Source of the DNA: Malaciobacter molluscorum LMG 25693
GTDB taxonomy: Bacteria; Campylobacterota; Campylobacteria; Campylobacterales; Arcobacteraceae
Assembly (NCBI RefSeq): GCF_003544935.1
Contig: NZ_CP032098.1
Span: 1,364,001-1,428,000 of the forward strand
Direction of reading: 5' to 3'
Length of the DNA: 64,000 bases
The notes under the pieces are model-generated. The model worked only from the letters and a program-made list of their open reading frames with translations. It did no database searches and was not told the origin of the DNA. The position numbers were made by a program, and so were the translations under genes. Positions 1 to 64,000 of the stretch are shown piece by piece; the first letter of the stretch is position 1, and the number at the start of each line of letters is the position of its first letter.

Positions 1-2311
1 ATTCAATTTGTACTGGATGAATTAAAGATTTTCCATCAAAACCTAAATAATAAGCATCTTTAGTAGAATCTTCACAAGCAAACTCATCTAATACATCATA
101 ATAAGGTCCATCTATTACAAATTTACCAAATGCTTTAGCTGCAAGTGCAATTTGAGATAGATAATTAAACATTGCTTTTGAACCTTTTTTCATATCTATT
201 TGAAGTCTATTTGCTAATTTATTTGACCCTGCAACTACAACTTCAACTCTAGAACTTGCACTACAAATTTCTTGTATATTTAATACAGAAATAGGAGTTT
301 CTATCATGATCATTAAAGTTAATTCAGGATTAACTTCATCTATTAATTTAACAGCTTCTAAAACATCCTCTTTTGAGTCAATTTTTGAAAATAGTATTCC
401 ATCAAGTTCTATCTCTTTTGCAAGCTCTAAATCTTTTTTGATATCTTCTGTTCCAAGGTTATTAACTCTAATAACTCTTTCAGAATCTCCAAAATTTGCA
501 CCTTGCTCTTTATATACACTTCTTAGAACTTCTCTTCCTACTTCTCTTTGACCTTGTAAAATAGCTTCGAAATCAAAAATAACTGTATCTGCTAAAACTG
601 TTCTAGCTTTTTCTACATTTTGTTTATTGTAAGCTGGTACAAATAACATAGATCTTCTTGCTCTATACTCAACTATGTGCTCACCTGCTGCTCTTGCTTC
701 TTCCATATCATGAATATTTTTAATTAATTGTTTTCTTAATACTTTTCCATTTTTTGTTCTTGGATAATCTTTCATACTAAAGATTTTTTTAGGAGCTTTA
801 TATTTAGCAAGATTTGCTTGTGCAAATGCTAATATCTCTTCTTCGTCCTCTTTTGATAAATCTTTATGACCAACAACGGCAATAGAAACAAGTGTTTTAT
901 CTTTTTCTAACTCAAATCCAAATGCTACACAATCAGCAACTTTTGGATGAGTTTTTACAACTCTTTCTACTTCATGTGGAGATACTCTAAATCCAAAAGT
1001 ATTTATAATATCATCTTTTCTACCAATGAACCAAATGTATCCATCTTTATCTTTTTTTGCATAATCTCCTGTGAAAAAATATCCATCATGTTTAGCTTTT
1101 GAAGTCTCATCTTCTAATTGCCAATATTCTAAAAATAATCCAGGATCATCAACTCCAATACTAATCATACCTTCTTCTTCAACACCAACTTCTTCTAACG
1201 TTTCAGGATTAAGAAGTTTTACAATATGACCTGGTTGAACAAATCCTGCACTTCCTGGTCTAATTGGATTATTTACTGAATGAGAAATATAATAAGAACA
1301 TTCACTCATTCCAATAGCTTCAAAAATGTCTTGTTTAAATCTTGTTCTCCATGCTTCAATCATCTCTGTTGAAAGATGTTCTCCAGCACTCATACAATAT
1401 CTTAAACTTGGACAATCATCAATTGTAAAATCAGTTTTTTGAATAATTTGTCTATAAATAGTTGGAACCCCAATAAATATTGTACATTCATGTTTTTTAA
1501 TTAAATTAATCCATGTTGAAGCATCATTTGCCCCTTCATATGCAATTACTGTATGACCATTGTATAAAGGATCCATTAATGCTGAACCTAATACATATGT
1601 CCAATTAAATTTACCAGAGTGCATAATTCTGTCATTTTTCTTGAAATTGAACCAATATTCTGTTGCTGGAGTTCTTCCAACTAATGATCTATGTGAATGT
1701 AATACACCTTTTGGATAACCAGTTGTTCCTGATGTATAAACTAAATATGCAGGTTCCCCTGATTTAGCATTGTAATGGTTTGGCGTTTTATCTGTATTTT
1801 TTAATATCTCATCTAAAGCATATACATTTATACCTTTAGGCTTTTTATAATCTTCAACACTATTTGTTCCAGCAACAATAATAGTTTTTAAATTATCAAC
1901 ATTTTCTAAATAAGGAACTAAGTTCTCATACATAGATGCTGACATAACTATCGCACTTGCTTGTGAATCTTCTGCAAGGTATTTAACTTCTGAACCACTT
2001 AAAAGTGTTGAAGTAGGAACGGCAATAATCCCAGCTTTTATTGCACCAAAAAATGAAATAGGATAAGCAAGAGAGTTTTTTAAACATACTAATACTCTAT
2101 CTCTTGGTTCTAATCCAATCTCTGTAAGAAAGTTACATATTTGGTCTGATTTTTCAGATAATTGTTTGTATGTAATTTCATCTGTACCTAATTTGTCATC
2201 TTCAATTATCATTGCAGTATTGTTTTCGTTTTCTGTTCCTAAATGAGCAGAAGTACAAGCAACACCGATATTTAAAAATTCAGGTACATCAATTTTTATT
2301 GTTGAACTCAT
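1..2311 (-). CDS. Acyl-CoA ligase fused to a CitE-like (HpcH/HpaI) lyase, 3' end outside the window
   Basis: The frame stays open from the ATG at 2311 to the window edge (about 770 residues, no stop). Residues about 1-530 are an AMP-forming acyl-CoA synthetase: the P-loop YTSGTTGYPKG lies near residue 195, a GMSECSYY motif follows in the adenylation core, then FTGDYAKKDKDGYIWFIGR and the C-terminal lysine motif RTKNGKVLRKQ near 520. It resembles benzoate/acetate-type ligases. From about residue 550 a CitE/malyl-CoA lyase-like TIM barrel begins (RSMLFVPAYNKQNVEKAR, IETPISVL, GFDGKSLIHPVQIE). A good Shine-Dalgarno (AAGGAG) precedes the ATG, and the CitE paralogue ends 14 bases upstream, so they form an operon. 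I infer that an organic acid is activated to its CoA ester and cleaved; the substrate is unknown. The D of the usual GxxDL motif appears replaced (AGSNKLANRL). Confidence 0.85.
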   Translation of the reverse strand, partial: MSSTIKIDVPEFLNIGVACTSAHLGTENENNTAMIIEDDKLGTDEITYKQLSEKSDQICNFLTEIGLEPRDRVLVCLKNSLAYPISFFGAIKAGIIAVPTSTLLSGSEVKYLAEDSQASAIVMSASMYENLVPYLENVDNLKTIIVAGTNSVEDYKKPKGINVYALDEILKNTDKTPNHYNAKSGEPAYLVYTSGTTGYPKGVLHSHRSLVGRTPATEYWFNFKKNDRIMHSGKFNWTYVLGSALMDPLYNGHTVIAYEGANDASTWINLIKKHECTIFIGVPTIYRQIIQKTDFTIDDCPSLRYCMSAGEHLSTEMIEAWRTRFKQDIFEAIGMSECSYYISHSVNNPIRPGSAGFVQPGHIVKLLNPETLEEVGVEEEGMISIGVDDPGLFLEYWQLEDETSKAKHDGYFFTGDYAKKDKDGYIWFIGRKDDIINTFGFRVSPHEVERVVKTHPKVADCVAFGFELEKDKTLVSIAVVGHKDLSKEDEEEILAFAQANLAKYKAPKKIFSMKDYPRTKNGKVLRKQLIKNIHDMEEARAAGEHIVEYRARRSMLFVPAYNKQNVEKARTVLADTVIFDFEAILQGQREVGREVLRSVYKEQGANFGDSERVIRVNNLGTEDIKKDLELAKEIELDGILFSKIDSKEDVLEAVKLIDEVNPELTLMIMIETPISVLNIQEICSASSRVEVVVAGSNKLANRLQIDMKKGSKAMFNYLSQIALAAKAFGKFVIDGPYYDVLDEFACEDSTKDAYYLGFDGKSLIHPVQIE

Positions 2312-2325
2312 AATATAACTCCTTA

Positions 2326-3459
2326 CTATATTTGACCATATGGCCAGTTTTCTCTAAATGTGTGAATTGGCATTTTATTTAATACTGTTAATGCAAAATC
2401 TTGATGTTCTGTGCTTAAACTTCTTAAAGCATACGCTCTTAAGATATTTTGTAAAGCTTTTCCAAACATTGGTGGATCTAACATCTCACCTTCAAATCTT
2501 ATTGCACCACTTAATAGTGCATCAGCTTCAATTGCTGCTTTTAATACTGCTACATCGTGCTCTATCTCTTTTGGACTTGGAGTAAAAGCAACTTTACACA
2601 CATTTATATGATTTGGTGTAATTACTTGTTTTCCTGTAAGACCCATTGCACACTCTTTTTTTGCATGAGAATATACATGTCTTGATGCATCATCTCCGTG
2701 TAAATCAAGCCATCTTCTTATATCTTTTTTTTCTAAACATGAATCAGGTAAAGAGTTTGGTGTAAGCATAACTTCAACTCCACCAATTACACCTGCACCT
2801 TTAATTCTTGCTTCCATTGTAAGAATATTAAAAAATGTTTTTAACTCATCAATCCAACCTTCCGGTGTGATTTTATATGCCATCGCTTTTGAAAAGTCAT
2901 GGATTCCAAATACTACGTGTTTAACTGTTGAGTAATCCATTAAATCAGAAGCAATTTGCAGTGATTTCGGATGCTCAATAATTGGCTGAATAGTTAAGTT
3001 TGCATTAATTGAAACTAACCAAGAAGATAAGTCTCTAATCTCCGCATCTCCATAAACTTCCCCAGCTTTTGCTAAAACAATTACATCAATATATTTATGA
3101 ATTTGTTTTAACATTTTTAAATCTTCTTCATACTCTTCTGTTCTAAATGGATTTATTCTAACTGCTATTTGAAAATTTCTCTCTGGAAATTTTGGTAACT
3201 CTTGAATTAGAAGTTCTCTACTCATAGCTTTTTGTCTACATCCATCTTCTAAATCAAACAGTACTGTATGTGCTTTTGTTTTATAAGCGTGTTTTTGTAA
3301 TCTTAATTTTGCTTGCTCCATTGTTTCATAAGTTCCATCTAATGGATTAAACTTAATTGGAGGATAGTATATTTGAATACCTGGCCAGTAACCACCAAGC
3401 AATGGTGTTAAATCATCATTAGCCGTTAACTTTGATAAATTTAATTGTGATGATGTCAT
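2326..3459 (-). CDS. CitE-like HpcH/HpaI aldolase/lyase family protein
   Basis: This 377-residue protein belongs to the HpcH/HpaI aldolase/citrate-lyase beta family, in a long-form subgroup. Visible family features are AHTVLFDLEDGCRQKAM (the acidic D-E strand), AVRINPF (substrate-phosphate arginine region), a TIQPIIEHPKSL segment in place of the ETP motif, VFGIHDFSKA (the GxxD metal loop) and TGKQVITPNHINV (equivalent of the GK..IHPxQ motif). Members cleave or form CoA esters or beta-hydroxy acids with Mg2+. It is the first gene of an operon with the ligase-CitE fusion and is divergent from an IclR regulator, which probably controls it. Two CitE-type barrels in one operon suggests either sequential C-C cleavages or one lyase plus one thioesterase-like member. 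Exact substrate not predictable. Confidence 0.8.
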   Translation of the reverse strand: MTSSQLNLSKLTANDDLTPLLGGYWPGIQIYYPPIKFNPLDGTYETMEQAKLRLQKHAYKTKAHTVLFDLEDGCRQKAMSRELLIQELPKFPERNFQIAVRINPFRTEEYEEDLKMLKQIHKYIDVIVLAKAGEVYGDAEIRDLSSWLVSINANLTIQPIIEHPKSLQIASDLMDYSTVKHVVFGIHDFSKAMAYKITPEGWIDELKTFFNILTMEARIKGAGVIGGVEVMLTPNSLPDSCLEKKDIRRWLDLHGDDASRHVYSHAKKECAMGLTGKQVITPNHINVCKVAFTPSPKEIEHDVAVLKAAIEADALLSGAIRFEGEMLDPPMFGKALQNILRAYALRSLSTEHQDFALTVLNKMPIHTFRENWPYGQI

Positions 3460-3501
3460 AATTTTTTACCTCTTTATATTAATTTTTATTGTTTTTATAA
3501 T

Positions 3502-3530
3502 TTTTCTTAAGTGGATCTCACTTAAGAAAA
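3502..3530. promoter_or_regulatory. Palindrome, candidate IclR operator
   Basis: Twelve-base perfect arms TTTTCTTAAGTG (3502-3513) and CACTTAAGAAAA (3519-3530) flank a five-base spacer GATCT. The site sits 43-71 bases upstream of the CitE-like start codon, where a repressor would overlap the promoter. It has no T-tract or gene end beside it, so a terminator role is unlikely. Confidence 0.55.
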
Positions 3531-3691
3531 TCAGGTAAAATCACAGGATTACTGCGATGTCTTGATGACATTAATCCATACAGAAAATAAACTATTACAT
3601 AAATTATACATATAAAAAAATATTTAATTTTAATTTAATAAATCTTCTAGATACCATAAAATAGGCATTTTTATTGTAGTTGAAAAATGAG

Positions 3692-3708
3692 TTTCACATA
3701 GTGAGAAA
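3692..3708. promoter_or_regulatory. Second imperfect palindrome, candidate operator
   Basis: TTTCACATAGTGAGAAA reads as an imperfect inverted repeat (TTTCnCA with TGnGAAA). Its reverse complement shares the heptamer TCTCACT with the palindrome at 3502-3530, which supports recognition by the same regulator. It lies about 170 bases upstream of the IclR start. Confidence 0.35.
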
Positions 3709-3874
3709 AATATTTTTGTTCTTCTCATATATTAAAAGAAATTTTTTAAAAAAAGTCTAAATTTTACATATTTGTAACATAATTTTTCTTTGATGGTTAA
3801 CAAAATGGTATATAAATTCTGTTTAATTAAAACAAAGGTATCATAATAAATAAATTTATTAAAAGAAGAGTAGG

Positions 3875-4606
3875 GTGCAAAAACAAAATAAATCACTATC
3901 AAAAGGCTTATGTGTTTTAAAAGAGATAATGTCTAGCAATAAACCTTTAACTGCTAATATTTTATGCCAAAAATTGCAAATTGATAAAAGTACAATGTCT
4001 AGACTTATTACTACTTTGATGACAGAAGAGTTTATAGAGTATAAAGATAATACAAAAGAGATAGTTTTAAGTGATATTGTTAGAAAAATAATACATAAAG
4101 ATGATAGACAAAAAATTGTTGAAAAGACAAAAGCACTATTAGATGAAATATTTTATTTAACTGATGAGTGTGCTTATATTGGAATTTTGGATAATAATTC
4201 TGTTTTATATTTAAATCAAGTTGATAAATCAAAAAGAGTTTTAAAAACTATTGATTCAGTTGGTTTACATGCACCTTTACATACAAATGCTTTTGGTAAA
4301 GTAATTTTAGCTTTTTGTAAAGAAGTAAATATTGAAAATGTAGAGTTGAAAAAATTTACTACAAATACAATTACAAGTATAACAAAACTAAAAAAAGAGA
4401 TAGAAGCAGTTTCTCAAAAAGGTTATGCAATAGGAATAGAAGAGCATGAGTTTGGACTTTGTTCTGTTGCTGTTCCATACTTTAATAAAAGAGGGCAGTT
4501 TGTAGGACCTGTTGGAATTTCTGGTTTATCAGTAAGAATGGATGAAGTAAAATTACATGAACTTGGACAAAAAATATTTAAATTAGTTAATTCAAGTTTT
4601 GTATAA
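3875..4606 (+). CDS. IclR-family transcriptional regulator
   Basis: A 243-residue protein with IclR architecture. Residues about 10-75 form the N-terminal winged helix-turn-helix (ANILCQKLQIDKSTMSRL is the recognition helix region). Residues about 90-240 are the effector-binding domain, with the family segment GLHAPLHTNAFGKVILAF, then GYAIGIEEHEFGLCSVAVP and a terminal GISGLS stretch. Translation starts at GTG behind AGAAGAG. IclR proteins bind small organic acids and usually regulate an adjacent catabolic operon, here the divergent CitE and ligase-CitE genes. Length is normal for the family. The effector is unknown. Its last codons lie inside a bidirectional terminator shared with pepD. Confidence 0.9.
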   Translation: MQKQNKSLSKGLCVLKEIMSSNKPLTANILCQKLQIDKSTMSRLITTLMTEEFIEYKDNTKEIVLSDIVRKIIHKDDRQKIVEKTKALLDEIFYLTDECAYIGILDNNSVLYLNQVDKSKRVLKTIDSVGLHAPLHTNAFGKVILAFCKEVNIENVELKKFTTNTITSITKLKKEIEAVSQKGYAIGIEEHEFGLCSVAVPYFNKRGQFVGPVGISGLSVRMDEVKLHELGQKIFKLVNSSFV

Positions 4607-4627
4607 AAGAAAAATCTTTTATACAAA
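4598..4627. terminator. Bidirectional terminator between IclR gene and pepD
   Basis: Thirteen-base perfect arms TTTGTATAAAAGA (4598-4610) and TCTTTTATACAAA (4615-4627) around an AAAA loop. Both converging stop codons lie inside it, so the same palindrome encodes the last residues FV of both proteins. Confidence 0.8.
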
Positions 4628-5908
4628 CTTATCTGTAATCTCTTTTACTACTTCAAATACTTTTTCAACTGATTTTATACTTACTTGCTCTTTTTTAGAG
4701 TGTGGAAAGTTTATTGTTGGTCCAATTGAAGCTACTTTAATATTTGGAAATTTATCTTTAAATATTGCACACTCAAGTCCTGCATGAATTGCTTCAAGAG
4801 ATGCTTTATCATTATACTTTTTATAAGTATCTAATACAATATTTGTAAACTCATTTACATCTGGTTTCCATGCTGGATATTTTCCTGCTGTTTTAACTTC
4901 AAAGTTATGTGTTTGTAATAAAACAACTGTTTCATCTGTAATATTTTTTAGTTCACTATTTTCCATTGACCTTGCACTTAATTCAACATTAATACTATCA
5001 ATTGTTGTTTCTATTTTTGCAAGATTAATTGAGTTTAGAACTACTCCAAGTTTTTTATCATAACCTCTAACTCCATTTGAAAATGAGTATAAAAAGTCAA
5101 TAATCTTTTCATCAAATATATTTAGATGTTCAGATTTTGTATCAATCTTTTGAATTTTCATATTTTTATGTGAAGCAATTGGCTCTTTATTTGTTGCAAT
5201 TATTGCTTTTGCATTTGCTGGAATTGAGTTTATTCTTTCACCTGCGTTTATATCTAAAATTTTCCCATCACACTCTTTAATAGTTTTTACTAAAAGTTTT
5301 ATAGCATTTGGAATATTTTTATCTATATCAACTCCACTATGTCCACCTTGCAAATTTGAAATAGAAACTTCGTATAAATCTAGATTTTCATCATTTTTTA
5401 TGATTTTTTTATTAAAGTTTTTTCCAAAGATATCAACTCCACCAGCACAACCAATGCAAATTTCGCCTTCTTCTTCACTATCAAGATTAAGCATATATTG
5501 TGAATTTAGTTCTAAATCTAAATTATTTGCACCAATTAAACCAATCTCTTCATCACTTGTAAAAAGAAATTCACAATCATAGTTTTGGCTCATAAGATAT
5601 AACATATATGAACAACCCATTCCATTATCACTACCAAGAGTTGAATCTTCTGCTTTTAATATATCTTCTTCTTGTACAATTTTAGGAACACAATTATCAC
5701 TTAAACATACAATGTCATAATGACTTTGAAAACTAAGTTTTGCTTTTGAATTTTCTTTTTTACATAAAATATTATTTGTTTTATCAACTAAGCATAAATA
5801 GTCATATTTTTTTGCGTACTCTTTCATAAAGTTAATAAATGGTTCATGTGTACCACTACATCTAGGAATATTTGTTATTTGTTTAAAAATATCAATAATC
5901 TGGCTCAA
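4619..5908 (-). CDS. pepD: Cytosolic aminoacyl-histidine dipeptidase (M20C)
   Basis: A 429-residue zinc dipeptidase of the PepD/M20C type, which hydrolyses unspecific dipeptides in the cytoplasm. Metal-site motifs are SFQSHYDIV (His and Asp ligands), STLGSDNGMGCSYML (bridging Asp), FTSDEEIGLIGA (catalytic Glu and ligand Glu), SNLQGGHSGVDI (lid domain histidine) and GPTINFPHSKKEQ near the C-terminus (last His ligand). No signal peptide. The length is somewhat below the roughly 485 residues of the Escherichia coli enzyme. It converges on the IclR gene and appears monocistronic. Confidence 0.9.
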   Translation of the reverse strand: MSQIIDIFKQITNIPRCSGTHEPFINFMKEYAKKYDYLCLVDKTNNILCKKENSKAKLSFQSHYDIVCLSDNCVPKIVQEEDILKAEDSTLGSDNGMGCSYMLYLMSQNYDCEFLFTSDEEIGLIGANNLDLELNSQYMLNLDSEEEGEICIGCAGGVDIFGKNFNKKIIKNDENLDLYEVSISNLQGGHSGVDIDKNIPNAIKLLVKTIKECDGKILDINAGERINSIPANAKAIIATNKEPIASHKNMKIQKIDTKSEHLNIFDEKIIDFLYSFSNGVRGYDKKLGVVLNSINLAKIETTIDSINVELSARSMENSELKNITDETVVLLQTHNFEVKTAGKYPAWKPDVNEFTNIVLDTYKKYNDKASLEAIHAGLECAIFKDKFPNIKVASIGPTINFPHSKKEQVSIKSVEKVFEVVKEITDKFV

Positions 5909-5965
5909 TATAATTCCTTTAATATAAAATATAAGAGATTATAACTTTTTAAAATTAAGATATTT

Positions 5966-6574
5966 TTACTTTATGAAGTTTTCTATTGTAATTGCATTTT
6001 TTTTATAATACTCGATTAAACTATTATATACTTCACCACTTTTTCTATCTTTATTTTTGTATAGTTTATCTTTTATAAAGTTTAAAGTAGCAATAAGTTG
6101 TTGTTCTCCTAATTTACCTATTAATGAAAATATCTCTTTATTATTCATATCAAGGAAAATCAATGTAGGAACAGTATCAATATTATAAAGACTTAACATT
6201 GTTTTTGAATCAATATTTAATTTCTCATCTTTATAAAAAATAGTATGTTTTTTATTTTCATTTATATTTATATAGTAAGAATTTACTTCTTTAGTTAATT
6301 TTTGTTGAATTATTTTAGAGTTTATAATAAACTCTTTTAATTGTATAGAGTCTTTATTTGTATTATTAAGAAAAAATATTATTGAATCTTTATCATTTAA
6401 AATAATTTTAGAATTATCTTTAAAATATAGATTTATTCTGTTGTTTATTGAATTTATTTTTTTTAAAGGAAGAGGTTTTTCTTGTTTTGTTATTTTGATT
6501 AAAAAGTTTTCATTATAGTAAATAGCAAATGAAAATGCTATTGCAAAAATTGTTAATAAAATTAAATTTTTCAT
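5966..6574 (-). CDS. Periplasmic or membrane-anchored thioredoxin-fold protein without cysteines
   Basis: A 202-residue protein with an N-terminal hydrophobic anchor or signal (MKNLILLTIFAIAFSFAIYY). The body reads like a thioredoxin fold: the IDTVPTLIFLDMN segment carries the cis-proline that precedes strand beta-4, and LIGKLGEQQLIATL fits the last helix. Where the CxxC would sit (FFLNNTNKDS) there is no cysteine, and the whole protein has none. A dithiol redox role is therefore excluded; a chaperone or scaffold role is possible. It lies downstream of ccsBA on the same strand but behind a terminator-like hairpin, so a cytochrome c maturation role is only a contextual guess. Confidence 0.65.
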   Translation of the reverse strand: MKNLILLTIFAIAFSFAIYYNENFLIKITKQEKPLPLKKINSINNRINLYFKDNSKIILNDKDSIIFFLNNTNKDSIQLKEFIINSKIIQQKLTKEVNSYYININENKKHTIFYKDEKLNIDSKTMLSLYNIDTVPTLIFLDMNNKEIFSLIGKLGEQQLIATLNFIKDKLYKNKDRKSGEVYNSLIEYYKKNAITIENFIK

Positions 6575-6620
6575 AATTTAACTTTATCTAAAAATAACTT
6601 AATAGAATTTACATAATTAA

Positions 6621-6647
6621 AACTAAGAAAGAAAAACTTTCTTAGTT
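6621..6647 (-). terminator. Terminator after ccsBA
   Basis: Arms AACTAAGAAAG (6621-6631) and CTTTCTTAGTT (6637-6647) with an AAAAA loop; overlaps the ccsBA stop codon. No long T-tract follows, so read-through into the thioredoxin-fold gene is possible. Confidence 0.6.
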
Positions 6648-9467
6648 CACTTGATTTTTTGCTTCACAGATTGTATCTTTTAAATCTCTATTTCTTGAAG
6701 CTAAAGCAATAGTAATAATTACAATTGCTGTTACATAATATACCCACATAGGAATTGGAACAGGATCTCCTGTTGCGTATGAGTGCATACCAGATAAGTA
6801 GAAGTTTACTCCAAAGTATGTCATTAAGATTGTACTAAATGCTAATAATGAAGCAACAGATAAAGCAAATGGAGTATTTAATTTTTTAACAAATCTCATA
6901 TGTACAACAAATGCATAAATTACAATTGATACATAAGCCCAAGTCTCTTTTGGATCCCATCCCCAGTATCTTCCCCATGATTCATTTGCCCATACACCAC
7001 CAAGGAAGTTACCAATAGTAATTGCACTTAATCCAATGATCAAAGCAACTTCAGTAATTGCAACTACATTTTTAATATTATTATCCATATGTGGTCTATT
7101 TTTTCTAAAAATAAACATGATTAATGCCATATAACTTAAAATTGCAGCTAAACCAAAAAATCCATAAGAGGCTGTCAAAATAGAAACATGTATTGTTAAC
7201 CAGTATGATTTTAATACTGGTACTAAGTTTGTAATTTGTGGATCAATTGTTGTTAAGTGTGCAGTAAACATGAAAATACTTGCAACAATAATTGCAGCAC
7301 TTAAAGCTAATAGTGATCGTCTAAAGAAAACTACACCTGCAAACACAGCTGACCATGAGATATATAATAAAGACTCATAAGTATTTGACCAAGGTGCATG
7401 TCCTGAAATAATCCATCTAAATCCCATTCCTGCTGTATGTAATGCAAATAAAATTGCAAGAATTATAAAGAAAAGTTTAGTAATTTTTACAGGTTTGATT
7501 TTTGGATTAAAAACAACAAAAAATGCAACAATTAACATAATTAATCCAACTATTAAATAAGCAATTGTTAATTTAAAAAATATGTCTAATTTATTAAAGA
7601 ATATCTCTTGATTAATTTTAGATTCACTTGGAATAACATCTGCTCCAACTTTTTTCTGATAAGTGCTAATCATGTCAATAAATTTGTTTGCAGAGTCATA
7701 ATCTTCATTTATTACTGAATTAACAAAACCTCTTGTCATAGTTTCAACTGCTGTTTTATTTTGTCCTTTAAAGAAAGAAAAAGCATCCAATGGATTATAC
7801 CATCTATTATTATCATCAACTTTCCCACTACTAACTCTTGGAAAAATTTTAAATAAATTTGCATTATATACCATATATGAAACATTTAACTTTTCATCTA
7901 ATTGAATAATGTCTTTTTCAAATGTTCCTCTTTCTGAAGGTTTTGACATAGAAGCTTCTTGAGCTTCTTTTTCAAGTTTGTATCTACCATCTTTTGTAAA
8001 AACTTCTGAAAATGCAATATATTTTCTAGATGGGTCAACTCCAAGTAGTTTTTTTAGTTTTGGAGTTTTGATTTTAATCATTCTAATATGTCTCCATATT
8101 TCAGGCCTTGTTAACATACCAAGAACAATCTGATTTGCATTCATTCCAAATAAAGAACCTCTTGAAGATATTTTATGTAATATTTCATTATTTAAACTAT
8201 CCATAGGTTTCATTCTTCCCATTCCACTTTGAGTAACTAAATAAGAAAATTTTTCTGCAGTTTGTTTTGAATCTTTTTGAAATGCATTTAAATAGTTAAT
8301 TACTGTATCTTGAGCAGAAGTAGCAATACTTTGTTGTTCAATAGCTTTTGCGTTCGTAGTAAAACCAAAACTTAATAAACAGGCTAATAAAAATGAAGCT
8401 GCTGTATTATTTTTAAGATATTTTGTTAATTTCCAAAATCTACTTTTTTTATCAAATAAATTCCAAATTAAACCAAGTGATAATAAAAAGTATCCTAAAT
8501 ATGTAGGCCATTTCCCTGGGTCATTATTTACTGACAATATTGTTCCTTTTTCATCTTGGTCATAAGAACTTTGAAAAAATAAAAAGTTTCCTTCATGTAA
8601 AGTTCTATTCATAAATATTCTATAATCGAAAGGTTCTTTATTTTTTTGAATAACTGTAACTTCAGATGCATAAGAAGAAGGAGCCATACTTCCTGGATAT
8701 CTATCAAGTTGGAAATCTCTTAATTTTATGCTAAAAGGAAGAGTTAGTATTTTAGAACCATATTCAAGTGTTACAACAGTATCTCCAAAATCTTCGACTT
8801 TTACAACACCTTCTTGACCTCTTTTACCTGGAAGTTTGATTGTTTTTGTTTCACCATTTAATGTTACATCAACAGCTAAAATACCCATTGAAGCATTACC
8901 TTTTTTTACAAATAGATAATTATTATATTTAATATCTAAAACCTTGTCATTAAATTTAATTTTATGATCAAAATTATTTGCAGCTTTTACAATAGATGCA
9001 AAAATTTGTTTAGGTATAGAATTACTTTCTTCACCATAAATTGTATTTGCAAACTCTTTTTTATACTCTTTATAATAAGTTGCATCTTTTTGATTTATTT
9101 TTATTTGTAAATAAGGCTCTAAAGATATCATCTGATTTTGAGTTTCCCCTTCTCTTATATGAATGATACCTTCATAACCTAAATACCTAGTAACACCAGA
9201 TCCTATTAGTATAACAACAAATGAAACATGAAAAATAAATCTTGCAGGATGTTTCCACATCTTATATTTAAATATTATTCCACAAAGATTGATTGTTGTT
9301 AATACTAATGCCGCTTCATACCATATATTATTGTATACTAAAACTCTTGCAGTTGAAGTACCATAGTCGTTTTCAATAAAAGTAGCAACTGCTGCGCCAA
9401 GAGCTAAAATCATTAGTAGGGCTAGCGTTGTTTTAAAAGAAAACAAGACATTAGTCACTTTTTTCAA
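6642..9467 (-). CDS. ccsBA: Fused cytochrome c synthase CcsBA (System II)
   Basis: A 941-residue fusion of ResB/CcsB (N-terminal part) and CcsA/ResC (C-terminal part), as in Helicobacter and other Campylobacterota. It exports haem through the inner membrane and attaches it covalently to CxxCH motifs in the periplasm. The WWD haem-handling signature WGRYWGWDPKETWAYVS lies around residues 826-842. Candidate haem-ligand histidines are visible in ISGHAPWSN, TIHVSILTASYG, SGMHSYATGD and the N-terminal RFIFHVSFVV helix. Several membrane helices occur at both ends; a large soluble periplasmic domain lies between. The small tetrahaem protein at 60.6 kb is a plausible client. The start ATG is preceded by a weak AAGGATAAAG element. 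Confidence 0.93.
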   Translation of the reverse strand: MKKVTNVLFSFKTTLALLMILALGAAVATFIENDYGTSTARVLVYNNIWYEAALVLTTINLCGIIFKYKMWKHPARFIFHVSFVVILIGSGVTRYLGYEGIIHIREGETQNQMISLEPYLQIKINQKDATYYKEYKKEFANTIYGEESNSIPKQIFASIVKAANNFDHKIKFNDKVLDIKYNNYLFVKKGNASMGILAVDVTLNGETKTIKLPGKRGQEGVVKVEDFGDTVVTLEYGSKILTLPFSIKLRDFQLDRYPGSMAPSSYASEVTVIQKNKEPFDYRIFMNRTLHEGNFLFFQSSYDQDEKGTILSVNNDPGKWPTYLGYFLLSLGLIWNLFDKKSRFWKLTKYLKNNTAASFLLACLLSFGFTTNAKAIEQQSIATSAQDTVINYLNAFQKDSKQTAEKFSYLVTQSGMGRMKPMDSLNNEILHKISSRGSLFGMNANQIVLGMLTRPEIWRHIRMIKIKTPKLKKLLGVDPSRKYIAFSEVFTKDGRYKLEKEAQEASMSKPSERGTFEKDIIQLDEKLNVSYMVYNANLFKIFPRVSSGKVDDNNRWYNPLDAFSFFKGQNKTAVETMTRGFVNSVINEDYDSANKFIDMISTYQKKVGADVIPSESKINQEIFFNKLDIFFKLTIAYLIVGLIMLIVAFFVVFNPKIKPVKITKLFFIILAILFALHTAGMGFRWIISGHAPWSNTYESLLYISWSAVFAGVVFFRRSLLALSAAIIVASIFMFTAHLTTIDPQITNLVPVLKSYWLTIHVSILTASYGFFGLAAILSYMALIMFIFRKNRPHMDNNIKNVVAITEVALIIGLSAITIGNFLGGVWANESWGRYWGWDPKETWAYVSIVIYAFVVHMRFVKKLNTPFALSVASLLAFSTILMTYFGVNFYLSGMHSYATGDPVPIPMWVYYVTAIVIITIALASRNRDLKDTICEAKNQVN

Positions 9468-9629
9468 ACTTTATCCTTTTTATTTTTATAATAATCATAT
9501 ATTATAGTTATTTTATTGTGAATTTTATGTGTAGTTTTCACGATAAAATTCGAAGTGCCGATTATAACAGAATTGAATTTTATTTTTAATGAACAGATAT
9601 ATTAAAACATCTTTTTAACTAATACTTAA

Positions 9630-9635
9630 TATAAT
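9630..9635 (+). promoter_or_regulatory. -10 box adjacent to cmoB start (leaderless candidate)
   Basis: TATAAT ends six bases before the cmoB ATG. A transcript starting six to seven bases after the box would begin at or beside the start codon, and no Shine-Dalgarno is present. Confidence 0.6.
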
Positions 9636-9641
9636 TGCGTT

Positions 9642-10556
9642 ATGAATATAGAAGAAATAAAAAAAGAAAAAATAAAATGTTTAGAATGGAAAAATGTCAA
9701 GCCTTGGTATGAGCAAGTAAAAAAGTCATTTAACATACAAAAAGATAATTTATTTGTAGATTATAGTGATTGGTTTACTATTGGTGAAAAACAAGATTTA
9801 ACTAAAGAAGAGCATGAAGTCATTTTAGAAACTGCAAAAAAACTTATTCCATGGAGAAAGGGTCCTTTCAATCTTTTTGGATTAAAAATTGATAGCGAAT
9901 GGCAAAGTAATATAAAATATAATCTTATTAGACCTCATTTTAATTTAAAAGATAAAGTAGTTGCAGATATTGGTTGTAACAATGGTTATTATATGTTTAG
10001 AATGTTAGAAGATAAACCTAAACGTTTGATTGGCTTTGATCCTAGTGCATTAACTATGTTGCAATTTGAATTTATTAATCATTTTGTTAAATCAGATATT
10101 ATATATGAAAAACTTGGCGTTGAACATTTAGAGTATTATAATCATACATTTGATTTCATTTTTATGTTAGGAGTTTTATATCATAGAGCAGATCCAGTAG
10201 GGTGTTTAAAATCACTAGCAAAAGGTTTAAATAAAAATGGTGAGATATTAATAGATACTTTTATGATTGATGGTGAAGAAGAAGTTGCTTTAACACCAAA
10301 TGGAAGATATTCAAAAATACCGAATATATATTTTATCCCAACAATTCCTGCATTAAAAAATTGGTTGAATAGAGCAGGCTTTGAAGATATTGAAGTAATA
10401 GCTATTACTACAACTACGTCAGAGGAACAAAGGAAAACTAAATGGTCATTTGATCAAAGTTTGGAAGATTTTCTTGATAAAGATGATAAAACTAAAACAG
10501 TAGAAGGTTATCCTGCACCTAAAAGAGTATATATTAAAGCTAAGAAGAAAAACTAA
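9642..10556 (+). CDS. cmoB: tRNA U34 carboxymethyltransferase CmoB
   Basis: A 304-residue SAM-fold enzyme that transfers the carboxymethyl group of carboxy-SAM to 5-hydroxyuridine at tRNA position 34, giving cmo5U. Family marks are RKGPFNLFGLKIDSEW (N-terminal domain signature), VVADIGCNNGYYMFRML (cofactor loop), FDFIFMLGVLYHRADPVG and a C-terminal WLNRAGFEDIEV segment. cmoA, which makes the cofactor, is not in the window. The gene seems to be leaderless, with TATAAT directly upstream. Its stop codon overlaps that of the convergent GGDEF gene by a few bases and there is no clear terminator between them. Confidence 0.93.
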   Translation: MNIEEIKKEKIKCLEWKNVKPWYEQVKKSFNIQKDNLFVDYSDWFTIGEKQDLTKEEHEVILETAKKLIPWRKGPFNLFGLKIDSEWQSNIKYNLIRPHFNLKDKVVADIGCNNGYYMFRMLEDKPKRLIGFDPSALTMLQFEFINHFVKSDIIYEKLGVEHLEYYNHTFDFIFMLGVLYHRADPVGCLKSLAKGLNKNGEILIDTFMIDGEEEVALTPNGRYSKIPNIYFIPTIPALKNWLNRAGFEDIEVIAITTTTSEEQRKTKWSFDQSLEDFLDKDDKTKTVEGYPAPKRVYIKAKKKN

Positions 10557-11527
10557 AATAAATCTATGTTATCTTCTTCTTTTAAATTACTGAAGTCAAA
10601 TACTTGGCTTCTCCCTTTGTTTTTAGCTTCATATAAAGCAATGTCTGCATTTTTTATTGTATCATCAATACTTTTATTTTCATTAAATGTATAAACATCA
10701 TACCCAATACAAATTGTTTTTTTCAATATTTGTTCTGGATTATGTGAAACTTTTATTCCAACTTCAGAAAAGTTAGTAATAATTTTATTCGCAATATTTA
10801 TTATATCATTGTCATTTTCAGTTGTTAATATTGAGATTAAAAATTCATCACCTGTTAATCTAGCAACCATATCAAATTCAGAGATATTTGAGTGAATTAC
10901 TTTTGCTAATTCTATTAAAACTTTATCACCAATATCATAATCAAATTCATCAACAACTGCTTTAAAATGATCAATTCCAACCATAAGAAAATATATCTTT
11001 TTGTGGTGTTTTCCTGATAATGTAATTTGTTTATTTAAGTTCTCAACTAAATAATGCCTATTAAAAACATTAGTTACTGAATCTAAAGATAAAGATTCGA
11101 TATAGTTTTTCTTGATAATTCCATTTTGTAAAATTGGAGAAACTTGAAAAAAAGCTGATTCGATTATCGTATATTTTTTATCAAGTGTATCAAAATGTTT
11201 TTCATCTGATGCACAAAAAGAAACTATAGCATTTAAGTTTGTATGCGTATTAATAATAAAGAAAAAAGATAATTTATCATCCAAATAAAACTGATCTCCA
11301 TGCTCTAAAATCTCTTCTTTAGAATTACTTTCAATATCAAATAAAGATATTAATACATTGTCTATTTCAAATGTATTGTGTAACCAATTGTATATATCAT
11401 CAGCCATTTGCTTGATATTTGATGCAAATTGTAATTGGTCATATAAAATAAAAATATTTTCTAAGGCCTTAAAATCTTCTTCATTTGTTGCTGATGATTT
11501 TATTAAATTTAATATATTTTTTCTCAA
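10553..11527 (-). CDS. GGDEF-domain protein with N-terminal GAF-like region (degenerate TGDEF)
   Basis: A 324-residue soluble protein. Residues about 1-150 look like a GAF-type sensor; about 150-315 are a GGDEF domain (LDSVTNVFNRHYLVENL, then FKAVVDEFDYDIGDKVL, then RLTGDEFLISI). The active-site loop is TGDEF instead of GGDEF and the usual GH of the FGHxxGD stretch is missing, so activity as a diguanylate cyclase is uncertain. Translation starts at TTG behind AGGA. It follows a close paralogue by nine bases, and the two form a tandem duplication. Confidence 0.85.
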   Translation of the reverse strand: MRKNILNLIKSSATNEEDFKALENIFILYDQLQFASNIKQMADDIYNWLHNTFEIDNVLISLFDIESNSKEEILEHGDQFYLDDKLSFFFIINTHTNLNAIVSFCASDEKHFDTLDKKYTIIESAFFQVSPILQNGIIKKNYIESLSLDSVTNVFNRHYLVENLNKQITLSGKHHKKIYFLMVGIDHFKAVVDEFDYDIGDKVLIELAKVIHSNISEFDMVARLTGDEFLISILTTENDNDIINIANKIITNFSEVGIKVSHNPEQILKKTICIGYDVYTFNENKSIDDTIKNADIALYEAKNKGRSQVFDFSNLKEEDNIDLF

Positions 11528-11536
11528 AATTACATC

Positions 11537-12496
11537 CTAAAATAGATCTATTGTATGCATTTTTCTGTCATTATATAAGAAAAATCTACTTCTACCTTGA
11601 TTTTTTGCTTCATACAGTGCATTATCAGAAGTTCTTAAAATCTCTTCTATTGTATCAGCATTATCTGGGAAAAGCGAGATTCCTATACAAATTGTTTTAA
11701 AAAGAGTTTGTGTTGTTTCATTATTTACAATAATTGGTTTTTCTGCAAAACTTTCAATGATTTTTTGTGCAAGCATTTTTGCATTTTCTTCGTTTCCAAT
11801 ATTTTGTAAAACAACTAAAAATTCATCAGAATCAATTTTTACTACTATATCTGATTTTCTAACTATATTTTTTAATAAATTAGATAAAGAAATTAAAACT
11901 TTATCTCCAATTTTATAGTCAAATTCATCAATTACAGCTTTAAATTTATCTATTCCTATTTTTAAAAAAGCTATCTTTTTATTTTCTCTTTTACTTAAAG
12001 ATAAAATTTTATCTAAATAAAGTTCTAGATACTTTCTATTATAAAGACCTGTTATTTGATCTTTTAAAGATAACTGTTTAATACACTCTTCTAAATATTT
12101 ATTATAAAGAGTTTGAGAGATAATGTCAAATGTTGTTATTAGAATTTCATAATTATTTTTTAATTTTTTATAGTGTTTTCTATCATTTGCAGTTATTTCA
12201 TAAATAATTTCAATATTATGACTTAAACTAATCTTATAATCAATTAAAAGGTTACTATTTGTATTATTCTCAGATTTATAAATATAATCTGAGTATTTAT
12301 TTTTTTTGTTAAAAAAAGATATATCAATTATATTTATTTCATAACTATTTTTTAAAGAAATTGCAAGGTATTTCAATGAATCAGAAAAAATTTTAATTAA
12401 TCTTTTATCATTATTAATAGAGAGCTCTGAGGATGATAAATTTTTTTGTTTCTCTTCTAAAGCTTGTTTAAAAGAGTTAATCATTGTATTACTCAT
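11537..12496 (-). CDS. GGDEF-like protein, probably inactive (DSDEF)
   Basis: A 319-residue paralogue of the downstream gene with the same plan: an N-terminal alpha/beta sensor-like region and a C-terminal GGDEF fold (LKDQITGLYNRKYLELYL, FKAVIDEFDYKIGDKVL, KIDSDEFLVVL). The signature loop reads DSDEF; the loss of both glycines should prevent normal GTP positioning, so it is more likely a c-di-GMP or GTP receptor, or a partner of its neighbour. The shared FKAVxDEFDYxIGDKVL segment indicates recent common ancestry. It follows the metallo-hydrolase gene by ten bases and is probably cotranscribed with it. Confidence 0.83.
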   Translation of the reverse strand: MSNTMINSFKQALEEKQKNLSSSELSINNDKRLIKIFSDSLKYLAISLKNSYEINIIDISFFNKKNKYSDYIYKSENNTNSNLLIDYKISLSHNIEIIYEITANDRKHYKKLKNNYEILITTFDIISQTLYNKYLEECIKQLSLKDQITGLYNRKYLELYLDKILSLSKRENKKIAFLKIGIDKFKAVIDEFDYKIGDKVLISLSNLLKNIVRKSDIVVKIDSDEFLVVLQNIGNEENAKMLAQKIIESFAEKPIIVNNETTQTLFKTICIGISLFPDNADTIEEILRTSDNALYEAKNQGRSRFFLYNDRKMHTIDLF

Positions 12497-12506
12497 TTTT
12501 TACCTT

Positions 12507-13100
12507 TTATAAATAATTTAACCAAGCTTTTAAAGACTCTTTCTCTTGAAAAAGAGTTGTGTGTGATCCATGTCCTGGATATACTCTGAAGTTTTTATCC
12601 CATTTTAAAATTCTAATTATACTATTTTTCATATCATTTGGATTTGAAAAAGGAAAATCACATCTACCAATAGAGTTCTTAAAAATAAAATCTCCTGTAA
12701 AAAGATTATTTTCTATTTCAATTGCAGAACATCCAGGAGTATGACCCGGGAAAAAATGAAATTTAACTTTAATTCCATCAAAATCAAACTCTTCATCAGG
12801 TTCAACTAAAACATCCGCTTTTGAGGGTTTCATTCCTAATCCGTAAGGATCGTTTTTTAACATAAATTCATCATTTTTAGGACAATATATTTTTATATTT
12901 AAATCTTCACTTAATTCTTTATTTGACCATACATGATCAAAATGTCCATGTGTGTTTAAAATTGCAATAGGATTTGTAACATTTTGTTTTACCCACGGTG
13001 TTGCATTTACACCTGGATCAATTATTAAATCTTTATTATCAATAGTAACAATATAACAGTTTGTTTGATAATCACCCATTTGTTGTTTTTTTATTTGCAT
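12507..13100 (-). CDS. Metallo-beta-lactamase fold hydrolase, glyoxalase II-like
   Basis: A 197-residue short MBL-fold protein. The binuclear zinc motif is LNTHGHFDHVW (HxHxDH), followed by FFPGHTPGCSA (third histidine), FTGDFIFKNSIGRCDFP (bridging Asp) and VYPGHGSHTT (last histidine). This matches the YcbL/GloB-like subgroup, which hydrolyses thioesters such as S-lactoylglutathione, and a GshB-like enzyme is present at 55 kb. The physiological substrate cannot be set from sequence. It is the first gene of a leftward group with the two GGDEF paralogues. Confidence 0.87.
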   Translation of the reverse strand: MQIKKQQMGDYQTNCYIVTIDNKDLIIDPGVNATPWVKQNVTNPIAILNTHGHFDHVWSNKELSEDLNIKIYCPKNDEFMLKNDPYGLGMKPSKADVLVEPDEEFDFDGIKVKFHFFPGHTPGCSAIEIENNLFTGDFIFKNSIGRCDFPFSNPNDMKNSIIRILKWDKNFRVYPGHGSHTTLFQEKESLKAWLNYL

Positions 13101-13171
13101 TTGTTTAAACCTTACTTCGATAAAATTAAAATTTATAATTATTATTTATTATATCAACATAGAGGTAAAAT

Positions 13172-13990
13172 ATGAATTATTTCAATAATTTAGAAACAAT
13201 CTTACTCGAAGAAAATCCTAAAAATAAAATTAACTTATTTTATAAATTTTATAAAAAATTTAAAGTGTCAAATATTAATTTTAATGATAATTTTATATTA
13301 CAAAATATAACAAAACCATCATATCATAATTTTGTAAAGATTGTATCTCCAAATGAAGCAAAACCTAGAAAATATATGAATACCAAAGATGGCAAAATTT
13401 CATTGCTTCATACTATTGCACATATAGAATATAGTGCAATTGATCTAGCATTGGATGCTGCCTTAAGATTTAAAAACTTGCCAAGAGAGTATTATGAAGA
13501 TTGGCTAGAAGTTGCAGAAGATGAAATAAGACACTTTTTAATGATAGAAAAACTACTTAATGAATTAGATGTAAAATATGGTGATATACAGGTACATACA
13601 AATCTTTTTGAAGCAATGAAATTAACACCAGATCTATTAAGTAGAATGGCTGTTGTTCCTAGATATTTAGAAGCAAATGGTTTAGAACAAAATCCAAAAA
13701 TTATGGAAAAGTTAAAATCAAACCCTGATGAATTTAATAAAAAAATATTATATGCATTAAATATAATTTTAAAAGAAGAGATAACTCATGTAACAAAAGG
13801 AGATAAATGGTTTAAATATGAATGTTCAAATCAAAATTTAGAACCAGAAAGCACTTATTTAAAAATATTAGAACAAGTTTATCCTGGAAGTACAAATAAA
13901 AAATATCCAATTAATTTTGAAGCAAGAAAACAAGCAGGATTTTCTTGTAATGAATTAAAATTTTTATCTAAAAAAGATAGTTGTAATTAG
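13172..13990 (+). CDS. DUF455 ferritin-like protein
   Basis: A 272-residue protein of the DUF455 family, which has a ferritin-like four-helix fold. Candidate di-iron ligands are in TIAHIEYSAIDLALDAA, VAEDEIRHFLMIEKLL (ExxH), PRYLEANGLEQNP and ILKEEITHVTKGDKWF (ExxH). The pattern E..(ExxH)..E..(ExxH) is that of a di-iron oxidase or monooxygenase such as MiaE, but no function is established for DUF455. AGG precedes the ATG at normal spacing. It is followed by a bidirectional terminator shared with trpB. Confidence 0.82.
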   Translation: MNYFNNLETILLEENPKNKINLFYKFYKKFKVSNINFNDNFILQNITKPSYHNFVKIVSPNEAKPRKYMNTKDGKISLLHTIAHIEYSAIDLALDAALRFKNLPREYYEDWLEVAEDEIRHFLMIEKLLNELDVKYGDIQVHTNLFEAMKLTPDLLSRMAVVPRYLEANGLEQNPKIMEKLKSNPDEFNKKILYALNIILKEEITHVTKGDKWFKYECSNQNLEPESTYLKILEQVYPGSTNKKYPINFEARKQAGFSCNELKFLSKKDSCN

Positions 13991-14013
13991 TCTATTTTCT
14001 AAACTAATTACAA
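13981..14013. terminator. Bidirectional terminator between DUF455 gene and trpB
   Basis: Arms TTGTAATTAGT (13981-13991) and ACTAATTACAA (14003-14013), loop of eleven bases. The stop codon of the DUF455 gene lies in the left arm. Confidence 0.75.
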
Positions 14014-14021
14014 TATATTAT

Positions 14022-15224
14022 TTAAAGAGGATAGTTTTGTATAACATAATCTATATCTTTATCTCCTCTTCCACTAAGATTTACTAATATAGTTTTATCT
14101 TTAGGAAGTGTTTTTGCAAGTTTCATTGCATATGCTACAGCATGAGCTGATTCTAAGGCTGGTATAATTCCTTCCATTTGTGATAACTTATAGAAAGCAT
14201 CAACTGCTTCTTTATCTGTACATAAACCAACTTTAGTTCTATTTTGTGTTTTTAAGAATGCATGTTCTGGTCCAACAGAAGGATAATCAATCCCACTTGC
14301 AACTGAATGAACAGCAGCTGGTTCTCCTTTTTCATCTTTTAACATAATAGAATTAAATCCATGCATTATACCTTCTTCTCCATATGTTAAAGAAGCAGAA
14401 TGTTCACCTATTTTTTCACCTTTTCCCATAGGTTCAACTCCATATAAATTTACAGTTTCTTCATCAATAAATGAAGAAAAGATTCCAATTGCATTGCTTC
14501 CTCCACCAACACAAGCAACTATATTATCAGGTAATTTGCACTCTAATTCAAAAAACTGCTCTTTTGCTTCAATACTAATAATACTTTGAAAATCTCTAAT
14601 CATCATTGGAAAAGGGTGCGGACCAACTACTGAACCAATACAATATATTGAGTTATCTGTATCTTTCAAGTAAGCTTCAAAAGCACTATCAACTGCTTCT
14701 TTTAATGTTTTTAATCCATGAGTTGCAGGAATTACTTTAGCACCTAAAATTTTCATTCTAACAACATTTGGATACTCTTTCTTTATATCAACTTCACCCA
14801 TGTGAATTTCACATTCTAAATTAAAATATGCAGCAGCAGTAGCTAATGCAACACCATGTTGTCCTGCTCCTGTTTCTGCAATTACTTTTTTCTTACCTAA
14901 ATGTTTTGCTAATATTACTTCAGCCATACAATGATTTAATTTGTGTGCACCTGTATGATTTAAATCTTCTCTTTTTAAATATATTTTGGCTCCACCACAA
15001 AAGTTTGATAAGTTTCGCGCAAAACTTATTGGTGTTGGTCTTCCTTGATAATGTTTTCTAACATGTTTTAATTCTTCAATAAATTTTGGAGTAGATTTTA
15101 TTTCTTCATATGCTTTTTTTATCTCTTCAAATGGTTTTATTAGTTCTTCTGGAATATAAGAACCACCAAATTCTCCAAAAAATCCTTCTTTATCTGGGTA
15201 TGATTTTAAGTATGGTTTTCTCAT
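14022..15224 (-). CDS. trpB: Tryptophan synthase beta chain
   Basis: A 400-residue PLP enzyme that condenses indole with L-serine. The PLP lysine is in [11 protein letters not shown], the phosphate-binding loop is [12 protein letters not shown], and [15 protein letters not shown] is the indole/serine site loop with the catalytic Glu region. It has the TrpB1 layout, N-terminal [15 protein letters not shown] included. No trpA or other trp gene adjoins it; trpD lies at 33.5 kb, so the pathway is dispersed. I saw no leader peptide with tandem Trp codons in the 198 bases upstream. Confidence 0.95.
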
Positions 15225-15422
15225 TTATGCCTCAATATTATATATTTAATAATTATTATATGTAAAGTATAATTAAATAACTATTATAATTTTACAACTT
15301 TTCTAAGTTAATTTTAATATTATTCCTATTTTTTACATATAAATATTAAATTTTAGTAATAAAATTATGACTAATAAATAATTTTGAATACATTTCTAAG
15401 TATTTAATCTATAAAATATAAA

Positions 15423-15956
15423 ATGCAAAAATCAGACAAAATTATAATATTAATAGTGGGTGCTAGTGGAGTAGGTAAGGATAGTTTACTTAAACAATTT
15501 ATTAATTTAGAAAATATAAATATTGTTAAAAGATATATTACTAGAGTAGCAGATGAAAATGAAGATAATTACTATTTATCAAAAAAAGATTTTTTAGATT
15601 TAAAAAATGCTGATTTCTTTATATCTTCATGGTTTGCACATGATAATTTTTATGGTATATCAAAAAATAGTTTAAATAATAAAATTAATATAATATCAGT
15701 TTCAAGAACCGTAATAGATGATTTTGAGAATATGTTTAATAACGTTTTTACAATAAATATTACACTTAATAAAAGTAGTTTAAAACAAAGATTATTAAAA
15801 AGAGGAAGAGAATCTATTTTTCAAATAGAAAATCGTTTAAAAAGAGTAGATTTTGAGGTAAAAGCAAAAAACTTAATAACTTTTGAAAATGATAAACCTA
15901 TTGTAGAATCTGCAAAAAATTTAATTTATATAATTGAAAAGTTAAGTAAAGGTTAA
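15423..15956 (+). CDS. PhnN/guanylate-kinase-like nucleotide kinase
   Basis: A 177-residue P-loop kinase. The Walker A IVGASGVGKDSLL has the KDSLL ending typical of PhnN (ribose 1,5-bisphosphokinase), and KRYITR with the RGRESIFQIENRLKR lid fits the same group. PhnN makes PRPP from ribose 1,5-bisphosphate in phosphonate degradation, but no phn genes are nearby, so it may serve PRPP supply or another kinase role. An AT-rich TATAAAAT element lies only a few bases before the ATG with no Shine-Dalgarno. It converges with dnaJ. Confidence 0.75.
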   Translation: MQKSDKIIILIVGASGVGKDSLLKQFINLENINIVKRYITRVADENEDNYYLSKKDFLDLKNADFFISSWFAHDNFYGISKNSLNNKINIISVSRTVIDDFENMFNNVFTINITLNKSSLKQRLLKRGRESIFQIENRLKRVDFEVKAKNLITFENDKPIVESAKNLIYIIEKLSKG

Positions 15957-15970
15957 ATACCTTTACTTAA
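15942..15970. terminator. Bidirectional terminator between phnN-like gene and dnaJ
   Basis: Arms TTAAGTAAAGG (15942-15952) and CCTTTACTTAA (15960-15970), loop TTAAATA. It contains the stop codon of the kinase gene. Confidence 0.8.
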
Positions 15971-15972
15971 TT

Positions 15973-17103
15973 TTATGAAAACCATTTTTTAACTTTGTCA
16001 AACATATTTTCAAAGCTAGATTCATGTGGTTTACTCTCTATTCCAAAACTTTCTTGAAGTTTTTCTAATAATTGCTTTTGTTCATTATTTAATGATTTTG
16101 GATATGTTATTTTAATTTGAACAATTAAATCACCTTTTCCATAACCTTGAACAGATTTAACACCTTCATTTTTAAATGTAAATTGTTGTTTATCTTTTGT
16201 TCCTTGTGGAATTATTAATTCTAGTTCATTTCTAAGTCCAGGGATTTTAATTTTTCCTCCAAGAGCAACTTGAGTAAAGAATAGTGGAATTTCAATATAA
16301 ATATCATCACCATGTCTTACAAAATGTGAATCTTCTTTTACAGAAATTTGAATATATAAATCACCTCTTGAACCATCAGGTGCAATATTACCTTTTTTAG
16401 AAACTCTTATTCTATTTCCATCATTTACACCTTCTGGAATATTTACTTCAAAAGTCTCCTCTTTTTCATGATATCCTGTACCTGAACATTTTTTACAGTT
16501 TTCAGCTTTTGCTTCACCTGTACCATGACAATTTGGGCAAGTTTGAGCAAAAGTCATAAAACCTTGCCTCATATGTACTTGACCTTGACCTTGACAAGTA
16601 GAACAAGTAGATAGTTTACCATCTTTAGCTCCAGTACCTTTACATGTACTACATGCATCTTTATATTTATAAGTTATATCTTTTTTTGAACCAAATACAG
16701 CTTCATTAAATTCAACTTGTACTTCAATTCCAATATCTAAATTATAATTATAAGACTTTCTTTGTCTTCTACTACCAAAGCCTCCACCACCACTGAAGGC
16801 AGAACCAAACATCTCTTCGAAAATTGAGCTTAAATCGTCAAAACCTGCACTTGAAAAACCACCACTTTGTCCATGGCCTTCTAGTCCTGCTTTACCATAT
16901 CTATCATAAATAGCTCTTTTTTCTTCATCGCTTAGCATTTGATATGCTTCATTAATTGCTTTAAATTTTTCTTCGGCTTGTGTATCATCTGGATTTTTGT
17001 CAGGGTGATACTTCATTGCCATTTTTCTATAAGCTTTTTTTATTGTGCTTTTATCCGCATCTTTACTTATTCCTAATAATTCATAATAATCTATTTCAGT
17101 CAA
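15973..17103 (-). CDS. dnaJ: Chaperone protein DnaJ
   Basis: Co-chaperone of DnaK: J-domain at residues 1-70 ([19 protein letters not shown] in [10 protein letters not shown]), Gly/Phe-rich linker, then a zinc-finger domain with four CxxCxGxG repeats ([32 protein letters not shown]) and C-terminal substrate domains. I place the start at the TTG at 17103, giving 376 residues, because AGGAG lies eight bases before it and homologues begin [10 protein letters not shown]. An upstream in-frame ATG at 17121 would add six unneeded residues. dnaK/grpE are not here. Confidence 0.95.
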
Positions 17104-17162
17104 TATTAGTACTCCTAACATATATTTTTGGCGATTTTATCTAAATTATGATAAATCTTTGA

Positions 17163-17168
17163 TATAAT
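17163..17168 (+). promoter_or_regulatory. -10 box next to recR start (leaderless candidate)
   Basis: TATAAT with seven bases to the recR ATG and no Shine-Dalgarno. This predicts a transcript beginning at or within a base or two of the start codon. Confidence 0.6.
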
Positions 17169-17175
17169 CCGATTT

Positions 17176-17748
17176 ATGAAAAAAGGATTAGAAAAATTTT
17201 ATGAATTAGTCGAAGCTTTTGAGTCTTTGCCAACTATTGGTAAAAAATCAGCTTTAAGATTAGCTTATCACATTGTAATGAATGATAATTATTGTGGAGT
17301 AAAGTTAGCACATAGTATTGAAAATGCTATAAAAAATATAAATAAATGTACTAAATGTGGTTCAATGAGCGAACATGAAATATGTGAATTTTGTTTAGAT
17401 GATACTAGAAATCAAAAAATGCTTTGTATTGTACAAAGTGCAAAAGATATATTTATAATTGAAGAGTCAAAAAAGTTTGATGGATTATATTTTGTAATAG
17501 AAGAATTAGATGAACAAAGTATAGATAAATTAATAGATTTAGTAAATGAAAATAGGGTGAGCGATATTTTATTTGCTATTACACCTTCAATATCAAATGA
17601 TGCTTTTATTTTATTTATTGAAGATAAATTAAAACATTTTGAATTAAATTTTATGAAAATTGCACAAGGTGTTCCAACTGGGGTTAGTTTAGAAAATGTA
17701 GATTTAATATCTCTTTCTAAAGCAATAGAAAGTAAGGTTGTAATCTAA
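17176..17748 (+). CDS. recR: Recombination protein RecR
   Basis: A 190-residue recombination mediator that loads RecA with RecO at gaps. Order: N-terminal helix-hairpin-helix (FESLPTIGKKSALRLAYH), C4 zinc finger (CTKCGSMSEHEICEFC), Toprim domain (LCIVQSAKDIFIIEE, then IDKLIDLV) and the C-terminal segment ending IAQGVPTGVSLENVDLISL. Length is slightly below the usual 198. It overlaps a terminator at its stop codon and faces cetB. Confidence 0.94.
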   Translation: MKKGLEKFYELVEAFESLPTIGKKSALRLAYHIVMNDNYCGVKLAHSIENAIKNINKCTKCGSMSEHEICEFCLDDTRNQKMLCIVQSAKDIFIIEESKKFDGLYFVIEELDEQSIDKLIDLVNENRVSDILFAITPSISNDAFILFIEDKLKHFELNFMKIAQGVPTGVSLENVDLISLSKAIESKVVI

Positions 17749-17755
17749 CCTTACT
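17731..17755. terminator. Bidirectional terminator between recR and cetB
   Basis: Arms AGTAAGGTT (17731-17739) and AACCTTACT (17747-17755), loop GTAATCT; it spans both converging gene ends. Confidence 0.75.
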
Positions 17756-18149
17756 CTTCTTCTTTCCATTTTTTATATAATAATTCTACTTGTTGTATCT
17801 CTTCTTTAGATGCATTTCTTCTACAAGATAAATATCCTTGTGAACCATCACAACTTTCAAAAGGATATATCGTAGCAAAAACCCAATAATAGCCTCCTGA
17901 TTTTGTTGCATTTTTTACATATCCAGTCCAAATTTCATTTTTCTTAATAGTTCCCCATAAATCTTCAAATGCTTTTTTAGGCATACTTTCATGTCTTACT
18001 ATATTATGAGGTTTTCCTATTAAATCATCAAGTTTATATTCTGCAATTTTGCAAAAGTCATCATTTGCAAAAGTAATAATACCTTTTTTATCAGTTTCAC
18101 TAACTAAAAATGCATATTCATCTAAAATTGTTTCTTTTTCTTTTGACAT
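17751..18149 (-). CDS. cetB: Aer-type PAS protein, CetB-like energy sensor
   Basis: A stand-alone PAS domain (about 132 residues) like the N-terminus of Aer: ETDKKGIITFANDDFCKIA, then GKPHNIVRHESMPKKAF, LWGTIKKNEIWTGYVKN and YYWVFATIYPF. In Campylobacter jejuni the CetB protein of this type binds FAD and signals redox state to the membrane receptor CetA. The upstream neighbour here is a CetA-like receptor, ending 11 bases before, so the pair is probably equivalent. I start at the ATG at 18149 because GGAG precedes it; the in-frame ATG at 18161 lies before this Shine-Dalgarno. Confidence 0.8.
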   Translation of the reverse strand: MSKEKETILDEYAFLVSETDKKGIITFANDDFCKIAEYKLDDLIGKPHNIVRHESMPKKAFEDLWGTIKKNEIWTGYVKNATKSGGYYWVFATIYPFESCDGSQGYLSCRRNASKEEIQQVELLYKKWKEEE

Positions 18150-18160
18150 AATAGACTCCA

Positions 18161-19558
18161 TTAAAAATTTTTATTTTTAGCATCTTTTACTAAATCTTGT
18201 GCCATTTTTGATATATTATTTGCAACAGCAGTAATTTGTGATGCTTCATTTGCATTCTCTTGAGTTACTTTATCAAGCATAGTAACTGTATCATTTATTT
18301 GTTCTATTCCTGTCATTTGTTCTTTTGATGCAGCACTAACATTTTGAATAATTGAAATAGTTTTTTCTACTCTATTATTTAATTCTTCATATCCTTGAAT
18401 CATATCATTAGAAATTGTTTTTCCTTCATTTGCTTTTTGTGTTGCTTTTTCTACTATATCTTTTATTTCTTTAGCTGCTTGTGCACTTCTAGAAGCAAGA
18501 TTTCGCACTTCTGCTGCAACAACCGCAAAACCTTTTCCTGCTTCTCCCGCTGTTGCTGCTTCTACTGCTGCATTTAATGATAAAATATTTGTTTGAAATG
18601 CTATTTGATCAATTATGATTATTGCTTCATTTATTGTAGATACTTCAGTATTAATCTCTTCCATTGAATTTGCTGTTTTTGCTGCCAATTTTCTACCATT
18701 TATTACTGAATCTTTAACTGAATTACTTAAATTTGACATTTCTTGTGCATTTTGAGCATTATTTCTTGTGATGGAAGTTATCTCCTCAACCGCTGCTGCT
18801 GTTTCTTCTAAGCTTGCTGCTTGTTCATTTGCTTTTGATGCTAAATTATGCATAGAATTTTTCATAGAAATAGCATCATTTTCAAGTAATTGACCATTTT
18901 GTAAATTTGATTTTGCATTATTAATTAAGGTATCACCTAATAAATTAACTCCAGACATAACACTATACATTCTTTCTTTTAATGTTTCAGGAATTATAAT
19001 TTTTTTTGTAAAATTGTTATTTGAATATAACTTTAAAGTATTTTCTAAATTTTCCATATGCGCTTCAGTTGTATTTAACATATTATTGATGGTTTTTTTT
19101 AATGTCATAATCATTGGATTATTAGTATTTGAGTTAACTCTGCATCTAAAAATACCTTGTTCTACTTTATTTAATACAAGAACAATTTCACCTAATACTC
19201 TCATATCATCTTTTCTCATTTTATCAAATGAATCAAAATAAATATTAAGTTCTTTTAAAATTCCACCTATTTCATCTTTTTTTATAAATTCAGCTTTTCT
19301 TATTTTGTTTGACTTCATAAATGCATAATTCATAAAATCATGTAAATACTCTTGTATTCTGTTTATCCCACCTAAAATTCTATTCATTGCTGAATAGTTT
19401 GTATATGCTATAATAATTGCAAAAAAAACATTAACAATAATAATTGCAACAGCACTATGAGTTGATATAATTGCAGTAATACTAATTGCGGCAAATGCAA
19501 CTTGAGATAAAAGCATATTAATAAGTATTTTATATTTTGTATGAATATTTTTAAACAT
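18161..19558 (-). CDS. cetA: Methyl-accepting chemotaxis protein without ligand domain, CetA-like
   Basis: A 465-residue receptor with two closely spaced N-terminal membrane helices (residues about 12-55), almost no periplasmic loop, a HAMP-like region, and the cytoplasmic signalling domain. The hairpin tip is recognisable as [21 protein letters not shown] (conserved core) followed by [19 protein letters not shown]; methylation helices with alanine-rich [10 protein letters not shown] lie before it. Lack of a sensing domain together with the adjacent PAS protein matches the bipartite CetA/CetB energy-taxis receptor. AAAAGG precedes the ATG. Confidence 0.85.
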
Positions 19559-19871
19559 TTTATTGCCTTTTTAGATTGATTTAACTTAAAAAAATAAAAG
19601 TTAATTTGAATAAATAATTTTTATATGCAAGAATTATTCCAAATAAAAACAACAATATCAAATAATAAATATATGTTAAATTATTTGACACTCTTATATT
19701 TTCATTTAAAATCAAAAATAAGTAAAACTTTTATGTTGTTTTTGTTTAATTTTTATTTTAAAAAAGTCTTATTATTGTCTTAAATGAACTATAAAATAAC
19801 ATTTGTGGGAATTTTATTTAAAGTTATCTTAATATAAAATGAAAATTAGTAAAATTTTGTTATAATTAATA
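19559..19871. promoter_or_regulatory. Divergent AT-rich intergenic region upstream of cetA
   Basis: This 313-base gap holds no gene that I can support. It contains a possible sigma-54 promoter for cetA and the TATAAT of the small protein at 19872. The rest is low-complexity AT-rich sequence. Confidence 0.5.
19626..19643 (-). promoter_or_regulatory. Possible sigma-54 promoter of cetA
   Basis: Read leftward, the sequence TTTGGAATAATTCTTGCAT has GG and GC separated by exactly ten bases with a good -12 TTGCA, as sigma-54 requires, but the -24 element is only TTGGAA. It lies about 70 bases upstream of the cetA start. Chance occurrence cannot be excluded. Confidence 0.3.
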
Positions 19872-20042
19872 ATGAATGAAAAAATTGTATGTCAAAAATG
19901 TCAATACTATTATGTTACGTGGGAAAATAATAATCCACATGGGTGTAAAGCTTATGGTTTTAAATCAAAAATGATACCATCAAATGTAGTTAAAAAATCT
20001 AGTGGTAAAGATTGTAATTTTTATAATCCAAAACAAAGATAA
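19872..20042 (+). CDS. Small four-cysteine protein, conserved-looking
   Basis: A 56-residue ORF (MNEKIVCQKCQYYYVTWENN at its start). Cysteines at 7, 10, 25 and 48 (CQKC, HGCKAYGF, GKDCNFY) suggest a zinc or Fe-S site. I recall similar short proteins in Campylobacterota that databases label uracil-DNA glycosylase, a name not supported by any glycosylase motif here. TATAAT lies five bases before the ATG, so it may be leaderless. The first gene of a rightward run with the PAS kinase 40 bases downstream. Function unknown. Confidence 0.7.
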   Translation: MNEKIVCQKCQYYYVTWENNNPHGCKAYGFKSKMIPSNVVKKSSGKDCNFYNPKQR

Positions 20043-20082
20043 TAAATAGTAAAATTATTATAATTATAAATATAGGCTTTTT

Positions 20083-21570
20083 ATGAGATTATTGGATTAC
20101 CTTACTATTTTTCAAGAAAATAAAAATATTATTATTGAATATTGGCTAAGTAGTGATAGTGTAATAAATATATTAATCTCAAAAAATATTGAAAAAGACT
20201 TTTTTAAAAAAGAGTATGCTAATTTTATCTTTGATAATTATATAAAAGTTATAGAAGATAGCTCTAATATCGGTAAATGTCCTATTATGGAGCAATTATT
20301 AAAATATTTCAAATATTTTAATTTTTCTACATCAGAATTATTTCAAATATGCTCAAGCTTTAAATTAGCAATTACAAGATTAACTTATGATAAACAAATT
20401 AACTCTTTTGAATTAGATAAAGAACTTGATAATATATTTGAATTAAATTTCTCTAATATTTTATCAAAATATACGCAAACAGTAAATGAAGTTGAAGATA
20501 AACTTATTAAAACTTTATCAATTATAAATAAATACATTATTATGTCAAAAACTGATAAAGAAGGTATTATAACAGAAGTCTCTGAAGGTTTTTGTGATAT
20601 TACAGGTTATAAAAAAGAAGAAGTTATTGGAAAATCACATAATATAATTCGACATAATGAAATGAATAATTTAGTTTTTAAACAATTATGGCAAACTATA
20701 CTTTCAGGAAAAGTATGGAAAGGTGAAATTAAAAATAAGAAAAAAGATGGAACTACTTATTGGATTTATGCAACTATTGAACCAATTTTTGATAAAGTAC
20801 ATAACATAATTGGATTTTATGCAATTAGCCAAGATATTACATCTAAAAAAGAGTTTGAAGAACAACAAAATATGTTAATAGAACAATCAAAATCTGCTGC
20901 AATGGGAGAAATGATTTCAATGATTGCTCATCAATGGAGACAACCTTTACAAGCAGTTTCTATTTTAGTTCAAAAATTACCATTAGTGAAAATGATAGAT
21001 GGAGAGATAACAGATCAGGCTATAAATCAAGTAGTAGATGATGTAGGAATACAGCTTGAGTATATGTCTAAAACGATTGATGATTTTAGGGATTTTTTCA
21101 AACCAAATAAAGAAAAAGAGATTGTTCGAATATCAAGTTTAATAAATAAAACTCTTGATTTTTTATCTTATATGTTAAAAGTAGATGTTATAAATTTTAA
21201 TAAAAAAATAGAAGATGATGTTGTTATAAAAGTTCATATAAATGAAATAGTTCAAGTATTAATAAATATAATCAAAAATGCAAGAGATGTAATGATAGAA
21301 AAAAATATTTTGCATAGATTAATTAATATTCATTGTTATAAGCAAAATGATTTTCTAATTATAGAAATTGAAGATAATGCGGGTGGAATACCTGAAAATA
21401 TAATATCAAAAGTTTTTGAACCATATTTTTCAACAAAAGAGAAAAAAAATGGTACAGGAATAGGTCTTTATATGAGTAAAACCATCATCGAACAACATAG
21501 TTTAGGGAAACTTTCTGTATTTAACTCAGATTTAGGTGCAGTTTTTAAAATAGAATTACCATTAATATAG
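20083..21570 (+). CDS. Soluble PAS-domain histidine kinase
   Basis: A 495-residue kinase without membrane segments. Residues 1-145 are an all-helical domain I do not recognise (possibly a sensor, similar in size to RsbR-type N-termini). Residues about 150-260 are an Aer-type PAS (TEVSEGFCDITGYKKEEV, GKSHNIIRHNEM, YWIYATIEPIFD). The dimerisation domain has the phosphoacceptor in MIAHQWRQPLQAVS, and the ATPase domain has the N box IIKNARDV, G1 EDNAGGIPE and G2 GTGIGLYMSK. It is followed ten bases later by the HTH-dUTPase gene. No cognate regulator is adjacent; the regulators at 23.6-25 kb are nearest. Confidence 0.9.
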   Translation: MRLLDYLTIFQENKNIIIEYWLSSDSVINILISKNIEKDFFKKEYANFIFDNYIKVIEDSSNIGKCPIMEQLLKYFKYFNFSTSELFQICSSFKLAITRLTYDKQINSFELDKELDNIFELNFSNILSKYTQTVNEVEDKLIKTLSIINKYIIMSKTDKEGIITEVSEGFCDITGYKKEEVIGKSHNIIRHNEMNNLVFKQLWQTILSGKVWKGEIKNKKKDGTTYWIYATIEPIFDKVHNIIGFYAISQDITSKKEFEEQQNMLIEQSKSAAMGEMISMIAHQWRQPLQAVSILVQKLPLVKMIDGEITDQAINQVVDDVGIQLEYMSKTIDDFRDFFKPNKEKEIVRISSLINKTLDFLSYMLKVDVINFNKKIEDDVVIKVHINEIVQVLINIIKNARDVMIEKNILHRLINIHCYKQNDFLIIEIEDNAGGIPENIISKVFEPYFSTKEKKNGTGIGLYMSKTIIEQHSLGKLSVFNSDLGAVFKIELPLI

Positions 21571-21580
21571 GAGAATTAAT

Positions 21581-22501
21581 TTGTTATACAAAGATTTAAA
21601 AATAGTTACAAAATCATTAGGTTTTTTGACAATTGAAGATTTTGCAAAATATATTGGTGTTACACCAAAAGAGATTTTAAAATGGGAACAAAAAGAAGAA
21701 GTTCCTTATACTATTTCATTAATTATACATCTTTTAAAAGGTGAGAAACCATTACCAAATAATAGTACATTAGATAATTTAGTTGAAGAGTGTTTACCTC
21801 TTGCAACACTTTTAGAAGAAGCTTCTTCTTTCCCTCATAAGTTAGAAGAGATGTTTTTATTACAAAAAGAATTAAACGATTCTACAAATGGTAAAAACTG
21901 GGAGTTGGGAATTAACAAATTTGATAAAGAGATAAATTGGTTAAGGTGTATTCATATGGAAGTTGCAGAATTAATAGATTCTGCTCCATGGAAGCATTGG
22001 AAAAATATTAATGCAGAACCTGATATGAATAATGTTCATGTTGAATTGGTTGATATTTGGCATTTTTTAATGTCTTATATTCTTCAAGAAACAAATGTAC
22101 CTAAAGCTGTATCTTTAGTAAATACACATTGTATTTATGAAGCAAATGAAGAAGTTGATGTTAAAGCAATGATTCAAGAATCAGAAAAGTTATCATATAT
22201 TTCATTAGCTATTCAAACTAATAATATGCCTTCTTTTAGTGGAATAGAAAGATTTATAGATCAATTTTTTAGATGTTGTAAAATTTCTGGTTTATCTTTT
22301 ACATGGTTACAAAAACTTTATATTGGAAAAAATTGTTTAAATAAATTTAGACAAGATAATGGCTATAAAGAAGGAACTTACATAAAACAATGGAATGGAA
22401 AAGAAGATAATGTTGTAATGATAAATATTTTAAAACAAACTGAAAGTGTAAGTTTTAAAGATTTATATCAGAAATTAGATGATGCATATAAAAGTTTATA
22501 A
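21581..22501 (+). CDS. dut: Dimeric dUTPase with N-terminal helix-turn-helix
   Basis: A 306-residue protein. The C-terminal part (from about residue 85) is an all-alpha dimeric dUTPase like that of Campylobacter: LQKELNDSTNGKNWE, then RCIHMEVAELIDSAPWKHWK and VHVELVDIWHFLMSYIL, which provide the ExxE and ExxD metal ligands. It hydrolyses dUTP/dUDP to dUMP. The first 60 residues (FLTIEDFAKYIGVTPKEILKWEQ) look like a Cro/C1-type helix-turn-helix, not part of ordinary dUTPase. Translation begins at TTG behind GGAGAA. The fusion is unusual; an internal start near MFLLQKEL is possible but lacks a clear Shine-Dalgarno. Confidence 0.85.
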   Translation: MLYKDLKIVTKSLGFLTIEDFAKYIGVTPKEILKWEQKEEVPYTISLIIHLLKGEKPLPNNSTLDNLVEECLPLATLLEEASSFPHKLEEMFLLQKELNDSTNGKNWELGINKFDKEINWLRCIHMEVAELIDSAPWKHWKNINAEPDMNNVHVELVDIWHFLMSYILQETNVPKAVSLVNTHCIYEANEEVDVKAMIQESEKLSYISLAIQTNNMPSFSGIERFIDQFFRCCKISGLSFTWLQKLYIGKNCLNKFRQDNGYKEGTYIKQWNGKEDNVVMINILKQTESVSFKDLYQKLDDAYKSL

Positions 22502-22532
22502 AATATAGAGTAAAATAAGTTTACTCTATATT
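22502..22532. terminator. Bidirectional terminator between dut and PAS kinase
   Basis: Thirteen-base arms AATATAGAGTAAA (22502-22514) and TTTACTCTATATT (22520-22532), loop ATAAG. It includes the kinase stop codon. Confidence 0.8.
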
Positions 22533-23578
22533 CTAATATCAATAGAAAAAGAACTTCCTTTTTCTATATTTTTTGCATTTATTGTCCCACTAAAATGTTT
22601 TTCAAGGATAACTTTACACATATATAATCCAAGGCCTGTTCCATTTTTTTCATGTTTTGTTGTAAAATATGGTTCAAAAACTTTTGATATTATATTTTCA
22701 GGTATTCCACCTGCATTATCTGTAATAACTATTCTCAGATAATTTTCACAATAGGATAAATTAATATCTATTTTTCCATTTTTTATATTATTCTCTTCAA
22801 AAGCATCAATTGAATTATTTAAAATATTTAATATAATTTGAATTAATTCATTTTTAAATGTAAAGATTTTATTTAATTCTTCTTTTTTATTTACATTTAT
22901 TTTTATTCCTTTTGAATCTAAAATGGGTTTTATCATTGTTATAGTAATATCAATAACATCATTTATATCTAAATACTCTTTTTGCTTATCATCTTTAAAA
23001 AAGTTCCTAAAGTCATCAATTGTTTTTGACATATATTGTATATAGTTATTTATATTGTCAAACTCTTTATTGAAATTTAAAATTTCTTCATTTTTTGATT
23101 TTAGAGTTCTAATTTTTAATTTAGCTAGGATTGAACTCATTGCACTTAAAGGTTGTCTCCATTGGTGTGCAATCATTGAAATCATCTCACCCATTGCTGC
23201 AAGACGTGATTGTTTAAATAATAAAGTATCTTTTTCTCTAAATTCTCTTAAATCAATTATAGTAACAATTTTATAGTCTTGCTCTTGTATTTTTATATCA
23301 TTAATTTTTAATATAGCAGGAATTAAATCACCATAATTTGATACTAAATTAACTTCTTGAAAAATATGTTTATTAAATTCAAGAAATTTTTCTGTTGTAG
23401 AAGGGATTAAAACTCCTGTTGCTAAATTACCTATTAATTCATCTTTAGATTTATACTCTAAAATTTGGATCAATGCATCATTTACATTTTCAATAAATCC
23501 ATTTTTTACAAGAATAGTCCCTTCTATTAAAGAATTTAATATAGCTTCTATATCTTTATTATTTATATTTGTTTGCAT
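22526..23578 (-). CDS. Soluble PAS histidine kinase
   Basis: A 350-residue kinase with a short N-terminal PAS (residues about 10-115, TILVKNGFIENVNDALIQIL and KIQEQDYKIVTIIDLREF), phosphoacceptor MIAHQWRQPLSAMSS, N box ILNNSIDAF, G1 ITDNAGGIPE and G2 GTGLGLYMCK. No membrane segment. It is divergent from an OmpR-type regulator starting 73 bases away, which is likely its partner. Its H-box and ATPase closely match the kinase at 20.1 kb, suggesting duplication within this region. Confidence 0.9.
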   Translation of the reverse strand: MQTNINNKDIEAILNSLIEGTILVKNGFIENVNDALIQILEYKSKDELIGNLATGVLIPSTTEKFLEFNKHIFQEVNLVSNYGDLIPAILKINDIKIQEQDYKIVTIIDLREFREKDTLLFKQSRLAAMGEMISMIAHQWRQPLSAMSSILAKLKIRTLKSKNEEILNFNKEFDNINNYIQYMSKTIDDFRNFFKDDKQKEYLDINDVIDITITMIKPILDSKGIKINVNKKEELNKIFTFKNELIQIILNILNNSIDAFEENNIKNGKIDINLSYCENYLRIVITDNAGGIPENIISKVFEPYFTTKHEKNGTGLGLYMCKVILEKHFSGTINAKNIEKGSSFSIDIRI

Positions 23579-23651
23579 TTTTTATCTTACTAATTAATTT
23601 TTTATATTGTATAATTTTAAATCTTATTAATAATTGATTTGGAGCTATTTT

Positions 23652-24404
23652 ATGGTTGATTATATTCTATTAGAGCAGTATTGTAAAGATATCTCTATTT
23701 TATTTGTTGAAGATGATAAAAGTATTAGAAAAGAGATGAAAGATTTATTAAAAGAGTTATTCTTTGAAAAGGATATTACAATTGCAAATGATGGAAAGGA
23801 AGGATTTTTAAAATATCAAGAATATTTTGAAACAAATAATAAAACATTTGATATTGTATTAACTGATGTTAAAATGCCTAAAATGGATGGATTAGAATTA
23901 ATAAAAAAGATATATGAACAAAATCCAAATCAACTTATTGTTGTTTTATCAGGAGAAAGTGAAACTCATCATTTAATATCATTTGTGAATTTAGGAATTT
24001 CTTATTTTTTGGAAAAACCATTAAATTATGATGAATTTATCGAGTTAATATATACTTTAACTAATAAGATATATGAACAAAATAATTTAAATAAAAAAAT
24101 AAATATAGAAGAAATCAATATAAATGATAATTTGATATGGAATACTAAAACTAAACAATTATTAAAAGATAATAATTATATTAAGCTTACAAAAAAAGAA
24201 AATTTATTGATTGAGACATTACTTAAAACCCCTAAAAAAACACATTCTGTTGAAGAAATAATACCAATTTTATGGGAAGATAGTTTTAATAAAGAAGTAG
24301 ATGTTAAGAATTTAAAAAATATAGTTTCTAGATTAAGAAAAAAAATTCCTGAGTTAAATATTGAAAATATTTATAGTTTAGGTTATAGAATAAATATTTT
24401 ATAA
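23652..24404 (+). CDS. OmpR-type response regulator
   Basis: A 250-residue regulator: receiver domain (LFVEDDKSIRKEM acidic pocket, VLTDVKMPKMDG phosphoacceptor Asp, VLSGESE, FLEKPL lysine) and a C-terminal winged helix (LTKKENLLIETLL to SRLRKKIPEL and GYRINIL). The start is taken as the ATG at 23652, which has GGAG at good spacing; a TTG at 23634 would add six residues and has none. It probably receives phosphate from the divergent PAS kinase. A second receiver gene follows 50 bases later. Confidence 0.9.
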   Translation: MVDYILLEQYCKDISILFVEDDKSIRKEMKDLLKELFFEKDITIANDGKEGFLKYQEYFETNNKTFDIVLTDVKMPKMDGLELIKKIYEQNPNQLIVVLSGESETHHLISFVNLGISYFLEKPLNYDEFIELIYTLTNKIYEQNNLNKKINIEEININDNLIWNTKTKQLLKDNNYIKLTKKENLLIETLLKTPKKTHSVEEIIPILWEDSFNKEVDVKNLKNIVSRLRKKIPELNIENIYSLGYRINIL

Positions 24405-24454
24405 CACTTTTGTAATACTATTTACTTGTATAATTTCTTTGTCGAGGAGAAAAA

Positions 24455-25012
24455 ATGCAAAATAGTATAAATTTAGAATTAATGAAAAATCTAACTGTTT
24501 TATATGTAGAAGATGAACAAGATATTAGAAACAATTTACAAAGTTGTTTTTCTTCAATGTTCAAAAAATGTATAACTGCAAAAGATGGAAAAGAGGGTTT
24601 TAATAAATTTATGAAACATCAAAATGAAATTGATGTAATAATTACAGATTTAAATATGCCTCATATTGATGGTATAAATATGATAAAAAAAATAAAATCA
24701 ATTAATCATAAAATTGCTTGTATAATTACAACTGCTTATAGTGATAAACAATATTTAATTGATTCAATTAATTATGGAGTTAATCATTATATTTTAAAGC
24801 CTTTTAAAATTGAATCTTTATTAAGAGAGGTTGAAAAATCTTATTTATCAATCCATTATGTAAATAAATTGAAAGAACAAAATGAGCAAATAGAAAATTT
24901 GGCAAGAGTTTTTAATAGCACTAAAGAAGAATTAAAAAAAGAAAATAATAAAGAATTAAATATTAAATTAACTATATTTAGTGAAATTATGCAACTTTTA
25001 GATAGAAGATAA
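24455..25012 (+). CDS. Single-receiver response regulator with coiled-coil tail
   Basis: A 185-residue protein: CheY-like receiver at residues 1-125 (VLYVEDEQDIRNNL, IITDLNMPHIDG, ITTAYSD, ILKPF), then a 60-residue helical tail (LKEQNEQIENLARVFNSTK). No DNA-binding or enzymatic output, so it likely acts through protein contact or as a phosphate sink. GAGGAG precedes the ATG. It ends in a strong hairpin shared with the convergent carbonic anhydrase gene. Confidence 0.88.
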   Translation: MQNSINLELMKNLTVLYVEDEQDIRNNLQSCFSSMFKKCITAKDGKEGFNKFMKHQNEIDVIITDLNMPHIDGINMIKKIKSINHKIACIITTAYSDKQYLIDSINYGVNHYILKPFKIESLLREVEKSYLSIHYVNKLKEQNEQIENLARVFNSTKEELKKENNKELNIKLTIFSEIMQLLDRR

Positions 25013-25033
25013 ATACTCTTCTATCTAAAAGTT
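24993..25033. terminator. Bidirectional terminator, 16-base stem
   Basis: Perfect arms AACTTTTAGATAGAAG (24993-25008) and CTTCTATCTAAAAGTT (25018-25033). This is the longest perfect stem of this type in the window and includes the stop codon of the regulator gene. Confidence 0.85.
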
Positions 25034-25533
25034 TAACAATAGTCGTTCTTATACTCTACATAACGTTGCGCATGTTTTATTAATTTTTCTACGTCTTCAT
25101 TTGTAAGTTGTCTAACAACTTTAGCAGGACTTCCCATAATTAAACTATTTGGTGGAAATTCTTTTCCTTGTGTTACTAAAGAGTTAGCACCAACAATTGA
25201 ACCTTCACCGATTATTGCATTATCTAAAATTGTGGCACTCATACCTATTAGACAATTATCTTTTATTGTACATCCATGTAACATAACTTTATGTCCGATT
25301 GTTACATTGTCTCCAATAATTGTTTGTGTATCAACATCAGTATGAATCATTGATAAATCTTGAATATTACTTTTTTTACCAATTTTTATTTTATTAATAT
25401 CTGCTCTTAAAACACAACCAAACCAAACTGATGAATCTTCGCCAATTTCTATATTTCCTATTAAATCAGCACTTGGAGCAATCCAAGCTTTTTTATCAAT
25501 TTTAGGGTAGAATTCTTTAAATTTTAAAATCAT
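25033..25533 (-). CDS. Gamma-class carbonic anhydrase-like hexapeptide protein
   Basis: A 166-residue left-handed beta-helix protein of the YrdA/PaaY/CaiE group. Zinc-ligand histidines appear in LSMIHTDVD, TIGHKVM and MLHGCTI, and hexapeptide repeats run through IGDNVTIGHK and IIGEGSIVGANSLV. Members are carbonic anhydrases or inactive relatives. The C-terminal helix contains VVRQLTNEDVEKLIKHAQRY. Stands alone, AGGATG before the start. Confidence 0.85.
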   Translation of the reverse strand: MILKFKEFYPKIDKKAWIAPSADLIGNIEIGEDSSVWFGCVLRADINKIKIGKKSNIQDLSMIHTDVDTQTIIGDNVTIGHKVMLHGCTIKDNCLIGMSATILDNAIIGEGSIVGANSLVTQGKEFPPNSLIMGSPAKVVRQLTNEDVEKLIKHAQRYVEYKNDYC

Positions 25534-25591
25534 AAAACATCCTTTTTTTCAAAGTGAAATATTATAGCTTCAAAAAATAAAAAATTCAATT

Positions 25592-28177
25592 CTACGTAGC
25601 TTTATATTCTAAAATTATAGGTTCTGAATAATTAGGAACATCATCATATGTAAATATTGCAAAATATTTGTTTTTATCTTTTGCTCCAAATTCATCATAT
25701 GTATAGTTATCTTTACCAGCATATATTTTTTGTCCATCATGTGAGCTAAGAGGTTTCCTATATGGATTTTTAATAACTTTTATACCAACCAAATCTTCTT
25801 CTTTTGGATTTTCCCAAGAAATTTTTATTTTACCATTTTCAATTTCATATTTAGCATTTGAAACTTGATTTAAAGGGAATCTTCTTTTTGGTATATATTC
25901 AACAACTAATTTAGGTGCTAATTTATCATTTGATATTTCCCAAGATATTTTTTTATTTTTAATTGCTTTTATAGAAGAAGTAGGTTTTAAGACAAACATT
26001 ATATTTGATTTATCTTTTAATCTTTCATTTAATTCCATTTTAGCATATGAATCAAATACAAAATACTGAGTTTTATTATTTTTTAGATCATTTGCACTTA
26101 CATCATATCCAATATTTTGAATGATTTTTCTTTTTGTAATACTACTATAACTCTTTTTAGTATTGTTTTCTACAAATTCAAGATGAAATCTAATATCATC
26201 TTTAATGTAATTATTTGTTGTATTAAGTTCAATATACGCATTTGTAATAATAGTATATTCATAAGAAGGTAAAGAAGATAAATTAAACTCTAATGCACAA
26301 TAAATTTTGTTACCATTTTCATCAAAGCCTGAATTTACCTCATTTTCAAGTATCTTTTCTTTAGATATTGTATGAATAGATTTTGCATATAATTTATTAA
26401 TTGTTGGTTCTATTGTATATGTAAGTTCTAGTCTTGGACGATATGTTAATCCAAAACCAAATTTTCCATATCCAATATCCCATTGCATCATTTGAGATTT
26501 TCTTCCTACTTTTAATTCTTTAGGTCCTTCAACTCTAAAAATAACCTTTTCTTTTTCAATTTGTGATGTTAGAGCTAAAGATTCTATTCCTGATAATTCC
26601 CATTTTCTCCAAATACCTTGAGTTAATTGGTCACTTTTTGTAGGTCTTCCTATATAGCTAATGACTTTTGCGTTTTCAACTTCATCAAAATCAGTAACAT
26701 CCTCAATTGAATTTTGATCAATAATTGCAATATTCCATTCACCAAATTTTTCAATAGTTGTTGATACTCTATTTATTGGATATAAGTTTAAAGAAGCTGA
26801 TTTTATAACTGCATTTTTAGGAATTGTTTTTAAATCAATTGTAATAATAGAATATGATACACCTTTATTTTCATCAACTCCTACAAATAAAGAGTTTACT
26901 CCAAAATGTTTTTCGTTGTTATTTATATTTTCAGCAACATATCCTGTCTGAGTTGCATTTGCATAATAAGTTCTTGAATATTCATCATATTCAACATGTG
27001 TTCTTATCTTTATTTGAGGAGGGAAGGGTGATTTTAGTTTTTTTCTTTTATTTACAGCTCTTATATTAAAGTAATAATTTGTATTTGATTGTAAATTTGT
27101 ATCATAAAAATTTGAAGCTTGTGTTCTTCCTATTAGATTTGATTCTTTGCAAGACATTTTATCTTTTTTATTTCGGTATATTTCAAAAAAAATATCTTTT
27201 GATATTTTTGAATCCCATTTTAAATTAACATGATTTGAACCTATTTCTTCAACTTCAAAATTTTCAACTCTTTGTAAAGAGTTTTTTTTATCATAATTAG
27301 GTACTTCTTTTAATGCTTCAATTAATGCAGGTATATGTTCTCTTATATGTTCATTCATATCATCTAAATAATCACTTATATTTCTAGTACCTACCTCAAC
27401 AACTGTTGATAATATTCCTTTGGAAAAATAGAATTCTCTTCCACTACCTCCTATTAGTTTTGCAGGAGGTTTTCCTTGATGTATTCCATACTCTCTATTT
27501 GAAATTTTTTTTATTTTATCTGCCATATTTGCACATAATATATTTAAATCTGTTGTTTCAATTGTATCTTCATGTCTAAAATCATGTGCAGGGAAAAATA
27601 CATTACCTTGACTATGATAATCAAGTGCAATAGTGATATTTTCGTGAGTTTCAACAAATTTTTTTAAAGCTTGAGTTTCAGGTTCACTAAAAGGTTCAGG
27701 CCCTCCATAAATATTTGAAGTTGTTTGAGTTGATTTTATAAACCCAATACTAAAATTTCTATTTAAATCTACACCATATGTTCCATCTGCATTAACTCTT
27801 CTATTTTTTCTCCAAAAAGAGAAGTGAGTTTGAGAATAAGTAAAACCATCTGGATTTGCGCATGGTACTATATATATAGTAGCACTTTTTAAATATGACT
27901 CTAAAGTAGGGTCAATATTTATATTATTTAAAATATATTCTGTGAATTCAATTGCTAATTCATGTCCAATCCACTCTCTTGCATGAATTGTTCCTGTATA
28001 AAATAATGCTGGTTTTTCATGTGCACTTTCAATATCACTTGAAATTGTAATTAAATTTATATCTCTTTTTTCCCATGTTTTACCAATAGATGATAACTCA
28101 AAATTTTTAGGGAATCTTTTTTGAAACTCTTTAAAAATTTTAGTAGAATCCTCATATGTTCTATAAAGTCTTTTCAT
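25592..28177 (-). CDS. M14 zinc carboxypeptidase with fibronectin type III domains, no signal peptide
   Basis: An 861-residue protein. Residues about 1-300 are a carboxypeptidase A-like domain: zinc ligands H65 and E68 (GTIHAREW) and H188 (LDYHSQGN), C-terminal carboxylate-binding N139-R140 (VDLNRN) and catalytic E261 (TVVEVGTR). Next comes a fibronectin type III domain (about 315-395), then beta-rich segments with a repeated AxLxLY..W pattern that may be DNRLRE-like, and a final FN3-like domain (about 765-861). No export signal is visible, which is odd for this architecture. It is the last gene of the four-gene operon; its ATG follows the preceding stop codon directly. It probably trims C-terminal residues of a peptide or amide product. 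Confidence 0.85.
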   Translation of the reverse strand: MKRLYRTYEDSTKIFKEFQKRFPKNFELSSIGKTWEKRDINLITISSDIESAHEKPALFYTGTIHAREWIGHELAIEFTEYILNNINIDPTLESYLKSATIYIVPCANPDGFTYSQTHFSFWRKNRRVNADGTYGVDLNRNFSIGFIKSTQTTSNIYGGPEPFSEPETQALKKFVETHENITIALDYHSQGNVFFPAHDFRHEDTIETTDLNILCANMADKIKKISNREYGIHQGKPPAKLIGGSGREFYFSKGILSTVVEVGTRNISDYLDDMNEHIREHIPALIEALKEVPNYDKKNSLQRVENFEVEEIGSNHVNLKWDSKISKDIFFEIYRNKKDKMSCKESNLIGRTQASNFYDTNLQSNTNYYFNIRAVNKRKKLKSPFPPQIKIRTHVEYDEYSRTYYANATQTGYVAENINNNEKHFGVNSLFVGVDENKGVSYSIITIDLKTIPKNAVIKSASLNLYPINRVSTTIEKFGEWNIAIIDQNSIEDVTDFDEVENAKVISYIGRPTKSDQLTQGIWRKWELSGIESLALTSQIEKEKVIFRVEGPKELKVGRKSQMMQWDIGYGKFGFGLTYRPRLELTYTIEPTINKLYAKSIHTISKEKILENEVNSGFDENGNKIYCALEFNLSSLPSYEYTIITNAYIELNTTNNYIKDDIRFHLEFVENNTKKSYSSITKRKIIQNIGYDVSANDLKNNKTQYFVFDSYAKMELNERLKDKSNIMFVLKPTSSIKAIKNKKISWEISNDKLAPKLVVEYIPKRRFPLNQVSNAKYEIENGKIKISWENPKEEDLVGIKVIKNPYRKPLSSHDGQKIYAGKDNYTYDEFGAKDKNKYFAIFTYDDVPNYSEPIILEYKAT

Positions 28178-29677
28178 TTATTCTCCTATTTTAAATCTTG
28201 ATTTTAACTCTTCAAGTTTTCTTTTACCTATTCCTTCAATATTTTCTAGTTCATCTATTGATTTAAAAGCTCCCACATCTTTTTTATATTCTAAAATAAT
28301 TTTGGCAAGTTTTTTTCCTATACCTTTTATTTTTAATAATATATCATTATTTATATTATTAATATCTATTCTCATATCACATAAATTATTATCCCAACAT
28401 TTTAACATTTGTTCATCTATCTCTTCTAATTCAAGTAAATCTGTTGAATCAGTAATTATATTTTCTTGGACATATTGATGTATTTCAATTGCTAATTCTT
28501 CTTGCATTGCATGAAGAGTCATTAATTCTGTTAATGAGGCTTTATTTAAATTCATTTTCTTTAATTGCTTATCTACTAAATCTTTATTGTTATTAGTTTG
28601 CTTAGATAATTCAAGTCTTGTTTCTATAATGTTATTAGGAAAATTTTTATAAAAATCTTCACAAATTTTTTCCATACTAAAAGATGGATCATCATTTATA
28701 ATAAATTCTCCATCATAACTTGGTTTATATTTTGAAAAACCAATATGTCTCATTGTTCTAAGTAGATTTGAATTTATTTTTCCTAACTCTTCCCAAGAAA
28801 ATAGTGGAATATGAGGTAATTTAAATTTACCTTTTGTAAAATCCCACATTAAATATTGTCCAATCCAATCTCTAATATAAGGAAATGCTGCAAATGCTGT
28901 TGCGCATTCTAATATATATGCTTTTCCTGTTTTTTCACATATTGCAATATCACAAGCAAAATATTCAGCCCTTGCTGCTTTACTTGATTTAACTGCTAAT
29001 TCTAATGCATTCATTGGGATATTGTTATATGACATATGTCCCCCTTGAGAAGTATTAGTTATCCATTGATTTTTACCCGCATATCTCCAAAATGCACAAA
29101 CAGGTTTATGTCCAATTAGCATAACTCTTATGTCACCATTATTTTTTAATTTTATTGCATTTTGTGTATAAATTGGAGAATATTTCTTTTTATTAATCAA
29201 ATCTACTGCTTCAGCATAATTATCTACTTTATGAACATAATATCCTCCATAATTTGATGGACCATAACTTCTTTTTATAATTTGTGGATATGAAGCTTTT
29301 TCTTTTAAGTATTTTAAACCTTTTTCTTTATCTTCAAAAATTTTTGTTTTAGGAATACTTAATTTATTTTTTTTACAAAATATAGTTACATTTTCTTTTG
29401 ATTTATTAGGAAATTGTGCATGTATAGAAGGAACAAATCTAACATTAGGTAATTCCTTTGATATTTCAACAAAAGTATCATATGCTGTTGCAGGGATATT
29501 TCCTATTAAAATATCTATTTTTTTCTTTTTAATTTCATTAATAAATCTTTTTTTATCATTTTTCCAATGATAAACAACTTTTTCTATTTTATCTGGCCAT
29601 CCTTTAAAATTTGAATTATCAAAAAATCTTAGAACATAATCAAGATACAAGAAACCTAACTTTGGCAGCTTTTTCAT
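28178..29677 (-). CDS. ATP-grasp protein with two C-terminal helix-hairpin-helix domains
   Basis: A 499-residue protein. The central part (about 100-290) is a RimK-type ATP-grasp: PQIIKRSYGPSNYGGYYVHK, then RVMLIGHKPVCAFWRYAG and TSQGGHMSYN. The metal-binding end reads ACDIAICEKTGKAYILECAT; the usual ExN is EC-A, so one metal ligand is missing. Residues about 375-499 carry two ComEA-like helix-hairpin-helix units (LNKASLTELMTL, then IKGIGKKLAKIILEYK and IEGIGKRKLEELKSR). I start at the ATG at 29677, behind AGGA; the gene overlaps the upstream ligase gene by 38 bases. It may be a pseudo-ligase or a ligase acting on a partner held by the helical repeats. I know no such fusion with an assigned role. 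Confidence 0.8.
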   Translation of the reverse strand: MKKLPKLGFLYLDYVLRFFDNSNFKGWPDKIEKVVYHWKNDKKRFINEIKKKKIDILIGNIPATAYDTFVEISKELPNVRFVPSIHAQFPNKSKENVTIFCKKNKLSIPKTKIFEDKEKGLKYLKEKASYPQIIKRSYGPSNYGGYYVHKVDNYAEAVDLINKKKYSPIYTQNAIKLKNNGDIRVMLIGHKPVCAFWRYAGKNQWITNTSQGGHMSYNNIPMNALELAVKSSKAARAEYFACDIAICEKTGKAYILECATAFAAFPYIRDWIGQYLMWDFTKGKFKLPHIPLFSWEELGKINSNLLRTMRHIGFSKYKPSYDGEFIINDDPSFSMEKICEDFYKNFPNNIIETRLELSKQTNNNKDLVDKQLKKMNLNKASLTELMTLHAMQEELAIEIHQYVQENIITDSTDLLELEEIDEQMLKCWDNNLCDMRIDINNINNDILLKIKGIGKKLAKIILEYKKDVGAFKSIDELENIEGIGKRKLEELKSRFKIGE

Positions 29678-30590
29678 AATATTCCTTTTTGTTATATGTT
29701 TTTCTATCAATTAAGTCTACAATCAAATCTATTTTTTTATCATTATAGACTATACCTAATTTTTCTTGTTCTGGAGTTAAAAATGCTGGTATTCCATTTA
29801 CTTCGATGACTACATATTGTTTTTTTATTTCATCATAAATTATATCAACACCAGCAATTTCTAATCCTGTTATCTTTGCTGCTTTTTTAGCAAGATCTAT
29901 TACTTCTTCATTCTCTTCTCTTATAAATACACTTCCTCCACTTGTAATATTTGTTCTCCATTCACTTTCTTTGGCTTTTCTTCCATATAAACCTACATAT
30001 TCACCATTTACAATATCTACTCTATAATCTGTATTATCATTTTTTATAAATCTTTCAACATAAAAATATCTTGTATTAATTTGGTTTAAAAATGGTAATA
30101 ACATATCAAGAGTTGATTCATTTTCTATTTTTGTTAATCCCACACCTCCCCATCCATCTGTTGGTTTATAAACCATTTGTGACCATTTTTTTAAAATACT
30201 TCTAAGGTATTTTGCATCATCTCTATTACATAATTTATAATCAGAAGTTGGAATATTATTATTTTTTAAAAGAAATAATGTTTGGAATTTATCTTCTGTT
30301 AATTCAAAAGAATTAAAATTATTAATCATTGGCATGACTTTATTAAGAGCTTTGTATAAATACATTTGGTATTGAGTTTGTTCTCCTGCATTATAAGAAA
30401 AAAATAAATCTAATTGTTCAAGGGCTATATTATTATGAAGAATATGACCATTTTTAGAAATTGCATGTTCTAAATTTATATTTGGGATTACTTCTATATC
30501 TCTTTCTTTTAATTTACTAATCATTTTTTCTTGTATTTTATCTCCACCACCATTTTGGTAGAGCCACATTCCAATAGTTCTTTTATACAT
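29640..30590 (-). CDS. RimK-like ATP-grasp carboxylate-amine ligase
   Basis: A 316-residue ligase. ATP-binding strand MVYKPTDGWGGVGLTKIE, then RVDIVNGEYVGLYGRKAKE with the TNITSGGSVF loop, and metal site AGVDIIYDE followed by VVIEVNGIPAFL with the full ExN. This matches the RimK/LysX/MptN group, which forms amide bonds between a carboxylate and an amine (for example glutamate to a protein or amino-acid carrier). AAAAGGAAT precedes the ATG. It lies between the M20 peptidase (11 bases upstream) and the degenerate ATP-grasp/HhH protein. Substrate unknown. Confidence 0.85.
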   Translation of the reverse strand: MYKRTIGMWLYQNGGGDKIQEKMISKLKERDIEVIPNINLEHAISKNGHILHNNIALEQLDLFFSYNAGEQTQYQMYLYKALNKVMPMINNFNSFELTEDKFQTLFLLKNNNIPTSDYKLCNRDDAKYLRSILKKWSQMVYKPTDGWGGVGLTKIENESTLDMLLPFLNQINTRYFYVERFIKNDNTDYRVDIVNGEYVGLYGRKAKESEWRTNITSGGSVFIREENEEVIDLAKKAAKITGLEIAGVDIIYDEIKKQYVVIEVNGIPAFLTPEQEKLGIVYNDKKIDLIVDLIDRKTYNKKEYYEKAAKVRFLVS

Positions 30591-30601
30591 AGTGATTCCT
30601 T

Positions 30602-31690
30602 TTATTTTTGGAAATATAATAAAGTCTTAGTAATAAAATCAATTCTTTGTTCAAAACTAGACTTCAACGCTTTTTCTTTTTTAGTATGGTCATATAAACC
30701 ATAAGGGCCTAATCCATCAATAGTAATAACATTACAAGATGAAAAGATATTTGCATCACTTACTCCTCCACGATGTTCAGTTTTAATTTTAGTTTGTGTA
30801 ATTTTTTCTAGTTCTTTTATAAAATCTAATTGTTTTTGATTCTCTTGCATTACATCTCTTTGTATTAGTCCATTTAATTTTGATTTGGTTCCTTTTATAT
30901 ATGAAGTATGGGTAATTTCTTTTAGATTATTTAATAATCTATCTTTTTCTTCTGTAGATGAAAATCTAATTTCAAGAAGAAGTTCTGAATATGGTGAGAT
31001 AATATTAGCTCCAATTCCTCCTTCAACTTTACCCACATTAACTGTTGTTCCTTTTTTTAAATCAGTTAGAGCTATTAATTTTTGCATTTTATATGAAGCT
31101 TCATGATTAGCATCAATACCTTTTGTATATGAAGTTCCTGCATGGGAAGCTTTCCCTTTGCATTTTATGTTAAAAGTTCCTACACCTTTTCTTGCAGTTA
31201 CCACTTCTAGATTTTTTCCTGCTGCTTCAAATACCAAACATATGTCATAATTTTTAGCAATTTTTTTACTAATTAATTTTGAATCATCACTTCCAGATTC
31301 TTCATCACTAACAAGAAAAAAATCGATATTTCTTATTTGTTTATTTTTTTTATATATATTTCTTAGTGCTTGAAGTGCTACGATATTTCCACCTTTCATA
31401 TCACAAACACCTGGCCCATAAATATATTTTTCATCTTCTTTAAATGATTCAAATGTATTTGGAGGAAAAACTGTATCATTATGACCAAGAAGTAGTATTT
31501 TTTTACCCTTAGTTTTCTTTGTTGTATAAAGATTATGGTTTCCTATTTTTTTTCTTTTAAATATTTTATGTGTAAATCCCAATTCTAAAAGCCATTTTGT
31601 CATATATTTTGAGACATTATCAACTCCAGCTTTATTTTTAGTATATGAATTGATTTTAACTATTTTTTCTAAATCTTCTAGATAAGTCAT
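30602..31690 (-). CDS. M20 metallopeptidase, glutamate carboxypeptidase-like
   Basis: A 362-residue peptidase of the CPG2/ArgE group. Motifs are LLLGHNDTVFP (His and Asp), GPGVCDMKGGNIVAL (bridging Asp), LVSDEESGSDDS (catalytic Glu and ligand Glu), then HAGTSYTKGIDANHE and the last ligand in YGLYDHTKKE. It would cleave an amide bond beside a free carboxylate, such as a glutamyl or acyl-amino acid. I chose the ATG at 31690, preceded by AAAGGA, over an upstream ATG at 31708. First gene of the operon with the two ATP-grasp proteins and the M14 peptidase. Confidence 0.88.
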   Translation of the reverse strand: MTYLEDLEKIVKINSYTKNKAGVDNVSKYMTKWLLELGFTHKIFKRKKIGNHNLYTTKKTKGKKILLLGHNDTVFPPNTFESFKEDEKYIYGPGVCDMKGGNIVALQALRNIYKKNKQIRNIDFFLVSDEESGSDDSKLISKKIAKNYDICLVFEAAGKNLEVVTARKGVGTFNIKCKGKASHAGTSYTKGIDANHEASYKMQKLIALTDLKKGTTVNVGKVEGGIGANIISPYSELLLEIRFSSTEEKDRLLNNLKEITHTSYIKGTKSKLNGLIQRDVMQENQKQLDFIKELEKITQTKIKTEHRGGVSDANIFSSCNVITIDGLGPYGLYDHTKKEKALKSSFEQRIDFITKTLLYFQK

Positions 31691-31766
31691 AATTAAGTCC
31701 TTTAACACATTTATAACATATTATATATCATAAGTATGACATTTTGAATACAATTGTAAAAAAAGT

Positions 31767-31798
31767 TATAATTTTATAGAATAAGTGTAAATTTGAAA
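31767..31798. repeat. Copy 1 of a 32-base direct repeat upstream of the M20 operon
   Basis: Begins TATAATTTTATAG and continues AATAAGTGTAA then ATTTGAAA. It is identical to the second copy at 31828 for 24 bases and then differs by one base in eight. It lies 77-108 bases upstream of the M20 start codon; on the rightward strand it begins with a TATAAT sequence. Confidence 0.75.
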
Positions 31799-31827
31799 TA
31801 TTAATAATAGAAATTCATCTAAATTAG

Positions 31828-31859
31828 TATAATTTTATAGAATAAGTGTAATTTTGAAA
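31828..31859. repeat. Copy 2 of the 32-base direct repeat
   Basis: Second copy, 61 bases from the first (about six helical turns), which suits paired binding of one regulator on the same DNA face. It lies between the argG terminator and the M20 operon promoter region. No ORF crosses it. Confidence 0.75.
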
Positions 31860-31877
31860 GTTTAAGTATAAGTAAAA

Positions 31878-31909
31878 AAAAAGGATGAACTAAAAAGTTC
31901 ATCCTTTTT
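31878..31909 (-). terminator. argG rho-independent terminator
   Basis: Arms AAAAAGGATGAAC (31878-31890) and GTTCATCCTTTTT (31897-31909), loop TAAAAA. On the argG strand the stem is followed by a run of nine T residues, a canonical terminator. It also separates argG from the M20 operon. Confidence 0.9.
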
Positions 31910-31937
31910 CAATATTATATTATTTTATAATATTGAA

Positions 31938-33173
31938 TTATTTTCTTTTTTGTCCAGCGATAATAAATCTTAAGGCATTAAGTTTAATAAATCCTTCTGC
32001 ATCTTTTTGATTATAAACTTCATCTTCTTCAAAAGTAGAGTGAGCTTCAGAGAATAATGATTTTTTAGATTCTCTACCAACTACAATTACATTTCCCTTA
32101 TAAAGTTTTAGTTTTACTGTACCTTCTACATTTTTTTGAGTTTCATCAATTGCAGCTTGAAGCATTTCTCTTTCAGGAGAGAACCAATAACCACTATAGA
32201 TTAGTTTTGCATATTTAGGCATTAATTCATCTTTTAAATGAGCAGCTTCTCTATCTAATGTAATTGATTCAATTGCTCTATGAGCTTTAAGCATGATTGT
32301 TCCACCTGGAGTTTCATAACAACCTCTTGCTTTCATACCTACATATCTATTCTCAACAATATCAATTCTTCCGATACCATGTTTATTTCCATATTCATTT
32401 AATGTTTTTAATATAGTTGCAGGAGACATTTCTTCTCCATTAATAGCAACTGGATCACCATTTTTATATGAAATTGTAATATATTCAGCTTTATCTGGTG
32501 CTTCTTCTGGTGAGTTTGTCCATAACCACATAGATTCATCTGGTTCTGCACTTGGATCTTCTAATGCTAATCCCTCATAAGAGATATGTAAAAGATTTGC
32601 ATCCATTGAATATGGACTAACTGCAGGATTTCCATTTTCATCTAAATGTTTTTTTGCAATTTCAATACCATTTTCTTTAGCATAAGCTAATAATTTTTCT
32701 CTTGAATTTAAATCCCATTCTCTCCATGGAGCAATAACTGTAATTTCTGGGTTTAATCCTAAATAACCTAATTCAAATCTTACTTGGTCATTTCCTTTAC
32801 CCGTCGCTCCATGAGCAACTGCGTCAGCACCCATTTTATTTGCAATTTCAATTTGTTTTTTAGAGATAAGAGGTCTGGCAATTGAAGTTCCTAATAAATA
32901 TTCACCTTCATATATAGCATTTGCTCTAAACATTGGGAATACATAATCTTTAACAAATTCTTCTTTTATATCTAAAATAAAAATATTTTCAGGTTTTATT
33001 CCCATAGCCAATGCTTTTTTTCTAGCTGGCTCTACTTCTTCTCCCTGTCCTAAATCAGCTGTAAAAGTAATAACTTCTGCATTATATTCATCTTGTAGCC
33101 ATTTTAAAATAATAGAAGTATCTAAACCTCCACTATATGCTAAAACAACTTTTTTTACTTCTTTTTTGCTCAT
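31938..33173 (-). CDS. argG: Argininosuccinate synthase
   Basis: A 411-residue enzyme that joins citrulline and aspartate with ATP in arginine synthesis. Motifs: [16 protein letters not shown] (PP-loop), [25 protein letters not shown], and [16 protein letters not shown]. Length and ends are normal. argF lies at 50 kb, so arginine genes are dispersed. It is followed by a strong terminator. Confidence 0.96.
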
Positions 33174-33225
33174 AATATCTCCATAAAATTAAAAATTATT
33201 TTGATGTATTTTATCTAAAATTAGC

Positions 33226-33231
33226 TATAAT
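33226..33231 (+). promoter_or_regulatory. -10 box next to hslR start (leaderless candidate)
   Basis: TATAAT with seven bases to the ATG and no Shine-Dalgarno between them. Confidence 0.55.
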
Positions 33232-33238
33232 CATTATT

Positions 33239-33484
33239 ATGAGATGTGATAAATTTTTAAATGCAGTAAATATAACGAAAAGAAGAGCAGTTGCAGAAGA
33301 TATGCTTGCCCATCAAGTTGTCTTTGTTAATAATTCTCCTGTAAAAAAATCTAAGGAGATAAAAGTAGGGGATATAATAGAAATTAGATATTTAGAAAGA
33401 AGTGATAAGTTTAAAGTTTTGCAAATCCCAACAACAAAATCTACTCCTAAATCAAAAATGGATGAATATGTTGAAAAATTATAA
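33239..33484 (+). CDS. S4-domain RNA-binding protein, Hsp15-like
   Basis: An 81-residue single S4 domain (MRCDKFLNAVNITKRRAVAE, then VFVNNSPVKKSKEIKVGDII). Such Hsp15/HslR or YlmH-like proteins bind rRNA or stalled 50S subunits carrying peptidyl-tRNA. First gene of a rightward run with trpD, tsaE and lptB, with spacings of 11, 6 and -8 bases, so a single transcript is likely. Transcript probably leaderless. Confidence 0.8.
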   Translation: MRCDKFLNAVNITKRRAVAEDMLAHQVVFVNNSPVKKSKEIKVGDIIEIRYLERSDKFKVLQIPTTKSTPKSKMDEYVEKL

Positions 33485-33495
33485 GGTGAAATAGT

Positions 33496-34482
33496 ATGTT
33501 TAACTTAGCAAAATTAAAATTTGATGATATATTTGAAAATAGATTAAGTCAAGATGAAGTTAGAGATTATTTAATCGAATTATATAAAAGAGGTGAAACA
33601 GCTGCAGAAATAGCTGCAGCTGCAAGCGCTATGAGAGAACATATGATTCCTTTAGCAATTGATTATGAGTTGAAATCCAAAACAATAGATGTTGTAGGAA
33701 CAGGTGGAGATAAAAGTTATAGTTTTAATATTTCTAGTACAGTTTCAATACTTCTTGCATCTTGTGGATCTTATGTAGCAAAACATGGAAATAGAAGTAT
33801 CACTAGCAAAAGTGGTAGTGCAGATATGTTGGAATTTTTAGGTATTAATTTAAATTTAACTTCTCCAAAACTTGTTACAATGCTTGAAGAAACTGGATTT
33901 TGTTTTATGTTCGCAGCAAATCATCATCCTGCTATGAAATATATAATGCCAATTAGAAAATCTATAGATCATAGAACTATATTCAATATATTAGGACCTT
34001 TATCAAATCCTGCTTCTGTATCTAAACAAATGGTAGGTGTATTTTCCAAAGATTATGTTGGAAAATTAACTGATGCATTAAATATGTTAGATACAAAAAG
34101 AGCTATGGTTGTTAGTTCAAATGATGGAATGGATGAAATTTCAATATCTGATATAACATTTGCTAATTCATTAATAAATGGTAAAATTGAAGAGTTTGAG
34201 ATAGATCCTCAACTTTTAGGTTTTAAATTATCATCAAAAGACTCTATTGTTGGAGGAGATGCAAAAATAAATGCAAAAATAACAAAAGATATTTTAGAAA
34301 ATAAAATAACTGATTCTAAACTTGATATTGTACTATTAAATGCTGCTGCATCATTAGTAGTTGATGATAAAGCAAGAGATATGAAAGAAGGCATAGAAAT
34401 TGCAAGAAATGCTATTTTAAGTGGGAAATCAAAAAAGAAATTAGAAGAGATTATTAAAATTTCAAATCAATTAATAAAGTAG
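33496..34482 (+). CDS. trpD: Anthranilate phosphoribosyltransferase
   Basis: A 328-residue class III phosphoribosyltransferase that makes phosphoribosyl-anthranilate from anthranilate and PRPP. Motifs: DVVGTGGDKSYSFNIS (PRPP loop), KHGNRSITSKSGSADML, HHPAMKYIMPIRKSI and a conserved RTIFNILGPLSNPA. It is a single-domain TrpD, not fused to TrpG. It is separate from trpB (14 kb) and lies in an operon of unrelated genes. Confidence 0.94.
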   Translation: MFNLAKLKFDDIFENRLSQDEVRDYLIELYKRGETAAEIAAAASAMREHMIPLAIDYELKSKTIDVVGTGGDKSYSFNISSTVSILLASCGSYVAKHGNRSITSKSGSADMLEFLGINLNLTSPKLVTMLEETGFCFMFAANHHPAMKYIMPIRKSIDHRTIFNILGPLSNPASVSKQMVGVFSKDYVGKLTDALNMLDTKRAMVVSSNDGMDEISISDITFANSLINGKIEEFEIDPQLLGFKLSSKDSIVGGDAKINAKITKDILENKITDSKLDIVLLNAAASLVVDDKARDMKEGIEIARNAILSGKSKKKLEEIIKISNQLIK

Positions 34483-34488
34483 AATATT

Positions 34489-34908
34489 TTGCAAAAAGAG
34501 TTTGAATTAAAATTAGAAAATATTGATAAAGTTGTAAACTTTTTAAAAGATTTATTAATAGAAAAAAAAGATTGTGTAGTATTATTATGTGGAGACTTAG
34601 CAAGTGGTAAAACAACACTTGTTAAGAATTTTGTAAAAAGTTATGGAGTTGAAGATTTAGTGACATCACCTACTTTTTCTATACAAACTATTTATTCAAA
34701 TGATTTATATCATTATGATGTTTATAATAAAGGTTTGCAAGAGTTTATTTCTTTAGGTTTATTAGAAGAATTTGAGAAATCTGGACTTCACTTTGTAGAG
34801 TGGGGTGACGAAAGACTAGAAGAGTTACTTATTTCATATGGTTTTAATGTAATAACAGTAAAAATTGAAAAAAAAGATAATAAAAGGCAATATAAAATTT
34901 ATGCATAA
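34489..34908 (+). CDS. tsaE: tRNA threonylcarbamoyladenosine ATPase TsaE
   Basis: A 139-residue P-loop ATPase for t6A37 synthesis with TsaB/TsaD. Walker A LCGDLASGKTTLVKNF, the TSPTFSIQTIY loop, LYHYDVYN and HFVEWGDERLEE are all typical. Starts at TTG, six bases after the trpD stop codon with no strong Shine-Dalgarno, so translational coupling is likely. The end overlaps lptB by eight bases. Confidence 0.93.
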   Translation: MQKEFELKLENIDKVVNFLKDLLIEKKDCVVLLCGDLASGKTTLVKNFVKSYGVEDLVTSPTFSIQTIYSNDLYHYDVYNKGLQEFISLGLLEEFEKSGLHFVEWGDERLEELLISYGFNVITVKIEKKDNKRQYKIYA

Positions 34909-35623
34909 ATTAGAAATAAAAGATATAACAAAAAAAATTAAAAAAACCGAAATATTACATGGTATTTCTTTAGAAGTAAATAGTGGCGAAATTGTTGGAC
35001 TTTTAGGCCCGAATGGAGCAGGAAAAACTACTACATTTTATACTGTATGTGGATTAGTAAAACCTACAAGTGGAGATGTATATTTTGATAATATGAATAT
35101 AACAAATCTTCCTTTACATCAAAGAGCATTAAAAGGAATAGGATATTTACCACAAGAATCATCTATTTTTAAAGATTTAAGTGTTGAAGATAATCTATTT
35201 TTAGCAGCTGAAGTTATAACAAAAGATAAAGATGAGCAACATAGAAGAGTAGAAGAATTGTTAGAAATATTTAATATTGAGCCAATTAGAAAAAGAAAAG
35301 GTATTTCTTTATCTGGAGGAGAAAGAAGAAGAACAGAAATTGCAAGGGCTTTAGTTTCTAAACCAAAATTCTTATTATTAGATGAACCTTTTGCTGGTGT
35401 TGATCCAATTGCTGTAAAAGATATTCAAGAAATTATTCATCAATTAACACAAATTGGTATTGGAGTTTTAATAACTGATCATAATGTAAGAGAGACTCTT
35501 CAAATTTGTGATAGAGCATATGTAATGAAAAATGGTTCATTATTAGCTTCAGGGAAAAGTGAAGAGATTAAAAGTGATGGAAGTGTTAGACAACACTACT
35601 TAGGGGAAGATTTTAATTTTTAG
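34901..35623 (+). CDS. lptB: LPS export ABC transporter ATPase LptB
   Basis: A 240-residue ABC ATPase: Walker A GLLGPNGAGKTTTFYT, Q-loop YLPQESSIFKDLSVEDNL, signature SLSGGERRRTEIARAL, Walker B FLLLDEPFAGVDP and H-loop ITDHNVRETL. LptB powers LPS extraction with LptFG. I start at the ATG at 34901 (MHKLEIKDI), which matches homologues; an upstream in-frame ATG at 34865 would add twelve lysine-rich residues. Converges with and overlaps the RR-GGDEF gene by 11 bases. Confidence 0.95.
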   Translation: MHKLEIKDITKKIKKTEILHGISLEVNSGEIVGLLGPNGAGKTTTFYTVCGLVKPTSGDVYFDNMNITNLPLHQRALKGIGYLPQESSIFKDLSVEDNLFLAAEVITKDKDEQHRRVEELLEIFNIEPIRKRKGISLSGGERRRTEIARALVSKPKFLLLDEPFAGVDPIAVKDIQEIIHQLTQIGIGVLITDHNVRETLQICDRAYVMKNGSLLASGKSEEIKSDGSVRQHYLGEDFNF

Positions 35624-36932
35624 AAATAACTCTATTTCTTCCTTGTATTTTTGCTTCATATAAAGCATCATTTGCTTTTTGTATGAAGCTACTTTCATTA
35701 TCTTCTTTAGAAAGTGTTGTAACACCAAAACTAGCTGTTATTTTTTCTGGTATAGTTTTATCTTGAAAATTTTCAAGAGCTACTCTTATTTTTTCTGCAA
35801 CTTTTATTGCACCAGCAATATTAGTTTCAGGAAGTAGTACAATAAACTCTTCTACACCCCATCTTACAACAGTATCATGTTCTCTTACATTTTTAGATAC
35901 AATTTGAGCAATAAATTTAAGAACTTCATCTCCTATATTATGACCATATTTGTCATTAAATATTTTAAAGTTATCAATATCAAAAATAATTAAAGATAGT
36001 TCATTTTGGTATCTTTTATCTCTTCTTATCTCTTTGCCAAAAATTTCATGAAACTTTTGTCTGTTAAATAGTCCAGTTAATAAATCATGATTGGCTTGAT
36101 ATTCTAAAAGGTTTGATTTTTCTTTTAATTCTGTAATATCAGTTAGAGATACTATATAAAAATCATTTTGTTTATAGTCATCAATATTAATCGTAAAAAC
36201 TCTATCTTCACCATTTTTATTTACAATTTTTACAATTCTATCAACTTCATTTAAATTAATTAAATATTTAATCCAGTTTTTTTCAATTCCAGTTATACTT
36301 TTTAAATTAAAACAACCTTTATCTTCTTTAAAATAAGAGCTTATACATGGAGATTTCATTAAAAATTCTTCTAGTGAATTTACATCAAAAAATTCTAAAA
36401 ATTTTTTATTTACGTTTGTAATTGTTTTTGTATTGCTAACAAATACGATATTATCTTGTGCATCTAAAATTGATTTTATTTTTTTTACGCCTTCTTCAAC
36501 TCTCTCTTCTAAAGATAAATTAATCTCTTTTAATTGATTTCTTAAAAAAATAGGTTCAACTGCTTTTATCATGCTTTCTATTAATTGATATAAATCTATG
36601 GGTTTCATGGCATAAGCACTAACACCTACATCAATTGCTTGTTTTAAAAATATTGGATCATTGTGTGCACTTGTAATAACAATTGGTACTTCTTTATTAA
36701 TTCTTTTGATTTCTTTGCACATCTCTAATCCACCCATTCTAGGCATATTAATGTCTGTAACAATTAAATCAATATCTTTATTATTTAAATATGCTTCTAA
36801 ACCTTCTTTGCCATCTTTTGTAATTATAATATCTTTAACTATAGCTTTTATTGTTTTGCCTGTAAATTCTCTAACATCATCTTCATCTTCAACATATAAA
36901 ACTTTAATATTTTTAAGTATCTCTTTATTCAT
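35613..36932 (-). CDS. Response regulator with PAS-like and GGDEF domains (GVEEF)
   Basis: A 439-residue regulator. Receiver at residues about 5-125 (VLYVEDEDDVREFTG, IVTDINMPRMGG, ITSAHND, AMKPIDL), a PAS-like middle (about 150-265) and a C-terminal GGDEF domain (DLLTGLFNRQKFHEIF, FDIDNFKIFNDKYGHNIGDEVL). The active loop is RWGVEEF where active enzymes have GGEEF; the valine makes activity uncertain although the remaining residues are intact. It follows the EAL protein gene by eight bases, so synthesis and breakdown functions are co-expressed. Confidence 0.88.
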   Translation of the reverse strand: MNKEILKNIKVLYVEDEDDVREFTGKTIKAIVKDIIITKDGKEGLEAYLNNKDIDLIVTDINMPRMGGLEMCKEIKRINKEVPIVITSAHNDPIFLKQAIDVGVSAYAMKPIDLYQLIESMIKAVEPIFLRNQLKEINLSLEERVEEGVKKIKSILDAQDNIVFVSNTKTITNVNKKFLEFFDVNSLEEFLMKSPCISSYFKEDKGCFNLKSITGIEKNWIKYLINLNEVDRIVKIVNKNGEDRVFTINIDDYKQNDFYIVSLTDITELKEKSNLLEYQANHDLLTGLFNRQKFHEIFGKEIRRDKRYQNELSLIIFDIDNFKIFNDKYGHNIGDEVLKFIAQIVSKNVREHDTVVRWGVEEFIVLLPETNIAGAIKVAEKIRVALENFQDKTIPEKITASFGVTTLSKEDNESSFIQKANDALYEAKIQGRNRVISKN

Positions 36933-36940
36933 TATTAGCC

Positions 36941-38911
36941 TTAGTTAAACTTATTTATTTCAGGATTCTCTTTAGGTTCTGAAAAATAAAAACCTTGTGA
37001 ATAATCTGCTCCTAGGTTTTTTACTATTTTAAAAATTTCTTCATTTTCAACATATTCGGCAATAGTTTTTACTCCTAGGTTTTTGGCAAATTCAATTATT
37101 GTTTTAGTAATTTTATATGAATTTTTATCTTTTTCAATATTTTTCACAATTGAAGCATCAATCTTTAGATAATCTATATTCATTTTTAAAATGTGTTCAA
37201 AATTGGAATACCCAGAACCAAAATCATCAATGGCAACTTTACAACCTAAACTTTTTAAATCTTCAATAAATTGTATTAGTATATCGTAATTTTTAATACT
37301 TTCATCTTCAAGAATTTCAAATACTACTTTGTTTTTGACATTATATTGTAACAGTTTTGATTTAATATATTCTAAAAAATTTGGGTTTTCTATATCTTCA
37401 TAAGATATATTTACTGAAAACTCATAATTTAGATTACTAAATTTTTTAAAAGCCTTATCTATTACTATTTTTGTGATTTTTGTATATTGATTAGATTTTT
37501 TAGAAATATCTAAAAAGAAAAAAGGTGAGATAATTTTATCTTCATCTATCATTCTTACTAAACATTCATATTTATCTATTTGCATTGTTTTATTATTTAT
37601 TAAAGGTTGATAATAAAGTATTATATCATCATTGCTAAGAGCATTTTTTAACTTTCTTGTCCATCTCATATTATTTTCATACTCTTTTAAATTATCAAGT
37701 TTTTCATAAAAAACTAAATACTCTTTATTATCTTTTTTGGCTGCTTGTAAAGCTAAATCTGCAGTGATAAGTTTATTATTCTTATCAGAAAATGAAATAC
37801 CTGCTCTAATTCTCGTATCAATTTCATATTTATCATGATTAATAACTGTAGTATATACAGTTTCTATAATTTTTTTTATAATAGTTAAAAAATTATTTTT
37901 CCCTATATTTTCACCTGTTATACAATAAGTATCAGAATGAAATTTATATAAATGTATATTTTTATACTCTATTATGCAATTTTCAATAATTTTTGCAAGT
38001 TCAATCAAAACAATATCACCAACTCTATTTCCAAAAAAATCATTAATCTCTTTAAAAGAAGTAATATCTAGTATTGCAAGAGAGTTTATGTTTTTTTCAT
38101 TATGTTGAAGTTCATCTATTAATTTAGCTCTATTCGGTTTTTTTGTTAAACTATCAGTATAAAAAAGATTCTTTAGTTTATTTTTATATTCTAATTCTAG
38201 CGTAATATCTTCTAAAAATATTAGATAATTTTTATTCTCTTTTAAATAATTTCCTTGTATTTTATATATCTTTTCTTTGTTTTCAAAAGTTTTTATAATT
38301 ACTTTTAATTCATTATTAGATGTTAATAGATTTATCCAATTTTCATTTTTATCTTCAAATAAATAACCTTCTCTTTTTTCAAATATACTAATTACATTTT
38401 GATATTTATTATTTAATTGTTCAATATTCTTTATATTTAATGTTTTTAAAAAGTTTTTATTTGCAAATAAAAACTTTTCACTATCTGTTAAAAAAATTGG
38501 AGTTGCAATATTATTTAAGATAATTGAAGAGAATTCTTTTTGTTTTAATATCTCTTTTTCTCTTTCTCTTATTTTTACATAATGATTAATTTTAAAAATA
38601 AGCTTGTTTAAATATATTGGTTTGTAGATAAAATCAAAAACATCAATATTATAAGCGATATCTAAATTATTTTTATTCTCAATTATAAAAATAACATCAA
38701 TATCACAATCAAGACATTTTTTTGTAATTTCTAAAGAGTCTTTTACATTTATATCAATTATGAGAAGATTTAAAGAAAATGTTTTTTTTAATATTTCTTC
38801 TTTTGATATTGATAAATGTAAATTTACATTTATCAACTCATTTCTTGTCTTAACAATTAGTTTTTTATTATTAATTAATTCTTTATCTGCAATTAAAACA
38901 TCGAAATGCAT
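36941..38911 (-). CDS. Receiver-like, PAS, degenerate GGDEF and EAL protein, c-di-GMP phosphodiesterase
   Basis: A 656-residue protein. N-terminal receiver-like domain (LLIIDINVKDSLE, FIYKPIYL), PAS (about 120-235), a GGDEF domain with lost signature (FHSDTYCI) and an EAL domain from about 410. The catalytic set seems complete: EAL as ECL, FSVNISYED (Asn), VVFEILED (Glu), KVAIDDFGSGYSNFEH (Asp pair), YLKIDASIV (Lys), TIAEYVEN (Glu) and DYSQGFYFSEP (Gln). I infer active c-di-GMP hydrolysis, with the GGDEF domain regulatory. Operon with the RR-GGDEF gene. Confidence 0.87.
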   Translation of the reverse strand: MHFDVLIADKELINNKKLIVKTRNELINVNLHLSISKEEILKKTFSLNLLIIDINVKDSLEITKKCLDCDIDVIFIIENKNNLDIAYNIDVFDFIYKPIYLNKLIFKINHYVKIREREKEILKQKEFSSIILNNIATPIFLTDSEKFLFANKNFLKTLNIKNIEQLNNKYQNVISIFEKREGYLFEDKNENWINLLTSNNELKVIIKTFENKEKIYKIQGNYLKENKNYLIFLEDITLELEYKNKLKNLFYTDSLTKKPNRAKLIDELQHNEKNINSLAILDITSFKEINDFFGNRVGDIVLIELAKIIENCIIEYKNIHLYKFHSDTYCITGENIGKNNFLTIIKKIIETVYTTVINHDKYEIDTRIRAGISFSDKNNKLITADLALQAAKKDNKEYLVFYEKLDNLKEYENNMRWTRKLKNALSNDDIILYYQPLINNKTMQIDKYECLVRMIDEDKIISPFFFLDISKKSNQYTKITKIVIDKAFKKFSNLNYEFSVNISYEDIENPNFLEYIKSKLLQYNVKNKVVFEILEDESIKNYDILIQFIEDLKSLGCKVAIDDFGSGYSNFEHILKMNIDYLKIDASIVKNIEKDKNSYKITKTIIEFAKNLGVKTIAEYVENEEIFKIVKNLGADYSQGFYFSEPKENPEINKFN

Positions 38912-39005
38912 AAAATTCCTTCTTTTTTAATTATTTTATTATAATAAAAAATAATTAAAATAAGGTAATTGTTTATATTGAAGGGTTTTTTGTAACTAAT
39001 ATTTA

Positions 39006-39731
39006 TTATTTTTTAAATATTTTTAATGCATTTTCTAAATCTTTTTCTGTATCAATACCAAAAGATTTTGATTCAACTTTTACCATTGCAATGTTATAAC
39101 CATTGTCAATTGCTCTTAATTGTTCAAGTTTTTCAATATTTTCAAGTTTTGATTGTTTTAATGAACAAAATTTATTCAAACTTTTTTTTGTAAAACCATA
39201 AATACCTAAATGTCCACAATATTGAGCATCTTCATAATAGTCTCTATTGTATGGAACTTTTGCCCTTGAAAAATATATTGCATTTGAATTTTCATCTAAT
39301 ACTACTTTTACATGATTTGGATCATCTGCAAGATTTGAATTAATTTGTTTATAACAACTTACAATCATAGTATTTTCATTATTTTTTATTACTTCTTGTA
39401 CTCTATTTATTACAGCTTTTACAACTTCTGGTTCTATAAATGGCTCATCAGCTTGTACATTAATAATAATTTCATTGTCATTTAAATCTAATTTATTTAC
39501 AGCTTCATTAATTCTATCTGTACCACTTTGATGTTTGTTTGATGTTAATACAGCTTCAAAGTTATGTGATTTTGCTAAATCTAATACTTCTAAAGAATCA
39601 GTTGCAATCACAACTTTATCTAAACTACTAACTTGAGTAGCTGTTTTAATTACCATAGGTAAACCTAATATATCTGCTAATATTTTATTTTCAAATCTAC
39701 TTGAATTTAATCTTGCTGGTATTATTATCAT
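39006..39731 (-). CDS. kdsB: 3-deoxy-manno-octulosonate cytidylyltransferase
   Basis: A 241-residue enzyme that activates KDO with CTP for LPS inner core. Signature IIPARLNSSRFENKILADI, then KVVIATDSLEV, IINVQADEPFIEPEVV and CGHLGIYGFTKKSLNKF. Eleven bases downstream of a PAS kinase gene, probably cotranscribed. lptB, lgt and kdsB show that envelope genes are scattered through the window. Confidence 0.95.
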   Translation of the reverse strand: MIIIPARLNSSRFENKILADILGLPMVIKTATQVSSLDKVVIATDSLEVLDLAKSHNFEAVLTSNKHQSGTDRINEAVNKLDLNDNEIIINVQADEPFIEPEVVKAVINRVQEVIKNNENTMIVSCYKQINSNLADDPNHVKVVLDENSNAIYFSRAKVPYNRDYYEDAQYCGHLGIYGFTKKSLNKFCSLKQSKLENIEKLEQLRAIDNGYNIAMVKVESKSFGIDTEKDLENALKIFKK

Positions 39732-39742
39732 TTTTTTCCTTT

Positions 39743-41212
39743 TTATATTGGTAAAGCTATATTAAAAGTAGCTCCACTATTATGATTCGATACAGTTATT
39801 GTTCCCATTAAGTGCATCTCTATTATTATTTTACATGTATATAATCCTAAACCAACTCCATGTTGAAAAGGTTTTGTTGAAAAATAAGGTTCAAATATTT
39901 TATTAATTATATCTTCTTTTATTCCTCCAGCATTATCACTTATTTCAAAGAATACTGTATTATTAGAATAATAACATTTAAGTTTTATAACTGGGTTTTT
40001 TATATTATTTTTAATAATTGCTTCTTTTGCATTTATTAATATATTTACTAAAATTGTTGTTATCTCATTTTCGTATGATTTAAAAGTTGGTATATCCATG
40101 ATTTCTTTTATGAAATTAATATCTTTTGTCTCTTCATCTTTTGTTATTATATCAATAGCTTTTAAAATGATATCTTTTGCAATAATATCATCTTTCTCAC
40201 TTTTTATTTTTACAAAACTTTGAAATTCTTCTATTGTATTTGAAAGTTTTTGTGCATCATCTTTAATTTGTCTTAAAATTTCTATAGTATCTTCAGTATT
40301 TTGTTCTTCTCCTAAAGATAAATCAAGTTCAAGTTTTTGTGCTCTAATTGATATAATATTAAGAGGTTGACGCCATTCATGAGACAACATTTGTAAAGTC
40401 TCAGTCATAACAGCAAGTTTTGATTGTTGTAATAAAATATTGTCTTTTTGTATTACCTCTTTTTGTAAGTTTTTTGTTTCTACATTTAAGTTGATTTCAT
40501 TTGTGATATCAAAGATCAGTGATGTATATCCTGTAATATCTCCATATTTATTAAACGTAGGTTTTGTTTTTATATCTATCCAAAAAAAAGTACCATTTTT
40601 TCTTTTTGCTTTTATTTTACCTTTCCATTCTTTTGATTCTAAAGTATAAACTAATATTTCATCAAATATATCTTCATCTTTTTGTGAAGCTTTTATTATA
40701 GAATGGCTCTTGTTTATTAATTCATCTTGTTCATAACCACTTAATAAACTAAAAGCAGAACTTATTTCAGTAATTATTCCTGCTGTATTTACATGCATTG
40801 AAGCAACGTAATTATCTAAAATTTCATCATCTGAAATCTCTTTTGTAATATCTTTTGTATTAATAACAAAGAACTTTTTGTTTAACATTGTAGATAAAGT
40901 AATCTTTAAATAGACTTTTTGTTTGTCTTTTCTTATACAAACAATATTTATATCAGAGTCATATCTATTTGTAAGATTTTTTTTCATTAGCTCAACGAAA
41001 GGTTTTTTATAATCATTTTTTATTAAAGAAATGAAGCTTTTATTCGTTAACTCCTCTTTTGTGTATCCTAAAATAGGAATAAAAGCATTATTAAAGTAGA
41101 TAAACTTGCCTGTTAAATCAATAATTCCTATTCCATCCCATGAATTATTAATTATCTCTTTAAGTTCATCATTATTACGTTTTAACTTTATAATATCGAG
41201 TTCTTCTGACAT
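39743..41212 (-). CDS. Soluble double-PAS histidine kinase
   Basis: A 489-residue kinase without membrane segments. PAS 1 (about 10-125, GIGIIDLTGKFIYFNNAFI), PAS 2 (about 135-250, GIITEISSAFSLLSGYEQDEL), phosphoacceptor TLQMLSHEWRQPLNIIS, N box ILINAKEAI, G1 ISDNAGGIKE and G2 GVGLGLYTCK. Its H-box is SHEWRQPL, unlike the AHQWRQPL of the other three kinases here. Response-regulator partner not adjacent. AAGG(T) precedes the start. Confidence 0.9.
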   Translation of the reverse strand: MSEELDIIKLKRNNDELKEIINNSWDGIGIIDLTGKFIYFNNAFIPILGYTKEELTNKSFISLIKNDYKKPFVELMKKNLTNRYDSDINIVCIRKDKQKVYLKITLSTMLNKKFFVINTKDITKEISDDEILDNYVASMHVNTAGIITEISSAFSLLSGYEQDELINKSHSIIKASQKDEDIFDEILVYTLESKEWKGKIKAKRKNGTFFWIDIKTKPTFNKYGDITGYTSLIFDITNEINLNVETKNLQKEVIQKDNILLQQSKLAVMTETLQMLSHEWRQPLNIISIRAQKLELDLSLGEEQNTEDTIEILRQIKDDAQKLSNTIEEFQSFVKIKSEKDDIIAKDIILKAIDIITKDEETKDINFIKEIMDIPTFKSYENEITTILVNILINAKEAIIKNNIKNPVIKLKCYYSNNTVFFEISDNAGGIKEDIINKIFEPYFSTKPFQHGVGLGLYTCKIIIEMHLMGTITVSNHNSGATFNIALPI

Positions 41213-41277
41213 ATAAAACCTTATTTTTAGTATTGATATTATATTATAAAAACTTTAAAAATTTATAAGTAGGTAAT

Positions 41278-43959
41278 ATGAAAAAAACAATAACAGTTAT
41301 TGATACATTTGGATTTTTATTTAGAAGTTATTATGCTCTTCCTCCATTAAAATCAAAAAGCGGATTCCCTACAGGTTTATTAACGGGATTTATGAATTTT
41401 ATTGCAAATATAGGAAAAGATTTTCAAACTGATTATTTAGTTTTTGCACTTGATTCAAAAGGGGATACTTTTAGAAATGAAATATATGAACAATATAAAG
41501 CTCATAGACCAGATGTCCCTGAAGATTTATTAAAACAACTTCCAGTTGCAATTGAATGGATTGAAAAAATGGGATTTCAAACTGCATCAAAAGTAGGATT
41601 TGAAGCAGATGATATTATAGCTTCAATTGCTTACGATGCAAAACAAAAAGATTTAGAAGTAAGAATAGTAAGTCATGATAAAGATCTTTATCAATTAATA
41701 GACGATGATACTGTATATCTTTTTGATCCAATAAAAAAAGTCGTTGTAAATGAAGATAAATGTTTTAGTAAGTATGGAGTTATGCCAAAACAATTTACTG
41801 ATTATCAAGCATTATTAGGGGATAGTGCAGATAACGTACCAGGCGTAAAAGGAGTTGGTGCAAAAACAGCTGAAGCTTTGATTAAAGAGTATGGTACACT
41901 TGAAAATATTTATGAAAATATTGAAAATATTGAAAAAGCAAGATGGAAGAATCTTTTAGACGCAAATAAAGATATGGCTTTTATTTCAAAAGAATTAGTT
42001 ACTTTAAAAATAGATTGTCATGCAATCGATGATGTAGAAACATTTGTTTTACCAAAAGAAAATCCCATTTTAAAAATTGCTGATATTTTAAGTGAATATG
42101 ATTTGAATAGAATAATTGACAGAGTAAATAAAGACGGTTTAAATTATAAAACAAAAATTCCTAAGAAAAAAGAGAAATTAGTTTATGATTCAATTTTATT
42201 GGATACAAAAGAAAAATTGTTTGAAGTTTTAGATTCTATAAAAGATGATTCAATTGTAGCTTTTGATACAGAAACAACAGATTTAGATACAAATAGAGCT
42301 AGTATTGTTGGTTTTTCTTTCTGCTTTGAAGAAAATAAAGGATACTATGTTCCAATAGCACATAATTATTTAGGAGTTTCAAATCAAGTTAGTTTAGAAG
42401 ATAGTAAAAAAGCTTTAGAAAAATTAAATGGTTATAAGCTTGTAGCACAAAACTTTAAATATGATTATGAAATTATTAGAAATAATTTTGATTTAGAGAT
42501 GAATCTTTTTGCAGATACTATGATTATGTCATGGCTTTTAAATCCAGGTTCTAAAGTTGGTCTAGATAGCAAAGCAAAAGAACTTTTTGATCATGATATG
42601 ATATCTTTTAAAGATATATTAAAAAAAGGTGAAAACTTTTCAAATGTACAAATTCAACAAGCTTGTGAATATGCTTGTGAAGATGCTCTTATTACCTTTA
42701 AATTATATAATAACTTATTAGATAAATTTAAAACAACAAATACATATTATTTATTTGAACTTGGACAATCTTTAGAGTTTGAGTTTACTAAAGTATTAGC
42801 ATATATGCAACAAAATGGTATAAAATTAGATATTTCTGTATTAGAAGAATTAAAGCAAAAAAATACAAAACATATACAAGAATTAACTGTTGAAATTTAT
42901 GAGTTAGCTCAATGTGAATTTAATATAAATTCACCTAAACAATTGGGTGAAATTTTATTTGAAAAGATGGGTTTAAAAGCTTCTAAAAAGACAAAAAGTG
43001 GTTATAGTACAAATGAAATGGTGTTAAATAAGCTATATAATGAGCATAAAATAATTCCTTTACTATTAAACTATAGAGAAGCATACAAACTACAATCTAC
43101 TTATATTGAGCCACTTTTAGAACTTGCTAAAAAAAGTGAATTAAATAGAATTTATACTTCTTTTTTACAAACAGGAACAGCAACAGGTAGATTAAGTAGC
43201 AAAAATCCAAACTTACAAAATATTCCGGTAAAAAGTGAAGCTGGCTCATTAATTAGAAGTGCATTTATTCCAAAAGATGGATACTCTTTAGTTGGTATAG
43301 ATTATTCTCAAATTGAACTTAGATTACTAGCTCATTTTAGTAAAGATGAAGCTTTAGTTGAAGCTTTTAGAAATGGTCTTGATATTCATAAACAAACTGC
43401 TATTAAGATATTTGGTGAAGAAGAAGCAAGTAAAAATAGAGCAATCGCAAAATCTATTAATTTTGGATTAATATATGGAATGGGAAGTAGAAAATTAGCT
43501 GATACATTAGGTATCCAACCTAAAGAAGCAAAAACTTACATTGAATCATATTTTAAAGCATTTAAAAGTGTAAAAGACTACTTAAAAAGTATTGAAGATT
43601 CTATTTTGGAAGAAGGTTTTGTAGAAACATTATTAAAAAGAAAAAGAATTTTTGATTTTGAAAGTGCAAATGGTATGCAAAAAGCAGCATTTTTGAGAGA
43701 AGGTGTAAATACTAAGTTTCAAGGTAGTGCAGCTGATTTAATAAAGTTATCTATGTTGAAAATTTGGAAAAAATATAAAACAAATAAAGATATAAAAATG
43801 CTATTACAAATCCATGATGAACTTATCTTTGAAATTAAAAATGAAAAAATAGAAGAAATTTCAAATGATTTAGTGAATATCATGGAGAATATTGTTGAAC
43901 TTAATGTTCCTTTGAAAGTGTCAAAAAACACTGGAAAAAGCTGGCAAGAATTAAAATAA
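41278..43959 (+). CDS. polA: DNA polymerase I
   Basis: An 893-residue three-domain polymerase. The 5' nuclease domain covers about 1-290 (YYALPPLKSKSGFPTG, DYQALLGDSADNVPGVKGVG). The 3'-5' exonuclease (about 305-490) appears active: VAFDTETTDL (Asp, Glu), NFKYDYEI (ExoII Asp) and YACEDALITF (ExoIII Tyr, Asp). The polymerase domain has RLSSKNPNLQNIP, VGIDYSQIELRLLAHFS (motif A), KSINFGLIYGM (motif B) and LQIHDELIFEI (motif C). AGGTAAT precedes the ATG. Confidence 0.96.
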   Translation: MKKTITVIDTFGFLFRSYYALPPLKSKSGFPTGLLTGFMNFIANIGKDFQTDYLVFALDSKGDTFRNEIYEQYKAHRPDVPEDLLKQLPVAIEWIEKMGFQTASKVGFEADDIIASIAYDAKQKDLEVRIVSHDKDLYQLIDDDTVYLFDPIKKVVVNEDKCFSKYGVMPKQFTDYQALLGDSADNVPGVKGVGAKTAEALIKEYGTLENIYENIENIEKARWKNLLDANKDMAFISKELVTLKIDCHAIDDVETFVLPKENPILKIADILSEYDLNRIIDRVNKDGLNYKTKIPKKKEKLVYDSILLDTKEKLFEVLDSIKDDSIVAFDTETTDLDTNRASIVGFSFCFEENKGYYVPIAHNYLGVSNQVSLEDSKKALEKLNGYKLVAQNFKYDYEIIRNNFDLEMNLFADTMIMSWLLNPGSKVGLDSKAKELFDHDMISFKDILKKGENFSNVQIQQACEYACEDALITFKLYNNLLDKFKTTNTYYLFELGQSLEFEFTKVLAYMQQNGIKLDISVLEELKQKNTKHIQELTVEIYELAQCEFNINSPKQLGEILFEKMGLKASKKTKSGYSTNEMVLNKLYNEHKIIPLLLNYREAYKLQSTYIEPLLELAKKSELNRIYTSFLQTGTATGRLSSKNPNLQNIPVKSEAGSLIRSAFIPKDGYSLVGIDYSQIELRLLAHFSKDEALVEAFRNGLDIHKQTAIKIFGEEEASKNRAIAKSINFGLIYGMGSRKLADTLGIQPKEAKTYIESYFKAFKSVKDYLKSIEDSILEEGFVETLLKRKRIFDFESANGMQKAAFLREGVNTKFQGSAADLIKLSMLKIWKKYKTNKDIKMLLQIHDELIFEIKNEKIEEISNDLVNIMENIVELNVPLKVSKNTGKSWQELK

Positions 43960-44002
43960 ATTTAAAAAATGTATAATTTTCTTATTTATAAATAATTTTT
44001 CT

Positions 44003-44031
44003 TTGACAAAGTATAGTTTTTCTGCTATTAT
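44003..44031 (+). promoter_or_regulatory. Sigma-70 promoter for response regulator gene
   Basis: TTGACA (44003-44008), seventeen-base spacer and TATTAT (44026-44031), an almost perfect housekeeping promoter about 35 bases before the ATG at 44066. Confidence 0.7.
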
Positions 44032-44065
44032 TTTGTTATAAAAATTAATATCAAAAGAGAAGAAG

Positions 44066-44767
44066 ATGTTAAAAACAGAAAAAAACATAAGAAAATTGTA
44101 CAATGCAAAGTTATTAGTTATTAGTAGTGATGAAAATGTAAAGAACACTATTGAGAATGAGTTCGATGACTATTTTAAAGAATTGAAGCTAAGTAGAGGT
44201 GGACAAGAAGCTATAGATTTAGCATGTTCAAACAATTTTGATTTAGTTGTTATTGATACTCAAGTTGATGATTATTCATTTAATTCTCTATGTGTAGAAA
44301 TATCAAATAAAGCTTCTTCTTTACCTAAAATCATCATTTCAAATAATGAAAATAATGAAGACATTGTTACGGCTATAAATAATAGTGCATATACATTTAT
44401 GTCAAAACCTTTAAGAGTTAAAGATATTAAACTAGCAATTATTATGTGTTTAAATCAAACTAAAAGAGGTGACAAAGTTGAATTCCAAAATGGAATTTAT
44501 TTTGATGAATATAGAGATCAGTTCTTTAAGCCAGGTGGAGTATTAATTGATTTTACTAGATTAGAAAAATCTTTTCTAAAACTTCTTATCCACAAAAGAG
44601 GTGAAATAATTGATTATGATACTATTAAAGATGTAGTATGGAAAGGTAAGAATATGTCTATTTATACAATGAGAAATATTGTGAATAAAATTAGACAAAA
44701 AACTTACTATGAAATTATTAGAAATCATTCTAATAAAGGTTATGTTATTGAAGAACCTCAAAAATAA
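44066..44767 (+). CDS. OmpR-type response regulator, atypical receiver
   Basis: A 233-residue regulator. In the receiver the acidic pocket is SSDEN instead of the usual consecutive acidic pair, the phosphoacceptor is probably the Asp in LVVIDTQVDD, the switch serine is in IIISNNEN and the lysine in FMSKPL. The winged-helix part (about 135-233) ends RNIVNKIRQKTYYEI and NKGYVIEE. Own strong promoter; no kinase beside it, so orphan. GAGAAGAAG precedes the ATG. Confidence 0.85.
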   Translation: MLKTEKNIRKLYNAKLLVISSDENVKNTIENEFDDYFKELKLSRGGQEAIDLACSNNFDLVVIDTQVDDYSFNSLCVEISNKASSLPKIIISNNENNEDIVTAINNSAYTFMSKPLRVKDIKLAIIMCLNQTKRGDKVEFQNGIYFDEYRDQFFKPGGVLIDFTRLEKSFLKLLIHKRGEIIDYDTIKDVVWKGKNMSIYTMRNIVNKIRQKTYYEIIRNHSNKGYVIEEPQK

Positions 44768-44785
44768 TTTAGGTTAAGTAATGAT

Positions 44786-44977
44786 ATGGAAGAAAAAATA
44801 CTTTCTAAAGAGGAATTAATCCAGCTTTTTGAAGATAGAGTTATAGTTGACTCTGGCAAAGGCTGGTTTATGAACGATAAAGAAGTGCAAATAATTGCAC
44901 TTCATGATATAGATCCCAAATTTCTTCAAGATGTAACCAATGCTAAATACTACAAAATAATAGTAAAAGGAAATTAA
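44786..44977 (+). CDS. Small protein of unknown function
   Basis: A 63-residue ORF (MEEKILSKEELIQLFEDRVI at start, VDSGKGWFMNDKEVQIIALH in the middle). It has no cysteine and no membrane segment. It starts 18 bases after the response regulator and its stop overlaps the next ATG by one base, which supports translation as part of the operon. I do not recognise a family. Confidence 0.6.
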   Translation: MEEKILSKEELIQLFEDRVIVDSGKGWFMNDKEVQIIALHDIDPKFLQDVTNAKYYKIIVKGN

Positions 44978-45240
44978 TGTCACACTGCCCATTCTGTAAA
45001 AAAAAGATTGCAATGAGCAAAGCTTTTTGTTCTAGAAGTTGCAAAGAGAATTATTTTCAATTAATTGCAATTCAAGTTCCAAAGCCCTTTTTAAAAAGAA
45101 TTTTTGTTTTTTGTGATGCAGAACAAAGAGAAAAAGAGATAGAAGAATTTGCTTCAAGACATGGATGGAGATTAGATTTATTAAAAAACAAAATTGATGA
45201 ACTAGCAATCGACAATGGTTACAGAACTGAAAACAAATAA
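44977..45240 (+). CDS. Small zinc-finger-like protein
   Basis: An 87-residue protein with an N-terminal Cys4 ribbon (HCPFCKKKIA, then AFCSRSCKENYF) and a C-terminal helical part (EREKEIEEFASRHGW, with residues reading REKEIEEF). The FCSxxC spacing is seen in small zinc-binding DUF proteins. It is overlapped by the previous and next genes by 1 and 26 bases, so the three small reading frames are translationally coupled. Function unknown. Confidence 0.65.
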   Translation: MSHCPFCKKKIAMSKAFCSRSCKENYFQLIAIQVPKPFLKRIFVFCDAEQREKEIEEFASRHGWRLDLLKNKIDELAIDNGYRTENK

Positions 45241-46513
45241 CTTGTTTGAATTAGATATTTTAAAACAAATAATTTTGGTTTTTATTTCAGAAAAAGAACT
45301 TACGAATATAAAGTTACCTGAACAATTTGATAAATATTTTGATAAAATTATTTATACTACATTAGACAAAAATCCATTAAATACTATACAAAATGAAGAT
45401 TTAAATAATCTATTACTTGTTATTGATTTAAACAATACTGATACAATAAAGATACTTGAAAAGTTAAATAATCAAATTAAAAATCAACTAAATATAATTT
45501 TATTGATAGATTCTAATAATTTAAATTTAATAGAAAGTTCTCATAAATATAAAATTTCTAATTATTTATTAAAACCTATAAATTTTGATTCTTTTATAAA
45601 TTTATTTACAATAATGAAAAAACAAATAGAACAAAAAAAGCAAAAAGATACAAAAATTAAAGAACTAAATATATATAAAAATATATTAGATAAACAAAAT
45701 CTTATAAGTGAAACAGATTTAAAAGGTAATATAACTTATGTAAATGATATTTTTTGTAAAGTATCAGGTTATTCAAAAGATGAATTAATAGGGAAATCTC
45801 ATAGCATAATAAGACATCCTAGTAATTCTTCAAAAATTTATGAGAATTTATGGGAAACAATTAAATCAGGAAATGTTTGGAAAGGTAAGCTCAAAAATAT
45901 TTCTAAAGAGGGTAATGTATATTATGTAAAATCATATATTTCTCCAATATTTAATGATGATGGGGAGATTATCAAATATATAGGAAGTAAATATTTAGTT
46001 ACTAAAGAGGAAGAAGAAAAACAAATTTTAAAAAAATTTATTTTGCAACAAAAATCACAAAAAATTAAACAAGAAAATGAACTAGAACAGAAATATCAAA
46101 ATATGATGGAAAAATCTTTAGAGAATAAAGATAAGCAAGTTGCAATATTTGTTTCAGAACTACATAGTGAAATAAAAGTTTTGCGTTCAAAAATAGAAGA
46201 TAGCAAAGGTAGAATATTAAACTTAGAGCATAAACTTGCTGATTCACAAAAAAAGAATGAAATTGATCATGAAGATTTTCTTCAAAAGCTATCAAAAATG
46301 CGTACAACTACAAGAATAAGTTATGAAAAATATGAAAAATTTAAAAAACAGAATGATGCATTAAAAGAGAAAATAGAAAAAGCGCAAGAATCAATAAAAG
46401 TATATCAAGAATACATAGAAGAGTATAGACAAAAAATTGATGATTTAAATGATGTAATTAAGTCTTACGAAGATGATAAGAAAAAAGCAGCAGAAGAAGC
46501 TGCTAAAAAATAG
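45215..46513 (+). CDS. Receiver-like/PAS protein with long coiled-coil and no output domain
   Basis: A 432-residue soluble protein. Residues about 1-140 form a degenerate receiver (LLLVIDLNN, LLKPINFDS). Residues about 150-265 are an Aer-type PAS (NITYVNDIFCKVSGYSKDEL, GKSHSIIRHPSNS, NVWKGKLKNIS). The last 160 residues form a charged coiled coil (KMRTTTRISYEKYEKF region) ending KKAAEEAAKK. No kinase, cyclase or DNA-binding domain follows, so it probably acts through protein contact. The start overlaps the previous gene by 26 bases; a TTG at 45243 is an alternative. Confidence 0.75.
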   Translation: MVTELKTNNLFELDILKQIILVFISEKELTNIKLPEQFDKYFDKIIYTTLDKNPLNTIQNEDLNNLLLVIDLNNTDTIKILEKLNNQIKNQLNIILLIDSNNLNLIESSHKYKISNYLLKPINFDSFINLFTIMKKQIEQKKQKDTKIKELNIYKNILDKQNLISETDLKGNITYVNDIFCKVSGYSKDELIGKSHSIIRHPSNSSKIYENLWETIKSGNVWKGKLKNISKEGNVYYVKSYISPIFNDDGEIIKYIGSKYLVTKEEEEKQILKKFILQQKSQKIKQENELEQKYQNMMEKSLENKDKQVAIFVSELHSEIKVLRSKIEDSKGRILNLEHKLADSQKKNEIDHEDFLQKLSKMRTTTRISYEKYEKFKKQNDALKEKIEKAQESIKVYQEYIEEYRQKIDDLNDVIKSYEDDKKKAAEEAAKK

Positions 46514-46516
46514 AAA

Positions 46517-47332
46517 TTAATTTTTACTTTTTGTCTTTACTTTTAAATAAACTATAGTACAAAATATTGCAAAAACAGTAGATTGTAACATTCCCATAGT
46601 TAACCAATCACTATAAATAAAACCTAATTGAATATCAGGTTGTCTAAATAATTCTGCAATAATTCTTGCAATTGAGTATAAAATTCCATAAAGTATTGCA
46701 AGTTGTCCATCAAAAGTTTTATATTTTCTAACAACAAATAGTATAATAAATATTAAAATACCTTCTAAGAATGCTTCATATAGTTGAGATGGATGTCTTA
46801 ATGTACCATCTACATATATTCCCCATGGAACATCAGTTATTCTTCCTACTAATTCCTGATTAAAGAAGTTACCAATTCTTCCAAATACATATCCTGCAGA
46901 TACACCTAAAACTGCAATATCTGCTATAAAAAGAAATGAAACTTTTTTTTTCTTACAAAATAAAAAGGAAGCAATAATAAATCCAATTACAGCGCCATGA
47001 TAACTCATACCTGATATTCCTGTATAAACACCATTTATATATGGATTAAATATTTGCCATGGATGTGTAACATAATATAAAGTGTTGGGATCATAAAATA
47101 ATACATATCCTAATCTTGCACCTAAAATTACACCAATTTCAGCCCACCAAATATAAGAATCAAAAATGTGTTCTTTTATTTGAATATTATCATATTTGAT
47201 AAAAGCTTTTGCTACAAAAATTGCACTTAATAATGCTAAAGCATACATTATTCCATACCAATGTACAGAAATAGATCCAAGTTCAAATGCAATAGGATTA
47301 AAGTGAGAATATATATGTTGCCAGAATTCCAT
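46517..47332 (-). CDS. lgt: Prolipoprotein diacylglyceryl transferase
   Basis: A 271-residue multi-spanning inner-membrane enzyme that transfers diacylglyceryl from phosphatidylglycerol to the lipobox cysteine. Motifs: SVHWYGIMYALALL, GARLGYVLFYDP, MSYHGAVIGF (catalytic His region), FGRIGNFFNQELVGR (arginine motif) and RHPSQLYEAFLEG. Four bases downstream of the Fe-S oxidoreductase gene. Substrates in this window could include the lipoproteins at 56.3 and 63.2 kb. Confidence 0.95.
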   Translation of the reverse strand: MEFWQHIYSHFNPIAFELGSISVHWYGIMYALALLSAIFVAKAFIKYDNIQIKEHIFDSYIWWAEIGVILGARLGYVLFYDPNTLYYVTHPWQIFNPYINGVYTGISGMSYHGAVIGFIIASFLFCKKKKVSFLFIADIAVLGVSAGYVFGRIGNFFNQELVGRITDVPWGIYVDGTLRHPSQLYEAFLEGILIFIILFVVRKYKTFDGQLAILYGILYSIARIIAELFRQPDIQLGFIYSDWLTMGMLQSTVFAIFCTIVYLKVKTKSKN

Positions 47333-47336
47333 ATAA

Positions 47337-48632
47337 TTACTCTAGTGCATCTGCAATTAATTCTATTGGGTTCTTAAATTCTACATCTTCAACTTTACCT
47401 TGGTGTAAAGCATTAGTAAGTTGCATTCTACAGGCACTACATTCAGCACTAACAATTTGTGCATTAGTTTCTTTAATCATTGCTGCTTTTGGTAATCCAG
47501 CTGCTTTTGCAAAGTGATATTTTTCTGTTTGCATAGTAACTCCACCAAATCCACAACATCTATTTGGATCACTCATCTCTTTGATTTCATAATTATTTGA
47601 TAATAAATTTCTAGGTTCTTTCCATACACCTTGCATTTTTCTTGCATGGCATGGATCATGGTAAGTAACAATTGAGTCAAATTTTTTATTTGACATAGCT
47701 AAAATATTATTTAATTTAGTATTGTTTTCTAACCATTTAGTTGCCATAAAAACTTTTTTAGAAATTGCTTTTGCTCTTTCTTTCCATTCAGGTTGATCAT
47801 GTAAATAATGTTCCCAATCTTGATTTATCATTGCACTACACGTAGCTTCTGGAATAACAATAGCATCTACTTCATCAATCCATGTTTCAAAATATTCAAT
47901 ATTCTTTTTAACCAAATAATCTACTGTATCAAAGTCACCTGTAAAATATGCAGGCGCTCCACAACATAATTGTTTTTTCGGTATAAATATATCTAAATCT
48001 AATCTTTTCAATATTTTTACTAATGAGTCTCCAATATTAGTATATGTATAATTACTCATACATCCAATAAAAATAGCAACTCTATTTTTTTTACCTTCTT
48101 CTATAACTTTATTTTTTGCATAAATATTTTCAGGGTATTTATTTAAAAAACTTTTTTTATCTGCAAAAGGTAAGGCTCTGTCTTTTTTTACAATTGGCAA
48201 AGAAAATCTTGGAAGAGCAGTTTGTTTTTGTTTATCTAATTTCAAAGCACATGTTTGAAACATCCATCCAAGTTTTGAAAGAAAGTCCATAGTTTTTCTG
48301 TGTCTTAGAAGAAAAAAGAATAGTCTTTTATACCAAGCAAGTCCATATTTTTTTGCAATATCACTTCTTACTTGTTCTATTATCATATCAGTAGGAAGGT
48401 CATTTGGACATACATCTACACAGTTTGTACACAGAAAACATGATTCGAAAATATCTTTTGCGTTTTTATCTAACTCTAAATCATCTCTTTTATAAGCACC
48501 AAGTAAATCAATAAATCCCCTTGGACTTGTTGTTTCATCTTGATTTATATTAAATATAGTACAAACAGGTTTACACTTACCACATTTTACACAATCATCA
48601 CTAATTTGTGTATAATCAAATTTATTATTCAC
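47337..48632 (-). CDS. (Fe-S)-binding CCG-domain oxidoreductase
   Basis: A 431-residue protein with two N-terminal 4Fe-4S motifs (CVKCGKCKPVC and CFLCTNCVDVCP) and two cysteine-rich CCG domains (IGCMSNYTY with CCGAPAYFTGD, then YHDPCHARK, RCCGFGGVTMQ and SAECSACRMQL). This is the GlpC/GlcF/LutA/HdrD plan, used for electron transfer from glycolate, lactate or glycerol-3-phosphate dehydrogenation or for heterodisulphide-like redox chemistry. No dehydrogenase subunit is adjacent. Operon with lgt. The true partner is unknown. Confidence 0.85.
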   Translation of the reverse strand: MNNKFDYTQISDDCVKCGKCKPVCTIFNINQDETTSPRGFIDLLGAYKRDDLELDKNAKDIFESCFLCTNCVDVCPNDLPTDMIIEQVRSDIAKKYGLAWYKRLFFFLLRHRKTMDFLSKLGWMFQTCALKLDKQKQTALPRFSLPIVKKDRALPFADKKSFLNKYPENIYAKNKVIEEGKKNRVAIFIGCMSNYTYTNIGDSLVKILKRLDLDIFIPKKQLCCGAPAYFTGDFDTVDYLVKKNIEYFETWIDEVDAIVIPEATCSAMINQDWEHYLHDQPEWKERAKAISKKVFMATKWLENNTKLNNILAMSNKKFDSIVTYHDPCHARKMQGVWKEPRNLLSNNYEIKEMSDPNRCCGFGGVTMQTEKYHFAKAAGLPKAAMIKETNAQIVSAECSACRMQLTNALHQGKVEDVEFKNPIELIADALE

Positions 48633-48743
48633 TTTTTATAAACCTTTAATTATTAGAAAATATTCTTATTTTTATAAAGTAGCTTAATATACTAAAAAAA
48701 ATGTTAATATTTGATGAAATATAATCTTTTTAGCTAAGAGAAA

Positions 48744-48765
48744 TCTAAGACTAAATAGTCTTAGA
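48744..48765 (-). terminator. Hairpin at hemN end
   Basis: Arms TCTAAGACTA (48744-48753) and TAGTCTTAGA (48756-48765) around AA. It overlaps the hemN stop codon; short T-rich sequence follows on the hemN strand. Confidence 0.6.
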
Positions 48766-50118
48766 AAATCTTCTTTTATTTTCAGGTATTTTTTTAAGAT
48801 ATGCATCAAAAGGCATACATATATTTCTTATAAGCATAGTTCCAGTAGGAGATACTTGAATTTTCTCATCAGTTATACTTACAAGATCAGCTTCAACAAA
48901 CTCATCTAAAAAAGGTAAATCTTCTTTAAAGTATTCATTAAATTTTATATCAAATTTATTTTCAACTCTTTTTATATCTAATGAAAAATTACTCATTAAT
49001 TCCATGATAACAAATTGTCTAATTTGATCATCCTCACTTAATTTATAACCTTTAAATGTAGGAAGTTTTCCTTCATCTAATGCATTTTCGTATGATTTTA
49101 AATCTTTATAATTTTGTGCATAATAATCAACACCATTTCCAATAGAAGTAAGGCCAATTCCAATTAAATCAGCTCCTCCTTTTGTTGTATATCCTTGGAA
49201 ATTTCTATGTAATTCACCTTTTTTAATTGCTTTAAATAATTCATCTTCAGGTTTTGCGAAGTGATCCATTCCAACCATTTGATAACCATTATTTGTAAAA
49301 AAGTCTATTGTATCTTTTAATATTACAAGTTTTTGACTTGCTGGCGCAAAAGTTGATTCATCAAACTTTCTCATTGTTTTCATAAGCCAAGGTACATGAG
49401 CATAATTAAATACTGCTAATCTGTCAGGATTTAATTTTATTACCTGTTCAATAGTATTATGAAAAGAGTCTGCTGTTTGATGAGGAAGACCATAAATTAA
49501 ATCAATATTAATTGATTTAATACCTGCATCTCTTGCTATTTTCATAACATTTTGTGTTGTTTCATAAGGTTGAACTCTATGAATTGTTTTTTGAACTTGT
49601 GGATCAATATCTTGTACTCCAAAACTTAATCTATTATATCCACCTTCTTTCAATACATCCATATGTTCTTTTGTAAAAAATCTAGGATCAACTTCACATG
49701 AGATTTCAGCATCATCGCTAAAATTTGGAAAAGTTTGTTTTAGCATAGAAATAATTTCTCTTAATTGCTCAGGAGAAAAATATGTTGGTGTTCCACCCCC
49801 AAAGTGCATTTGAGTAACTATTCTATTAGTGTTTAAATACTTTTTAAGTATTTGAAGTTCTTTTTTTAAGTATTGTAAATATCTTACTTTTTTATCTTCT
49901 TTTGATGTAAAAATTACATTACATCCACAAAAATAACAAGCACTTCTACAAAAAGGAAGATGAATGTATAAAGATAAGTTTCTAGTTTCATCTTGATTTT
50001 TGTAAAGTTCTATTAAATCTTCTTGTGTAAAATCTTCACTAAACTCAGGTGCAGTTGGATAAGAAGTATATCTAGGCCCTGGTTTAGAATATTTTTCAAA
50101 TTTTTTAAAATCTATCAT
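48751..50118 (-). CDS. hemN: Oxygen-independent coproporphyrinogen III oxidase
   Basis: A 455-residue radical-SAM enzyme that makes protoporphyrinogen IX without oxygen. The Fe-S site is PFCRSACYFCGCN (CxxxCxxC with an extra Cys), followed by MHFGGGTPTYFSPEQL, SCEVDPRFFTKEHM and LSFGVQDIDPQVQK. Length matches E. coli HemN. Its ATG overlaps the argF stop (TAATG), so the pair is translationally coupled, an arrangement that is not functionally obvious. Confidence 0.94.
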   Translation of the reverse strand: MIDFKKFEKYSKPGPRYTSYPTAPEFSEDFTQEDLIELYKNQDETRNLSLYIHLPFCRSACYFCGCNVIFTSKEDKKVRYLQYLKKELQILKKYLNTNRIVTQMHFGGGTPTYFSPEQLREIISMLKQTFPNFSDDAEISCEVDPRFFTKEHMDVLKEGGYNRLSFGVQDIDPQVQKTIHRVQPYETTQNVMKIARDAGIKSINIDLIYGLPHQTADSFHNTIEQVIKLNPDRLAVFNYAHVPWLMKTMRKFDESTFAPASQKLVILKDTIDFFTNNGYQMVGMDHFAKPEDELFKAIKKGELHRNFQGYTTKGGADLIGIGLTSIGNGVDYYAQNYKDLKSYENALDEGKLPTFKGYKLSEDDQIRQFVIMELMSNFSLDIKRVENKFDIKFNEYFKEDLPFLDEFVEADLVSITDEKIQVSPTGTMLIRNICMPFDAYLKKIPENKRRFSKTI

Positions 50119-51044
50119 TATTTATCTCTTTGTCTATCAAGCCAAACCATTACACCTTTTTGAGCATGCAATCTGTTCTCTGCTTCTTGAAAAATTAAAC
50201 TTTGAGGTCCTTCCATTACTTCTTCACTAACTTCATAACCTCTATAAGCAGGTAAACAATGTAAGAAAATTGCCTTTTCTTGTGCAAGTTCCATCATTGA
50301 TTTATCTACAATATATCCATTAAAATCTTTAATTCTTTGTTCTTTTTCTTCTTCTTGTCCCATTGATACCCAAGTATCAGTTGTTACTACCGTTGCATCT
50401 TTTACTGCAATTTTTGGATCATTTGTAATAATTATCTTAGCACCTGATTTTTTTGCCATTTCTAATGCATTAACTAATATATCTTCATTAACTTCATAAC
50501 CCTTTGGAGTTGCAATTCTTAGTTCAAATCCAAGTTTTGCAGCTAAATTAAGCCATGAGTGTGTCATATTATTACCATCACCAACATATGCAACTATTAA
50601 ATTTTTATCTAAACCAGCTTCTTGAATAGTTAAATAATCTGCCATTAATTGTACTGGGTGATACTCATCTGTAAGTCCGTTTATTACAGGTACTTTTGAA
50701 TATTTTGCAAACTCTTCTAACTTACTTTGTTCAAAAGTTCTTATCATTACCATATCAACCATTCTAGTAATAACTCTACTTGTATCACTCATAGGTTCCC
50801 CACGACCAAGTTGAATATCATTTGAAGATAAAAATAATCCCACTCCACCTAATTGATAAATACCTGTTTCAAAACTTACTCTTGTTCTTGTACTACTTTT
50901 TTCAAAAATCATTCCAAGAGTTTTTTTATGCATATAATCTTTAAAAACTCTATTTTTAGTCTCTTTTTTGATTTTTCTTGAAAGTTCTAAAATTTCTAAT
51001 ATCTCTTCTTTAGTATAATCTGCTAATGTTAAAAAATGTCTCAT
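50118..51044 (-). CDS. argF: Ornithine carbamoyltransferase
   Basis: A 308-residue enzyme. Motifs: [21 protein letters not shown] (carbamoyl-phosphate site), [30 protein letters not shown], and [15 protein letters not shown] (ornithine site). I start at the ATG at 51044 behind AAAGG; an in-frame ATG at 51071 adds nine residues without Shine-Dalgarno support. The gene is separate from argG. Confidence 0.95.
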
Positions 51045-51214
51045 ACTATCTACCTTTTTAATATAAAGCATTTATTATATATAAGTTGACATTATTTATT
51101 TCTTAATTAAATTAAACAATTAATTTAAATGCCTAAAAAATCCTTTTAAAGCCCATAAAATAACACTTTAGTGACTTTTCTTGTTATGAGGGTTTAAGAG
51201 ATTGTACTCTAAAA

Positions 51215-51230
51215 TTTCACTTGTGTGAAA
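51215..51230. promoter_or_regulatory. Palindrome at the nrdD ribosome-binding region
   Basis: TTTCAC (51215-51220), TTGT, GTGAAA (51225-51230), directly before the AGGA Shine-Dalgarno of nrdD. It might be an operator or a hairpin affecting initiation. It does not match the NrdR box as I know it. Confidence 0.4.
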
Positions 51231-51239
51231 GGAAAATAG

Positions 51240-53345
51240 ATGGTAAATAACGTATTAAAAAGAGATGGAACAACAAAAGAATTTCAAAGTTTTAAAATAG
51301 AAGATGCAATAAAAAAAGCATTTAAAAGTGTACATATTAAATATGACAGCAAAGTATTTTTTAATGTAATTGAAACACTAGAGCAAAAAAGAGTAATTGC
51401 TGTAGAGGATATTCAAGATGCAATTGAAAATGAGTTATTTAAAGCCGGATATTTTGAAGTAATGAAATCTTTTATGTTATATAGACATATGCATAAAATG
51501 CAAAGAGAGCATATATTAGGTTTAGATAAAGATACGACTTATATAAATTGTACACAAACTATTGAAGAGTATATTAATAAAACTGATTGGAGAATTAATG
51601 CAAACTCAAATACTGGTTATTCTCATGCTGGTTTAATTAATAATAGTGCAGGAAAAGTAATTGCAAATTATTGGCTTGATAAAATTTATTCAAAAGAAGA
51701 GGGTTATGCTCATAGAAATGCAGATTACCATATACATGATTTAGATTGTCTAAGTGGTTATTGTGCTGGATGGAGTTTGAGAGTTCTTTTAGATGAAGGT
51801 TTTAATGGAGTTAGAGGAAGAGTTGAAAGTGATGCTCCTAACCATTTTAGAGAAGCTTTAGGGCAAATGGCAAATTTTTTAGGAATATTACAAAGTGAAT
51901 GGGCTGGAGCACAAGCATTTTCTTCTTTTGATACTTATCTTGCACCATACGTATTTAAAGATAAATTATCTTATAGTGAAGTAAAGAAAAATATTAGAAG
52001 TTTTATTTATAATCTAAATGTTCCTGCAAGATGGGGACAAAGTCCTTTTACAAACGTTACAATTGATTGGACAGTACCTGAAGATTTAAAAGATCAAATT
52101 CCAACGAAAAGACAGAAGCATCTTTTAAAAGATTTTGAAGATAAAGATCTTTTAGAGAATATTAAAGAAAAAGGCTATTCTAGTTTTGAAGAATTAACTT
52201 ATAAAGATTTTCAAAAGCAAATGAATATGATAAATAAAGCTTTTTATGAAGTTATGACTGAAGGTGATAAAACAGGCCAACCTTTTACTTTTCCTATTCC
52301 TACAGTAAATATAACAGAAGATTTTGATTGGTATGGAGAGAATACTGATATTTTATTTGAAAATAGTGCAAAAATCGGTTCTTCATATTTTCAAAACTTT
52401 ATTGGAAGTCAATATAAAAGAGATGAAAATGGCAACTTAATACCTAATGAAAATGCTTATAAACCTGGACATGTTAGAAGTATGTGTTGTAGATTACAAC
52501 TGGACTTAAGAGAACTTTTAAAAAGAGGAGGTGGATTATTTGGTAGTGCAGAAATGACTGGAAGTATTGGTGTTGTAACTATAAACATGGCAAGACTAGG
52601 TTATTTATTTAAAAATAATAAAGAAGCATTATTTGAAAGATTAGATGAGTTAATGGAGCTTGCAAAATCAACTTTAGAGAAAAAAAGAGAATTTATACAA
52701 ACATTATATGATAGAGGATTATTCCCTTATACAAAAAGATATTTACCTCATTTTAATAATCATTTCTCAACTATTGGTATTAATGGTATAAATGAAATGA
52801 TTAAAAATTTTTATGATTTAAAAGAAGATATATCGACACAAACGGGAATAAAATTTGCTCATGAATTATTAGATTTCATGAGAAATAAAATGGTTTATTT
52901 TCAAGAAACAACAGGAAATTTATATAATCTTGAAGCAACTCCAGCAGAAGGTACAACTTATAGATTTGCTAAAGAAGATAAAAAAAGATACAAAGATATT
53001 GTACAAGCAGGGTTTAATAAAAATATTTATTATACAAACTCTACTCAATTACCAGCAGATTTTACAGACGACGTATTTGAAGCTTTAAATTTACAAGATG
53101 AATTACAATGTAAATACACTGGTGGTACAGTCCTTCACTTATATATGAAAGAAAGAATTAGTTCAACAGAAGCTTGTAGAAAATTAATAAAAAGTGTAAT
53201 TTCAAATTACAAATTACCATATATTACAATAACTCCTGTATTCTCAGTTTGTCCAAAACATGGATATATAAGTGGTGAACATGAATTTTGTCCAAAATGC
53301 GATGAAGAAATTTTAAAAAAGGAAAAAGAATGCAAGACAGCATAA
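51240..53345 (+). CDS. nrdD: Anaerobic (class III) ribonucleoside-triphosphate reductase, catalytic part
   Basis: A 701-residue protein. An N-terminal ATP-cone (VLKRDGTTKEFQSFKIEDAI) precedes the glycyl-radical barrel (GYAHRNADYHIHDLDCLSGYC, SVTI-like NFIGSQY, RLQLDLRELLKRGGGLFGS). The C-terminus has the zinc-binding cysteines VCPKHGYISGEHEFCPKC and stops at 53345 after KECKTA. It lacks the glycyl-radical segment that normally follows this zinc site; that segment is encoded in the -1 frame from 53330. A slippery A AAA AAG occurs at 53315-53321 in phase. An AGGA Shine-Dalgarno precedes the ATG. It is needed for deoxynucleotide synthesis without oxygen. Confidence 0.93.
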   Translation: MVNNVLKRDGTTKEFQSFKIEDAIKKAFKSVHIKYDSKVFFNVIETLEQKRVIAVEDIQDAIENELFKAGYFEVMKSFMLYRHMHKMQREHILGLDKDTTYINCTQTIEEYINKTDWRINANSNTGYSHAGLINNSAGKVIANYWLDKIYSKEEGYAHRNADYHIHDLDCLSGYCAGWSLRVLLDEGFNGVRGRVESDAPNHFREALGQMANFLGILQSEWAGAQAFSSFDTYLAPYVFKDKLSYSEVKKNIRSFIYNLNVPARWGQSPFTNVTIDWTVPEDLKDQIPTKRQKHLLKDFEDKDLLENIKEKGYSSFEELTYKDFQKQMNMINKAFYEVMTEGDKTGQPFTFPIPTVNITEDFDWYGENTDILFENSAKIGSSYFQNFIGSQYKRDENGNLIPNENAYKPGHVRSMCCRLQLDLRELLKRGGGLFGSAEMTGSIGVVTINMARLGYLFKNNKEALFERLDELMELAKSTLEKKREFIQTLYDRGLFPYTKRYLPHFNNHFSTIGINGINEMIKNFYDLKEDISTQTGIKFAHELLDFMRNKMVYFQETTGNLYNLEATPAEGTTYRFAKEDKKRYKDIVQAGFNKNIYYTNSTQLPADFTDDVFEALNLQDELQCKYTGGTVLHLYMKERISSTEACRKLIKSVISNYKLPYITITPVFSVCPKHGYISGEHEFCPKCDEEILKKEKECKTA
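53315..53321 (+). other. In-phase slippery heptamer A AAA AAG near the nrdD 3' end
   Basis: The heptamer is phased as in dnaX (codons AAA 53316-53318, AAG 53319-53321). A -1 slip here leads to GGA AAA AGA ATG and so into the glycyl-radical frame, giving a fusion of about 750 residues. AAGGA at 53319-53323 is also at good distance from the ATG at 53330, so independent initiation is an equal alternative. Confidence 0.5.
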
Positions 53346-53491
53346 TACCAAAACATTTAGAATCTAAAAGAACAAGATGTGTAGTATATACTAGAGTTAT
53401 GGGATACCATAGACCTGTTGAGAGTTTTAATATAGGTAAAAAAGGTGAACATAAACAAAGGGTTAAATTTGTTGAAAAAAGCAATATATGA
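53330..53491 (+). CDS. Separate 53-residue NrdD glycyl-radical segment
   Basis: This ORF starts inside the nrdD end (14 to 16 bases of overlap) and encodes MQDSIIPKHLESKRTRCVVY then TRVMGYHRPVESFNIGKKGE and a HKQR tail. The TRVMGYHRPV..FNxGK..E..R pattern is the C-terminal glycyl-radical motif of class III reductases; G25 would carry the radical and Cys17 lies upstream. In most NrdD proteins this is contiguous with the zinc site. Here it either works as a detachable radical peptide (as YfiD does for pyruvate formate-lyase) or is fused by -1 frameshifting. A missed A in the A6 run is the null explanation. Confidence 0.85.
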   Translation: MQDSIIPKHLESKRTRCVVYTRVMGYHRPVESFNIGKKGEHKQRVKFVEKSNI

Positions 53492-54143
53492 TATTACACC
53501 TTTTACAACATTAGATTATAAAGACAATTTATCTTGTATTGTATGGTTTATATCATGCAATATGAGATGCCAATACTGTTATAATTCAAATATAATTGAG
53601 TGTAAAGATGGAAACTATGCAATAAAAGACTTATTTGAGTTTTTAGAAAAAAGAGTAGGGCTTCTTGATGCTGTTGTTTTAAGTGGAGGAGAAGCAACCA
53701 GACATGACTTACTTCCTATTTGTAAAAAAATCAAATCAATGGGTTTTAAAATAAAACTAGATACTAATGGCACAAATTTGACTTTATTAAAACAATTAAT
53801 TGAAAATGATTATTTAGATTATATAGCATTAGATTTTAAAGCATTAGAAGAAGATTTTCAAACTATAACAAATTCAAATTTATATGATAAATTTCTTGAA
53901 ACGATAAAATATCTTATAAAAATTAATTTTAATTTTGAAGTTAGAACAACTTTACATGCAGATTTAATTACTCTAAAACAATTAAATAAAATGATAGATC
54001 AATTATATCAATTGGGTTATAAAAATAATTTTTATATTCAAAATTTTTTAAATGTGGATAATTATGCAGATTTAAAAGAACCTAAAAACTCTATTGATAA
54101 AGAGCTTTTAAGTAATAAATTAAATATTTTGTGGAGAAACTAA
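53472..54143 (+). CDS. nrdG: Anaerobic ribonucleotide reductase activase
   Basis: A radical-SAM activase (about 223 residues) with IVWFISCNMRCQYCYNSN (CxxxCxxC) and the loop VVLSGGEATRHDL. It generates the glycyl radical on NrdD. The start is uncertain: I use TTG at 53472 (AGGG upstream); TTG at 53469 or GTG at 53445 are possible. It overlaps the glycyl-radical ORF by 20 bases. A wCxC pattern that differs from the short NrdG of E. coli (154 residues) suggests the longer Campylobacterota/archaeal-type activase. Confidence 0.85.
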   Translation: MKKAIYDITPFTTLDYKDNLSCIVWFISCNMRCQYCYNSNIIECKDGNYAIKDLFEFLEKRVGLLDAVVLSGGEATRHDLLPICKKIKSMGFKIKLDTNGTNLTLLKQLIENDYLDYIALDFKALEEDFQTITNSNLYDKFLETIKYLIKINFNFEVRTTLHADLITLKQLNKMIDQLYQLGYKNNFYIQNFLNVDNYADLKEPKNSIDKELLSNKLNILWRN

Positions 54144-54809
54144 ATAACCTTGTCCTGAAATATTTTTTATTAAGTTTTTAGAAGTTTTAGCTCTAAATCT
54201 CTTTATAAAAGTTCTTAATCTTTCATCTGATGAATTTTCACCTTCCCACAAAGTATCTTTTATTTTATCAACTTCTACAATATTTGGATGATTTTTAATT
54301 AATAGAAATAAAAAATTCTTTTCCCTTTTTGTTAAATTAACTATCTTATTGTCTTTAAATAAATTATTTTTATTTTTATCATAATAAATTGTATTTGATA
54401 GTTTAAAAACTCTTTTTTTATCTAATTTTGTTACTAAATTTTTTAAATATTCTAATACTTCTTCAGGATCAAAAGGCTTTATAAAATATTTAGTTATACC
54501 AATATCAATTGCATTTAATAATCTTTCTTTTTCAGAAAATGCACTTAATACAATTACAGGAATATCTTCATCAATTTCTTCTTTTATTTTTTTTGTCATT
54601 TCTAAACCATCAAGTTTAGGCATCATTATATCTGTTATTATAATGTCAGGCTTAACATTTTTAACTTTTTCTATTGCTTCTTCACCATCTTTTGCTAGAG
54701 TAAAACTAAAAAAATAATCTCCTATTGCTTCTTTTAATAGTTTAGCAATATTTTGCTCATCTTCTACAAGCAATACTTTAAATTCTTTTAGTAAATTGTC
54801 ATTTGACAT
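54120..54809 (-). CDS. OmpR-type response regulator
   Basis: A 229-residue regulator with complete receiver (VLLVEDEQNIAKLL, IITDIMMPKLDG, VLSAFSE, FIKPFDP) and a winged helix (NLTKREKNFLFLLI to RTFIKRFRAKTSKN, ending GQGYLV). No kinase is adjacent. It overlaps the nrdG end by 24 bases on the opposite strand without a clear terminator between them. Confidence 0.9.
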   Translation of the reverse strand: MSNDNLLKEFKVLLVEDEQNIAKLLKEAIGDYFFSFTLAKDGEEAIEKVKNVKPDIIITDIMMPKLDGLEMTKKIKEEIDEDIPVIVLSAFSEKERLLNAIDIGITKYFIKPFDPEEVLEYLKNLVTKLDKKRVFKLSNTIYYDKNKNNLFKDNKIVNLTKREKNFLFLLIKNHPNIVEVDKIKDTLWEGENSSDERLRTFIKRFRAKTSKNLIKNISGQGYLVSPQNI

Positions 54810-54986
54810 AGATATCTCCTAAAATTAAATATCTTTTAATTAATAATTATAGAATTTTTTTTTAAATATTAGATAAAATTTATCTTTTAATGTCATTTTT
54901 TTTTATAAAATATCTTTTATGAAAGCCATCAAAAGGTGTTTTGAAAATCTTAAGTTATATTTTAGTTCATAAGTTACAAAAAATGA

Positions 54987-54994
54987 TGTATAAT
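54987..54994 (+). promoter_or_regulatory. Extended -10 promoter for gshB
   Basis: TGTATAAT (TG dinucleotide one base before TATAAT), about 36 bases before the gshB ATG and ahead of the Shine-Dalgarno GAGGA. No strong -35 box is seen. Confidence 0.5.
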
Positions 54995-55030
54995 ATTAGT
55001 TAATAAATTAATTTTATAAAAGAGGAAAAA

Positions 55031-56062
55031 ATGCACGTAGGCTTTATTATTGAGCATTGGGATAATATAGAACCACTTAAAAGTTCAACACTTACAATAA
55101 TTAGAGAATGTATTAAAAGAAAACACAAAGTATCAATTCTTTATACAAATAATTTGACAGTTAGAAATAATATTGTACATGGTTTTATTTTGACAATTAA
55201 AGATATGGAAAAAATTCCAGAAAATATTACATCATTTTATAAAAAAGTTGAATTTGAAAAAAAATTAACAGCTCTTCATGCATTTGATTGCATTATGTTA
55301 AGAAAAGATCCTCCAATAAATCCATTGGTACTGAATTTTTTAGATGCAATAAAAGATGAAACAGTAATTATTAATGATGTTGATGGTATTAGAAAAGCAA
55401 ATAATAAATTATATACTACAACATTTCATGATCCTAATAATACATTTTTACCTGTTACTCATGTATCAGGTAGTAAAAAATATATAAATAAAATTATTGA
55501 AGAATCAACTAATGAAAAATTAATATTAAAACCACTTGATGGTTCGGGTGGAAAAGGTGTTATTGTATTAGAAAAAAATGCTAAATCAAATATTAATTCA
55601 TTATTGGATTTTTATATTGATAAATCAGGTGATAAATATGTAATTTTGCAAGAGTACATTCAAGGTGCAGAAAATGGCGATGTAAGAGTTTTAATGTTAA
55701 ATGGAAAATATTTAGGTGCATATCATAGAAAACCTGCTGTTGGGGAGATTAGAGCAAATATTCAAGCTGGTGGAACTGCACATAAATATACATTAACTGA
55801 AAGCCAAAAAAATGTTTGTAGAAAAATAGGGACTAAATTACTTGCTGATGGATTATATTTTGTTGGTTTAGATATGATTGGAGATAAAATTCTTGAGGTT
55901 AATGTTCTTAATCCAGGTGGAATTACAAATATTAATAAATTAAACAAATTAAAACTTCATCAAAATGTAGTAGATTTTTTAGAAGAAAAAGTTGAAGAAA
56001 AAATAGAAAAAAGAGCAGAATTAGAATATTTACTCAAAAGATTGAACGAATTAAGGGAGTAA
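55031..56062 (+). CDS. gshB: Glutathione synthetase-like ATP-grasp ligase
   Basis: A 343-residue protein. Family marks are FDCIMLRKDPPINPLVLNFL (GshB N-terminal signature), LILKPLDGSGGKGVIVL (ATP-grasp G-loop), GDVRVLMLNGKYLGAYHRK, and FVGLDMIGDKILEVNVLNPGG (metal Asp and ExN). GshB joins gamma-glutamylcysteine with glycine. It has about 25 extra residues at the C-terminus, helical and charged. No gamma-glutamylcysteine ligase is in the window, so a different dipeptide ligation cannot be excluded. Followed closely by a small hypothetical gene. Confidence 0.85.
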   Translation: MHVGFIIEHWDNIEPLKSSTLTIIRECIKRKHKVSILYTNNLTVRNNIVHGFILTIKDMEKIPENITSFYKKVEFEKKLTALHAFDCIMLRKDPPINPLVLNFLDAIKDETVIINDVDGIRKANNKLYTTTFHDPNNTFLPVTHVSGSKKYINKIIEESTNEKLILKPLDGSGGKGVIVLEKNAKSNINSLLDFYIDKSGDKYVILQEYIQGAENGDVRVLMLNGKYLGAYHRKPAVGEIRANIQAGGTAHKYTLTESQKNVCRKIGTKLLADGLYFVGLDMIGDKILEVNVLNPGGITNINKLNKLKLHQNVVDFLEEKVEEKIEKRAELEYLLKRLNELRE

Positions 56063-56069
56063 CTTTGAA

Positions 56070-56279
56070 ATGGACGTACAAGATATCAAAAGAAATTCAG
56101 AACTTTCTGAATCTGTAGTTGAAATTGTTAAGTTTGTAAAATACGAAAGAAATTTTGATAAAGCAGCTCAAATAATTATAGAAAAGAATATAACTATGAC
56201 AAATATTGTTGAAAGAACATTGAGAATCCAGATGTTTGAATTAGCAAAATTATGTGATGCAGTATTAGCTAAAAAATAG
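56070..56279 (+). CDS. Small helical protein of unknown function
   Basis: A 69-residue protein, all-helical prediction (SESVVEIVKFVKYERNF, IIEKNITMTNIVERTLR). No cysteine, signal peptide or membrane helix. It begins seven bases after gshB, so is likely cotranscribed. I do not recognise a family. The GGGAGTAAC upstream gives a moderate Shine-Dalgarno at the correct spacing. Confidence 0.6.
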   Translation: MDVQDIKRNSELSESVVEIVKFVKYERNFDKAAQIIIEKNITMTNIVERTLRIQMFELAKLCDAVLAKK

Positions 56280-56303
56280 AAGTAAGTTTTTTAACTTACT
56301 TCT
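56278..56303. terminator. Bidirectional terminator between small gene and lipoprotein gene
   Basis: Arms AGAAGTAAGTT (56278-56288) and AACTTACTTCT (56293-56303) with a TTTT loop, overlapping the lipoprotein stop codon. Confidence 0.8.
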
Positions 56304-56475
56304 GCGTACATATTTCTCTTACAACATATTTTCCTGTTAAATAATTCATTGTTTTTACTTTTTTATATTTATATCCATTTTTTAAACATTCATCTTTTGA
56401 ATACTTTGATATATCTTTGCTACAGCCTACGAAAAATAAAAATAATATAACTAAAACTAGCCTAAAAATTTTCAT
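56296..56475 (-). CDS. Small predicted lipoprotein
   Basis: A 59-residue protein. Signal and lipobox MKIFRLVLVILFLFFVGCSK place the lipidated Cys at residue 18. Two further cysteines (DECLKNGYK, REICTQK) could form a disulphide. Start at the ATG at 56475 is chosen because GGAG lies six bases before it; an upstream ATG at 56493 would put extra residues before the signal. Function unknown. Confidence 0.75.
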   Translation of the reverse strand: MKIFRLVLVILFLFFVGCSKDISKYSKDECLKNGYKYKKVKTMNYLTGKYVVREICTQK

Positions 56476-56543
56476 AACATACTCCTTATCCATAATATAC
56501 TATTAAAGGGTAGCTAAAAAGTGTCAATATAGAAAAAATAATT

Positions 56544-57764
56544 TTATAATGGCAAATTTATTGTAAAAAGTAATCCATTTTTAAAATTTTGAGCTAAAAT
56601 ATTACCATTTAAACTTTTTTCAATTATCATTTTTGACATAAATAATCCAAGCCCCGTCCCATTACTTTGATGTTTAGTAGTAAAATATGGTTCAAATATT
56701 TTATCAAGTGTTTTTTCATTTACTCCTAAAGCATTATCTAAAAATAGAACTTGTGCAAAATGATTATTTTCCTGTGTAATTTTTTTTATTTGAATATTAA
56801 TAAGTCTATTTTTTACATTATTTTTATTAAAAGCTTGTGCAGAATTTTGTAAAAAATTTATTATAACTTGTGAAAACTCATTTGATACACCAAAAACCTC
56901 AACATCTATATAATCTTTTTTTATTACAATATTTTCTTTTTGAATCAGTTTTTTACTAATATTTAAACTCTCTTCAAGTGCAATTTTTAAATCAAATTTC
57001 TTTTTTTCTTTATTTGGATTAAAGAAATTCGAGAAATCATCAATTGTTTGGGACATATTTGCAATAATTTCTTTACTATCTTTATAATATTTTGAGATTT
57101 CTTCAATTTCATTTTTTATTGCAGCTTTTTTCATATTAAATAAAGCAAGATTTAACTCTGTTAGTGGTTGTCTCCATTGATGTGCAATATTTGCAAGCAT
57201 TTGTCCTAAACTTGCCATTCTTGATTGCCAAAATAGTATTTTTTGTTTTTGTTTATTCTTTTCTATTTCTTCTTCAACTCTTTGTTCAAGATTTTGATTA
57301 AGTTCTTTTAATTGTTTTGTTTGTTCTTGAACTCTCATTTCTAGAGTTTTATTTAGTAATTTTAACTCTTTATCTTTTTTTTCTAAATCTTTTTTTAGTT
57401 CAACTTCTTGCGTTACATCATAACGAATTGCAATAAATTCTTCTATATCATCAAATTCATTAAATATAGGACTAATTGTTGTATTTAAATAGACACTTCT
57501 TCCATCTTTTGTTAAATTTTTAACAGTTGATTTATATGTTTGCCTTTTTAATTTAATAGTCTCCCATAAAAGTTTAAAATGTTCTTTAGGAACATCAGGA
57601 TGTCTCACAATATTATGATTCTTACCTAATAATTCCTCTTTTGTATATCCTGAAATTTTACAAAACTCATCATTTACAAATGTTATTATTCCATTTATAT
57701 CAGTTTTTGAAACGATATTACTATTTTCAATTGCCTGTTGATAAGTATTTGTATTTTTTTTCAT
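56544..57764 (-). CDS. Soluble PAS histidine kinase with coiled-coil linker
   Basis: A 406-residue kinase. Residues about 8-120 are an Aer-type PAS (GIITFVNDEFCKISGYTKEEL, GKNHNIVRHPDVPKEHF, LWETIKLK). A coiled coil (about 125-180) joins it to the kinase core: NIAHQWRQPLTELNL (phosphoacceptor), N box FLQNSAQAF, G1 LDNALGVNEK and G2 GTGLGLFMSK. The G1 is less glycine-rich than in its paralogues. Its ATG is one base after the hemB stop codon, so it may be translationally coupled to hemB. Confidence 0.88.
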   Translation of the reverse strand: MKKNTNTYQQAIENSNIVSKTDINGIITFVNDEFCKISGYTKEELLGKNHNIVRHPDVPKEHFKLLWETIKLKRQTYKSTVKNLTKDGRSVYLNTTISPIFNEFDDIEEFIAIRYDVTQEVELKKDLEKKDKELKLLNKTLEMRVQEQTKQLKELNQNLEQRVEEEIEKNKQKQKILFWQSRMASLGQMLANIAHQWRQPLTELNLALFNMKKAAIKNEIEEISKYYKDSKEIIANMSQTIDDFSNFFNPNKEKKKFDLKIALEESLNISKKLIQKENIVIKKDYIDVEVFGVSNEFSQVIINFLQNSAQAFNKNNVKNRLINIQIKKITQENNHFAQVLFLDNALGVNEKTLDKIFEPYFTTKHQSNGTGLGLFMSKMIIEKSLNGNILAQNFKNGLLFTINLPL

Positions 57765-57765
57765 T

Positions 57766-58740
57766 TTAATTCTTATTTAAATATTCACAAGCTTCTTTTG
57801 CATGATATGTAATAATCATATCAGCACCAGCTCTTTTAAATCCAGTTAATGTTTCAAGCATAATTCTTTCATAATCAACTAGTCCTGCTAAACCTGCATT
57901 TTTAAGCATTGCATATTCACCACTAACATTATATGCACAAATTGGTAAGTTTGAATTACTTCTTAAATCTCTAATAACATCCATAAATGCAAGTGCTGGT
58001 TTAACCATAAGAATATCAGCTCCTTGTTTTTCATCTTCTAAAGATTCTTCTATCGCTTCTAATCTATTTGCAGGGTTCATTTGATAACTTCTTCTATCTC
58101 CAAAAGAAGGAGTTGATTCAGCAACATCTCTAAATGGTCCATAATAAGCACTTGCAAATTTTGTTGAATATGCCATAATTGGTAAATCTTTGAATCCATT
58201 TTCATCTAATGCTGTTCTTAATGTTTCAATAATTCCATCCATCATTCCACTTGGAGCAATCATATCAGCACCAGCTTTTGCATGAACTAACGCCTGTTGT
58301 GCAGAGATTTCTAATGTTTTATCATTATCAACTGTTTGTGTAACTGGATCTAAAATTCCACAATGTCCATGATCTGTATATTCGCAAAAACATAAATCTG
58401 TAATAATAAACATATCAGGAAATTTTGCTTTAATAGCTTTAATTGTTCTTGCAATAATACTTTCTTCACATAAACATTCACTACCAACAGAATCTTTTAC
58501 ATCTGGAATTCCAAATAATATTATTGATTTTAAACCAATAGAGTAAATATATTCACACTCTTTTAAAATTTCATCAATACTCATTTGAAAAACACCTGGC
58601 ATTGAATTAACTTCAGTTTTAATATTTTCACCTTCTCTTACAAATAGCGGATAAATAAAATCATTTCTTGATAAACTTGTTTCTTGTACTAAATTTCTTA
58701 AATTTTCGTTAATTCTTAATCTTCTAAATCGTTTAAACAT
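57766..58740 (-). CDS. hemB: Delta-aminolevulinic acid dehydratase (porphobilinogen synthase)
   Basis: A 324-residue enzyme that condenses two 5-aminolevulinate molecules. Motifs: [16 protein letters not shown] (metal cysteines), [26 protein letters not shown] (first Lys region) and [12 protein letters not shown] (Schiff-base Lys). I take the ATG at 58740 ([11 protein letters not shown]), which has AAAGGT upstream; an in-frame start at 58818 would add 26 residues that no homologue needs. Divergent from ribA. Confidence 0.95.
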
Positions 58741-58799
58741 ATTTTTACCTTTGTTAGATATAATCGTGATTATTTTATCACTATAAGGTTTAAAAGCGA

Positions 58800-59381
58800 A
58801 TGAATATAAAACAATCAAATATTGCTAACCTACCTACAAAATATGGACAATTTAAAATAAAAGCTTATAAAGACTTAGATTCGAATCAAGAACATCTTGC
58901 AATTATTACTCACAATTTTGAACAAATAGATTCTCCTTATGTAAGAATACATTCAGAATGTTTAACTGGAGATACTTTAGGAAGTTTAAAATGTGATTGT
59001 CAAAATCAACTTCAACTAGCTATGACTTTTATTGCAAAAGAGGGTGGTCTGATTATTTATCATAGACAAGAGGGCAGAAATATAGGTTTGCTAAATAAAG
59101 TAAATGCTTATGCATTACAAGATAAAGGTAGAAATACAATTGAAGCAAATTTAGAATTAGGGTTTAAAGAAGATGAAAGAGATTATAGTATCATTGAATA
59201 TATATTTAAAGATTTAAATGTAAAAAAAATCAAATTAATAACAAATAACCCTAAAAAAATAGAGTTTGTTCAATCTATAGGAATTGAAATCACTCAAAGA
59301 GTTCCATCAATTACAAAAGCAAATAAATATAATGAATTTTATTTAAATACAAAAAAATCAAAAATGGGACATCTTTTATAA
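58800..59381 (+). CDS. ribA: GTP cyclohydrolase II
   Basis: A 193-residue enzyme that opens GTP to start riboflavin synthesis. Motifs: [20 protein letters not shown] and [10 protein letters not shown] (three zinc cysteines), [15 protein letters not shown] and [13 protein letters not shown]. It is a stand-alone RibA (not fused to RibB). AAGG lies upstream and TATAAT further up. The stop codon overlaps the rsmG start (TAATG). Confidence 0.95.
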
Positions 59382-59968
59382 TGTTATTAAAAGAAAAACT
59401 AAAATCTGAAAATCTTATTATTAAAGATGGTTTTTTACAAAGATGTGATATTTTTATTGAATTATTACAAAAGTGGGGTAAAGTTCATAATTTGAGTGGA
59501 AGTTTAAAAGAAGAAGATATTTATGAAAATATAATTGATTCTATTTATCCATTATCTTTTATAGATGATTTTAAATCTTTTGCAGATATTGGTACAGGTG
59601 CAGGCTATCCTGGTCTTATTTTAGCAATGGCAAAACCTGAAAAAAAATGTTATTTAATAGAACCAAGAGTAAAAAGAGTCTCTTTTTTAAATTTTGTAAA
59701 AAATACATTAGGTTTGAATAATGTAGAAATTCTTTGTAAAAGAGTAGAAGAAGTAAAAGACATAAAAGTAGATTTAATAACATCACGTGCAGTTACAAAT
59801 ACTTCTTTGTTATTAAATTTAACAAAAAATATTATAGATAAAGAGTGTAATTTCTTATTTTATAAAGGAAGTATGCTTGATAATGAAATAGAAGAAGCAA
59901 AAATAGAAAAAACTAAAATAGTAAAAAGAAAAGATAGAAACTATTTATATTATAAAGGTAAACAATGA
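59381..59968 (+). CDS. rsmG: 16S rRNA m7G527 methyltransferase
   Basis: A 195-residue SAM-dependent methyltransferase for 16S rRNA G527 (streptomycin-site region). Motif I FADIGTGAGYPGLILAMA, LIEPRVKRVSFLNFVKNTL, and DLITSRAVTNTSLLLNL are typical of GidB/RsmG. Starts inside the ribA stop and overlaps the next gene by four bases, so the rightward group ribA-rsmG and following small genes is a coupled operon. Confidence 0.94.
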   Translation: MLLKEKLKSENLIIKDGFLQRCDIFIELLQKWGKVHNLSGSLKEEDIYENIIDSIYPLSFIDDFKSFADIGTGAGYPGLILAMAKPEKKCYLIEPRVKRVSFLNFVKNTLGLNNVEILCKRVEEVKDIKVDLITSRAVTNTSLLLNLTKNIIDKECNFLFYKGSMLDNEIEEAKIEKTKIVKRKDRNYLYYKGKQ

Positions 59969-60183
59969 TATTTAAACTAATAGCTGTCTTAGCAGTATTA
60001 TTTTTTGTATATACAATTTTTTTTAAAAAAAACAGAGAGAAAACTATAAATAAAAATAATAAAGATGAAAATATAGAAGATGTTATGGTAGAGTGCCCAA
60101 CTTGTGGAACATATGTTTCAAAAAAAGAAGGTATTTTAAGTAATGGACAATATTTCTGTTCATCAGAGTGTTTAAAAAAATAG
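59965..60183 (+). CDS. PP0621-like membrane-anchored zinc-ribbon protein
   Basis: A 72-residue protein. One N-terminal membrane helix (MIFKLIAVLAVLFFVYTIFF), then a charged linker and a zinc ribbon (VECPTCGTYVS and QYFCSSECLKK). This matches the PP0621-like family of bacterial small proteins, function unknown. Overlaps rsmG by four bases and is followed by two more small genes. Confidence 0.75.
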   Translation: MIFKLIAVLAVLFFVYTIFFKKNREKTINKNNKDENIEDVMVECPTCGTYVSKKEGILSNGQYFCSSECLKK

Positions 60184-60191
60184 GTAAAAAA

Positions 60192-60563
60192 ATGATTTTA
60201 ATAGGTGATAATAATATTCCTTTTGAAGAAGTACAAAAAGTAAAAGATATAAATGACTTTTTAAAAACGAAACCAAATACTTTAGTTTTATTTAATTATC
60301 AGCAAAAAATGGTTGAATATTGCTCTAAAAACTCTTTAATATATGCAGTTGTTATAAAAGACTTAAAAGAAGCAATATATGCAAATGCATTAAGTGCAAA
60401 ATATATAATTTGTGAAAAAAGTATATCTAAAGATATACAAGAAGTTGCGGATAACTATATGTTTGATTCTAAAATATTAGCAATTATAGATAGCAATGAA
60501 GAATTCATTGAAATTGCGAAAAATCAAATTGATGGGATAATATATAGGTCTATATTAAAATGA
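60192..60563 (+). CDS. Conserved hypothetical protein
   Basis: A 123-residue cytosolic protein (MILIGDNNIPFEEVQKVKDI at start). The alpha/beta pattern with repeated strands (TLVLFNYQ, YAVVIKDL, AKYIICEKSIS, KILAIIDSN) suggests a small Rossmann-like or receiver-like fold without obvious catalytic residues. Start chosen at 60192 over 60168; AGG is upstream of the former. Its stop overlaps the cytochrome start by four bases. Confidence 0.65.
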   Translation: MILIGDNNIPFEEVQKVKDINDFLKTKPNTLVLFNYQQKMVEYCSKNSLIYAVVIKDLKEAIYANALSAKYIICEKSISKDIQEVADNYMFDSKILAIIDSNEEFIEIAKNQIDGIIYRSILK

Positions 60564-60898
60564 GACATATTTTTATATCTATAATGTTTTTTAGTTTTAT
60601 TTTTGCTTGTAGTGGTAATTGTTTAAAATGCCATCCTACTTTAGAAAAAACAATAAATGAAAAACAACATATTATTTTGAAACAGTGCATAACTTGCCAT
60701 AATAAGATATCAAATGAGATGTCTCAATGTGGAGGAGACTGCTTTTCTTGTCATTCACAAAATAAATTGATTAATTCAGACTATAAAGCACACCAACAAT
60801 TAGTTAACTGTAAAAAATGTCACATTAGTAAAGAAGACTTTTTAAGCTTCCCTAATAATCGTAATAGCAACTTAATTGATTTACTGAAAAATAAGTGA
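60560..60898 (+). CDS. Small tetrahaem c-type cytochrome
   Basis: A 112-residue protein with four haem-binding motifs: CLKCH (21-25), CITCH (43-47), CFSCH (61-65) and CKKCH (84-88). A signal sequence (MRHIFISIMFFSFIFACSG) comes first; IFAC could also be a lipobox. His37 and His78 are candidate sixth ligands. It is a periplasmic electron carrier in principle, and would need CcsBA for maturation. It lies between rsmG-linked small genes and glyS, with no terminal reductase beside it. Extra cysteine C57 lies outside the motifs. Confidence 0.88.
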   Translation: MRHIFISIMFFSFIFACSGNCLKCHPTLEKTINEKQHIILKQCITCHNKISNEMSQCGGDCFSCHSQNKLINSDYKAHQQLVNCKKCHISKEDFLSFPNNRNSNLIDLLKNK

Positions 60899-60948
60899 TT
60901 TTTAGATAAAATTACTGCTTTTATGACATACCACAAACAAGGAATATT

Positions 60949-61098
60949 GTGAAAGAGATATTAGATATTATTATTTTGATTTTGTTTGTATTTATGTTAG
61001 CAATGTTTATAATTGGATTTAATAAACAACAAATTAAAAAGCATAAAGATAAAATTGAGGAAATTGAAAAAAAGAAGAAGGATAAGATAAATGAATAA
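60949..61098 (+). CDS. Small single-span membrane protein upstream of glyS
   Basis: A 49-residue ORF: hydrophobic helix (ILDIIILILFVFMLAMFII) followed by a lysine-rich cytoplasmic tail (KHKDKIEEIEKKKKDK). GTG start behind AGGA. The stop overlaps glyS by eight bases, which suggests coupled translation. Similar small proteins are possible upstream of glyS in relatives, but I cannot confirm it. Confidence 0.6.
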   Translation: MKEILDIIILILFVFMLAMFIIGFNKQQIKKHKDKIEEIEKKKKDKINE

Positions 61099-63106
61099 AC
61101 CATTATTAATTGAAATTGGTGTAGAAGAACTTCCTGCAATTCCATTTTTAAAAGAATTACCAAATATTGAAAAAAAATGGATGAATATTTTAGAAAATAA
61201 TAAACTTGGATGTGATTTTGACTTTTTTTATACACCAAGAAGATTGGTTTTATGGCATAGAGAATTTCCTATTTCTCAACCAAATAATATAGTTGAACAA
61301 TTTGGTGCTCCTATAAAAATAGCATATAAAGATGGTGAACCAACAGCTGCTGCATTAGGTTTTGCTAAAAAATGTGGAGTAGATGTGCAAGAGTTAGATC
61401 AAATAGATCAAGGGAAAGGGCCTGTATTATATTTCAAACAAGAATTAATTGGTAAACAAAGTGAATTATTATTAAATGATATGATTAATGAATTTATTAA
61501 TTCTTTAAATTTTGGTAAATCAATGAGATGGGGAAGTAGAACAGATAGTTTTATTAGACCTATTAGAAATTTATCAGTTTTATTTGATAATAAGATTGTT
61601 GATGCTGAACTATTTGGTGTAAAATCTTCAAATAATTCTTTTGGGCATAGAATGGTTTCATATGAACCATTCTCTTATGATTTTGCAGGTGATTATTTTT
61701 GTAAACTAGATAAGCATGGTGTAATTCTTTATCCTGATGAAAGAAGAAAAAGAATTCTTGAGCAAATGAAAGAGCTAGAAAAAATTAACAATATAAAAAT
61801 AGATATAGACGAAGAACTACTTGAAGAAGTTGTTGCAATTACAGAATATCCAACTGCATTAATAGGTAAATTTGATGAAGAATTTTTAGAATTACCAGAA
61901 GAAGTAATTGTAACTTCAATGAAAGAGCATCAAAGATATTTTGCAGTATATGAAAGTGGTAATTTAACAAATAAATTCATTGTTGTATCAAACTCAAAAA
62001 CAGATGATTTTTCTGCAATTATTGCAGGAAATGAAAAAGTTCTAAGACCTAGACTTGCTGATGGTATGTTTTTTTATAAAAATGATATTACAAATGGACT
62101 TAATAATGAAGAGTTGAAAAAACTTGTATTTGTTGAAGGTCTTGGTTCTATGTACGAAAAATGTGAAAGAGAAGCAATAATTGCAGATTATTTAGCTTCA
62201 AAATTTGATGTTTCACAAAAAGATTTATTAAATAAAGCTGTGATGTTAAGTAAAGCTGACTTAATGTCAGAAATGGTTTATGAATTTACAGAGCTTCAAG
62301 GACTTATGGGATATTATTATGCAAAAATTGCAAATGAAGATGAATTAGTTTATACAGCTTTAAAAGAACAATATTTGCCAGATGGTGAAAATTCAGACTT
62401 ACCATCAAATAAATTCTCTTCAATTGTTGCATTATCTTATAAATTAGATAATTTGATGGGACTATTTAGTGTTGGAAAGATTCCTACAGGTTCAAAAGAT
62501 CCTTTTGGTTTAAGAAGAGCAGCTGCAGGTATTGTAAAGATTGCAATTGAACATAAATTACCAATTAATCTAGAACAAATTATAGATGATTTATCTGAAA
62601 ATTACAAAGGGTTAGATAAAAAACAATTAGTTGAGTTTTTCAATGAAAGATTCTTTAAAATATTTGATGTAAATCCATCTGTTTTAAAAGCAGTATTAGG
62701 AAGTAACGAAAAAGATGTATATCAAATTTCATTAAAACTATGTGCGTTAAATCCAATTGTACAAAGTGACAATTTCAAAGAGTTCTCATCAACTTTTAAA
62801 AGAGTTGCAAATATTATTAAAGATATGGATATTTCAAACAATATTACTATTGATGAAACATTATTTGAAGATAATGAAGAAAAAAATTTATTTAAAGCAT
62901 ATTTTAATATTACATCAAAACAATATAATGATTATGAGTTAGAATTAGATGCGCTTTTTTCTTTAAAAATACAATTAGATAATTTTTTTGATAATGTATT
63001 TGTAAATCATGAAAATGAAAAAATTAAAACAAATAGAAAAAATCTTATTGCTTTAGTATATAAAGCATTTAGAAATATTGCTGATATTAAAGAAATAACA
63101 ATTTAA
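61091..63106 (+). CDS. glyS: Glycyl-tRNA synthetase beta subunit
   Basis: A 671-residue beta chain of the tetrameric bacterial GlyRS. N-terminal LLIEIGVEELPAIPFL, TPRRLVLWH, SMRWGSR-like GKSMRWGSRTDSFIRPIRN and HQRYFAVYE are typical; the HD-like and anticodon domains follow (GSKDPFGLRRAAAGIVKIAI). glyQ is not within the window. Followed by a strong terminator. Confidence 0.95.
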   Translation: MNKPLLIEIGVEELPAIPFLKELPNIEKKWMNILENNKLGCDFDFFYTPRRLVLWHREFPISQPNNIVEQFGAPIKIAYKDGEPTAAALGFAKKCGVDVQELDQIDQGKGPVLYFKQELIGKQSELLLNDMINEFINSLNFGKSMRWGSRTDSFIRPIRNLSVLFDNKIVDAELFGVKSSNNSFGHRMVSYEPFSYDFAGDYFCKLDKHGVILYPDERRKRILEQMKELEKINNIKIDIDEELLEEVVAITEYPTALIGKFDEEFLELPEEVIVTSMKEHQRYFAVYESGNLTNKFIVVSNSKTDDFSAIIAGNEKVLRPRLADGMFFYKNDITNGLNNEELKKLVFVEGLGSMYEKCEREAIIADYLASKFDVSQKDLLNKAVMLSKADLMSEMVYEFTELQGLMGYYYAKIANEDELVYTALKEQYLPDGENSDLPSNKFSSIVALSYKLDNLMGLFSVGKIPTGSKDPFGLRRAAAGIVKIAIEHKLPINLEQIIDDLSENYKGLDKKQLVEFFNERFFKIFDVNPSVLKAVLGSNEKDVYQISLKLCALNPIVQSDNFKEFSSTFKRVANIIKDMDISNNITIDETLFEDNEEKNLFKAYFNITSKQYNDYELELDALFSLKIQLDNFFDNVFVNHENEKIKTNRKNLIALVYKAFRNIADIKEITI

Positions 63107-63107
63107 T

Positions 63108-63135
63108 AAAAAAGAGTATTTAATTACTCTTTTTT
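63108..63135 (+). terminator. glyS rho-independent terminator
   Basis: Arms AAAAAAGAGTA (63108-63118) and TACTCTTTTTT (63125-63135), loop TTTAAT, with a T-rich tail. Confidence 0.85.
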
Positions 63136-63199
63136 ATCTCTTTTTATTATATAATTTGAAAAAATAAATTAATTTAAGTTATATACCATAGGAGAATAT

Positions 63200-63334
63200 A
63201 TGAAAAAATCTATTTTACTTTTATTAACAATAATATATATTTTTAGTGGATGTGCCACATGGAAAGGTATAAAAAAAGATAGTAATGATGCTTGGAATGC
63301 GACTAAAGGTGCAATTCACGAAGCAACAGAATAA
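63200..63334 (+). CDS. Entericidin-like small lipoprotein
   Basis: A 44-residue lipoprotein. Signal with lipobox MKKSILLLLTIIYIFSGCAT; Cys18 is the lipidation site. The mature part CATWKGIKKDSNDAWNATKG fits the entericidin EcnA/EcnB family of small cell-envelope peptides. GGAGAA Shine-Dalgarno at good distance. No partner antidote gene of the EcnA/EcnB pair is adjacent. Confidence 0.8.
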   Translation: MKKSILLLLTIIYIFSGCATWKGIKKDSNDAWNATKGAIHEATE

Positions 63335-63337
63335 AGA

Positions 63338-63550
63338 TTAAGAATAGATATTATTCTTATCTATTCTTTTTCTTATATCCACTAAAGAAGATTCTATTAT
63401 ATCTTCTTTATCTTCTTCTGAAATAATTTTTATATGATTAATTGTTTTACCTATTAAATCTCTAATTTCATTGTCTGTTGAATAATAACTAACTACTAAG
63501 TTTTCACCTAAATGTGAGACAATGTTATTTTTAATTTCATTTGCAATCAT
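63338..63550 (-). CDS. Small protein of unknown function
   Basis: A 70-residue protein (MIANEIKNNIVSHLGENLVV at its start). It has an excellent AAAGGAGG Shine-Dalgarno and a TATAAT box at 63575-63580 on its strand, so it is probably real and expressed. No cysteine, membrane helix or recognised family. It converges on the entericidin-like gene and shares a hairpin with it. Confidence 0.65.
   Translation of the reverse strand: MIANEIKNNIVSHLGENLVVSYYSTDNEIRDLIGKTINHIKIISEEDKEDIIESSLVDIRKRIDKNNIYS
63340..63368. terminator. Bidirectional hairpin between entericidin-like and hypothetical gene
   Basis: Arms AAGAATAGAT (63340-63349) and ATCTATTCTT (63359-63368), followed by T-rich sequence on the rightward strand. 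Confidence 0.65.
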
Positions 63551-63574
63551 TTAAATTGCCTCCTTTAAAATAAT

Positions 63575-63580
63575 ATTATA
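63575..63580 (-). promoter_or_regulatory. -10 box of the small gene at 63338-63550
   Basis: TATAAT on the leftward strand, ten bases before the AAAGGAGG Shine-Dalgarno. No strong -35 box is seen. The rest of the 63551-63729 gap holds a second TATAAT-like element and nothing else I can assign. Confidence 0.5.
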
Positions 63581-63729
63581 ATGATATAGAAAAAATGTAT
63601 TATAATAGTATCATTTTCAAGAAAGAATCAAAGTTTTTGGGTAATTAAATATAAATAATATAATTTTATTTTTTGTAAGAATAAGTAATAAAACAAAATA
63701 AATAATTATTTGAGCTTATGCAAAGAAAG

Positions 63730-63804
63730 TGGATGGGGTAGCAGGATTCGAACCTGCGAATGACGATACCAAAAACCGTTGCCTTACCACTTGGCGATAC
63801 CCCA
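63730..63804 (-). tRNA. tRNA-Gln (UUG)
   Basis: 75 bases with encoded CCA. The acceptor stem TGGGGTA pairs with TACCCCA; the anticodon loop reads TTTTGG with anticodon TTG, and GGTTCGAATCC is the T-arm. Discriminator base U. First of at least three tandem tRNA genes on this strand at the window edge. Confidence 0.93.
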
Positions 63805-63816
63805 AGAACTTTTGAA

Positions 63817-63893
63817 TGGAGCTGGTGAAGGGATTTGAACCCCCGACCTGCTGATTACAAATCAGCTGCTCTAGCCAACTGAGCTACACCAGC
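63817..63893 (-). tRNA. tRNA-Thr (UGU)
   Basis: 77 bases including CCA. Acceptor GCTGGTG pairs with CACCAGC, followed by U and CCA. Anticodon TGT lies in the sequence GATTTGTAATC. T-loop GGTTCAAATCC. Twelve bases upstream of tRNA-Gln in transcription order. Confidence 0.93.
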
Positions 63894-63906
63894 ATTCAAA
63901 TATATA

Positions 63907-63983
63907 TGGTGTCAAGAGAGAGACTTGAACTCTCGACCTCCGGCTTATGAGACCAGCGCTCTAGCCAGCTGAGCTACCTTGAC
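63907..63983 (-). tRNA. tRNA-Met (CAU)
   Basis: 77 bases with CCA. The acceptor stem is GTCAAGG with TCTTGAC (one G-U pair), then A and CCA. Anticodon CAT lies in GTCTCATAAGC. It lacks the initiator features (no A1-unpaired/GGG-CCC anticodon stem), so it is elongator Met or, less likely, Ile2 with lysidine-modified C34. Confidence 0.85.
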
Positions 63984-64000
63984 ACCTGACAATTTAATAT

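Follow-up and report, generated by a model that had tools for sequence, protein, structure and literature searches.

In the malyl-CoA lyase of R. sphaeroides the Mg2+ ion is held by Glu141 and Asp168, the pair Glu44-Asp45 holds the metal waters, and the site further comprises Arg76 and a lid residue, Asp299, from the neighbouring subunit (PMC3832036). Absolute conservation in the CitE-like superfamily is reported for the metal ligands and for the Glu-Asp pair, and the characterised enzymes, the thioesterase included, require Mg2+ or Mn2+. They are trimers or hexamers with lids closing over the neighbouring subunit, and for the malyl-CoA thioesterase group a change of the lid Asp to Glu has been reported (PMC3832036).

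A gene cluster like the one described here, with the same fusion of an acyl-CoA ligase and a CitE-like domain, is present in Arcobacter butzleri RM4018 (AB1917–AB1921). The fusion is hence not new: it was described in 2007 in the genome paper of this organism as AB1918, with a CaiC domain at residues 50–550 and a CitE domain at residues 550–825 (PMC2147049). The passages of that paper dealing with the cluster propose a route over mesaconyl-CoA, beta-methylmalyl-CoA and citramalate and consider each of the three CitE-type proteins as a potential malyl-CoA lyase. Relative to these passages, the missing metal ligand, the split gammaproteobacterial form and the co-occurrence with prp genes reported below are additional. 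A literature search on the A. butzleri locus tags returned nothing. The itaconate degradation system RipA/RipB/RipC shares with the cluster the logic of CoA activation, a MaoC hydratase and a CitE-type lyase.

The fusion gene and its cluster

The window is the whole stretch of 64,000 nucleotides analysed here, C1:1364001-1428000 of the complete single-contig genome of Malaciobacter molluscorum LMG 25693 (Arcobacteraceae; 2,800,582 bases, 2.80 Mb). At its edge, positions 2-2311 of the minus strand form a single open frame of 770 residues with zero stops, and the full gene was read in 18 kb of genome around the window edge, where the protein reaches its stop after 839 residues (genome 1363792-1366311). 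The features are listed below; those without coordinates lie outside the window.

1..2311, minus strand: fusion gene, AMP-forming acyl-CoA ligase and CitE-like domain, 839 residues; residues 1-770 inside the window, the last 69 and the stop at genome C1:1363792-1364000
707..2311, minus strand: ligase part, residues 1-535, with YTSGTTGYPKG at residue 192 and the putative catalytic Lys523 (nt 743-745)
662..706, minus strand: linker, residues about 536-550; limits approximate, the region being modelled with low confidence in a close orthologue
2..661, minus strand: CitE-like (HpcH_HpaI) domain, residues 551-770 of 551-839; Arg615, metal Glu671 and lid Asp812 (outside the window) kept, second metal ligand lost
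218..220, minus strand: Lys698 (codon AAA), aligned with the Mg2+ ligand Asp168 of the R. sphaeroides malyl-CoA lyase
2326..3459, minus strand: L377, CitE-like lyase of 377 residues; all catalytic residues present, invariant across 30 aligned orthologues
3875..4606, plus strand: divergent IclR-family regulator; best NCBIfam model BhcR, 128 bits (cut-off 350)
Minus strand: MaoC-type hydratase, 359 residues, TTG start, overlapping the end of the fusion gene
Minus strand: L327, CitE-like, 327 residues
Minus strand: class I fumarase, 496 residues
Minus strand: DUF5718 protein, 288 residues
Minus strand: FumC, 465 residues

The minus-strand genes are transcribed in the order L377, fusion, MaoC-type protein, L327, class I fumarase, DUF5718 protein and FumC; the C-terminus of the fusion and the genes downstream of it were beyond the reach of the earlier note, which was made from the window. 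Pfam finds AMP-binding at residues 30-397 of the fusion protein, AMP-binding_C at 447-523 and HpcH_HpaI at 553-766, the latter a strong match of 107 bits. The motifs of the ligase half are intact, with KNGKVLR containing Lys523 besides the motif at residue 192, and are kept across 34 aligned fusions. By its ATP motif YTSGTTGxPKG and its C-terminal catalytic Lys, this half is predicted to be an AMP-forming acyl-CoA ligase.

The earlier note had proposed that a ligase and a CitE-type lyase are joined in one polypeptide next to a second CitE homologue and a divergent IclR regulator, and all these elements are indeed found at the locus. An intervening stop or frameshift was looked for in the fusion gene and none was found. 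Of 60 related genomes, 25 have an intact fusion gene; a second collection, of named genomes, contains 46 such loci, from Arcobacteraceae, Sulfurospirillum and a small number of gammaproteobacterial MAGs. As the frame is open in all these cases and both halves are under purifying selection (dN/dS over 12 close pairs of 0.03–0.13 for the fused CitE part and 0.04–0.12 for the ligase part, with mostly lower values for L377), the fusion is not a sequencing artefact, and a frameshift or an assembly join is ruled out. When the fusion was used as query against plasmids, only ligase-type matches and no such fusion were obtained. The predicted structure of a fusion orthologue from Malaciobacter halophilus (L033; not the window protein) has a mean pLDDT of 74 and a pTM of 0.47; its Foldseek and VIA match lists say nothing on the CitE half because the ligase half filled them.

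L377 keeps the residues E71, D72, R101, E162, D188 and D328 in all of the 30 aligned rows. Its predicted structure, in this case that of the window protein (mean pLDDT 73.5, pTM 0.73), finds malyl-CoA and citramalyl-CoA lyases as best solved matches and places it in the same family as the malyl-CoA/beta-methylmalyl-CoA lyases (4l9y, 5ugr) and human CLYBL (5vxc), although its sequence is extended and distinct. For L327 the closest solved relatives are 3qqw from Ralstonia eutropha and 3r4i from Burkholderia xenovorans (E 2e-136 and 2e-97), whose function is not assigned. Homologues of L327 also occur outside this gene set, on Cupriavidus and Azoarcus plasmids, and on a Sphingobium plasmid one follows a gene annotated as mch. 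In Cupriavidus pinatubonensis a homologue is found directly after a pyruvate carboxylase gene (L029:6291-10987).

The MaoC-type protein matches PF19315 (mesaconyl-CoA hydratase) over its whole length (13-325) with 62 bits, which is above the Pfam cut-off, and scores 61 bits against the NCBIfam mesaconyl-CoA hydratase equivalog (cut-off 560). With its N-terminal half it reaches a higher score of 119 bits against the RipB itaconyl-CoA hydratase model (cut-off 340), and for this reason itaconyl-CoA chemistry is a possible alternative. L377 gives 52 bits against RipC_Ccl (cut-off 375), and the NCBIfam scores of L377, the MaoC-type protein and L327 are generally far under the curated cut-offs. BhcR is the regulator of the beta-hydroxyaspartate cycle; since the IclR-family protein stays well below the cut-off of this model, the link is only a hint.

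Many Arcobacteraceae likewise encode the DUF5718 protein within the cluster or close to it (for example L003:9032-9898). Class I fumarase of the single-chain type is encoded twice in the window genome, with equal family scores (G000:C1:1360652-1361473 and 2586685-2587506), and one of the two genes is inside the operon.

Catalytic residues of the fused CitE-like domain

The fused domain belongs by sequence to the same family as the lyases 4l9y, 5ugr and 5vxc (5ugr, 5e-26), but the Asp that ligates Mg2+ and the canonical Glu-Asp pair are missing from it. The CitE parts were aligned with 4l9y, 5vxc and 6aq4; these are distant proteins and were compared at the conserved motifs. At the motif of the metal Asp, G-x-x-D/K-L, no gaps adjoin in the alignment. 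The Asp corresponding to Asp168 is missing in all 46 fusions and is replaced by Lys (28), Asn (7), Thr (7), Arg (2), Ser (1) or Gln (1). The site of the Glu-Asp pair is one residue shorter and has a single Glu in 44 of the 46, with a placement that is ambiguous by one residue as to which member of the pair is lost. The other positions are better preserved: the metal Glu (Glu141 site) is Glu in 38 fusions, among them the window protein, and otherwise Asp (6), Ala (1) or Gln (1); the catalytic Arg (Arg76 site) is Arg in 41, again including the window protein, and Lys in five; and the lid Asp (Asp299 site) is present in 46 of 46. A nearby Asp in the motif LQID was considered as a stand-in metal ligand and rejected as an obvious replacement because it is Asn or Ser in other fusions.

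The earlier note had further suggested a single-protein pathway in which the CoA ester is channelled from the ligase to the fused lyase. The HpcH_HpaI match and the retention of Arg, metal Glu and lid Asp in the window protein would agree with an active fused lyase fed by its own ligase domain. This is nevertheless very improbable, as the second metal ligand is gone in every fusion and the Glu-Asp pair is non-canonical, while Arg and metal Glu are themselves exchanged in some fusions and the LQID residue offers no obvious replacement. In addition, the hydratase is encoded by a separate gene of the set, and the orthologues of both L377 and L327, aligned with the same three structures, keep the full catalytic set. 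Thus the single-protein version of the pathway is not supported, whereas its general idea, namely CoA activation and CitE-type cleavage of a C4 or C5 dicarboxylic acid, fits the operon.

The fused domain is therefore best read as a CitE-fold protein that is probably no longer a canonical metal-dependent lyase and that has its own gene in other lineages. L377 and L327 appear to be the better lyase candidates because all their catalytic residues are kept. A single missing metal ligand need not mean that all catalysis is gone, as most fusions retain Arg and metal Glu and all of them retain the lid Asp. Given that the lid Asp is kept and that CitE-like lids close over the neighbouring subunit, the domain may serve to dock onto a working lyase; it might also sense CoA esters or have an altered catalysis.

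Fused and split forms of the gene set

L377, the ligase, the CitE-like part, the MaoC-type hydratase and L327 form a five-part set, which in Arcobacteraceae is often accompanied by class I fumarase. In Kangiellaceae and relatives (25 of 25 loci), the ligase and the CitE protein each have a gene of their own; the two genes lie side by side, the order being L377, ligase, CitE, MaoC, with L327 divergent. Among 369 sampled gammaproteobacterial genomes L377 was found in five besides the Kangiella reference, and each of these five has the five parts with a separate CitE gene; in one of them (L116, genome G223) the parts are split over two divergent groups. The single polypeptide of the earlier note is thus valid for Arcobacteraceae, Sulfurospirillum and some gammaproteobacterial MAGs and not for Kangiellaceae and other gammaproteobacteria, a distribution that is drawn from few genomes outside Campylobacterota.

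In a tree of the ligase part all 47 fused rows lie on one side of a branch with 100/100 support, and the nearest named relatives of the window protein are those of Arcobacter sp. CECT 8985 and Malaciobacter halophilus. As this tree has no outgroup, the choice between a fusion and a fission event was inferred from the CitE residues instead. The separate Kangiellaceae-type copies keep the metal Asp in 24 of 25 cases, their Glu-Asp site reads Gln-Glu (with ambiguous placement in the alignment), and their lid position is Glu in 25 of 25. The free copies of the five further gammaproteobacteria differ again, with Asn instead of the metal Asp in L112, L113 and L115 and Gly instead of Arg in L114, so that across L112-L115 Asn, Gln and Gly appear at catalytic positions; the canonical Glu-Asp pair is missing from the free gammaproteobacterial copies too. 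Taken together, the residue losses in fused and free copies make the catalytic site of the CitE partner irregular in all sets examined, with the strongest deviation in the fused form.

The window proteins share 37–42% identity with their Kangiellaceae counterparts in the CitE part, 56–61% in the ligase, 66–70% in L377 and 64–72% in L327. The CitE part changes faster than the other parts, yet it is not decaying: a decaying domain was considered as the main reading and rejected on the strong purifying selection. The same selection could speak for a domain with another enzymatic activity, such as that of a CoA-ester hydrolase, metal-independent or altered, which would remove or recycle the ligase product, and the lid Glu of the Kangiellaceae-type copies is the exchange described for the thioesterase group. 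We consider such a hydrolase unlikely, as the fused copies have Asp and not Glu in the lid, the active-site residues vary by lineage (L112-L115) unlike a conserved new active site, and the characterised CitE-like enzymes including the thioesterase depend on a metal ion (PMC3832036).

Some further arrangements were seen in these genomes. The L327 gene at L113:10781-11989 contains one in-frame TAG. At L112:12960-16376 and L113:2165-5521 the MaoC gene is followed by a frame of about 1,120–1,140 residues with a C-terminal acetate/propionate kinase domain. In a member of the Myxococcota (L117:6604-9400) an L377 protein with 53% identity is encoded directly after a class I fumarase, and the other parts are not nearby. 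Arcobacteraceae lacking the set mostly have a shorter open frame in place of the class I fumarase.

Genome context and the fate of the products

In the window genome prpB occurs together with prpC, acnD and prpF, so that all four genes are present. Within the Arcobacteraceae prpB is found in 14 of 14 set-bearing and in one of eight set-lacking genomes (Fisher 4.7e-5, a value that ignores shared ancestry), and it is present in six of the eight set-bearing gammaproteobacteria searched and missing from the other two. In Kangiella a class I fumarase gene is followed by prpB, prpC, acnD and prpF. In L116 the genes for CitE, MaoC, L327 and prpB (identified by HMM) run in one direction, and a cut-off frame after prpB looks by eye like a citrate or methylcitrate synthase. 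Isocitrate lyase was found in none of the 31 genomes searched and malate synthase neither in the window genome nor in 26 others, whereas control genomes were positive in both searches. Propionyl-CoA as a product fits because of the prpB co-occurrence, the prp gene clusters and the lack of isocitrate lyase and malate synthase. The ethylmalonyl-CoA pathway was considered as well and set aside, crotonyl-CoA carboxylase/reductase being present in only one of the 31 genomes. The search for methylaspartate ammonia-lyase, a source of mesaconate, gave no match in the 31 genomes and was equally silent in control genomes, and is thus uninformative.

These observations bear on a catabolic reading in which external itaconate or mesaconate would be degraded in the manner of RipABC to acetyl-CoA and pyruvate via a citramalyl-CoA lyase. 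The weak matches of the MaoC-type protein to RipB and of L377 to RipC point in this direction, and class I fumarases are known mesaconases (PMC4682846). The set differs from RipABC by an AMP-forming ligase in place of the CoA transferase, a longer MaoC protein, two lyases plus the pseudo-lyase, and the methylcitrate link. This route is improbable in our view: neither a CoA transferase nor a transporter is found among the cluster proteins of the window genome, the scores are far under the RipB and RipC cut-offs, and the prp link favours propionyl-CoA over acetyl-CoA and pyruvate alone.

Proposed pathway and role of the pseudo-lyase

We suggest, with a probability of roughly 55%, that an intact ligase and a conserved pseudo-lyase act in a five-part set that converts a C5 acid to propionyl-CoA and glyoxylate and in which a separate lyase does the cutting. 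We infer the following substrates and order of steps. The ligase would activate a branched C5 dicarboxylate, our best guess being mesaconate, to its CoA ester. The MaoC-type protein, probably acting between ligase and lyase, would hydrate the mesaconyl-type ester to beta-methylmalyl-CoA, which L327 would cut to propionyl-CoA and glyoxylate, and propionyl-CoA would enter the methylcitrate cycle. L377 would form or cut a second CoA ester, which may be citramalyl-CoA or else malyl-CoA. For the fused domain the probable role is either to serve as a dock between the ligase and the lyases or to bind CoA esters and control the ligase.

As judged from the gene content, the flow could possibly be catabolic, with mesaconate as input, or that of a citramalate-type cycle, with acetyl-CoA as input. 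In the cycle, which is compatible with the proposal above and differs in direction and purpose, L377 would form citramalate from acetyl-CoA and pyruvate, class I fumarase would convert it to mesaconate and the ligase to mesaconyl-CoA; MaoC would then yield beta-methylmalyl-CoA, L327 would release propionyl-CoA and glyoxylate, and the methylcitrate cycle would regenerate pyruvate. This reaction list agrees with the cycle described for Rhodospirillum rubrum (PMC8307300), and such a cycle is named by the A. butzleri authors in the passages cited above. The lack of isocitrate lyase and malate synthase, the co-occurrence of prpB with the set and the class I fumarase within the cluster of many Arcobacteraceae are likewise in line with it. 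On the other hand, isocitrate lyase is also missing from set-lacking relatives, the release of free citramalate is left unexplained, and the same A. butzleri account reports that the organism did not grow on acetate (PMC2147049). We therefore regard the cycle as doubtful, if somewhat more plausible than the hydrolase and the RipABC-like route. The further-reaching combination, in which a disarmed CitE-fold subunit docks or gates the ligase in the five-part set and a working citramalate-type cycle takes the place of the glyoxylate shunt in both Arcobacteraceae and Kangiellaceae, is speculative and on balance unlikely.

Working enzymes with an attached pseudoenzyme domain lend themselves to the study of regulation and docking, and here the role of the disarmed domain is directly testable because free-standing and fused versions occur in different lineages. 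Should the set operate as a citramalate-type cycle, its genes would be gene-level candidates for a route of acetyl-CoA assimilation in organisms without isocitrate lyase, a route that has been described for Rhodospirillum rubrum but is disputed.

Follow-up and report, generated by a model that had tools for sequence, protein, structure and literature searches.

A conserved block of two ATP-grasp and two carboxypeptidase genes in Malaciobacter molluscorum and its relatives, a candidate system for the reversible attachment of acidic amino acids

The window, i.e. the whole stretch of DNA that was analysed (64,000 nucleotides; contig NZ_CP032098.1, positions 1,364,001 to 1,428,000), originates from the complete 2.8 Mb genome of Malaciobacter molluscorum LMG 25693. 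An ORF check of its minus strand retrieved four genes that code, in transcription order, for an M20 peptidase (362 amino acids; 30602..31690), a RimK-type ATP-grasp ligase (316 amino acids; 29640..30590), a protein referred to as GraspH, consisting of an ATP-grasp domain and a C-terminal helix-hairpin-helix (HhH; 499 amino acids; 28178..29677), and a carboxypeptidase A (CPA)-like M14 zinc carboxypeptidase with fn3 and DNRLRE-type beta domains (861 amino acids; 25592..28177). These calls were based on ORFs and Pfam/NCBIfam matches and, for GraspH, on its ORF, Pfam, and fold. The M20 gene starts with ATG at position 31690 (alternatively, with GTG at 31708) and the GraspH gene with ATG at 29677. 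A gap of 11 bases separates the M20 and RimK-type genes, the RimK-type and GraspH genes overlap by 38 bases, and the GraspH and M14 genes adjoin without any gap. The tight packing on one strand reported in an earlier note on this DNA was thus confirmed to the base, and its family assignments (M20, RimK-type, ATP-grasp/HhH, and M14) were upheld by Pfam/NCBIfam. Among relatives, the overlap varied, being absent from one locus (L042) and 1 base long in another (L043); the gene set itself was kept. The closest named relatives of the locus were those of Arcobacter sp. CECT 8985 (GraspH 86%) and Malaciobacter halophilus (75%). The block is flanked by a gamma-carbonic-anhydrase-like gene (window 25033-25533) and argG (window 31938-33173), flanks that are common to most Arcobacter-type loci and absent from those of other families.

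The four genes are a conserved functional unit and not a chance cluster. Loci were mapped for GraspH carriers from named genomes and from an order-level sample, with the four proteins placed on each, and most of these loci contained all four genes. In the Arcobacteraceae and several other families, the genes are co-directional; in other families, the M20 gene is inverted and divergent. Adjacency that survives such rearrangement is stronger evidence for a unit than a single tight operon. In addition, all four genes were found adjacent to each other, with the M20 gene divergent and 44-61% identity to other members, in Photobacterium sp. DA100, a gammaproteobacterium of the family Vibrionaceae, indicating that the block is either mobile as a whole or ancient. 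Beyond the sampled ranks of the Campylobacterota, the search covered plasmid and phage records. Linkage was thus kept in many Campylobacterota and one Photobacterium, in two gene orders; the earlier note had named scattering and lack of linkage in all relatives as evidence against its claim, and the loci mostly hold all four genes together. Genome-wide counts, which covered the M14, GraspH, and RimK-type genes, the link with M20 resting on adjacency, gave a similar picture. The 150 order-level genomes included 49 with M14, 49 with GraspH, 47 with RimK-type, and 46 with all three, i.e. 46 of the 51 genomes that had any of them. The co-occurrence of GraspH and M14 had a hypergeometric P of 5e-37, a statistic that ignores shared ancestry. 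In a phylum-level sample of high-quality genomes, GraspH was found in 31 of 298. Distance matrices of GraspH correlated with those of M14 (r=0.91) and M20 (r=0.84); RimK-type distances tracked the other genes less closely (r about 0.6).

A few genomes harboured partial or dispersed sets. Partial sets occurred in G132, G009, G001, and G316, the last of which, belonging to the same genus, kept M14 (72%; C7:99090-101669, L106) with GraspH and RimK-type absent at the thresholds used. Another genome of the genus (G302) was devoid of M14, GraspH, and RimK-type. The complete genome G016 contained all three genes, with GraspH about 0.84 Mb away from the RimK-type/M14 pair; in both G016 and G126, RimK-type and M14 were paired elsewhere in the genome, apart from GraspH. 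A sub-group of GraspH genes (L093, L097, and L057) was located away from the block, the other genes not being nearby. In G076, what remains of GraspH is a truncated fragment containing two stops (C1:157170-157466), and no M14 or RimK-type gene was found in that genome; this likely represents loss in progress. Arcobacter sp. NORP36 possessed a duplicated RimK-type gene, with a copy on either side of M20, giving rise to a five-gene block (L048:4812-7991).

All ORFs of at least 30 amino acids from 43 loci were compared all-against-all, shadow frames being recognised by their coordinates and partners. Beyond the four genes and antisense or out-of-frame shadows, no fifth conserved family was retrieved, in agreement with the earlier note, which had seen no conventional precursor gene. 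This argues against a graspetide RiPP, the small precursor gene beside the ATP-grasp gene not being found among these ORFs. Nor did the 43 loci contain a conserved acyl- or amino-transferase partner beside the block. An anti-phage defence island was rejected, as there was no match to PADLOC models. Similarly, a phage origin was rejected, as a viral contig scan yielded no GraspH relative and one weak match to a phage record was at 25%; PHROG matches to M20, RimK-type, and M14 were generic only.

The RimK-type protein matched PF08443 (E=6.5e-19; 68.7 bits versus a cut-off of 21), and its putative metal ligands D249, E263, and N265 (the Asp plus Glu-x-Asn set) as well as K142 were invariant in all 53 sequences. 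With a domain above the cut-off and intact metal ligands, it is predicted to be a RimK-like ATP-grasp ligase. Its best NCBIfam matches were MptN (H4MPT:alpha-L-glutamate ligase; 142 bits, cut-off 350) and then rimK_fam (123 bits, cut-off 143), followed by LysX (92 bits, cut-off 276) and the S6 ligase (50 bits, cut-off 331), all four lying under their curated cut-offs. Another, separate RimK was found in the same genome (G000:C1:1865073-1865639; L001:381-2361). This second, ordinary RimK adjoins, by visual inspection, a succinylglutamate desuccinylase/aspartoacylase-like protein, with which it possibly forms another ligase-hydrolase pair.

GraspH contained the same ATP-grasp domain (PF08443; E=5.3e-16, 59 bits), followed by an HhH region (HHH_3; E=1.2e-20). 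Single-protein structure models, with 13 to 16 sequences each, had moderate pLDDT values of 70 and 73; that of GraspH (pLDDT 70) gave ArgX, RimK, and LysX as best Foldseek matches (E about 1e-12), with the RimK-RpsF complex 5zk6 among the top ones. The ATP-site Lys, Asp, Arg, Asn, Asp, and Glu residues are retained. The metal motif reads Glu-Cys-Ala instead of Glu-x-Asn, and this Ala is invariant in all 59 sequences. As the last metal ligand position is thus uniformly altered rather than decayed, GraspH would be a binding partner or else a ligase whose metal site has changed; with the canonical metal ligand missing, it may not be an ordinary ligase. In all members seen, its ATP-grasp subfamily deviates from the textbook metal site. 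The tail is an HhH of more than one sequence form: among 16 members, Pfam recognised HHH_3 in 7 and HHH_5 in 14. A few distant homologues stop short of it.

The M14 protein matched PF00246 (E=5.1e-58), in addition to fn3 and DNRLRE. The zinc site (H65, E68, and H188), the substrate-binding R123, N139, and R140, and the catalytic E261 were conserved in 46 out of 46 sequences, so that it is classified, by its residues, as a CPA-like member of M14A. Its Arg247, equally invariant (46/46), aligned without gaps to Ile255 of CPA4; the corresponding position in five unrelated bacterial M14 proteins was Thr, Asp, Ile, or a poorly aligned loop, and never Arg. In carboxypeptidase O (CPO), Arg255 confers acidic specificity, and FA-Glu-Glu is cleaved by an Arg255 paralogue (PMC9925722). 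The M14 protein therefore bears the signature of a CPO-like preference for acidic C-terminal residues. The active-site region was poor in the predicted structure model. Homologues were 854-868 amino acids long, and the M14 protein has approximately 560 residues of fn3/DNRLRE-type domains past the catalytic part. Such domains are usually extracellular, making a leaderless M14 protein that carries them odd. Indeed, none of 45 aligned M14 proteins extended N-terminally past the start of the window protein, a start that by eye does not resemble a signal peptide. The M20 protein consisted of PF01546 and PF07687, and its metal and catalytic residues H70, D72, D97, E130, E131, E155, and H335 were invariant in 50 out of 50 sequences. 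Its nearest solved relative was carboxypeptidase G2 (CPG2), a glutamate carboxypeptidase (approximately 88 bits by phmmer), and its score against the glutamate carboxypeptidase subfamily model was 181.7 bits, below the curated cut-off of 349. A glutamate specificity of M20 is suggested by this nearest relative.

A single reversible tagging cycle would accommodate two ligase-type proteins of the glutamate class together with two carboxypeptidases of acidic signature. The four genes may encode a cytosolic system by which an acidic amino acid, most likely L-glutamate, is joined through amide bonds and released again, a reading to which about even confidence is given. First, the RimK-type ligase would activate an acceptor carboxylate with ATP and attach an acidic amino acid to it. 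Second, GraspH, as a diverged partner with a RimK/LysX fold, would add a second residue or hold the acceptor or the donor, and would be anchored to a partner or to nucleic acid by its HhH tail. Lastly, M14 and M20 would strip the residues off again, rendering the pool of tagged acceptor adjustable. The order of action and the physiological role of the four enzymes are, like the acceptor and these steps, inferred. Acidic amino acids are supported by active-site residues; as the scores against MptN, RimK, and CPG2-type models all lie below their curated cut-offs, we infer glutamate specifically from family resemblance. Still hypothetical, the amide synthesis and trimming proposed in the earlier note thereby gained a conserved ligase/carboxypeptidase unit and were narrowed to acidic residues, probably glutamate. 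Its view that all four proteins look cytosolic held, as none of them displayed an evident export signal. Its suggestion of an undescribed system also agreed with the open-licence literature searched, in which no description of the four-gene combination was found and related surveys made no mention of M14 or M20; the component families are known, and their combination looks undescribed there. Members of the Campylobacterota and one of the Vibrionaceae thus possess a compact, strictly conserved set of four enzymes whose candidate substrate class, acidic residues, can be tested; if the reading is true, the set exposes an unrecognised peptide-like metabolite or reversible protein modification.

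The acceptor may be a metabolite or a protein, which are weighed about equally; the tagging cycle covers both, so that the probabilities overlap. According to a first, tentative explanation, the product of the ligases is a short acidic peptide, acylated or capped, such as an osmolyte, a storage compound, or a cofactor tail, which the peptidases recycle as conditions change. MptN, the best match of the RimK-type gene, glutamylates a cofactor, and CPG2-type M20 enzymes release glutamate from small molecules; further, a conserved precursor gene is absent from the 43 loci, and some carriers are marine or halophilic by name. However, a macromolecular substrate is suggested by the HhH tail of GraspH and by the large size and additional beta domains of the M14 protein, the 43 loci provide no acyl- or amino-transferase partner, and the model of the ligase making N-acetylglutaminylglutamine amide scored 19 bits only against a cut-off of 569. 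In a salinity study of Photobacterium damselae, one RimK and one M20 gene are reported to respond to salt in opposite ways; no link from these genes to the four-gene system could be drawn, and they were not used as evidence.

A second explanation, somewhat less probable still, is that proteins are glutamylated at the C-terminus, in a bacterial counterpart to the tubulin tyrosine ligase-like/cytosolic carboxypeptidase (TTLL/CCP) writer-eraser pair of eukaryotes, whereby the ligases write acidic tails and M14, together with M20, erases them. PMC11574253 describes eukaryotic C-terminal polyglutamylation as reversible. This explanation is consistent with the tailing of ribosomal protein S6 by RimK and the fold match of GraspH to the RimK-RpsF complex, with the acidic-specificity Arg of M14, with HHH_5 in most GraspH members, and with the lack of a small precursor. 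Against it, no target protein was identified and a separate RimK is already present in the genome. Concerning S6, its tail EAAKKAN in the window genome equals that of a genome from the same genus that lacks the system; S6 as target therefore gained no support, a limited negative that leaves out 7 of the 20 genomes and in which the G040 read looks wrong. A more specific version, a writer-eraser code in which cellular proteins gain and lose acidic tails and GraspH, non-canonical and bearing an HhH, steers the ligase to nucleic-acid-bound targets, is speculative and rather unlikely.

Thirdly, a peptide-scavenging operon with incidental ATP-grasp proteins would fit the fact that two of the four genes code for peptidases and that the nearby argG and gamma-carbonic-anhydrase-like genes are of a housekeeping type, but it is improbable, since the ligases are conserved as strictly as the peptidases, the set recurs in another class and in more than one gene order, and evident export signals are lacking. 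Finally, a LysW-type amino-group-carrier pathway with a LysX-like ligase and a LysK-like M20 hydrolase is disfavoured as highly improbable, as the LysX/ArgX fold of GraspH and the membership of LysK in the same broad M20/DapE group are opposed by the absence of a LysW carrier above the cut-off from all eight genomes searched (with no match whatever in the window genome or G070) and of a conserved carrier ORF from the 43 loci.

The proposed tagging system can be compared with several known ones. It would be alike in outline to TTLL/CCP polyglutamylation, which combines a ligase writer with an M14 eraser, whereas the four genes are not members of those families, no orthology to either TTLL or CCP having been found. 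With RimK (S6:glutamate ligase) and MptN/CofF, the RimK-type gene shares the ATP-grasp fold and the metal and ATP residues; it differs in scoring under their family cut-offs and in being paired with a second, diverged ATP-grasp protein and two carboxypeptidases. LysX/ArgX, the nearest solved folds to GraspH, have the W-x-T-N-T motif in common with it, but GraspH possesses Ala in place of the third metal ligand Asn and an added HhH tail, and is not accompanied by LysW. Similarly, M20 shares its catalytic residues with CPG2, although it remains under the subfamily cut-off and is linked to ligases. Lastly, the M14 protein has the catalytic zinc site of carboxypeptidases O and A (M14A) and, as in CPO, an Arg at position 255, whereas it is bacterial, devoid of a prodomain or leader, extended by fn3/DNRLRE-type domains, and probably cytosolic.
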